A stretch of DNA of 32,582 bases from Kiritimatiellia bacterium (GTDB lineage: Bacteria; Verrucomicrobiota; Kiritimatiellia; RZYC01): assembly GCA_028708815.1 (NCBI GenBank), contig JAQVYB010000021.1, positions 1-32,582 on the forward strand, written 5' to 3'. The notes beneath the pieces are model-generated. The model was given only the letters and a program-made list of their open reading frames with translations. It was not told the DNA's origin and searched no databases. The translations under genes and the position numbers were made by a program. Of the stretch, positions 1-32,582 are shown piece by piece (within the stretch, counting starts at the first letter, position 1; each line of letters opens with the position of its first letter).

Positions 1-1061
1 ATCTCTTCCGGGAGGCTGTTCGAGGTCCCATTCGGGTAAATACGGTCGGAATGACGTCCTTCGGGCTCAATAAAGACGTGGTGCGAGTCTTTGGAGGAGA
101 ATTTGACGATTTTATCCTCGATGGAGGGGCAATAGCGAACGCCGGTTCCGGTGATATCTCCGCCATAAAGGGCGCTTTTATTGAGGTTTTTAGCAATTAT
201 TTCGTGTGTTTGGTCGGTGGTATGCGTGAGGAAGCAAGGAATTTGGTTCCACCCGGGGGCCCATGGACGAAGACAGGACGAGGAGGAATGTTCCACGTGG
301 AACATAGGGGAATCCGGTGCGGGGCAGTTCGATTGTTCCATGTGGAACATGTGCCATTCTGCGGCGGCTTGTCGGGAGAGAAAGGGCGGCGGGGATTCGC
401 CGGGCTGTGGGGTCATGGCGTCGTAGTTCAGGCTATCCTTATGCAGGCGCGGGGGGGTTCCGGTTTTGAGTCGTTCGAGTTGAAATCCCATTTCCCGGAG
501 TTTTTCTCCGAGTTCCACTGCGGCTGGATCCTCCCAGCGTCCTCCGGGAATCTGCACTTTTCCTATATAGATGACGCCATTGAGGAAGGTTCCGGGGGTA
601 AGAATAACGCACCGTGCACGTAGTTGGGCGCCATCCTGCATGACGACGCCGACGACGACCCCATTTTCCACGAATGGTTGCGCCACCATACCGGAAAGGA
701 GCTTGAGTTTGGGTTGATTTTGGAGGATGGCGCTCATTCGGGCCGGATAGGCGGCCTTGTCGCACTGGATTCGGTTGGCCTGGACGGCGGGTCCTTTTCT
801 GGTGTTGAGTGTCTTGAATTGGATTCCGGTATAATCGGCATTTCGGGCCATTTCACCACCCAAGGCATCAATTTCGCGAACGATATGTGATTTGGCGATA
901 CCTCCGATGGAGGGATTGCAGGAGAGGCGCCCGACATCCTGTTCGTTCATGGTAATGAGGAGAGTTTCGGCACCCATGCGTGCCGCGATGAGAGCCGCCT
1001 CGCATCCGGCGTGCCCACCTCCAGCGACAATGACATCGAGTTGTTTTTCACCGTTTTTCAT
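1..1061 (-). CDS. mnmG: tRNA uridine-5-carboxymethylaminomethyl modification enzyme MnmG, N-terminal part (3' end outside window)
   Basis: MnmG (GidA) is the FAD-dependent partner of MnmE; together they modify the wobble uridine of certain tRNAs in the cytoplasm. Reading the minus strand from 1061 gives 353 codons with no stop. The FAD-binding GGGHAGCEAA motif is at residues 14-23, followed by the family motifs CNPSIGGIAK, LKTGTPPRL and YCPSIEDK. The start at 1061 follows AAGGG by 6 bases; an in-frame ATG at 1076 is possible but has no such site. Residues about 230-270, between PFLS and QIPCFLTHT, form a loop roughly 30 residues longer than in E. coli MnmG. This loop is coded by the DNA that carries two parS palindromes and contains the peptides MFHMEQ and MFHVEH. 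The gene points the same way as mnmE but is separated from it by a long repeat-rich spacer. Confidence 0.97.
   Translation of the reverse strand, partial: MKNGEKQLDVIVAGGGHAGCEAALIAARMGAETLLITMNEQDVGRLSCNPSIGGIAKSHIVREIDALGGEMARNADYTGIQFKTLNTRKGPAVQANRIQCDKAAYPARMSAILQNQPKLKLLSGMVAQPFVENGVVVGVVMQDGAQLRARCVILTPGTFLNGVIYIGKVQIPGGRWEDPAAVELGEKLREMGFQLERLKTGTPPRLHKDSLNYDAMTPQPGESPPPFLSRQAAAEWHMFHMEQSNCPAPDSPMFHVEHSSSSCLRPWAPGWNQIPCFLTHTTDQTHEIIAKNLNKSALYGGDITGTGVRYCPSIEDKIVKFSSKDSHHVFIEPEGRHSDRIYPNGTSNSLPEE
289..304. promoter_or_regulatory. parS, ParB binding site (perfect palindrome)
   Basis: TGTTCCACGTGGAACA is a perfect 16-base palindrome and matches the known chromosomal parS consensus, in the form used by pseudomonads. 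It lies inside the mnmG reading frame, where it encodes FHVEH. It is about 7 kb from dnaN, and parS sites are normally near oriC. parA and parB are not in the window; in many bacteria they lie just beyond mnmG. Confidence 0.88.
334..349. promoter_or_regulatory. parS, second ParB binding site (one central mismatch)
   Basis: TGTTCCATGTGGAACA differs from the site at 289-304 by one base in the central CpG. The two sites are 45 bases apart centre to centre, a multiple of three, so both are read in the same mnmG frame. The central change may lower ParB affinity; that is inference. Confidence 0.72.
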
Positions 1062-1415
1062 ACCGTTCCCTTTCATACCGACAATCTCTCGAAAATGCGC
1101 GATTATTTCGACAAAATCAACCACGGATAACCTGCCACCCTCCAGGAATATCCGGAGCATCCTGCTCATCCCATCCGAATGCATTCTAACCTCTTCGAGT
1201 CTTAGTGCCTTCGTGTGAGACAACTCCCCTTTTCGCTAATTTTGCGTGTTTCGCAGTGAAAAACACTTGTTTTCAGGCCGTTTTGAGGGTTTTTACGGAG
1301 TTTATGGCGTTTTTCTTCTATTTTTTGCCGATTTTTGGCATTTTCGACGTTCCTGAGGCGATTTTTCGGCAAAAATCCTTCCTTTTCTGGATAGCGCGTG
1401 CTTGCGACCCACAGT

Positions 1416-1433
1416 GCCGATCAGACGATCGGC
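1416..1433 (+). repeat. REP-like hairpin, copy 1
   Basis: The 18-base unit is stem GCCGATC, loop AGAC, stem GATCGGC, followed by GCTACCGGGC. Homology with copy 2 continues for about 45 bases after the hairpin, up to about 1480. Confidence 0.75.
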
Positions 1434-1478
1434 GCTACCGGGCAAGCCATTGACCGCCAAGCCCAAGCTCCGTGGGCT

Positions 1479-1620
1479 CCGTGTGAGTATCTCTTTTGCG
1501 TTTCTTGCGTTCTTTCGCGGCTGTTTTTGAAACCCTTTTTGGCATGGAGGCCCATGCCGCTCCCTAATGAGTGAAAATACGTGTGGATTCGTGTTTTTTC
1601 CCTCGTTTTGACCATTTTTT
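1479..1620 (+). repeat. Intergenic direct repeat, copy A
   Basis: About 142 bases closely resemble 2188-2320, with small indels. The core is a 7-4-7 hairpin GGCATGG-AGGC-CCATGCC at 1541-1558, followed by CGCTCCCTAATGA and then T-rich DNA. The left part, around TTGCGTTCTTTCGCGG, also occurs inverted at 19289-19320. Confidence 0.75.
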
Positions 1621-1685
1621 TGGTTCTCCCGGCTATTTCGTGAGCATTCGGTGTTTTCTTCAAGGCAAAGCGATGAATGATTGTT

Positions 1686-1703
1686 GCCGATCAGACGATC
1701 GGC
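1686..1703 (+). repeat. REP-like hairpin, copy 2
   Basis: Its stem and loop are identical to copy 1 (GCCGATC-AGAC-GATCGGC), followed by GCTCCCGGGCAAGCC. It lies in the same orientation as copy 1. Confidence 0.75.
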
Positions 1704-1765
1704 GCTCCCGGGCAAGCCACCGACCGCAAAGCCCAAGCTCCGTGTGCTCCGTGTCCTCTAGCGTA

Positions 1766-2073
1766 GCGGGTGGTAGAAAAAGAGTCTTAACCACCCGTTC
1801 CCGTTGGTCACTGGAGAACACGGAGAACACAGAGGCTTAAACGAGGTCCATTAGCGTGAATCAGTGGTTCAAAATCGCAAAGCCACCTGCAAAACAATCG
1901 GTGTGATTTTGTCGGAGATGTTATTCGTTGCTTTCTTCTTTCGTTGGGATCATTCCTTTATAGGCCAGGTGCCCGCGAGCCGCGGGCGCTCCCACTTGCC
2001 TCATGCTCTGTGTTCTCTGTGATCTCCAGTGACTGAAAGGAACGGGTGGTTCACTTCTTTTTCTACCACACGC
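1766..2073. repeat. MITE-like element with long inverted arms
   Basis: The arms at 1766-1834 and 2006-2073 are imperfect inverted copies of about 68 bases; both contain GGTGGTAGAAAAAGA and CCACCCGTTCC when read inward. The 171 bases between them hold no ORF but do hold a REP-like hairpin. No transposase is present. A non-autonomous element is one reading; two inverted copies of a dispersed repeat is the other. Confidence 0.5.
1971..1987 (+). repeat. REP-like hairpin, divergent copy
   Basis: Stem GCCCGCG, loop AGC and stem CGCGGGC are followed by GCTCCC, the same tail as the other copies. The stem sequence differs completely apart from the outer GCC/GGC. Confidence 0.5.
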
Positions 2074-2187
2074 TTACTGCTTCGCTGAAGCTACGCAGCA
2101 CAAGACGCTGGAGGGCATAGAGTATACAGAGGAAACAGAACACCATCATCCACCTTCCACCCGCTCTTCCTTCGTGCCTTGGTGACT

Positions 2188-2320
2188 CCGTGTGAGAATC
2201 TCTCTTGCGTTCTTTCGCGGTTGTTTATTAAACCCCATTTGGCATGGAGGCCCATGCCGCTCCCTAATGATTGAAAATACGTGTGGATTAGTGGTTTTTT
2301 TCTCGTTTTGACCATTTTTT
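2188..2320 (+). repeat. Intergenic direct repeat, copy B
   Basis: This is the second copy of 1479-1620, about 709 bases downstream in the same orientation. The hairpin GGCATGG-AGGC-CCATGCC is conserved exactly at 2241-2258, while the flanks have several substitutions and short deletions. Confidence 0.75.
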
Positions 2321-2417
2321 GATGGTTTTTACGTGTTTTTTGGCAATTTTCGTGGGTTATGGCCCTTCTCTCCCGCATTTTTTGCACACTGCAATTGATC
2401 AACTCTTTGTTCTTTAG

Positions 2418-3791
2418 CTATTTCCCGATACAGAAACCTGCGAAGAGTTGATCGAGCAATTCCTCGTAATAGACGCGCCCGGTAATTTTTCCGATTTGTT
2501 CAATGGCGTCGCGGACATGGGTGGATATAAAGATGGTTTTTTCTTCTATTTGCTCTTTCATGAGCTGATCTGCCTGCTTGAGACTCCGCTGGGCCAGTTG
2601 GAGGAGATCGCGGTGTCGTTCCGAGATCACGGCATGTGGTTGATCCGGTAGATTAAATTCGGATGTAATGGTTTCGTAAATGCAGTTTTTCAGTCGTATG
2701 ACATCTTCATTGTTCAGGAGGGAACCTTCATACGTTCGATTTTTCGGTAGGTTTTCCGAATGATTGTATTTTTTTATATCTGTTTTATTTACAACGTATA
2801 ACAACTTATTTTGTTGAATTTTACGCCAGAATGCCTGCATTTCATCGTCCAGAGGTTGTGAGGCATCGAGGACGTGCAGGATAAGGTCGGCCTGCTGGAT
2901 GGTTTTGCGTGTTCTTTCGATGCCTTCGCGTTCGACGTGGCATTCGGTGGTTCTCATGCCGGCGGTATCGGTGAGGCGCAGAGGTATTCCGTGGAGGAGG
3001 ATGGATTCTTCGATGGTATCGCGTGTGGTTCCCGGGATGGGAGAGACGATGGCGCGCTCTTTATCGAGGAGACGGTTCAGGAGGGTTGATTTTCCGACGT
3101 TTGGCCGACCGATAATGGCTATGGAAGCCCCTTCGCGCAATATGTGGCCCTGCGGCCATGTTTTGAGAAGTCTTTCTATCTTGTTCATTATCAATATATT
3201 AAGTGTTTTTATTTCATCATAGACTGGTAAAAGCAGCTGTTCTTCGGAGAAGTCGAGTGTGGCTTCGAGATCGGCCAGGAGATGGATGAGGGCATCATAG
3301 ATTTCGTTGAACGCGGTGCTGAGTCCTCCTTCGAGTTGTTCGAGGGCCATGTTGGCCGCTGCTTCAGATTGGGCCTTGACGAGATCCTGTACGGCTTCTG
3401 CCTGCAGGAGGTCCAATCTTCCGTTTAGAAAGGCTCTTTTGGTGAATTCGCCGGGTTCGGCTGGTCGCGCGCCGGCGTCGAGGCATCGCCGCATGATGCG
3501 TGCGGCGGATATTCGCCCGCCGTGTCCCTGGATTTCGACCATTTCTTCGCAGGTATATGATTTTGGGGCCCGTAGAATCAGGAGTAGGACTTCATCGATG
3601 TCTTTGCCATCGGACCCCACGATATGGGCATAGAGCACGGTATTTGGTGTTGCGCCGGTCGGTTTTTTTGCAGAGCGGGAAATTTTTTCAGTAATGTTCA
3701 GAGCATCGGGTCCGGAGAGGCGGACGATGGAAATACATCCTTCGGATCCGGCGGTTGCGATGGCTGCGATGGTATCACTATCCGTGTTCAT
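2418..3791 (-). CDS. mnmE: tRNA modification GTPase MnmE
   Basis: MnmE is the GTPase partner of MnmG in making cmnm5U34 or mnm5U34 in tRNA. The 457-residue product has the usual length. An N-terminal tetrahydrofolate-binding domain (about 1-118) is followed by a helical domain and an inserted G domain with G1 GRPNVGKS (228-235), G2 TTRDT (255-259), G3 DTAG (275-278) and G4 NKTD (335-338). The protein ends in the conserved FCIGK, whose Cys is functionally important in this family. No clear ribosome binding site precedes ATG 3791. It lies on the same strand as mnmG. The two genes are often neighbours near the origin, but here the repeat-rich spacer separates them, so a joint transcript is not obvious. 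Confidence 0.98.
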   Translation of the reverse strand: MNTDSDTIAAIATAGSEGCISIVRLSGPDALNITEKISRSAKKPTGATPNTVLYAHIVGSDGKDIDEVLLLILRAPKSYTCEEMVEIQGHGGRISAARIMRRCLDAGARPAEPGEFTKRAFLNGRLDLLQAEAVQDLVKAQSEAAANMALEQLEGGLSTAFNEIYDALIHLLADLEATLDFSEEQLLLPVYDEIKTLNILIMNKIERLLKTWPQGHILREGASIAIIGRPNVGKSTLLNRLLDKERAIVSPIPGTTRDTIEESILLHGIPLRLTDTAGMRTTECHVEREGIERTRKTIQQADLILHVLDASQPLDDEMQAFWRKIQQNKLLYVVNKTDIKKYNHSENLPKNRTYEGSLLNNEDVIRLKNCIYETITSEFNLPDQPHAVISERHRDLLQLAQRSLKQADQLMKEQIEEKTIFISTHVRDAIEQIGKITGRVYYEELLDQLFAGFCIGK

Positions 3792-3874
3792 GGTTTGTTT
3801 TTTCGCACAGATTGTCGTGCTGGGCGAGCCTGTTTGCTTTGGTTCTCACAAATCCAGAGAAACAGGAAACCGAT

Positions 3875-3903
3875 TTAACAAATTAAAGTCAATTTTATAT
3901 ACT
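3875..3903 (+). promoter_or_regulatory. Possible promoter of the small gene at 3957
   Basis: TTAACA (3875-3880), a 17-base spacer and TATACT (3898-3903) make a reasonable sigma-70-type promoter. An overlapping TATGAT lies at 3904. The local DNA is AT-rich, so chance matches are likely. Confidence 0.35.
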
Positions 3904-3956
3904 TATGATCATGGCATGTTTTCCGTGGTTAAACCGGTGTTTGGAGGTGGATGCCC

Positions 3957-4148
3957 ATGATTACTCGACCTCTTGGATTTCCGAATTTTTATTATTACAC
4001 CAACTTTGGCCCGGTTTTTGATCAAATGCAGCGATTTACGGAGAGTTACAGTCATCTTTTACAATCAAATGACCGGTTACCCGGGCCCAGAACATCACCA
4101 TTGCCGGCCCAACCCAACATAGGGAGGCATGTGAACGAAGCGGCTTAG
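3957..4148 (+). CDS. Small protein of unknown function, tandem paralogue 1 (63 aa)
   Basis: I do not recognise this family. The start at 3957 is favoured because GGAGG lies 9 bases upstream; the ATG at 3951 is too close to it. The product begins MITRPLGFPNF and contains GPVFDQMQRFT and LLQSNDR. It aligns with the product of the next gene: MIT at the start, then P-[VL]-F-x-Q-[MI]-x-x-[FY]-T, LLQ-[SA]-N, a GP-x-R region and a Pro-rich stretch. It has no signal peptide, membrane segment or cysteine. The paired similarity and good ribosome binding sites argue that both are real genes, possibly a recent duplication that has since diverged. Confidence 0.6.
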   Translation: MITRPLGFPNFYYYTNFGPVFDQMQRFTESYSHLLQSNDRLPGPRTSPLPAQPNIGRHVNEAA

Positions 4149-4245
4149 CAGGCAGACGGGGCTTTAGCCTTACATCCTGTCGGTTAACCGCAGCGAATAC
4201 GGTTTTGCAGCCTGTCAGAATCGGATGACTGGAAAGGAGAGCGTC

Positions 4246-4476
4246 ATGATAACCGAAGCAAGTAGTGTGTATACACTTCCCTCTTTCATTGATGCGGAAC
4301 CTTTGTTCAAGCAAATCAAGGAGTATACATACAACAGTAAAAGTCCGTTGCTTCAGGCCAACAGCCACTTTGTAAACGGGCCGAACCGTTATCCTGCGCC
4401 CTGGGTGAAGCCGCAGGCGGTGAAAGATGCAGTAGAACATTCCGTGTTGAGCAGTCCATTCAATTTGATTGCGTAA
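4246..4476 (+). CDS. Small protein of unknown function, tandem paralogue 2 (76 aa)
   Basis: The ATG at 4246 follows AAGGAG by 6 bases, a strong ribosome binding site; an upstream in-frame ATG at 4225 lacks one. The product starts MITEASSVYTL and carries EPLFKQIKEYT, LLQANSHF and GPNRYPAPW, matching the order of conserved positions in the gene at 3957. It is soluble by composition. DNA identity between the two genes is low, so the duplication is old or the proteins evolve fast. About 97 bases separate the first stop from this start, so co-transcription is possible. The function is unknown. Confidence 0.65.
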   Translation: MITEASSVYTLPSFIDAEPLFKQIKEYTYNSKSPLLQANSHFVNGPNRYPAPWVKPQAVKDAVEHSVLSSPFNLIA

Positions 4477-4640
4477 CAATCCGCAGCGCTCCGTCGGATG
4501 TTGTGTGCAGAGCTATCCTGCAGTGGCTGTAACCAGAATTAAAAAATCATACGATAGCGTTTCCTCTCAGATTCAGACGAACGCCTTCTCCTATCTGGTT
4601 TCTACTGGACAATGCGTTTTGTCAGGCTACTCTTTCCCGT

Positions 4641-5060
4641 ATGAATACGATTCCATCCAACCTTCCATCGGAACCGAAGGGTCATCTTGTGATCCAAACG
4701 ATCGCGCTTCCGAAGGACACGAATTCCTATGGGGACATTTTCGGTGGCTGGTTGCTTTCACAAATGGATCTTGGGGGCGGGATTGCGGCGAAAGAAGTGG
4801 TGGGCGGCCGCATTACGACGGTGGCGATTGACGGGATGCGTTTCTGGCATCCGGTGCATGTGGGAGATACGGTCTGTTGTTATGCGGATCTGGTCCGGAT
4901 CGGGCGCACGTCGGTATCGTTCAATATTACGGCCTGGTCTACACAGATTCATCGGGAGCATCGGCATTGCGTTACGCAGGCTCTTTTCACGTATGTGGCG
5001 ATTGATGCAGAAGGCCGCCCCACTCCGATTACACGGATTGCTTCAGACAGTTCCCGTTGA
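4641..5060 (+). CDS. Acyl-CoA thioesterase, YciA-like hot-dog protein
   Basis: The protein is predicted to hydrolyse acyl-CoA thioesters to free acid and CoA in the cytoplasm. The 139-residue product is a single hot-dog domain. Residues 27-43 (TNSYGDIFGGWLLSQMD) match the YciA/BFIT family signature, and TVAIDGMRFWHPVHVGD (about 61-77) is the second conserved block. The start agrees with the family's short N-terminus, but its ribosome binding site is weak. It is convergent with the glycosyltransferase downstream. No partner gene indicates its substrate. The family assignment is secure; chain-length preference cannot be read. Confidence 0.9.
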   Translation: MNTIPSNLPSEPKGHLVIQTIALPKDTNSYGDIFGGWLLSQMDLGGGIAAKEVVGGRITTVAIDGMRFWHPVHVGDTVCCYADLVRIGRTSVSFNITAWSTQIHREHRHCVTQALFTYVAIDAEGRPTPITRIASDSSR

Positions 5061-5158
5061 ATGGAGCAGAATCAGCGGCTCGCAGATACACTTGCCCTCC
5101 ATGCACCCCATTAGTGAAACTGAGTGCCGCTCTGCCGATTCCGTTTTTTTTTGGTCCG

Positions 5159-6301
5159 TCACTGCATGTCCAACGTTTGGTGGATTGCTCCCGCCAATCC
5201 GGTGAGAAATTCCCGGTTGCTGAATCGTTCTGCATTTTTACGGATCGTTTCCTGATCCCAATGCATCGTGGCGCATTGCTGCACGGCTTCGTTAAGGGCC
5301 TCCGGGGTCTGATCGTGAAAGAAGATGCCGGTTTGGCGGTCCACGATGGTTTCCAAGGCGCCTCCTTTGGCGTAGGCGACGACTGGACGGCCACAGGCCT
5401 GGGCTTCCACGGGCACAATGCCGAAGTCCTCTTCACCGGGAAAGATGAGACATCGGCATTGCTGATAGAGTTCTCTGATAGCGTCATCGCTCTGCCATCC
5501 GAGAAATTGGATATTATGTTCGGCCATGCTGGATAGGGCGCGATATTCCGTACCTGTTCCAACGATTTTAAGCGGAAATTTGGTCTGGTTGTAGGCTTTT
5601 ACGGCCAAATCGATTCGTTTGTAGGGCACAAGTGCTGAAACAATCAGGTCGAACCGCTCCGGCGGCTTGCCGGTGATGGAGAGGCGGTCCACATCCACGG
5701 GCGGATAGACGACATCGGCTTCACGGCCATAGTATTTTTCAATTCGTTTTCGGATGTGGTGGCTGATGGCTACGAATCGGGTCACGTTTTCGGCGGTTGT
5801 TTTATCCCAGTTACGCAGGTGTTTCAGGATGATGTTGAGGAGCCATTTTTTGGCCGGATTTTTTCCGAAGTATTCCTCATAGAAGACCCAGGCATAGCGC
5901 ATGGGGGTGAAACAATAGCATAAGTGTTTTGCCGGAGGCTGTGTGGGTATGCCCTTGGCGACGCAATGGCTGGTGCTGATGATCAGGTCGGCTTGTGCCG
6001 GGCGCATGTGTTCAATGGCATAGGGAAACAACGGAAGCGCATAGCGATACCATCGGCTGACGCCGGGCAGGTATTGCAGGAGTGATGTGGCCACGATATG
6101 GCGGGCGATGGTTTCATCCACGGCTCCCTGCTTATGGATGAGGGTATAGAGTTTCGCCTGTGGGAACTGATCGCAAATCAGGGAAAGCACTTTTTCCCCA
6201 CCACGCATTCCCGTTAACCAGTCATGAGCGAGGACCACGCGTTTGTCTGAAAAAGCCTCATACTGTGGATGCATCACATCTTTCGGAGTAACCGGCGGCA
6301 C
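5159..6301 (-). CDS. Family 4 (GT-B) glycosyltransferase
   Basis: The product is probably a sugar-nucleotide-dependent transferase acting in surface polysaccharide or LPS synthesis on the cytoplasmic face. It has 380 residues from a GTG at 6301, or 371 from ATG 6274; neither has a clear ribosome binding site. The N-terminal Rossmann half has HDWLTGMRGGEKVL (26-39), typical of WbaZ-like mannosyltransferases. The donor half has LVPYKRID (224-231) and the E-x7-E region EEDFGIVPVEA (290-300). It starts 5 bases after the dnaN stop codon, so translation may be coupled to dnaN. No other polysaccharide genes flank it, so acceptor and donor stay unknown. Confidence 0.88.
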   Translation of the reverse strand: MPPVTPKDVMHPQYEAFSDKRVVLAHDWLTGMRGGEKVLSLICDQFPQAKLYTLIHKQGAVDETIARHIVATSLLQYLPGVSRWYRYALPLFPYAIEHMRPAQADLIISTSHCVAKGIPTQPPAKHLCYCFTPMRYAWVFYEEYFGKNPAKKWLLNIILKHLRNWDKTTAENVTRFVAISHHIRKRIEKYYGREADVVYPPVDVDRLSITGKPPERFDLIVSALVPYKRIDLAVKAYNQTKFPLKIVGTGTEYRALSSMAEHNIQFLGWQSDDAIRELYQQCRCLIFPGEEDFGIVPVEAQACGRPVVAYAKGGALETIVDRQTGIFFHDQTPEALNEAVQQCATMHWDQETIRKNAERFSNREFLTGLAGAIHQTLDMQ

Positions 6302-6306
6302 ACCGC

Positions 6307-7401
6307 TCAGGTGATACGCATCGGCATGATCACGTAGATGAACGGGACGTTGGATTTCATCACTCCGGGACTCAGATCATCGGTCAGTTCCATGAAAACC
6401 TCGTCGCTCTGCAGATTTCGCAGTGGATCCATGAGGAAGTCAGGATTAAAGGCGACGTTGATTTCTTTTCCGTCGTATTTGATCGGAATGGTTTCGTGGG
6501 CTTCTCCGATGTCCTGTGCTTCGGTACTGATTTCCAGCAGATGTTTTCCGAAGCTGAGGCGAACGGTGCTCTCCTGTTCCTTGGCGATGAGCGCCACGCG
6601 TTTGACGGCGGTGAGGAGGCTTTCCCGTTCCACGGGAATTCGGACTTCGCATTGGGAGGGAATGACCTGTCTGAAATTCGGATAATTTCCTTCAATCACC
6701 TTGGAAATGATCAGCATATTGCCGAATTCAAACGCGACCTGCTTCTCCAGAATCTGGATTTTTATTTGTCCTTTATCATCCAGAGTACGCACCAACTCGT
6801 TGACGGTTTTGGTTGGAATGACAAACTCGTACTCGTTTTCCTGAGGAAATTCCAGTTCCTGCTCCACGAGGGCCAGGCGGCGTCCATCGGTGGCCACAAC
6901 GGTTATTTTTTCATCCTTAAAACTGACGAGCACGCCATTCAGGATCATGCGTGTTTCATCCATGGAAGAGGCATAGATCGTTTTCTGAAGCATTTCACGG
7001 AAGACGGCCTGATCCAACGTGTAGATGCGTTCGCCCTGCAACTCCGGCATGGAAGGAAAGTCTTCCTCCGAAATACCGACAATTTTAAACACCGCCGTGC
7101 CACTTTGAATCGTGGCAATATCCTTTTCATCGACAAACAATTCGATTTCCTGATCCGAAAGCTCTTTGAAGATGCTGCCTATTCGTCGTGCAGGAAGTGT
7201 GGTACCACCAGATTCATGCACCTCTGCCTTTACGCGGGTGCGTACGCTGACTTCGATGTCCGTGGCATACAGGGTCAGTTCATCGCCTTCCGCCCGAAAG
7301 AGGATATTGGAAAGAATGGGCAGCGTGGTCCGTTGATTGACGATGGACTGTACTTTCTGCAAACCATCCAGAATCAGTGCTTTTTCCAGTTTGATCCTCA
7401 T
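6307..7401 (-). CDS. dnaN: DNA polymerase III beta subunit (sliding clamp)
   Basis: The beta clamp encircles DNA and tethers polymerase III and other replication proteins. The 364-residue product has the usual length and three clamp folds. The start MRIKLEKALILDGLQKVQSIV, the motif SSMDETRMILNGV and the C-terminal PFIYVIMPMRI, which forms part of the peptide-binding pocket, are all typical. ATG 7401 is preceded by GGGAGA at 5 bases. dnaA is not adjacent, unlike in many bacteria. The gene reads away from the proposed origin at 7402-7798 and towards the glycosyltransferase. Confidence 0.98.
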   Translation of the reverse strand: MRIKLEKALILDGLQKVQSIVNQRTTLPILSNILFRAEGDELTLYATDIEVSVRTRVKAEVHESGGTTLPARRIGSIFKELSDQEIELFVDEKDIATIQSGTAVFKIVGISEEDFPSMPELQGERIYTLDQAVFREMLQKTIYASSMDETRMILNGVLVSFKDEKITVVATDGRRLALVEQELEFPQENEYEFVIPTKTVNELVRTLDDKGQIKIQILEKQVAFEFGNMLIISKVIEGNYPNFRQVIPSQCEVRIPVERESLLTAVKRVALIAKEQESTVRLSFGKHLLEISTEAQDIGEAHETIPIKYDGKEINVAFNPDFLMDPLRNLQSDEVFMELTDDLSPGVMKSNVPFIYVIMPMRIT

Positions 7402-7447
7402 GTTGATCTCCCAGGCTTTATTGACAGTGTATCTCTGTATTAGTGGT

Positions 7448-7476
7448 ATTATATTTAAATATATTTAAATAGTCTT
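7448..7476 (-). promoter_or_regulatory. Possible dnaN promoter
   Basis: On the minus strand, AAGACT (7476-7471), a 17-base spacer and a consensus TATAAT (7453-7448) lie about 45 bases before the dnaN start. The block is AT-rich and overlaps the proposed DNA unwinding region, so the match needs caution. Confidence 0.4.
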
Positions 7477-7760
7477 ATTATTATACCCTGTTGAAAGTAT
7501 CAGTAACCCGATTTCTCTCAATTTCCATAGGGTTTTTCAATATTTATTTGTTCATAAGACTGTTTAAAACCGAAGGCGCAGCAACCGGGTTATTACTTTT
7601 TGCGATCCCCTGTGAACAACACGCCACTTATCCCCGGTTCCTTTCCCGGTTACCAACAGGTTATCCCCAGGCAGAAACCATGCGGGAAATCCTTTGAAAG
7701 GCCGAATTGTAACAAGCGCCCTCTCTTTCGGCAATGGTTTTGCCCAACTCATTCAAAGAT

Positions 7761-7788
7761 AAAAAAAAATCAGGCTATGCAGCCTGAT
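7761..7788 (-). terminator. Rho-independent terminator of tRNA-Asp
   Basis: Read on the minus strand, ATCAGGCT, loop GCAT and AGCCTGAT form an 8-base stem followed by a run of Ts. It lies 10 bases after the CCA end of the tRNA. Confidence 0.85.
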
Positions 7789-7798
7789 TACATAAAGA

Positions 7799-7875
7799 TG
7801 GCGGGATGGACGGGACTCGAACCCGCAACAACCAGATCGACAGTCTGGGACTCTAACCAATTGAGCTACCACCCC
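7799..7875 (-). tRNA. tRNA-Asp (anticodon GTC)
   Basis: The 77-base gene folds as a complete cloverleaf. The acceptor stem is GGGGTGG with CCATCCC, the discriminator base is G, and CCA is encoded. The anticodon stem CCAGA/TCTGG holds the loop CTGTCGA, giving anticodon GTC, and the T arm has GGTTCGAGTCC. G73 is the expected aspartate identity base. Confidence 0.97.
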
Positions 7876-7897
7876 GCTTTCTCTAAAAAGCGGTCAC

Positions 7898-7925
7898 AGA
7901 TTAGTGGAGTTCGTTTCTTTTGCAA
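7898..7925 (-). promoter_or_regulatory. Possible tRNA-Asp promoter
   Basis: On the minus strand, TTGCAA (7925-7920), a 16-base spacer and TAATCT (7903-7898) would start transcription about 15 bases before the tRNA. Only the position and a moderate consensus match support it. Confidence 0.4.
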
Positions 7926-8001
7926 GTCCTTTTTCATGAAAATACGCCAAAAGGATGGGAAACCGCTTGCCACGATCCTTAAAAGAAAGACAATAGCGCT
8001 C

Positions 8002-10023
8002 ATGCAGTCATTATCGTTATCCCGGGAGGCCATGTACCAAAAGAATCACAGCTGTCTACTCGAGCATTACCCTGCTTTGGCTGCGCGGCTGGATGCATTA
8101 CGGGGTAAAGAGAGCATTCATATTGGGAGAGCGGAGGACGGAGGGTTGTATTATGGTCTGCGGAAGGAGAATGGGGTTTCCGCGTTGACTGATCCCAAAG
8201 CGCCCCTGGCGCGCATTCAGCAACTGGTGAATGAATCGGCGGCGCATCTGCGCAATTATACCCGGCCGGTATTTCTGCTGGGTCTTTATCCGGGACATGA
8301 ACTGCTCTCGATTTTTCAGGCGTCGGAACAGGACGCCACGCCGCACTGTCCTCAGCCGATCTGGATTTGTCTGGATTCGACGATTATTTTTTACGGTTTG
8401 TTGAATGCCCTGGACCTGACGCCCTTGTTTGCATCGCCCCGGGTACGTTTTTTTTGGTATGAAGAGGCGGAGGAGCAGGTGGTCTGGTTGCGTGAGCATC
8501 CGGAATTTCCGCATTTGTTCACACTGATCAGTGCGGCATCCGAGAGCACGCTGAACCAGGTGATGCCGCCCTTTGCCGAATTGATTCAGGAGCGCGACCA
8601 AGAAACAGAACACCTGAAAGAAGACAACAACCGCTATTATGATGCCATCAGCGATGAACAACTCGCGCTTGTTCTGCGAGGCGAGGCGGAGCGTTCGCCG
8701 CGCCTCATGATGCCGACCTGTCTGTGGTCCACCTTTGTTCAATACAGCACGCGTGATACCTGCCGCGCCTTTCGCGAGCAGGGATGGGACGTCTGTGAAC
8801 TGAAGATGGAGGCCATGCTCACGCCTTTTTATCTGGCGCAGGCCATTCATCAATTCAAACCCGACGTCTTTCTTTTCATTGATCACATGCGGTATGAAGC
8901 CGAGGAGATTTATCCGCGCCGGATGTTGTTTGTGACGTGGATTCAGGATGAAATGGACCACATGTTTTGTCGTTCCGCCGGTGAAAGCATGACCCGTTAT
9001 GCACAACGTGGTCGGCGCGACCTGGTGATAGGATATGGGAATCAGCAACTGGCCACGCTGTACGGTTATCCGGCGGATCGGCTGGTGATGCTGCCTGTAA
9101 CCGCCGATACGCGCGTCTTTCATCCCGTGACACTTTCTTCCGCCGATCAATCCCGTTACACCTGTGAGCTGGCCTTCATGAGCAATACCGGCCTGCCGAC
9201 CGACCGGCTGGTGGAGGAACGTATTGTGCCTCAGGTGGAGCCGTTGGGCATTTCGCGTGCCACCGTGGAGGCCATACACGATCGCCTGTGGAAAATACAC
9301 CGGGAGGGACAAACCCAATGCTATCGCCGGCATTTTCTGGAATTGCTTTGTGAATACGATGAATGCCGTGCGGCGCTGGAGCGCCTGAGGGAGGAAGGCG
9401 AGGATGAGCGCCTTTTGCGTCTGTTCTACTGGAAACTCAACGATGCCATTTACCGTCACGTGGTGATTGAATGGGCCGATCAAGCCGGACTGGATATTCA
9501 TCTCTACGGCCATGGCTGGAGTGAACATCCCCGCTTTGCGCGGTATGCGCACGGCAATGTGGAACACGGCGAAGAACTGAACAAAGCCTACCAGGGCGCC
9601 CGATGGAACCTGCATCTGAACATCACCCAGGGCATGCATCAACGGGTCTGGGAAATTCTCGCCGCCGGCGCCACCCCGCTCTTCCGCGCCACCGAACCCA
9701 TACAAAACAACAACGAACCGCCGATCACCCTGCTGCGCTCCTGGGCCGACGCCGTGGCCGCGGGCCGCCCGATGGACCTGAATCCGCCCGATGAAAACAC
9801 GACGCAATGGCTTTTTCAGCGTGCCCTTTCCCTGGCGGAAACTCACCCCGAAGCCACGCCCGAAGAACTTCAAAAACAACTCACGGAATATCTGCGTCAT
9901 CTGGTTACTTCGCGTCCGGACATCGTGGTGGAGGAATGGGATCAACTGAGCTTCAACGATGCGGAATCCCTCGCCCGACTCGTCGGCTCAACACCGCCCT
10001 CAAAGCTTCATCTGCATGCCTGA
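8002..10023 (+). CDS. Large glycosyltransferase (Maf-like N-terminus, CgeB-like C-terminus)
   Basis: The 673-residue product probably transfers sugars to a protein or a surface glycan. The C-terminal half (about 235-610) looks like the DUF3880/CgeB class: QYSTRDTCRAFREQGWDV, then FKPDVFLFIDHMR, a TWIQDE segment, the linker YGHGW, and HLNITQGMHQRVWEILAAG near 538-556, the nucleotide-sugar-binding end of that class. The N-terminal 200 residues (SCLLEHYPALAARL onward, with LLGLYPGHEL) resemble the N-terminus of Maf flagellin glycosyltransferases, although no flagellar genes are nearby. The open frame extends upstream through the tRNA, which is not coding. The start could be 8002 or 8032; GGGAGG sits only 2 bases before 8032. 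Polypeptide class is fairly sure, acceptor unknown. Confidence 0.8.
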   Translation: MQSLSLSREAMYQKNHSCLLEHYPALAARLDALRGKESIHIGRAEDGGLYYGLRKENGVSALTDPKAPLARIQQLVNESAAHLRNYTRPVFLLGLYPGHELLSIFQASEQDATPHCPQPIWICLDSTIIFYGLLNALDLTPLFASPRVRFFWYEEAEEQVVWLREHPEFPHLFTLISAASESTLNQVMPPFAELIQERDQETEHLKEDNNRYYDAISDEQLALVLRGEAERSPRLMMPTCLWSTFVQYSTRDTCRAFREQGWDVCELKMEAMLTPFYLAQAIHQFKPDVFLFIDHMRYEAEEIYPRRMLFVTWIQDEMDHMFCRSAGESMTRYAQRGRRDLVIGYGNQQLATLYGYPADRLVMLPVTADTRVFHPVTLSSADQSRYTCELAFMSNTGLPTDRLVEERIVPQVEPLGISRATVEAIHDRLWKIHREGQTQCYRRHFLELLCEYDECRAALERLREEGEDERLLRLFYWKLNDAIYRHVVIEWADQAGLDIHLYGHGWSEHPRFARYAHGNVEHGEELNKAYQGARWNLHLNITQGMHQRVWEILAAGATPLFRATEPIQNNNEPPITLLRSWADAVAAGRPMDLNPPDENTTQWLFQRALSLAETHPEATPEELQKQLTEYLRHLVTSRPDIVVEEWDQLSFNDAESLARLVGSTPPSKLHLHA

Positions 10024-10094
10024 ACGGATATTCGCCATACGGTTTTTTCCAACGAATGGAATACGTTGAAAACAACGGTCCTGCCTGAATTTTC

Positions 10095-10113
10095 AGCCTT
10101 TTGCGGCTTTTTT
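10095..10113 (+). terminator. Weak candidate terminator
   Basis: AGCC, a 6-base loop and GGCT are followed by six Ts, 72 bases after the stop of the glycosyltransferase gene. The stem of four pairs is short, so termination may be inefficient. Confidence 0.3.
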
Positions 10114-10266
10114 CCGCGTCTCTGCGTCATCGCATTCCTGCGATGAAAGACGTACCGATCGAACAAACCCGCAAAATAAGATTGCAGTTGGCGCGGGAAT
10201 TTCTATGTTTCTATTCACAGCAACAAACGACCGGGCACCCGTGGTGCGCCGGAGAAAGGTTCCTTC

Positions 10267-11298
10267 ATGACGAATCAAAAGAAGATGATCTCGACACTTT
10301 GTTTTTCCGCCTGCATTGCGGTGTTATGCGGCTGTTCTCCCTCCGGTAAAACCGACAAGCCGATCACGTTGACCTACGCGAATTTCCCTCCCGCCTCCAC
10401 GTTTCCCTGCGTTCAGATGGAACGTTGGAAAGAGGAAGTGGAGAAGCGAACGAAGGGTAAAGTAGCGGTTCAGACCTTTCCGGGCGGCACTCTGCTGGGC
10501 GCCAAGGACATCTTTGATGGCGTAAAACAAGGTTCGGCCGACATCGGCAACTTCGCCATGAGCTATCAACCGGGCCGTTTTCCGATTTCCGAAGGAGTGG
10601 ATCTGCCGATCGGATTTCCCAGCGCGTATGCCGCCACGATGACGTTCTGCGATGTGATGGACCACTTCAAGCCGGCGGAGTTCAATGATGTGGAAGTGCT
10701 GACGGTCTTTACCTGTCCGCCTGCGGCGATCATGGCGTCGGCTCCGGTGCCTGCGCTCAGCGCCCTTGCCGGGATGGAGCTTCGCGTTTCCGGAACGGGC
10801 GCGGAACTGCTGAAATGCCTGGGCGGCGTACCGGTGGCCATGCCCATGTCCGAAACACCCGATGCCTTGCAGAAGGGCGTGGTTCAAGGGCTTATTTCGT
10901 CCATGGAAATTCTAAAGGACATGAATTTTGTGAGTTACTGTCCCCATGCGCTGCGCGTGAACCTGAACGTGGTGACGTTCGCCGTGGTGATGAACAAGAC
11001 GAAATACGCGGCATTACCCGAGGACGTGAAGGCCGTATTCCAGGAACTCTACCGGGACCAGGCCGAATGGACGGCCCGTTACGTGGATCAACACGTGGAA
11101 GACGCCCTTGTCTGGTCGAAGGAAAACAATCCGGCCTTTACGCTGACCAACCCATCGTCCGAAGATGAAAAGCAACTTCTTCAGTGCGTGCAGCCTATTT
11201 TGGAGGACTATGTGGCCTCGGTCAGTGCCAAGGGTCTTCCCGGCGAAGACGTGCTGGCCTTTATTCAGGCCGGCCGGCAGAAATATGCCGGAAAGTAA
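10267..11298 (+). CDS. dctP: TRAP transporter substrate-binding lipoprotein DctP
   Basis: DctP binds an organic acid or similar solute outside the inner membrane and hands it to the DctQM permease, which is driven by a sodium or proton gradient. The 343-residue product has a lipoprotein signal with lipobox LCGC (Cys23). The mature part shows typical DctP blocks: ERWKEEVEKRTKGKVAVQTFPGGTLLGAKD, GVKQGSADIGNF, GMELRVSGTGAELLKCLGG and PDALQKGVVQGLISSME. The Arg in LRVSG (about 177) is the usual carboxylate-binding arginine. GGAGAAAGG precedes ATG 10267 by 7 bases. Anchoring by a lipid is less common than a free periplasmic DctP. The ligand cannot be predicted. Confidence 0.95.
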   Translation: MTNQKKMISTLCFSACIAVLCGCSPSGKTDKPITLTYANFPPASTFPCVQMERWKEEVEKRTKGKVAVQTFPGGTLLGAKDIFDGVKQGSADIGNFAMSYQPGRFPISEGVDLPIGFPSAYAATMTFCDVMDHFKPAEFNDVEVLTVFTCPPAAIMASAPVPALSALAGMELRVSGTGAELLKCLGGVPVAMPMSETPDALQKGVVQGLISSMEILKDMNFVSYCPHALRVNLNVVTFAVVMNKTKYAALPEDVKAVFQELYRDQAEWTARYVDQHVEDALVWSKENNPAFTLTNPSSEDEKQLLQCVQPILEDYVASVSAKGLPGEDVLAFIQAGRQKYAGK

Positions 11299-11310
11299 GA
11301 AGATCTGCTC

Positions 11311-11832
11311 ATGAAACCTTCGTCGCTGATTCGGGTATTGAAACATGCCGACGACCTGGCCTGTCATGTTGGCATGGCCGTGGCCGCCATGGCCCTGCTG
11401 TTTCTGCTGGGTTTGGTCTCCTGCAATGTCCTCATGCGTTTTGTTGGTGTTCCGTTGACGGGAGCCTACGAGCTGGCCGGTTTCAGCGGGGCGTTGATTG
11501 TGGCCTTCGGGGCGGCGGAAACCCAGCGGCGCAAGGGTAATATTACCGTGGATGTGATTACCCGGCATTTCCATCCCGTGGTACGTCAGATTCTGCTGTT
11601 GATCAATGAGTTGGTATTCAGCTTGTTTTTTTCATTTGCGGGATCTTACATTCTGCGCAATGCGCTGATGTTCAAGCAAAGCGGCGAAATGTCCGAAACG
11701 CTGAAGATTCCGTTTTATCCCATGATGCTATGCGTGGCGGGTGGTTTTTTTCTCCTGGTTGCGACGCTTTTCATCAATCTGCTGCTGCGTTTGACTCTGT
11801 TGTGGAGTCATCTTTGTAAGGAAAAGCCATGA
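11311..11832 (+). CDS. dctQ: TRAP transporter small permease DctQ
   Basis: DctQ is the small membrane subunit of the TRAP transporter. The 173-residue product has four predicted membrane helices. The pattern LVSCNVLMRFVGVPLTGAYELAGFSG (about 32-57) is the characteristic DctQ region, followed by RRKGNITVDVI. It begins 12 bases after dctP and its stop overlaps the start of dctM in ATGA, so the three genes form an operon with coupled translation. Confidence 0.93.
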   Translation: MKPSSLIRVLKHADDLACHVGMAVAAMALLFLLGLVSCNVLMRFVGVPLTGAYELAGFSGALIVAFGAAETQRRKGNITVDVITRHFHPVVRQILLLINELVFSLFFSFAGSYILRNALMFKQSGEMSETLKIPFYPMMLCVAGGFFLLVATLFINLLLRLTLLWSHLCKEKP

Positions 11833-13136
11833 ATGCACCCTTGCTGGGCGCGGCCGGCATTCTTGTCATGCTGTTGGCGCTTTTTCTGTTGGATATGTCG
11901 CCGGGTTTTGTGATGGCGCTGGTGGGTTTTGTGGGTCTGGCGCTGATCACCTCGCCTTCGGCGGCCCTGTTTTCCGTGGCCTCGGAATTTTGGGCCACCT
12001 TTTCCAACTACGGCTTTACCGTGATACCGCTTTTCATTTTGCTGGGGGAATTCATCTATTATGCGGGCTACAGTGATCAATTATTTCGTGCCACGCATAC
12101 CTGGTTTGGCCATCGGCGCGGGGGATTGGCTGTAACCACCATTCTTGCATCAGCCGGCTTTTCCGCTATTTGCGGTTCCAACACGGCCACTGCCGCCACC
12201 ATGAGCGCGGTGGCGCTTCCTGCTATGCGGAAGTACCGATATCACCCCGTCCTGAAGACCGGGGCCGTGGCGGCGGGCTCCACCCTGGGCGTGATGATTC
12301 CTCCGAGCATTGTGTTGGTGGTGTATGGACTTTCTACCGGGCAGAGCATCGGCAAGCTCTTTTTCGGCTGTCTGATTCCGGGGCTTATTCTGTTGTCGAG
12401 TATGATTGTCACGGTGGGCTTTATGTGCCGCAGGCATCCGGAATGGGCGCCTCGGCATAATGGAACCACCTGGCGTGAAAAACTCGCAGCCTTGCCTAAA
12501 ATGCTGGATATTTTTGTGCTTTTTACCGTCATCATGGTGGCGCTCTTTACCGGGATGATGACGGCCACGGAGGCCGCCGGCATCAGTTGCCTGCTGGGGT
12601 TGATCCTGTGTTTAATCCGTCGCCGCCTTTCCTTCGCGCACTTCAGAGCGGCTCTTTCGGATGCCGTGCGCATTTCCTGCATGGTGTTTATGATCATTGC
12701 CGGCGCCACCATCTTCGGGCGTTTTCTGACGCTTTCACGGCTTCCCTTCATGCTGGCGGAGAGCATTGTGCATTTTGGTCTGCCGGCGCCGCTTGTTCTG
12801 CTGCTCATGATCGGTTGTTATGTGATCGGGGGCTGTTTGATGGATTCACTGGCCTTTCTGCTGGTTTCGCTGCCGATCTTTTTTCCGATTACACAGAGTC
12901 TCGGCTATGATCCGATTTGGTTCGGAGAGGTGGTTTGCCTGGTCACCACGCTCGGCGCCATCACCCCGCCGGTCGGTGTCTGCTGCTACGTGATTGCCGG
13001 AATGGCCCCGCACATACGCATAGAACAGGTCTTTCACGGCTCGCTCTATTTCATCCCGTCCTATGTCTTCACTTTCTTTTGTATGGTTATCTGGCCGCAA
13101 CTCACCGTGATTCTTCCGGCCGGGCTCGTCCGCTGA
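11829..13136 (+). CDS. dctM: TRAP transporter large permease DctM
   Basis: DctM is the transport channel of the TRAP system. The 435-residue, roughly 12-helix product has the expected length. Recognisable family segments are GFSAICGSNTATAATM (about 114-129), GAVAAGSTLGVMIPPSIVLVVYG (145-167), ATEAAGISC and LGAITPPVGVCCYV near 376-389. The start overlaps the dctQ stop by four bases. No regulator is adjacent, so control of the operon is not evident. No transcription terminator is clear after 13136. Confidence 0.96.
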   Translation: MNAPLLGAAGILVMLLALFLLDMSPGFVMALVGFVGLALITSPSAALFSVASEFWATFSNYGFTVIPLFILLGEFIYYAGYSDQLFRATHTWFGHRRGGLAVTTILASAGFSAICGSNTATAATMSAVALPAMRKYRYHPVLKTGAVAAGSTLGVMIPPSIVLVVYGLSTGQSIGKLFFGCLIPGLILLSSMIVTVGFMCRRHPEWAPRHNGTTWREKLAALPKMLDIFVLFTVIMVALFTGMMTATEAAGISCLLGLILCLIRRRLSFAHFRAALSDAVRISCMVFMIIAGATIFGRFLTLSRLPFMLAESIVHFGLPAPLVLLLMIGCYVIGGCLMDSLAFLLVSLPIFFPITQSLGYDPIWFGEVVCLVTTLGAITPPVGVCCYVIAGMAPHIRIEQVFHGSLYFIPSYVFTFFCMVIWPQLTVILPAGLVR

Positions 13137-13229
13137 CCCGGGTTTTCTTTCTACATACATCAGCATTGCGCCGATGGCGGGTTATGCCGTACTATCGCCC
13201 CCAAAAATTGAACAAGGAGCTGGCATACC

Positions 13230-14954
13230 GTGGCCGTAAAACCGTTTGAATCAAGAATCCAGGATCTCGTTTATAACGTCGATGTGGGCATCGGCCTGAA
13301 GCTGATCAAGCATGGGCTGTATATTCTGGGCGTACTGGTGGTCATGCTGCTCTATACGGTGACCCAGTTCAAGGGGCTCAAAGAGGCCGAGGCCATGGAT
13401 TATGCTCAGTTGGGCCGCAACCTGATGCAGACCAAAAGTTTCATCACACAGTGCGTTCGCCCGGCCAGCATGTGGTATCTTATCGAAAACACGCCGCTGC
13501 ACGACCCCATGATAGATCGCCATCCGGATATTCTGCATCCGCCGGTCTATCCCGCTCTGCTGGCGGCAGGGTTTCGGGCCGTCAACTACAACTTCAATGC
13601 CGACGCCGCTTCCTATCTCTATCCACCGGAACAATGGGTGGTGGTTCCCATCGGTCATCTCGCCACACTGCTGACGGGACTTTTGGTTTTTCTGCTGGGT
13701 GTGCGCCTCTTTGATCGACGAATCGCCCTGATCAGTGCTTCGCTTTTTTTCCTAAGCAATGCGGTTTGGGCGGATGCCGTATCGGGTCTGGGCGTTTCTG
13801 TAGCCACGTTTTTCACCACGCTGACCTTCTACTTTGCGATTCTTTCGGGAAGCAGTCGCAAACCGGATATGGCCGTCACCGGAATGCGGCGGTTCATCTT
13901 TTGCGTTCTTTCCGCGCTGGCCTGTGCATTGGCCATTTTGACCCGCTATGGCATGGTTGTGCTGGTACCTGCCATCCTGTTGTATTACGTCTTTTCCGTT
14001 CCCAGACGGCGTTTTCTATGGGGTCTGCTTTTCGTTTTGATTGTCTCGCTGTGCGTACTTCCGTGGCTGGTGCGGAATTACTACGTGAGTGGCGGACTTC
14101 TGGGGCTTGCGCCGTATGCCGCCCTGTCGGATAGCTCGATGTTCCCCGGTGACCTTCTGGAACGCACCCTCGCACCCACCTTCAAGCTGGGAGCCATTGT
14201 GGGCGCACTCAAAGCCAAGTGGATGAGCGGATTCGCCAACCTCTATAAAAATGCACTTCCGACGCTGGGTGATGGTATTTTGGCTGGTCTCTTCTTTGCC
14301 ACGTTTTTCTATCGGTTCGTTCGGAATCAGGTGCATCTTTTTCGGTGGTGCCTGCTGCTGGCGTTGGTCCTCCTCCTGGCGTTGGCGGCCTTTTTCGGCC
14401 CGGCCACCGCCCGCCTCCTGCATGTCTTGTGGCCTGTGGTTATTCTCTATGGAACGGTCTTCTTCTTCATGCTCCTCGATCGCCTCGACTTCGAATTGCG
14501 ACTGATCAACATGGGCGTATTGATTGTCTTCATTCTGCTGTGCGCCCTGCCCCTGATTTTTTCGCTTCTTCCTCCGCGCGTAGGCATTCCTTATCCGCCC
14601 TATTTCCCGCCCTATATCAACCATATCTGCAAGCTGCTTCTGCCCACGGAAATGATTTGCTCGGACATGCCCTGGGCGACAGCCTGGTACGGACGGCGAA
14701 ACTCTCTGCTGCTTCCATCCAATATCAACGAATTTTATGAAATCAACGACTATACCAAGCGCATCAGTGGGATGTATTTCACCACCATCACGCGCGATAA
14801 ACCTTACGTCAGCGAATTATTGACCGGCTCCTACAAAACCTGGTTTCCCATTTTGGAAGGGCGGATACCCTCCGACTTTCCGCTTACTCAGGGGTTTCCC
14901 ATCGGGGATATGGATCAGCTTTTCCTGACCGATCGCCGCCGCTGGGAGGAATAG
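13230..14954 (+). CDS. GT39/ArnT-like integral membrane glycosyltransferase
   Basis: The product probably transfers sugar from a polyprenyl-phosphate donor on the periplasmic side of the inner membrane. The GTG start at 13230 is preceded by AAGGAG at 10 bases and gives 574 residues. One membrane helix (about 29-45) is followed by the first periplasmic loop with AMDYAQLGRNL (55-65) and HPPVYPALLA (103-112), the layout of GT39 family members, in which an acidic residue in this loop is catalytic. About ten further helices follow to residue 450, then a soluble C-terminal tail of about 120 residues. It starts 93 bases after dctM and may share its transcript, although no functional link is apparent. 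The acceptor is unknown. Confidence 0.8.
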   Translation: MAVKPFESRIQDLVYNVDVGIGLKLIKHGLYILGVLVVMLLYTVTQFKGLKEAEAMDYAQLGRNLMQTKSFITQCVRPASMWYLIENTPLHDPMIDRHPDILHPPVYPALLAAGFRAVNYNFNADAASYLYPPEQWVVVPIGHLATLLTGLLVFLLGVRLFDRRIALISASLFFLSNAVWADAVSGLGVSVATFFTTLTFYFAILSGSSRKPDMAVTGMRRFIFCVLSALACALAILTRYGMVVLVPAILLYYVFSVPRRRFLWGLLFVLIVSLCVLPWLVRNYYVSGGLLGLAPYAALSDSSMFPGDLLERTLAPTFKLGAIVGALKAKWMSGFANLYKNALPTLGDGILAGLFFATFFYRFVRNQVHLFRWCLLLALVLLLALAAFFGPATARLLHVLWPVVILYGTVFFFMLLDRLDFELRLINMGVLIVFILLCALPLIFSLLPPRVGIPYPPYFPPYINHICKLLLPTEMICSDMPWATAWYGRRNSLLLPSNINEFYEINDYTKRISGMYFTTITRDKPYVSELLTGSYKTWFPILEGRIPSDFPLTQGFPIGDMDQLFLTDRRRWEE

Positions 14955-15053
14955 GGACCGAGAGACCCTTTCACACGGCTGAGGCGCGAGGCCATCAGGC
15001 TCCCAACAAAATCGACAGGAGGGGGAGGATTCTCCAACCTCGGGCGGATGGCT

Positions 15054-15686
15054 TTATTTCAGCAATTCATCCAGAGTCGGATCACTTGGAAATCCCGCCC
15101 GTTTGGCGGCCCGGTAATAGCGCCGCGCCTGGCGATAATCCGGTTTCTCTCCGGAAACCAGCAGGGCGGCCAGGTTGTAATTCGCCTCCGCATAGCCGGA
15201 ATCCTGTTTGAGCGCCTCACGAAAAGCGGCCTCTGCGCCCTCCAAATCGCCCTTTTCGCGGAGCAGAACGCCCAGATTGTTGCGGAATGAGGCCCGCTTC
15301 GGATCCTCACGGATGGCCCGGAGAAACTCCTGTTCCGCTCCTGCAACATCCTTTTCGCGCAGCAGGATATTGCCCATCAGCGCATGGGCATAGGCGGAAG
15401 AATCATTTCGTTGAAGGACAATATTAATCGTCCGCTTGGCCCGCGCGGAATCGTCGCTCAAATACAGGCACGTGGCCAGACCAAGCAGGGCCTGCTGATC
15501 TCCGCCATAAAGCTGAATGATATCAATAAACTGCGATTTGGCCGCCGTCATATCTCCCTGATCGAGCTGCTCATAAGCCTGTGCCGTCAACGCACTGGAC
15601 GCGCGTGACGATTTGGCCCCGAGCGCCGGCCCGCCCATAAGAACAGACGTTACTATCACCGCCACCACTAATTTTATCCATTGCAT
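15054..15686 (-). CDS. Secreted TPR-repeat protein (PilW-like)
   Basis: The product is a periplasmic or outer-membrane-associated scaffold made of tetratricopeptide repeats. Start 15686 is preferred because GGAGG is 8 bases upstream; a TTG at 15692 is too close to it. Residues 1-24 (MQWIKLVVAVIVTSVLMGG) form a signal peptide. About four to five TPR units follow, for example AYEQLDQGDMTAAKSQFIDI, AHALMGNILLREKDVAGAEQ and FRNNLGVLLREKGDLEGAE. It diverges from the gsp operon beginning at 15815. TPR proteins of this kind (PilW/PilF) assist pilus or secretin assembly, so a role alongside the gsp genes is plausible but inferred. Confidence 0.85.
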   Translation of the reverse strand: MQWIKLVVAVIVTSVLMGGPALGAKSSRASSALTAQAYEQLDQGDMTAAKSQFIDIIQLYGGDQQALLGLATCLYLSDDSARAKRTINIVLQRNDSSAYAHALMGNILLREKDVAGAEQEFLRAIREDPKRASFRNNLGVLLREKGDLEGAEAAFREALKQDSGYAEANYNLAALLVSGEKPDYRQARRYYRAAKRAGFPSDPTLDELLK

Positions 15687-15814
15687 AATCAATTCCTCCC
15701 GAAAATCTGGCTGAATTTTTCACAGACCAAAGCAATTATCAAGTTTTCTTGTCTTTTTAAACGCCATCGGGCACTTTACCGCATTGAAAGGGCGCAAAAA
15801 ACAGGGCTTCATGT

Positions 15815-16096
15815 ATGAAGAGCACTTATCAAAAACATACGGCAACGGATAAACGTTTTCTTGCCCGTCATGCCCGGCGGGAAAAGGCCATGATCCTCAT
15901 GCCCCTGTTGAGTACCCTGTGTTTTGTGATCGGTTTTTTTCTGTTGGCCCTCAGCCTGATTGTGTTTGAGCATACCGCGCTGTTTCGCTGGCTCCGCTTC
16001 AGCCTGCTCTACATTGTCGCCGGAAGCCTGTTTCTGCTGGTCACGCTATGGTGCCGAGGGCGCGATCGAACCTTGCAGCGGAACCGCGATCATTAA
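15815..16096 (+). CDS. Small two-helix inner-membrane protein
   Basis: I do not recognise this 93-residue protein. A basic N-terminus (KRFLARHARREK) precedes two predicted membrane helices, LMPLLSTLCFVIGFFLLALS (about 28-47) and LLYIVAGSLFLLVTLW, with a basic tail. The ribosome binding site is weak. Its stop is 10 bases before gspK, so it likely belongs to the same transcript and may be an accessory membrane subunit of the secretion system. A second ATG at 15811 opens a different frame and is not supported. Confidence 0.5.
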   Translation: MKSTYQKHTATDKRFLARHARREKAMILMPLLSTLCFVIGFFLLALSLIVFEHTALFRWLRFSLLYIVAGSLFLLVTLWCRGRDRTLQRNRDH

Positions 16097-16106
16097 AGGC
16101 CACGCT

Positions 16107-17084
16107 ATGACGCCCCTTCAGCGTACATCTAAAAAGACCGGCATCATCCTGCTGCCGGTATTGATTATTCTCGGTCTTGCCGCCGCCTTGACCATCAATA
16201 TGCTCTTTCTTTCACGCCTGCGTCTTCGCGAACGGGAATCTATCCTCCACACCGCCCAATTACACGCCGCTCTGACCGATGCCGCCCTCCAGGCCATGCA
16301 GCGCTTGGCCGATGATGAAGATCTCCAGGCCGATCACCCGAAAGAAACCTGGGCACAAAGCCTCGAATATACCACGCCAACCGGTATCTCCCTTTGGATC
16401 GGTATCACCGATCAAAACAGTAAATTTGACCTTAATAATGTCTGGTTTGAAAGCACTCCAAACGAACAGCTCCTCGCACAGGACGCGCTCATGGATATGT
16501 TGACTTATCTGGGTGACTATAACCCCGTGGACCGCATACAGGCCCTGGCCGACTGGGTCGATCCCGACGAAGACGGCTTCCGGGAATCGGACTGGTATGA
16601 AGAAAACGATCTCTCCAACCGCTGTCCGAACGCCTGGCTGAACACCATCTCGGAACTCACCCGGGTCGCCGGATTTTCCAAGGACTATCTGACCAACCGC
16701 CATGAATGGGCCCGCTCCTCTTCCTCCTACACCCTGCGGGATTACCTCGCCGTCATCCCGGGCTCGCGCCGTTCGCCCGTACCCATCAACGTCAACACGG
16801 CTCCGCCCGCGCTGTTGCGGGCGGTGGCCGGAATCGGACAGGATACCTGGGTGGATTATCTGCTGACATTTCGCGCCAATGGCGCGCTGACTTCCCTGGA
16901 CCCGCTGATGGCCATAGTGGATGCTTCCAAAGCCGACTATCTGCGGAAGATTCTTGATGTGAGAAGTACGGTCTACGCGATACACGTTCGGGCCTTCCAA
17001 GGCGATCATACCGCCCGCCTACTTGCTCTTGTCCGGCGCGATCCGACCGATGGAGGTGTTCAGGTGCTGCAATGGATGCTTTAG
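16107..17084 (+). CDS. gspK: Type II secretion minor pseudopilin GspK
   Basis: GspK caps the tip of the type II secretion pseudopilus. The 325-residue product has a positively charged N-terminus and one membrane helix (IILLPVLIILGLAAALTINML, about 13-33), then a soluble domain. The blocks ISLWIGITDQNSKFDLN, LADWVDPDEDG and INVNTAPPALLRAVAGIG match GspK, whose DxDxDG-like acidic loop binds calcium. The start at 16107 has AAAGG about 9 bases upstream; the longer frame from 15960 overlaps the previous gene and is rejected. A normal GspK has a prepilin peptidase site with Gly before a hydrophobic stretch, and KKTG-IILLPV here fits that. Confidence 0.9.
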   Translation: MTPLQRTSKKTGIILLPVLIILGLAAALTINMLFLSRLRLRERESILHTAQLHAALTDAALQAMQRLADDEDLQADHPKETWAQSLEYTTPTGISLWIGITDQNSKFDLNNVWFESTPNEQLLAQDALMDMLTYLGDYNPVDRIQALADWVDPDEDGFRESDWYEENDLSNRCPNAWLNTISELTRVAGFSKDYLTNRHEWARSSSSYTLRDYLAVIPGSRRSPVPINVNTAPPALLRAVAGIGQDTWVDYLLTFRANGALTSLDPLMAIVDASKADYLRKILDVRSTVYAIHVRAFQGDHTARLLALVRRDPTDGGVQVLQWML

Positions 17085-17184
17085 CAGGCTGTCGGGCTTA
17101 AAGTCCGCCATCCTGCCGGTCCACAACAGCGGATACGCCGTTGTGTTCCTGGAAGAATCGAATGGAACTGTTATTTAATAAGGG

Positions 17185-18612
17185 ATGTCTTTTGCGACCA
17201 TGAAAAATCGGTTTAAAACAGCTTATGCATTGGAATTGGATGGTCCCCGGGTCATTCTGGTGCGCACGGATCTGAGGCGACGCGGGAAAAGCCGCGTGAT
17301 TTGGCAGGCCACCCTTCCGCCCAGCGAGACCGAGCGCCGCCAACTCGAAGGCCTGCTGGTCGCCGCTGCCGGAGAACGCCCCGTATTCACCGCTCCCGTT
17401 TGCATTGCCGACAGCGTTTTCCGTTGGCTTTCCACGCCCTTTCCGTCACTCCGCAAGGCCCGGCGCGTTTTTCCCGCCCTGCTGAACACCCAGTTGCCTT
17501 TTGATCTGGCTCAATGTCAATACGCTCTGCTTTCGTTGCACGCAAAAGAGGGGGAGGCCCGGGCATTGGCGGTAGCCGTTCGCCACGAGACCCTTCGGCG
17601 GATCCTTGAACAATGCGCCTCACTCGGGTTGGACCCGCAGATTGTTCAACATGAAGGTATTGCCCTGTGGCAGGAAGCCCTTGCCGCCCAACCATCCGCG
17701 CCTTCCGAGTCCCGCGTGTTGGTATGTCTCGGACGCCACCGAACCCTTCTGCTCTATGGAAAAGGTCCCAACCTGTACGGGGCCCAGCAGATGCCCTCCG
17801 GTGCCGATAGTCTTTGCACGCAACAGGAGTATGATGCCTGGGCCGCCAAAGCCCGGCTCTTCCTCCACACGCATTGCAAAGAGACCGAAAAACCGTTGAA
17901 CTGGATCTGGTGCGGTCCCGGCGCCGCGCAAGCCGAACCACGGACCGCACTGGAAAAAGCCCTGAACCTGCCTGATTCCATCACCTACCGGCAGGCCGAT
18001 CGACTCTTCTCCGACGCCCCCGTGGCCCAGGCCCTCGCCCGTATGATTGCAACATCATCAACCAGTCTTCACAATTTTCGCGCCGGCGCCTTTGCCCATC
18101 CGCAAGCCCTTCAGCAAGACACGAAAATCCGACGCAACACCCTCCTTTGGGTCATTCTTCTCGGTCTTTTTCTATGCCTGACCGGCCTTCTCTGGCAGGC
18201 GATGGTTTTCAGGCAAAACAAGGTTCTGGACCGTCAGATCGAAGAGGCCGTTGGCGAAATCACAGAAGGCGCACGCGCCCCAAAAGCACAGGAAGTTCCC
18301 TTTGTCTCACGCATCCTGGAAGAGCGGCGCAATACCCTTTCCACCTTCTCCGACATGACCGCGCGTCCCGCCGAAGCCCTGCTTACCCAAATCCTCGGCA
18401 TGGCCTCTGAATACCGGATAACCATTCAGCAACTCGCTCTCCATCCCGATACCATGGAGCTCAAAGGATTTGCCGATCGCTGGGATGCCGGAACTCACCT
18501 GGAAAAACTACTGAAAAGCAGCGGCTACCAAACCGATCTGCAACGTCGGGAAGCAGGAGCCGACGAAATGGTTCACTTCACGCTCAAGGGAATTCACCGT
18601 GAAAATAAATAA
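17185..18612 (+). CDS. gspL: Type II secretion inner-membrane protein GspL (PilM-PilN like)
   Basis: GspL links the cytoplasmic ATPase GspE to the membrane platform. The 475-residue product has a cytoplasmic actin-like (PilM-type) domain in about 1-300, a single membrane helix at about 319-340 (TLLWVILLGLFLCLTGLLWQ) and a periplasmic PilN/GspL-like domain that ends with an RNA-fold-like alpha/beta pattern. ATG 17185 directly abuts AAGGG and ATG 17200 is the alternative. It follows gspK after a 100-base gap with a 9-base imperfect hairpin at 17123-17144, and overlaps gspM by 14 bases. Sequence similarity to characterised GspL is low; the order and topology carry the call. Confidence 0.75.
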   Translation: MSFATMKNRFKTAYALELDGPRVILVRTDLRRRGKSRVIWQATLPPSETERRQLEGLLVAAAGERPVFTAPVCIADSVFRWLSTPFPSLRKARRVFPALLNTQLPFDLAQCQYALLSLHAKEGEARALAVAVRHETLRRILEQCASLGLDPQIVQHEGIALWQEALAAQPSAPSESRVLVCLGRHRTLLLYGKGPNLYGAQQMPSGADSLCTQQEYDAWAAKARLFLHTHCKETEKPLNWIWCGPGAAQAEPRTALEKALNLPDSITYRQADRLFSDAPVAQALARMIATSSTSLHNFRAGAFAHPQALQQDTKIRRNTLLWVILLGLFLCLTGLLWQAMVFRQNKVLDRQIEEAVGEITEGARAPKAQEVPFVSRILEERRNTLSTFSDMTARPAEALLTQILGMASEYRITIQQLALHPDTMELKGFADRWDAGTHLEKLLKSSGYQTDLQRREAGADEMVHFTLKGIHRENK

Positions 18613-19096
18613 ATTCTCTGTTTCCTGGATCATTGCCTTAACGCTGATGGCCCTGGGCACGGCTCTTCTGTGGCATGCTTTTTCCACCGCACGAACCACC
18701 GAAAAACGCCTGCTCCGAAAACAGGACACCCTGAAAACACTCTGGATGTTACGCGCACAGGCCCTGCAAGACGAAGCCGCGATGCAGCGATACAACGCAT
18801 CCCCGGATAAATCTCGCCAACCCATTGAAAACCTGCGTCCCTTGTTGGAGCAGTCCGGCGCCTCTCAATGGACCCCGCTCGGAACCGAGCCCGTAACCGA
18901 TGGATGGAACCGCGAAACCATCCGTATCAGTGTCACCAACCTGAATTTTGCCGTCCTAACCGATTTTTTCAATCAGGCCGCCACCATGCAGCCCCCCTGG
19001 ATACTCCAGGCCATCGACCTCAACCCCGGGCCATCCTCCGGCGCTGGAAAAGCCATCCTGATTCTGGCCTCCATCCATGCCCCCCAGGCACCATGA
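18599..19096 (+). CDS. gspM: Type II secretion inner-membrane protein GspM (PilO like)
   Basis: GspM pairs with GspL in the inner-membrane platform. The 165-residue product has one N-terminal membrane helix (SWIIALTLMALGTALLWHAF, about 9-28), a short coiled region rich in Arg, Glu and Gln, and a small periplasmic ferredoxin-like domain. The GTG at 18599 overlaps the end of gspL, as is common for this pair. The genes for GspD, E, F and G-J are not in the window. The family call rests on size, topology and position. Confidence 0.72.
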   Translation: MKINKFSVSWIIALTLMALGTALLWHAFSTARTTEKRLLRKQDTLKTLWMLRAQALQDEAAMQRYNASPDKSRQPIENLRPLLEQSGASQWTPLGTEPVTDGWNRETIRISVTNLNFAVLTDFFNQAATMQPPWILQAIDLNPGPSSGAGKAILILASIHAPQAP

Positions 19097-19462
19097 TTCA
19101 ATTTTTGTACCGCGTTCGTGGTTCGTGGTTGCGCACACAAAATCGTCGTTTTTTCGCGATTTTCGGGTGTTTGGGCATCAAAATTCAGTGTTTTTGACGT
19201 TTTGAACGAGTTTTTGAGACTTTTTCAGGTCTTGTCGCACTTGCCAATCGGAATTCGCCCTTTTTGGATAGGATTTTCAGGGTAGAATAGCCGCGAAGGA
19301 ACGCAGAGAACGCAAAAGGAGAGATGCTCGTTGACCATGCCGGGCAAGCCCGAGGTAGGGCGAACCAGCACGGCGAGCCGAAGAAATTACGCGGCTCAGC
19401 CGGAGGCTTGGCCTGACCCGCGTGAACCCTCTCTGTGGACAGCGCGCACACCGGCTGACGGC
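19097..19462. other. Non-coding stretch with a dispersed repeat fragment
   Basis: No gene is supported here. Bases 19120-19260 are T-rich. At 19289-19320 the sequence AGCCGCGAAGGAACGCAGAG and its continuation is an inverted copy of the repeat found near 1491-1524 and 2203-2226. The remainder (19330-19440) is GC-rich with short inverted repeats. Confidence 0.6.
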
Positions 19463-19804
19463 CTACTTTCCGTTCGCATCATCCGGGCCACCGACCTGGC
19501 TCCAGTTGGTGACGATTCCGCCGTTGATGAAGAGTTGATCTTTTTCTGCGATATGGGTGTGAAGGTAGACGTCTTTCTTTGGGAAGGGGGTATGCTTGTC
19601 GATGGCGTCGGCGATGCTGATCATGATCCGTCTGCGTTCTTCCCTGGTGATGAAGGCCGGGGTGTACAGATCGATAAAGACGACGGTGTCTATACCGGCC
19701 TTTTCGCATCCCGGACAGTAGATTTCATCGAAGCTCTGCCAGTAGTAGGTCACAAAGGATTCGGGCAGGCCGGTTGCGCCGGAACAGGGGATCCAAACAG
19801 ACAT
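19463..19804 (-). CDS. Tautomerase-like hypothetical protein, possibly frameshifted at its 5' end
   Basis: The 113-residue frame resembles the 4-oxalocrotonate tautomerase fold from about residue 39: TVVFIDLYTPAFITREERRRIM, then IADAIDKHT, then VYLHTHIAEKDQLFINGGIV. The N-terminal catalytic Pro of that family is not seen after a Met. ATG 19804 has no ribosome binding site. A good one (AAAGGGAG, 8 bases) lies before ATG 19839, which opens a different frame of only 29 codons beginning MRRIVGYSLRLS, possibly the lost start of the same gene. The domain call is tentative and the function unknown. It stands alone between the gsp operon and the PEP-CTERM gene. Confidence 0.45.
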   Translation of the reverse strand: MSVWIPCSGATGLPESFVTYYWQSFDEIYCPGCEKAGIDTVVFIDLYTPAFITREERRRIMISIADAIDKHTPFPKKDVYLHTHIAEKDQLFINGGIVTNWSQVGGPDDANGK

Positions 19805-20032
19805 GACAACCGCAATGAATAACCCACTATACGCCTCATTATCGCAACTCCCTTTCTCTGAAAACCAGTTCGTTCAGAAGGTCTTTTCAACGATAAAGCA
19901 TCGATTATGAGGCCATGCGCTGAGGCTGCCGGCTTGACACTTCGGCTGATTCGGAGTAAACAACCAGCAGAGTCGGTTAATAGGTTATTGTGCAAGAACG
20001 GTGTAAGTCTCGTGCCGACCGGAAAGATTTCT

Positions 20033-20857
20033 GTGATAAAACGCATCAATAAAAGCTATTTCATGGCCGTCGTTCTGCTCTATCTCTGTTCCGGCATCAC
20101 GGCAGAATGCGCGGTGGTACTGATTGATGATTTCAGCATCCCCGCCAGTGGCCAGACGGTGACCAGCAAAGGGCAGCAGTCGTGGGTCAATCTGACAGCA
20201 TCGGTACTGGGAGGTGTGCGTGACGGCAGCGTGGGCTGTGAATCATCCGAAGCGGACGGAAACACAACGGGACAAATCACCGGTGGACAACTCTATATTG
20301 AGACCAACAAACGGGCGAGTCCGAGCATGTATCTCAGTTATGATGGAACAGCCTGATGGGGTACGCACTTGGACACGGATCCTTTCAACGGCACATTCTC
20401 CCTGCCGATTGACCTGACGGACGGCGGGCGTAACAACTCTTTCAGCGTCGTGTTCAGCAGCGCCGGTGGGAAAAGCGAGTTGGTCGACAGCTTCAACGAT
20501 GTTTTGCTGACGGTTCTGATTGATGGGACCCTCCACCAATATGATTACGACGATGAGGCCAATGCCTGGTTCGATGAGAATTATGCCGCGCTCTCCGGCG
20601 GTACTCCAGCCACTTTCAGCATGCCTTTTTCCAGTCTGGGAGGAGGACTTGATATGACGCAGGTGGATGCCGTTTGCCTGCATGTCTGTTCGGAAAACTA
20701 TGATTTAGAATATTCCCTGGACAGTTTTTATACCGATGGATCAGGATCCGACGCCGTACCTGAACCGGGCGTTGCGGCGACGTTCCTTACCGGAGGAGCG
20801 ATGTTGTGCCTGCTCCGCAGGCGATTGTTCCGAGTCTCCGAGAATCAGGGCATATAG
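20033..20857 (+). pseudogene. PEP-CTERM sorted surface protein, interrupted by in-frame TGA
   Basis: The protein would be exported, then anchored and processed by an exosortase-type system. GTG 20033, with GGAAAG upstream, opens a signal peptide (VIKRINKSYFMAVVLLYLCSG). The frame stops at TGA 20354-20356 and resumes without a shift (WGTHLDTDPFNG) up to 20857. The product ends with the PEP-CTERM signal: VPEPG, a hydrophobic segment and LLRRRLFR. The middle resembles the beta-rich extracellular domain of such proteins (VLGGVRDGS, TFSLPIDLTDGG). Other genes here end with TGA, so recoding to Trp is unlikely; a nonsense mutation, a sequencing error or readthrough remain. No exosortase is in the window. 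Confidence 0.75.
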
Positions 20858-20940
20858 CCCATCTTTTTCGGGTGCCGGAAGCCTTTGCTCCAGAGCATCC
20901 CAGTCCGGGAGAAGGATGAATCAGATCCCATTCCGGGACC

Positions 20941-20958
20941 GCCGAACGTCTGTTCGGC
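20941..20958 (-). repeat. REP-like hairpin, copy 3
   Basis: On the minus strand, stem GCCGAAC, loop AGAC and stem GTTCGGC are followed by GGTCCCGG. The stem bases differ from the other copies but still pair. Confidence 0.65.
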
Positions 20959-21014
20959 ATTTGTCCTCGTATTTCTTTGCCAGTGAAAAAACTTCTTTGT
21001 GCAACGTACAAACG

Positions 21015-21032
21015 GCCAATCAGACGATTGGC
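21015..21032 (+). repeat. REP-like hairpin, copy 4
   Basis: Stem GCCAATC, loop AGAC and stem GATTGGC are followed by GCTCCCGGG. Compared with copies 1 and 2, a G-C pair is replaced by an A-T pair. Confidence 0.75.
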
Positions 21033-21044
21033 GCTCCCGGGACT

Positions 21045-21062
21045 GCCAATCGTCTGATTGGC
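21045..21062 (-). repeat. REP-like hairpin, copy 5 (inverted to copy 4)
   Basis: This is the reverse complement of copy 4 (GCCAATC-GTCT-GATTGGC on the plus strand), 12 bases after it. The two together form a larger cruciform-capable unit, as in paired REP elements. Confidence 0.75.
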
Positions 21063-21111
21063 AAATGGTGTATAAATTCGCAAATGCGCCCGGAATCCTA
21101 ACGTCAGCGCT

Positions 21112-21198
21112 CTACGGCGCGAGCAGCGCCTGATTTTCGTCCCATACTTTGTAGGCGGGTGCTTCGTTTCGAATGATTTGTCCAAATATGTCTTTCAT
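21112..21198 (-). pseudogene. HIT-family hydrolase gene fragment (N-terminus only)
   Basis: The 28-codon frame starts MKDIFGQIIRNEAPAYKVW and ends at a stop. It matches the conserved first 28 residues of HIT (histidine triad) nucleotide hydrolases, which usually go on for 80-110 more residues including the HxHxHxx motif. Nothing of that motif follows within the neighbouring 50 bases. A ribosome-binding-like GAAAAGAAG precedes ATG 21198. It lies downstream of the antitoxin gene and next to the REP-like cluster, so deletion is the likely cause. Confidence 0.5.
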
Positions 21199-21265
21199 CT
21201 TCTTTTCTCGGCTAACATTTGAATCAGAGGATTCTGGTTCTTTAACCAGACCTCGCACTCCATGA

Positions 21266-21526
21266 TTAGGCCACCGCTTGTTCTTTGATGTCCCAGCTGG
21301 GAAAAACCAAGACGGCGGGATGGCACTTGAGGGCTCTTGCGAGGACCTTTGCTCTTTCAACCCCAATAGGGATTCTGTCGTTCTCTATGCCGGAAATGGT
21401 GGATTGCGGCATTCCGGTGAGAGAGGCAAGCTCGTTCTGACTGAGCCCTTGAAGTTCGCGCATGATACGAACGGACTCGCCGACAGACACATCAATCGTC
21501 TTTTTCGCTTTTCTGAAATTCTTCAT
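21266..21526 (-). CDS. XRE-family antitoxin
   Basis: The product is the DNA-binding antitoxin that would neutralise the toxin coded just upstream and repress the operon. The 86-residue protein has a helix-turn-helix at about 18-72: LQGLSQNELASLTGMPQSTISGIENDRIP. The start, one base after the toxin stop, has GGAGAACGTGAA upstream inside the end of the toxin gene, so the genes are translationally coupled. Toxin-first order is that of HigBA-type modules. Confidence 0.88.
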   Translation of the reverse strand: MKNFRKAKKTIDVSVGESVRIMRELQGLSQNELASLTGMPQSTISGIENDRIPIGVERAKVLARALKCHPAVLVFPSWDIKEQAVA

Positions 21527-21527
21527 T

Positions 21528-21809
21528 TCACGTTCTCCTGTAATCGTGCGCGGTTATGTTGATCACCCGGGCGTAAAGTTTATTATCCTCAACCCTGTAA
21601 ATCAGTCGAAACTGTAACTCCAGTCGCGAAGATCGATGACCCAGCCACTGCCCCTTAAGGGCTTCATCATGGAAGCCTTTGATAAGCCTTAACCCTTCAG
21701 GGCCTGTGAGCTCAACAATATCTTTCCATTTCTCATAGCGCTTCAAAACCTCATACGGGATTTTCGGCAGGTTTCTAACCAATGTATGACTTTCATATAT
21801 TTCCCACAT
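21528..21809 (-). CDS. RelE/HigB-type toxin
   Basis: The product is a probable ribosome-dependent mRNA interferase. The 93-residue size fits the family. Motifs include RNLPKIPYEVLKRYEKWKDI at about 12-31, KGFHDEALKGQWLGHRSSRL and, near the C-terminus, FRLIYRVEDN with ITAHDYRR, the usual strand and terminal His region. No strong ribosome binding site precedes ATG 21809. An operator-like palindrome sits 16 bases upstream, and the antitoxin gene follows directly. Confidence 0.86.
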   Translation of the reverse strand: MWEIYESHTLVRNLPKIPYEVLKRYEKWKDIVELTGPEGLRLIKGFHDEALKGQWLGHRSSRLELQFRLIYRVEDNKLYARVINITAHDYRRT

Positions 21810-22201
21810 ATCAATTACATACTATGACATATATGGTATGTCAAGTCGTGCGCAGAAGTGGTCGGTCCGAATAAAATAATGATCAGGGCCGGCAGGGCTT
21901 TGTTTATGGATGCGTAAGGAGCGTGTGGGCTGTCAGGATTCTTGGTCCATTGGCGTTCATTCGCGCTTCCAAAAAAGTTTCTCTTGGCTTCTTTTGTATA
22001 GATATAGCGTTCAGCTTATCCACGATCATTCCGACAAACCCAACAATGGGTTCTTCAGGGCATTGCGAGATGGTAGAGCGCCGTTCTACGTCAAAGTAGA
22101 TTCACAAAATGGTAGGAAAAGCCGTTTTCTGACCGACTTGAGGCTACACGCCAAACATCGGTCCAAGGAGCTATGTAGCCGATGTGTTGCGGGTGTAAAA
22201 G
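21810..22201. other. Intergenic region between toxin and ABC transporter
   Basis: Apart from the operator palindrome near 21825 I see no gene. An open plus frame at 21910-22218 has no recognisable product and runs into the end of the ABC ATPase gene. Small inverted repeats occur, for example GTAGA and TCTAC around 22071-22087, and GGCTACA with TGTAGCC between 22142 and 22181. Confidence 0.5.
21825..21843. promoter_or_regulatory. Toxin-antitoxin operator palindrome
   Basis: TGACATA, five bases (TATGG) and TATGTCA form a perfect 7-base inverted repeat 16 bases upstream of the toxin start. An XRE antitoxin dimer would be expected to bind such a site. Confidence 0.6.
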
Positions 22202-23287
22202 CTAGACCACCCGCATAGTCAGTAAGTTACGCGTTCCAACTTGGCTATACTGGATGTCCTTCGCCTTGTTGAGGATCAGGTTGACACCAAGACGATCCGG
22301 CAGATTAGCCGTTTCCAAGGGGTTGCCGACGGGTCCGGCGCTGTCCGCACGCAACTCCAGAGATTGGTCCATTTCAGAATAGGCCATGGTCAGGTCAACA
22401 TCCATGGGATCCATGAGTGTTCGATAAATCTCCAACAGCTCTTCGCAGAGCAATTCCATGGTAAAGGCCGTCTTTTGCGGGATCAGGTGTTTTTCGCAGA
22501 AGTGCTCGATGCGTCCGAACCATTCGTACAGGTCAAAATCACCACTGGTCACCTTCACCTGCAGATTGCGCACGCGGTTAATGAAATCACGGGTGCGTTC
22601 TTTTTGGGGGGCATCGAAAATCTGTTCCGGCGGGCCTTCTTCATAGATGATGCCCTGATCCATGTAGAACACGCGTGTCGAAACCTGTCGGGCAAAAGAC
22701 ATTTCATGCGTGACGATGGCCATGGTCATGCCGTCTCGGGCCAGTTGACGTATGACGGCAAGCACCTCGCTCACCATGGTGGGGTCAAGGGCTGAAGTCG
22801 GTTCATCAAAGAGAATGATTTCCGGCTCCATGGACAAACAGCGGGCAATGGCGACGCGTTGTTTCTGTCCGCCGGAGAGTTCGTCGGGGAAACTCTCGGC
22901 CTTGTCGGTCAGTCCCACCATCTTCAGCAGTGCCTGGGCTTTGGTTTCAGCCTCCTTTTTGGATTTGCCCAGCAAACGAGTCGGGCCAATGGTCAGGTTG
23001 CCGAGGACGGTCAGGTGGGCAAACAGATTGAAGGATTGAAATACCATGCCCATGCGCCGGCGAAGCAGCGGGACATTGGCGCTGCGAGCCAGAATGTCCT
23101 GCCCGTCGATTGCAATGTGCCCGCCGGAGGGTTGTTCGAGCAGATTGAGGCATCGGAGCAGGGTGCTTTTACCGGTGCCGGACGGACCGATAATAGAAAT
23201 GACTTCGCCCTTGGCAATGGTGGCGTTGATATCGCTTAGTACCATCGTGGCGCCGTATTGCTTGACCAGATGTTCAATCTTTATCAT
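22202..23287 (-). CDS. Amino acid ABC transporter ATPase with RsbW/GHKL-like C-terminal domain
   Basis: The ATPase powers a polar amino acid importer on the cytoplasmic side. Residues 1-240 are a complete GlnQ-type domain: Walker [10 protein letters not shown] (34-42), Q-loop Q84, signature LSGGQ (137-141), Walker B IILFDE (157-162) and switch His194. Residues 250-361 are an unusual extension that resembles RsbW-type ATPases: [14 protein letters not shown] (N-box region, Asn replaced), [10 protein letters not shown] (G1-like D-x-G) and DRLGVNLI with NLLTMRV at the end. Typical GlnQ proteins are about 240-250 residues. Its start overlaps the stop of the permease gene in ATGA, so the two are coupled. 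Confidence 0.93.
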
Positions 23288-25578
23288 GACCGTGCCCTTT
23301 TGCGTTGTGCGGCTTTTGGATCTGTTTTACGCTCGATATAATCGAGCCCAAGGCCCAGCACCCAGATAATCAGAAAATAGAGTAATGCCACCTTAATTAA
23401 TGGGAAAAAGGCCTCGAATGTGCGGCTGCGAATAATGTCACCCGCCTTGGTCAGGTCTTGGACACCGATATAACCGACCACCGACGTCATCTTGACCAGC
23501 GAGATGAATTCGCCGCGATAAACCGGCAAAATCCGTCGGACGGCCTGGGGCAGCACGATTCGGCAGAAGGTCTGAACCCGGGTGAACCCCATGGCAATGC
23601 CGGCTTCCGTTTGGCCGCGGTCTACGCCTTCGATGCCCGTGCGGAACATTTCCGCAACATAGGCGGCAAAGTTCGCGCCGAACGCAATTACCGCCACCAG
23701 GACCGGGTGGATGTTGACCGAAGCGAAGACCACATAGTAAATCAGCATGAGCATAAGCAGCACCGGCAGACCGCGAACCACGGCAATATAGCCGCTGCCA
23801 CAGCGCCGCAGGATGCGATTGCCGGACATACGCAACCAGCAGATTACACTCCCAAGAAGGGTGCCTAAAAGGGTCGCTGCCACCGAGATCACGAGGGTGA
23901 TCCACAATCCGTTGAGCACCAGTTTCCAGCGATTTTCAACAATGAAGTTTGAGTGGATGCTGGCTTTAAACTTCTTGAACCAGCTGCGCGGCAGAGAGTC
24001 TGTCCCGCCCTCAACCATTGTGGCGCCGTCCGACTGGTAGATGTTGCTCTTTTTGACGAGGGCGACCGTTGCTATCTCGAGGTAAGTATCCGAAAAATCA
24101 ACGGCTTTTGCCCGTTCCTCCGTAATGGCAATTCCATCGGCCACCAGATCCGCCTTGCCGGAGGCCAATGCGTTGATCAGCGAGTCGAACTCATAGGTGG
24201 TAAAGTTCATGTCCAGATTCTCGGCGGCGGCAAAACGGTAAAGCAGTTCCACATCGAAGCCGATGAGTTCTCCATTCGCCACCCCGACACACGGAAGGTC
24301 ATCGATCGCGACTCCGACCTGAACTTTTCGCCCGCCGTTCAGGCGGGTAATTTCGGGCATGATGGCTTGTTCGGGGTCTTCAATATACCAGCGGCGGAAC
24401 ATCTCATCATAAATGCCGTTTGCCCGGATTTTTCGTAAAAACAGATTAAATCGCTCGCGAAGATCTTCGTTCTTTTTGCCGAAAGCGATGCCAAGGGGAA
24501 GCGGAAGTATGTCTTTGTCAAGAATCGCCAGACTGGGATTTGTCTTCAAGATTAAGCGGGCGGAGACCTCTGGCATCAGCGCGGCATCCACCCGATCATG
24601 TTTGACAGAAAGCACCATGTCGGCGCTTGAATTCAGTCGGATGATTTTGGCCGCCGGATAGTTCTGAGCTAGAAATCTGTCAAAAGCGGTTCCGCTAAAA
24701 ATTGCAAGTCGACCATTGGCTAAATCCTTAAACGACCGCCACCCGTGGCCGTATTGCCCGTCCGCGTTCACTGCCTGGCTTGTTTTCATCGCCGCTGCGG
24801 CAGAGGTTTCCCGACCGTAGGGATCAGAGAAATCCACCACCCTGCTTCGTTCCTCGGTAACGGATAGATTGCAGATGATCATATCAATCTTGCCGGCCGC
24901 CAGTGCCGCAATCAGACTGTCAAACTCCAGGGGCACAAATTCCGGCGTGAATCCTTCACGCGCGGCAAACCGCCGAGCCAATTCAATTTCAAAGCCGATA
25001 TACTGCCCATCCTTTACGGAAACGTACGGCAGACCCAGAACCAGTGAGGTTCCTATTCTTAACGGTTTGCCATTCTCCGGAACGGGGATACCCGGCATGG
25101 TTGCCTCTTCAGGATTCCCGCTCATCCAGCGCTGGTGCATATCGGTGAACGTTCCGTCGGCTTCGATGTCCGCGAGAAACTGATTAAATCGCCGCCGCAG
25201 ATTTTGATCCGTCTTGCGAAAGGCCACCCCGTGATCCGTCGAACAAAAGCCTTCCGATATGATTTCCAGCTCCGGGACTTCTTCAAGAATCATACGAAGA
25301 GAAACGACCTCATCAACGATCACATCCACTTTACCGGATTGAAGAGACAAGACTTGGTCGGCCTTGGAATTAAAGCGAATAACATGAGCTTTCGGATAGG
25401 TCTTGCCGACGAACAGATCCTGGGATGTTCCGCTGAAGACTCCAATACGCGCTTCAGAAAAATCGTCGAGGGAACGCATCCCGTTCGCCAACGCAACCAA
25501 CGGCAGGGGTAGTAAAAGCAGGGCCAACGACCACGAAAGGAAAATCAGACACCCCCTGGGAAACCGATTATTATTCAT
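23284..25578 (-). CDS. Fused solute-binding and permease protein of an amino acid ABC importer
   Basis: One 764-residue polypeptide combines substrate capture and membrane transport. Signal or anchor residues 1-31 are followed by binding-protein (SBP_bac_3) units and, from about 555 to 745, a HisM/GlnP permease domain with five helices and the EAA loop (EAGIAMGF onward, 658-685). The binding part is a tandem repeat: residues 37-254 and 284-499 align throughout, each running lobe 2 (IGVFSGT / LAIFSGT) then lobe 1 ([16 protein letters not shown] / [16 protein letters not shown]). This order is permuted relative to a normal lobe 1-lobe 2 protein. Start ATG has AGGAG 11 bases upstream. The ligand is not evident. 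Confidence 0.9.
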
Positions 25579-25866
25579 ATTCTATACATCTCCTGAGTAT
25601 CTCCACAACTAACCCTAACGACGGAATTTTGTCCATCCCATTATACGGACCATTCCATTCCGTTGCGCTGAGCCGTTCAAGCGTTGGCTGACCAACGTAA
25701 ACGAAACCTCCCCCTCCCCCCAAAAAAACGCCGCTTTACAATACCGCGTCCTCTTTCAATAATCCCATTTTGTGAAGGATCTTGATGAAACCTTCACTTA
25801 TTAAGAATACCGTCTTTTTCTTCCGTATGGTAAATCATTGTTCGGACTGGAGGTTTAGAGCGTAAC

Positions 25867-27600
25867 ATGCTGCATCATGTCTTATTTATAACCGGGCAAC
25901 TCCTTGGCGGTTTGGGTCTATTTATTTTCGGCATTAATCTAATGACAGACGGACTCTGCCGTGCCGCCGGAAATCGTCTGCGCGCCATTTTAACCAAGGC
26001 CACATCAAGCCGTTTCGCCGGAATAGGAATGGGAACCCTTCTGAGCTTTCTCGTTCACAGCGGTGCGGCCACCGCCATGCTGGTTTCTTTTATTAATGCC
26101 GGGCTCATTGAGTTGCCGGCGTCCATACCCATCATGCTTGGGGCAAACATCGGGACGACCTTGTCGATGCAGCTGATTTCGTTTAACCTGAGCGAGTACT
26201 GCTTCCTGGTTATCAGTGCCGGTTTTCTATTGCAGCTTATCAGTCCATGCACCAGAAATATTGGAAGAGCCCTCCTGGGCTTCGGCTTGATATTCCTTGG
26301 AATGAGCACGATGAGCAATGCGATTCGCCCCTATCGCGATCTACTTATTCCCATTCTTTCCCGCATTGACGGCAACACCATTCAAGGCATGTTGAGCGGC
26401 ATATTTCTGGCTTTTGCCATAACCATTCTGATTCAAAGCAGCGGCGCAACCATCGGGATGCTTTTCGCTCTGATTTCAGCGGGTGTCATCAGCGATTTGT
26501 CCGGAGCATTTCCTATCATTATCGGTGCAAACATCGGCAAATGCTCCACCGCACTTCTCGCCTGTATCGGAACAAATATCAATGCCAGACGTTCTGCATT
26601 CTCTCACTTTTTATTCAATCTATTGGCAGCCCTGCCGGCGGTTATCTTTGCCCCGTTATATTATCAATTTCTTTCACGACTAACCCCGGGCGAAATCATC
26701 CATCAGGCCGCAAACGCCAATGTCCTGTTTATCGCCGTTGCAGCTCTTTTCATTCTTCCTTTCAGCCGCCTGTATGCCCGCCTTACCACTTGGCTGGTCT
26801 GGTCCAGGCGGCCGGCACCGGCAGTCAGCCACCTGGACACACGCCTACTCGCCACCCCGGAACAGGCCATCTCGGCAACCATCCGGGAATTACGACGCTG
26901 CGTTGCCATTTGTGAAGAAAGCTTTCAACTGAACATCCTTCTCCTGCTTCATCACAAGAATACTACGGTTCTAAAAATCCGAAAAAATGAAAATAATCTG
27001 AATGATATCAAAGTGGCGGTAACAGACTACCTGTCACAACTCACCAACCTGTATCTTTCCCACCGGCAATCACTCCTGCTTCAACACCTGAACAATTCCA
27101 TGGCCAACATCGAACGCATTGGTGATCACATTGATCGCTTGTGCGATTTGACCCTTGAGCGACGAGGTCATCGAAAATTGCGTTTCAATGACGAGGGCCT
27201 TGAAGCACTGACCAACCTATTTAAAGGCACGGCGGAAGCCCTTGCCATGCTCCGTGAATCGCTCAATCCGGATATTCGCGATTTTAAAAAACAGGCCGAA
27301 CGCATCCTGCAGGTGCGAAATGAGTATGCCGACATAAGCCGCTCAACCAAGCAGGCCTTAGCTGAGAGCTTATCGCACAAAGGCATCGGCCTTCATCCTG
27401 CGGCCGGCCTGTATTTCAACCAGTACATCATGTGTCTGGACCGAATCGTCAAACATGTAAAATTCATTGCCATCACAGAAATGCAGTCGCAATTCAGCAT
27501 CAAAATGAAAAAAATGAAATATGCCATTGGCGAACAGAACTACGACATCCCCGCGAGGGCCGATCTTGAAAAATATCTGGGTCCGTTGCTGGACGATTAA
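25867..27600 (+). CDS. NptA-type Na/phosphate cotransporter with PhoU-like domain
   Basis: The protein would import or export phosphate with sodium at the inner membrane. The 577-residue product has two Na/Pi repeats, about 8-9 helices in residues 1-310, and a cytoplasmic PhoU-like helical domain in 330-560. The second repeat has IQSSGATIGM (about 183-192), close to the QSSSAT signature; the first has VHSGAATAML (64-73), where the Gln is replaced by His. GANIGTTLSM and IIGANIGKCS are the paired GANIGT motifs. GGAGG lies 13 bases upstream of ATG 25867. It is divergent from the ABC importer. Confidence 0.9.
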   Translation: MLHHVLFITGQLLGGLGLFIFGINLMTDGLCRAAGNRLRAILTKATSSRFAGIGMGTLLSFLVHSGAATAMLVSFINAGLIELPASIPIMLGANIGTTLSMQLISFNLSEYCFLVISAGFLLQLISPCTRNIGRALLGFGLIFLGMSTMSNAIRPYRDLLIPILSRIDGNTIQGMLSGIFLAFAITILIQSSGATIGMLFALISAGVISDLSGAFPIIIGANIGKCSTALLACIGTNINARRSAFSHFLFNLLAALPAVIFAPLYYQFLSRLTPGEIIHQAANANVLFIAVAALFILPFSRLYARLTTWLVWSRRPAPAVSHLDTRLLATPEQAISATIRELRRCVAICEESFQLNILLLLHHKNTTVLKIRKNENNLNDIKVAVTDYLSQLTNLYLSHRQSLLLQHLNNSMANIERIGDHIDRLCDLTLERRGHRKLRFNDEGLEALTNLFKGTAEALAMLRESLNPDIRDFKKQAERILQVRNEYADISRSTKQALAESLSHKGIGLHPAAGLYFNQYIMCLDRIVKHVKFIAITEMQSQFSIKMKKMKYAIGEQNYDIPARADLEKYLGPLLDD

Positions 27601-27660
27601 CAAAAATTCATTGATGCGGCTGTTATTGTGTGACTATTGATTGACTAAACAGGAGAACGA

Positions 27661-28557
27661 ATGTCCGAGTTGATGCATAACGGGAATTTTATCAGGGCGA
27701 TTGGGTTACTGGCGCATTCGGCCTTTTTCTGCATTGTATTTGTGATTGCGTCGCAGATTTCTCCGGCGGCGTTGCTACGGGAATTGCGCAGGCCGAAATT
27801 GCTGATCCGAACGTTTGTAATCACCAGTCTGGTCGTACCGCTGCTCACGGCCGGCATTGTCAAGGTGCTGCATGTTCCAATGCTCCTGGGGGGCGTGATG
27901 CTGCTGGGGGCCGTGACGCCGGGGAGTCCGTTTGCCCTGATGGGGACCAAGAGCAAAAAGGGCAGTCTGCCGCTCGCGTCGGTCATTATGGGATTTCTGA
28001 TTGTCATCATGCCGGTGATGGTTCCCGGCTGGCTGTGGATTTTCAGTCATTGGTTTGGGCTGCATCATCTGGAAATCAGTCCGTTCAGGATTTTTGGTAC
28101 GGTTGTGAATCTAACGCTGACGCCGCTGGTGATTGGCGTGGTGTTGAACGTCCTGCTGCCCCGGGTGACCGATGGTCTTCGGCGGGTTCTGGCGCTCTAT
28201 TCCAAGGTCGCGATTCTTATTATTCTCGTGCTGTTTATTGTGCCGGGGGTAAAGACGCTGATTACGTTTTCTCTGGTCGATTGGGTCGCGATCGTCGTGG
28301 TGATGACGCTGGCCCTGATTGCGGGATACTACTCCGGCGGCTCGACGCGTCCGGAGCGCATCAGCATTGCCCTGGCTTCCACGGAGTGCAACTTAACGGC
28401 GCTGATGGTTATTGCCCGCGTTTCGTATCCGCAGATTCACATTCTCGATGTGCTGCTGGCCTATGTGCTTGTCAGTTGGCTGACCGCCATGGTCTGGTAT
28501 GTGCTTTTCCGGCGGCAGTTGTCCCGCAGTGCCTCTGATGCATTTGCGGAGCGATAG
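27661..28557 (+). CDS. BASS-family (bile acid:sodium symporter-like) transporter
   Basis: The product is a 298-residue inner-membrane protein with about nine helices. FVITSLVVPLLTAGIVKVL, LLGAVTPGSPFALMGTK and the SIALASTECNLTALMVIAR segment near 236-254 fit the sodium bile acid symporter superfamily, in which the last one forms part of the ion site. AGGAG precedes ATG 27661 by 6 bases. It follows the NptA gene after 60 bases on the same strand and may share its transcript. Substrate is unknown. Twenty-seven bases of this gene recur exactly at 32131-32157. Confidence 0.82.
   Translation: MSELMHNGNFIRAIGLLAHSAFFCIVFVIASQISPAALLRELRRPKLLIRTFVITSLVVPLLTAGIVKVLHVPMLLGGVMLLGAVTPGSPFALMGTKSKKGSLPLASVIMGFLIVIMPVMVPGWLWIFSHWFGLHHLEISPFRIFGTVVNLTLTPLVIGVVLNVLLPRVTDGLRRVLALYSKVAILIILVLFIVPGVKTLITFSLVDWVAIVVVMTLALIAGYYSGGSTRPERISIALASTECNLTALMVIARVSYPQIHILDVLLAYVLVSWLTAMVWYVLFRRQLSRSASDAFAER
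28398..28424 (+). repeat. 27-base segment inside the BASS gene, repeated downstream
   Basis: This segment encodes ALMVIARVS in the transporter. It is identical to 32131-32157, 3.7 kb away and in the same orientation. Confidence 0.85.
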
Positions 28558-28654
28558 AAAAGAAACCCTTTCTGATCAAATTGACACCCTCCAATGGGGA
28601 GATGGAGATAACCCGTATATGAACGTATTAACCGACGCGGATTACACAAGTGGG

Positions 28655-28683
28655 TTGTAAAGAAGTGAATATCAGGTTATAGT
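28655..28683 (+). promoter_or_regulatory. Possible promoter of the hybrid kinase gene
   Basis: TTGTAA (28655-28660), a 17-base spacer and TATAGT (28678-28683) would start transcription about 35 bases before ATG 28725. This is inferred from consensus and position only. Confidence 0.4.
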
Positions 28684-28724
28684 AACTGCCTGTCATGATT
28701 GTTTAAAGCGACAAGGGCTCTACG

Positions 28725-31700
28725 ATGAATAAGGAAGCAAAGCGCAGGCAGAGAGAAGAAGCATTGTGCGGGAGCGGGGTCCCTGTCAGAGAAGAGATAG
28801 ACGTCATCCTCGAACCAAATGATGCCATTGGCACGCTGAGTCTTGGCGACATTATCGACCAGGATTCACTGCAATCCATGATGGAGGATTTCTATAAACT
28901 CACGAATATCGGGATCGCCGTGCTGGACATTTCCGGGAATGTTCTGGTCGCCGTTGGCTGGCAGGATATTTGCACAAAATTTCATCGGTGTCATCCCGAT
29001 ACGCTTAAAAACTGTATCGAAAGCGATACCTTTCTTTCCAGCGGTCTGGTTGCCGGTGAATTCAAGGCCTACCGTTGCAAGAACAATATGTGGGATATGG
29101 TGACGCCCATTGAGGTGGGCGGCAGGCATATGGGTAATATTTTCATGGGGCAGTTTCTATATGACGACGAAATGCCCGACTATGACCTGTTCCGCCGTCA
29201 GGCCCGCCAATATGGATTTGACGAAAAAGAATACCTCGCAGCCCTTGACCGTGTTCCACGTCTGAGCCGGGAAGCCGCTAATACGGCCATGACATTTTAT
29301 GCCAAACTTGCCGGAATGATTTCATCCCTGGGCTATAGCAGAATCAATCTTTCTCACGCACTTTCCCGGCGGGAGGCGGGATTGCAGAACCTTAAAGAGA
29401 GCGAGTCGAAGTTGCAAAAGGCTCAACATATTGCAGGGATGGGTGATTTCACCTGGAATCTTGCCACGAATGTTGTCACTTGGTCTGATGGAATGCATAC
29501 ATTGCTTCAATATGATAAAAACGAGGCCATTGACTATAACAAGGTCAACGTCGACATCCATCATCCAGAAGATCTGGACCGGGTTACCCAATGGTTGATG
29601 GATGGGATTGCCTCGGGCGAGGAGTTTTTGCCGCAGAATGAGTACCGTCTGATCCGCAAAGACGGACAAATCATACAAGTGCAGACTAATATACAGATTG
29701 AGTATCAGGATGGAAAAGCCGTCCGGTTGTTCGGGACATGCCTCGACATCACGAAACTTAAACAGGCAGAAGAAGGATTTCGTACCAGCAAAGAACGTTT
29801 AGCCATCACCCTGAATTCCATTGCAGATGGCGTAATATCTACCAACGAAAACGGTAGAATCGTTCACATGAATCCAATGGCCGAAAGTCTTTGCGGTTGG
29901 ACGTTGGCTGATGCCGCAGGTAAGCCATTGGCTGAAGTGTTCAGAATCGTTCATGCAGAAACCAGAGAAGCCGTTGCCAACCCAGTGAAAGAAGTACTGG
30001 AAAAGGGAACAACCGTCGCGCTTGCAAACCACACCGTTCTCATTTCGAAAAATGGAAGCGAATACCAGATTGCAGATAGTGCAGCACCCATCAAAACAAA
30101 AAAAGGTGAGATTCGCGGAGTGGTTCTGGTCTTTTCAGATGTGACGGAAAAATATGCCAACCAAAAGAAGATAAAAGAGAGTGAGAAAAAATTCCATTCC
30201 CTATTTTCAGAAATGGCAGAAGGTGTCTATATCCATAAAATGATTTATAATCAGGAAGGTGAAGCGGTCAATTATCGAATAATAGATGCGAATCCTGCTT
30301 CGGAAAAACACCTCAATATAAAATCAGAAGAGGCGATGGGGAAGTTGGCCACCGAACTTTTCGGAACCGAGGAGGTTCCCTTTCTCGATATTTATGAAAA
30401 AGTGACAAAAACAGGAATACATTTTGAATTTGAAAAATATTTTCACCCGATGAAAAAACATTTCCATATTTCCGTTTATTCTCTGGGGAATGGGAAATTT
30501 GGAACCGTTTTTGCAGACATCACCGAGCGCAAGCGCTTCGAGAAAGAGCTGAGAGAGCGTGACGAAGATCTAAAAGAAACGCAGCGAATCGCCCATGTGG
30601 GCAGTTGGCATTTGGACATCCTTACCAACGAAGTCACTTGGTCGGAAGAACTCTATAAAATGTATGGTTTCGACCCTTCACTTCCACCCCCTTCTTACAG
30701 CGAACATCATACATTTTTCACCCCGGAGAGCTGGGACAGATTGTCCAAAGCGTTGCCTAAAACCATCGAGACCGGAATTCCGTACGAGCTGGAGCTGGAA
30801 ACCGTGCAAAAAGATAACCGCAACGGATGGATATGGGTGCGCGGCGAGGTGGAATTGGACGAAAAGGGCGCGACGGTCGGCCTTCGGGGAGCGGCTCAGG
30901 ACATCACGGAACGTAAACATATAGAAGAAGATCAACGAAAATTGCAGACCCAGTTGATCCAGGCCCAGAAAATGGAATCCGTTGGACGACTGGCCGGCGG
31001 GGTGGCACATGATTTTAACAACATGCTGGGGGTGATTCTCGGACATGCGGATATGATTATGGAAGAGCTGGACCCGGCGCTGCCGATCTATGCTGACCTG
31101 GAGGAAATCAGCAAAGCGGCCCAGCGTTCCGCCGCCCTGACGCGACAATTGCTGGCTTTTGCCAGGAAACAGACGGTGACGCCCAAGGTAATTAACCTGA
31201 ACGAGACTCTGGAAGGAATGCTCCAGATGCTTCATCGGTTGATCGGTGAGGATATCGAGCTGGTCTGGCGACCGGGCAAGGATTTGGCGCTGGTCAAAAT
31301 AGACCCGTCGCAGGTTGACCAGATGCTGGCCAATCTGTGTGTCAACGCCCGGGGCGCCATTGCGGACGTGGGCAGGATCACCATCGAAACAGGAACCGTT
31401 GTTTTCGATGAAGAATACTGCTCGGAGCATGTGGACTTCGTGCCCGGCGAGTTTGTGAAGCTGTCGGTGAGCGATGATGGCTGCGGCATGGATCAGGAAA
31501 CTTTGGCCCAGATCTTTGAACCGTTCTTCACCACCAAGGAGCTGGGAAAAGGTACCGGCCTTGGACTGGCGACCATCTATGGGATCGTTAAGCAGAATAA
31601 CGGTTTTGTCAATGTCTACAGCGAGCCGGGACAGGGAACGACCTTCGCGATCTGTCTGCCTCGGTATTTCGGAAAAGACTGGCCGACCCGGGAGAAATGT

Positions 31701-32093
31701 CCGGCAGAGCCAGACGCAAAGGGCCACGAAACAATCCTACTGGTGGAGGATGAACCTGCGATTCTTGAAATGACCACGATGATGCTCGAAAGACTGGGCT
31801 ATACGGTGGTGGCGGCAGGCACCCCGGGTGAAGCCATCTGTCTGGCCCGTGAGTATGCGGGCCAAATCCACCTGCTCATGACCGATGTGGTGATGCCTGA
31901 AATGAATGGTCGGGAACTGGCCAAAAGCATCTTGTCCTCCCATCCCAATCTCAAGCGCTTGTTCATGTCCGGCTACACCGCTGATGTCATCGCTCACCAC
32001 GGCGTATTGGATGAAGGGGTAAACTTCATCCAGAAGCCTTTTTCCAGAAAGGAACTGGGCGTCATGTTGCACGAGATTATGGAAAAGGAATAG
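28725..32093 (+). CDS. PocR-PAS hybrid sensor histidine kinase
   Basis: This 1122-residue protein is a soluble sensor with its own receiver. A PocR ligand-binding domain (about 40-205, with C-x-P and YRCKNNMWD cysteine segments) is followed by four PAS domains (about 235-345, 355-480, 490-605, 620-735), a HisKA domain with phosphoacceptor His761 in GGVAHDFNNML, and an HATPase domain (N-box NLCVNARGAI, then DDGCGMD and GTGLGLATIYG). A C-terminal receiver follows, with Asp1054 in LMTDVVMPEMNG and Lys about 1104 in IQKPF. AAGGG lies 7 bases before the start. No membrane segment is seen, so it senses in the cytoplasm. No cognate DNA-binding regulator is in the window. Confidence 0.95.
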   Translation: MNKEAKRRQREEALCGSGVPVREEIDVILEPNDAIGTLSLGDIIDQDSLQSMMEDFYKLTNIGIAVLDISGNVLVAVGWQDICTKFHRCHPDTLKNCIESDTFLSSGLVAGEFKAYRCKNNMWDMVTPIEVGGRHMGNIFMGQFLYDDEMPDYDLFRRQARQYGFDEKEYLAALDRVPRLSREAANTAMTFYAKLAGMISSLGYSRINLSHALSRREAGLQNLKESESKLQKAQHIAGMGDFTWNLATNVVTWSDGMHTLLQYDKNEAIDYNKVNVDIHHPEDLDRVTQWLMDGIASGEEFLPQNEYRLIRKDGQIIQVQTNIQIEYQDGKAVRLFGTCLDITKLKQAEEGFRTSKERLAITLNSIADGVISTNENGRIVHMNPMAESLCGWTLADAAGKPLAEVFRIVHAETREAVANPVKEVLEKGTTVALANHTVLISKNGSEYQIADSAAPIKTKKGEIRGVVLVFSDVTEKYANQKKIKESEKKFHSLFSEMAEGVYIHKMIYNQEGEAVNYRIIDANPASEKHLNIKSEEAMGKLATELFGTEEVPFLDIYEKVTKTGIHFEFEKYFHPMKKHFHISVYSLGNGKFGTVFADITERKRFEKELRERDEDLKETQRIAHVGSWHLDILTNEVTWSEELYKMYGFDPSLPPPSYSEHHTFFTPESWDRLSKALPKTIETGIPYELELETVQKDNRNGWIWVRGEVELDEKGATVGLRGAAQDITERKHIEEDQRKLQTQLIQAQKMESVGRLAGGVAHDFNNMLGVILGHADMIMEELDPALPIYADLEEISKAAQRSAALTRQLLAFARKQTVTPKVINLNETLEGMLQMLHRLIGEDIELVWRPGKDLALVKIDPSQVDQMLANLCVNARGAIADVGRITIETGTVVFDEEYCSEHVDFVPGEFVKLSVSDDGCGMDQETLAQIFEPFFTTKELGKGTGLGLATIYGIVKQNNGFVNVYSEPGQGTTFAICLPRYFGKDWPTREKCPAEPDAKGHETILLVEDEPAILEMTTMMLERLGYTVVAAGTPGEAICLAREYAGQIHLLMTDVVMPEMNGRELAKSILSSHPNLKRLFMSGYTADVIAHHGVLDEGVNFIQKPFSRKELGVMLHEIMEKE

Positions 32094-32404
32094 GCCGACG
32101 GAAGCGTAAATGATAAGCGGCTGATTCAATGGCGCTGATGGTTATTGCCCGCGTTTCTATATTTATTTTTTACTGTGGTCGATTTCGTAGGGGTAACGTC
32201 TGTGCGGATGCAGGACAGGCTATAGTGATAGCGGTGTTTCACACCAACAGTCGCTCCACATAAAAACTCCGAAGAAGCAATTATTCTCCTGTTTTTTTAT
32301 GGGAATGCCCTTGTTTCTGTGCATATATAATTTTTAATAACTTACACCGTTTGTTCATGTTCGCATATGCGTTGCATGTTCCGCACAATGAAGGGGGTGC
32401 CATT
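32094..32404. other. Non-coding stretch after the kinase gene
   Basis: This stretch holds the 27-base copy of BASS-gene sequence at 32131-32157 and a small hairpin GGTGT-TTC-ACACC at 32233-32245. The rest, 32246-32404, is AT-rich. No gene, clear promoter or terminator can be supported. Confidence 0.55.
32131..32157 (+). repeat. Exact 27-base copy of an internal part of the BASS gene
   Basis: It matches 28398-28424 base for base and then diverges on both sides. A chance match of this length is not credible. It may mark a deleted duplicate of the transporter gene. Confidence 0.85.
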
Positions 32405-32473
32405 ATGAAGGCAAAATTCATAGCCGTATATTCTTTTCTAGTCATCGCATTGACCTTGAAAATTGTAGTTTAA
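32405..32473 (+). CDS. Possible 22-residue membrane peptide or truncated signal peptide
   Basis: ATG 32405 follows AAGGGGGTG and opens a 22-codon frame beginning MKAKFIAVYSFLVIALTL, with two basic residues and then a hydrophobic run, before TAA. It looks like a signal peptide or a small membrane peptide. It may be the surviving 5' end of a disrupted gene. Support is the ribosome binding site and composition only. Confidence 0.3.
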   Translation: MKAKFIAVYSFLVIALTLKIVV

Positions 32474-32565
32474 AGTTTCGCGTGGGGATTAAGAAGGCGT
32501 TCCATGCCGGAAGTCGCTATCGTTGGTGGTCTTTGAAGAGAAAAACCAAAGAAGGAGACCCCGAC

Positions 32566-32582
32566 ATGGAACAGGACAAGAC
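32566..32582 (+). CDS. Start of a gene running off the window
   Basis: AAGGAG lies 8 bases before ATG 32566, which opens MEQDK before the window ends. Nothing can be said of the product. Confidence 0.5.

Follow-up and report, generated by a model that had tools for sequence, protein, structure and literature searches.

The B. subtilis and Caulobacter parS consensus is TGTTTCACGTGAAACA. In M. xanthus the consensus is TGTTCCACGTGGAACG, the 14-bp core of which is bound by ParB in vitro (PMC3899335), and the usual chromosomal arrangement is an origin-proximal par operon (PMC7022226). Intragenic parS sites as such are already known: in P. aeruginosa nine of the ten parS sites are predicted to lie inside coding sequences, with parS1 and parS2 located in recF (PMC4368675, PMC5521831).

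The window analyzed here is a stretch of 32,582 bases (bases 1-32582 of contig C118) from a 4.0-Mb draft genome of 272 contigs. Within the coding sequence of mnmG (gidA), which encodes the tRNA uridine-5-carboxymethylaminomethyl(34) synthesis enzyme, are two parS-type palindromes, the perfect one of which shares its 14-bp core with M. xanthus parS. From sequence comparison we consider it very probable that these are functional parS sites of a chromosomal ParABS system and hence predicted centromeres embedded in mnmG. Like the known chromosomal systems, the mnmG sites lie near the likely origin and the genome encodes a ParB and a Soj-type ParA. However, here there are one to three sites in a single coding sequence, at a protein position conserved across the lineage, and parA, parB and parS occupy three loci, in place of a par operon close to the origin. 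P. aeruginosa shares the intragenic location near the origin, but its parS sites are scattered over several genes whereas here essentially all of the sites are in one gene, are held by a lineage-specific insert and change reading frame between lineages. A literature search of partial coverage, which leaves a prior mention possible, gave no report of parS sites in Verrucomicrobia or within mnmG/gidA. Confinement of essentially all the parS of a lineage to the loop of one enzyme gene, in any frame and apart from parA and parB, appears to be undescribed.

Two parS-type palindromes within mnmG

The mnmG frame (3..1061, minus strand) is open from an ATG near base 1061 and leaves the window, and the contig, at base 3, such that the 3' part of the gene is missing. 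The 356-residue fragment matched TIGR00136 (mnmG_gidA) with an E value of 1.5e-123 and 413 bits, a score that falls short of the 525-bit cut-off only on account of the truncation at the contig end. The next gene (2418..3791, minus strand) is mnmE, which encodes the MnmG partner, a name given from the GTPase motifs GRPNVGKST and DTAGMR of the translated frame rather than from a family search.

The original prediction was of a perfect parS palindrome and a one-mismatch copy 45 bases apart in one reading frame, such that MnmG carries two MFH-x-E peptides, with the single-base difference falling in the central CpG. All of this was found in the sequence. The palindrome at 289-304 is a perfect 16-bp TGTTCCACGTGGAACA and reads MFHVEH on the minus strand, whereas that at 334-349, TGTTCCATGTGGAACA, has its one mismatch in the central CpG and reads MFHMEQ, the distance between the two being 45 bases start-to-start. 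Both are close to the TGTTYCACGTGRAACA-type 16-bp parS, one as a perfect palindrome and the other with the single central mismatch. Owing to that mismatch the 334-349 site may bind weakly to the predicted ParB, and one-mismatch sites of this kind are also present in the MnmG loops of relatives.

Allowing up to three mismatches to the canonical TGTTTCACGTGAAACA, the window contains two sites versus 0.13 expected, and in the entire 4.0-Mb draft genome these two are the only copies of GTTCCACGTGGAAC at one mismatch or fewer. Chance origin of the palindromes was ruled out by these expected numbers, by the genome-wide rarity and by the near-zero count of a control pattern. A misbinned contig was also ruled out because the feature recurs across dozens of independent genomes.

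Spread of the mnmG sites through the class and phylum

In a first search, nearly all of the related MnmG loci from named Kiritimatiellota and Verrucomicrobiota genomes had one exact copy or two in this loop. As this search had been partly seeded with the FHM peptide, it was repeated on 388 genomes drawn evenly from the phylum. Exact GTTYCACGTGRAAC was present in 223 of the 388, versus about 13 genomes, with one site each, for the reversed control pattern, and members of the class usually had exactly two sites. We read 130 mnmG loci in all. The loop contained an exact or one-mismatch site in 72 of 73 MnmGs of the class, a set biased toward genomes with a better MnmG match, and in 53 of 57 from other classes, a set mostly chosen among genomes known to have the motif.

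The sites were not only frequent in mnmG but largely restricted to it. In 70 genomes of the class, 105 of the 119 exact sites found genome-wide fall in the MnmG loop, and parS was present in 108 of the 116 class assemblies in which mnmG was found versus 2 of the 15 in which it was not (Fisher p = 6e-11). A total of 29 exact sites was counted on 20 complete chromosomes, each of them inside mnmG or no more than ~1.3 kb away, and 15 of the chromosomes have just one.

The enlarged MnmG loop

A phmmer alignment to E. coli MnmG (3g05) placed window MnmG residues 241-274, a total of 34 residues encoded by approximately bases 249..350 (minus strand), opposite a single E. coli residue. The net insert of ~33 residues, in agreement with the loop extension of about 30 residues originally claimed, holds both palindromes. 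The closest named relatives of this MnmG are from Kiritimatiellota, such as Pontiella sulfatireligans, together with metagenome-assembled genomes labeled 'PVC', Kiritimatiellae and Lentisphaerota. The AlphaFold2 model of the Pontiella protein has a mean pLDDT of 90, which falls to ~60 at residues 241-260, a segment lying between the two encoded sites and on either side of them, and depicts the insert as a flexible piece of a well-folded enzyme.

Loop length was counted from KTGTPPR to RYCPS. Loops having a site are 97-150 residues long, whereas those of 21 sister-lineage genomes lacking a site are 85-90 residues, and the sister lineages that lack a chromosomal ParB also lack mnmG sites. In other phyla the loop is usually 81 residues (80-91 in all but a few MnmGs) and parS, where present, is outside mnmG or at its ends. 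At loci such as L046, L080, L083, L053 and L070 parS occurs around mnmG/rsmG, at tens to hundreds of bases from mnmG, but lies outside the mnmG frame or at its ends and the loop has the short 81-residue form. Hence, the expectation that MnmG comparison would pair the longer loop with the palindromes was upheld.

The opposing possibility, that the loop is ancestral and conserved in genomes lacking the palindromes, failed for the most part although it retains some exceptions. Akkermansia-like genomes (family code f44, genus code g72, the name being inferred) have a 100-residue loop devoid of a site and carry parS at about MnmG residue 530-600. A site is also missing from a 98-residue loop of Aquificota and from a few loops of Verrucomicrobiota, and at locus L031 a site is found inside a loop of 82 residues that is not enlarged. 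Owing to these exceptions the sequences argue that loop enlargement and parS are linked, though not strictly.

The same exceptions bear on how the sites came to be there. They could be real parS sites that sit passively in mnmG, a gene near the origin having a tolerant loop, the loop not having grown to hold them. The Akkermansia-like genomes, with parS elsewhere in mnmG and none in the long loop, and the L031 site in its 82-residue loop would fit this scenario, as would a genome (G252) in which one of the three sites inside mnmG was made within the conserved GFxxER motif (a fourth site is 81 bases upstream). However, the longer loops track the sites closely, as given by the lengths above, and we regard passive residence as possible although doubtful. 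It differs from the preferred explanation, functional parS in a loop that grew to hold them, in cause alone and not in function.

Decayed sites were also seen. A 0.9-Mb genome without a ParB match (G057, locus L285) retains an FHVRQ remnant, TTTCACGTGAGGCAG, in a loop of 99 residues, and a second genome (G125, locus L287) has an FHARQ remnant in the loop. In the loops of L013, L009 and L015 the spacer separating the two parS sites has repeat-like residues (VQGSGFRVQGLGVGDQGS), which gives the impression that short repeats were added there.

Selection on DNA or on peptide

As most of the loop sites (166 of 181) share one frame, which reads FHVE, the conserved entity could be the peptide MFHVE(H/Q), a functional MnmG motif with the palindrome being a mere by-product of its encoding. 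The remaining 15 sites, from families f2, f5, f11, f13, f14 and f17, read as CSTWN or VPRGT, and in one genome (G081) a single 150-residue loop holds three sites, one in each reading frame. On an MnmG tree built with the loop columns left out, CSTWN requires four changes and VPRGT two. Moreover, codon choice is much too uniform for selection at the protein level: TTCCACGTGGAA encodes 174 of the 186 FHVE peptides versus 5.5 +/- 2.3 expected from the codon usage of each gene (counts that are non-independent owing to relatedness), and the flanking bases, mostly T before and A after, complete the 16-mer. Spacing and loop length vary freely, and the FHVE peptide is missing in lineages without ParB. 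Selection at the peptide level is therefore largely refuted by the three reading frames and the codon uniformity, and we give the peptide motif hardly any credence. Use of all three frames together with the uniform FHVE codons and flanks argues that selection is on the DNA and not on the peptide. The locus would be DNA having two jobs, encoding a protein and serving as the predicted centromere, that has been retained throughout a deep bacterial lineage, and the pattern replicates in all three frames.

ParA and ParB are encoded elsewhere in the genome

The original prediction called for parA and parB to be located beyond the window, and both were found on other contigs. A chromosomal-type ParB is encoded at G000:C260:41476-42000 (TIGR00180, E 3e-55). 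The best solved relative of this protein is Spo0J/ParB 1vz0 (E 4e-60) and it has the GERR motif. A Soj-type ParA is encoded at G000:C53:11121-11651 (PF13614, E 3.5e-58), so that parA, parB and the mnmG parS sites (contigs C53, C260 and C118) are on three separate contigs. The usual parA-parB operon near parS and oriC was seen neither in the contigs of this genome nor in any of the 12 complete relatives examined, in all of which parA and parB are at least 58 kb apart and both mostly far from parS. A second parA-parB pair lies side by side at G000:C176:20239-21491, apart from the chromosomal genes, and is perhaps another partition module of a plasmid or integrated element.

A ParB match exceeding the family cut-off was present in each of the 31 genomes having parS in mnmG versus 2 of 17 lacking it, a contrast that is phylogenetically clustered and in part phylogenetic. 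The two exceptions, G125 and G185, have ParB but no recognizable site in mnmG. Given that G125 has ParB and no exact site, its parS may have changed sequence. CACGTG is a common core of regulator sites, and the palindrome might for that reason be the target of some other CACGTG-binding protein. This seems most improbable to us, as the full 14-bp palindrome matches known parS and the presence of the site follows ParB.

The sites mark the likely replication origin

In six of six complete relatives the GC-skew minimum is at or near mnmG. In G381 and G184 the sign of the skew switches from minus to plus inside the 20-kb window that contains mnmG. For G018 and G232 the switch falls between adjacent samples at mnmG, and for G121 and G272 it is no more than ~200 kb away. 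In contrast, in four complete genomes (G184, G018, G272 and G232) the minimum and dnaA are separated by hundreds of kb or more, so that dnaA marks the origin poorly in this phylum and was rejected as a guide to it. The likely origin is marked by mnmG/parS and not by dnaA, which provides an origin marker for Kiritimatiellota/Verrucomicrobiota genomes that is independent of dnaA.

These positions also bear on whether the sites could be ParB-dependent operators of mnmG or its operon rather than centromeres. P. aeruginosa ParB represses promoters beside parS3 and parS4, and parS1 and parS2 are within recF (PMC5521831). However, in many genomes the mnmG sites are the sole exact sites on the chromosome, they are at the skew minimum as a centromere would be, and they lie well within the gene, away from the promoter. 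A role as operators in place of centromeres is thus improbable, although a side effect of the sites on mnmG expression is possible.

A model for a centromere within mnmG

For the preferred reading of the palindromes as parS, the data show the sequence and its conservation, selection at the DNA level, co-occurrence with ParB, the position at the skew minimum and the dispersal of parA, parB and parS, whereas ParB binding, segregation function and evolutionary order are inferred. ParB (contig C260) would nucleate on the mnmG palindromes and then spread, and the Soj-type ParA (contig C53) would segregate the ParB-parS complex, such that a stretch of mnmG coding sequence would double as the centromere of the chromosome. 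The ancestral state would have been the common bacterial mnmG-rsmG-parA-parB origin cluster, which was later broken up. In this scheme parA and parB would have moved off whereas parS remained at mnmG, inside the gene and for the most part in a surface loop of MnmG which is flexible and would tolerate any in-frame sequence. That loop would have lengthened to make room for one to three sites.

A more far-reaching proposal, which we put forward only tentatively and think more likely wrong than right, is that throughout the lineage the only centromere of the chromosome lies within an enzyme gene and that the MnmG loop evolved as an expandable carrier of parS in any frame. The centromere would thereby have been tied to a conserved origin gene once parA and parB, and in many cases dnaA as well, had departed from that region, and ParB loading might be coupled to mnmG transcription. 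How ParB would load, spread and segregate from within a gene that is transcribed, with parA and parB at other loci, is a question raised by this locus, and one that is testable given that culturable relatives exist.

Other repeats and genes in the window

The non-coding stretch of 1.3 kb between mnmG and mnmE contains a 118-nt direct repeat, the two copies of which (1503-1620 and 2203-2320) are 92% identical. A REP-like palindrome, GCCGATCAGACGATCGGC, together with variants having compensating changes (GCCAATCAGACGATTGGC), is present in five copies in the window (1416-1433, 1686-1703, 20941-20958, 21015-21032 and 21045-21062) versus 0.04 expected, and two of these copies are part of a 70-nt repeat located upstream of mnmG. 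At 21266-21809 (minus strand) a small HTH_3 gene adjoins a gene for a small YafQ/RelE-like protein, the toxin match being below the Pfam cut-off; from their sequences the two genes are likely to be a type II toxin-antitoxin pair.
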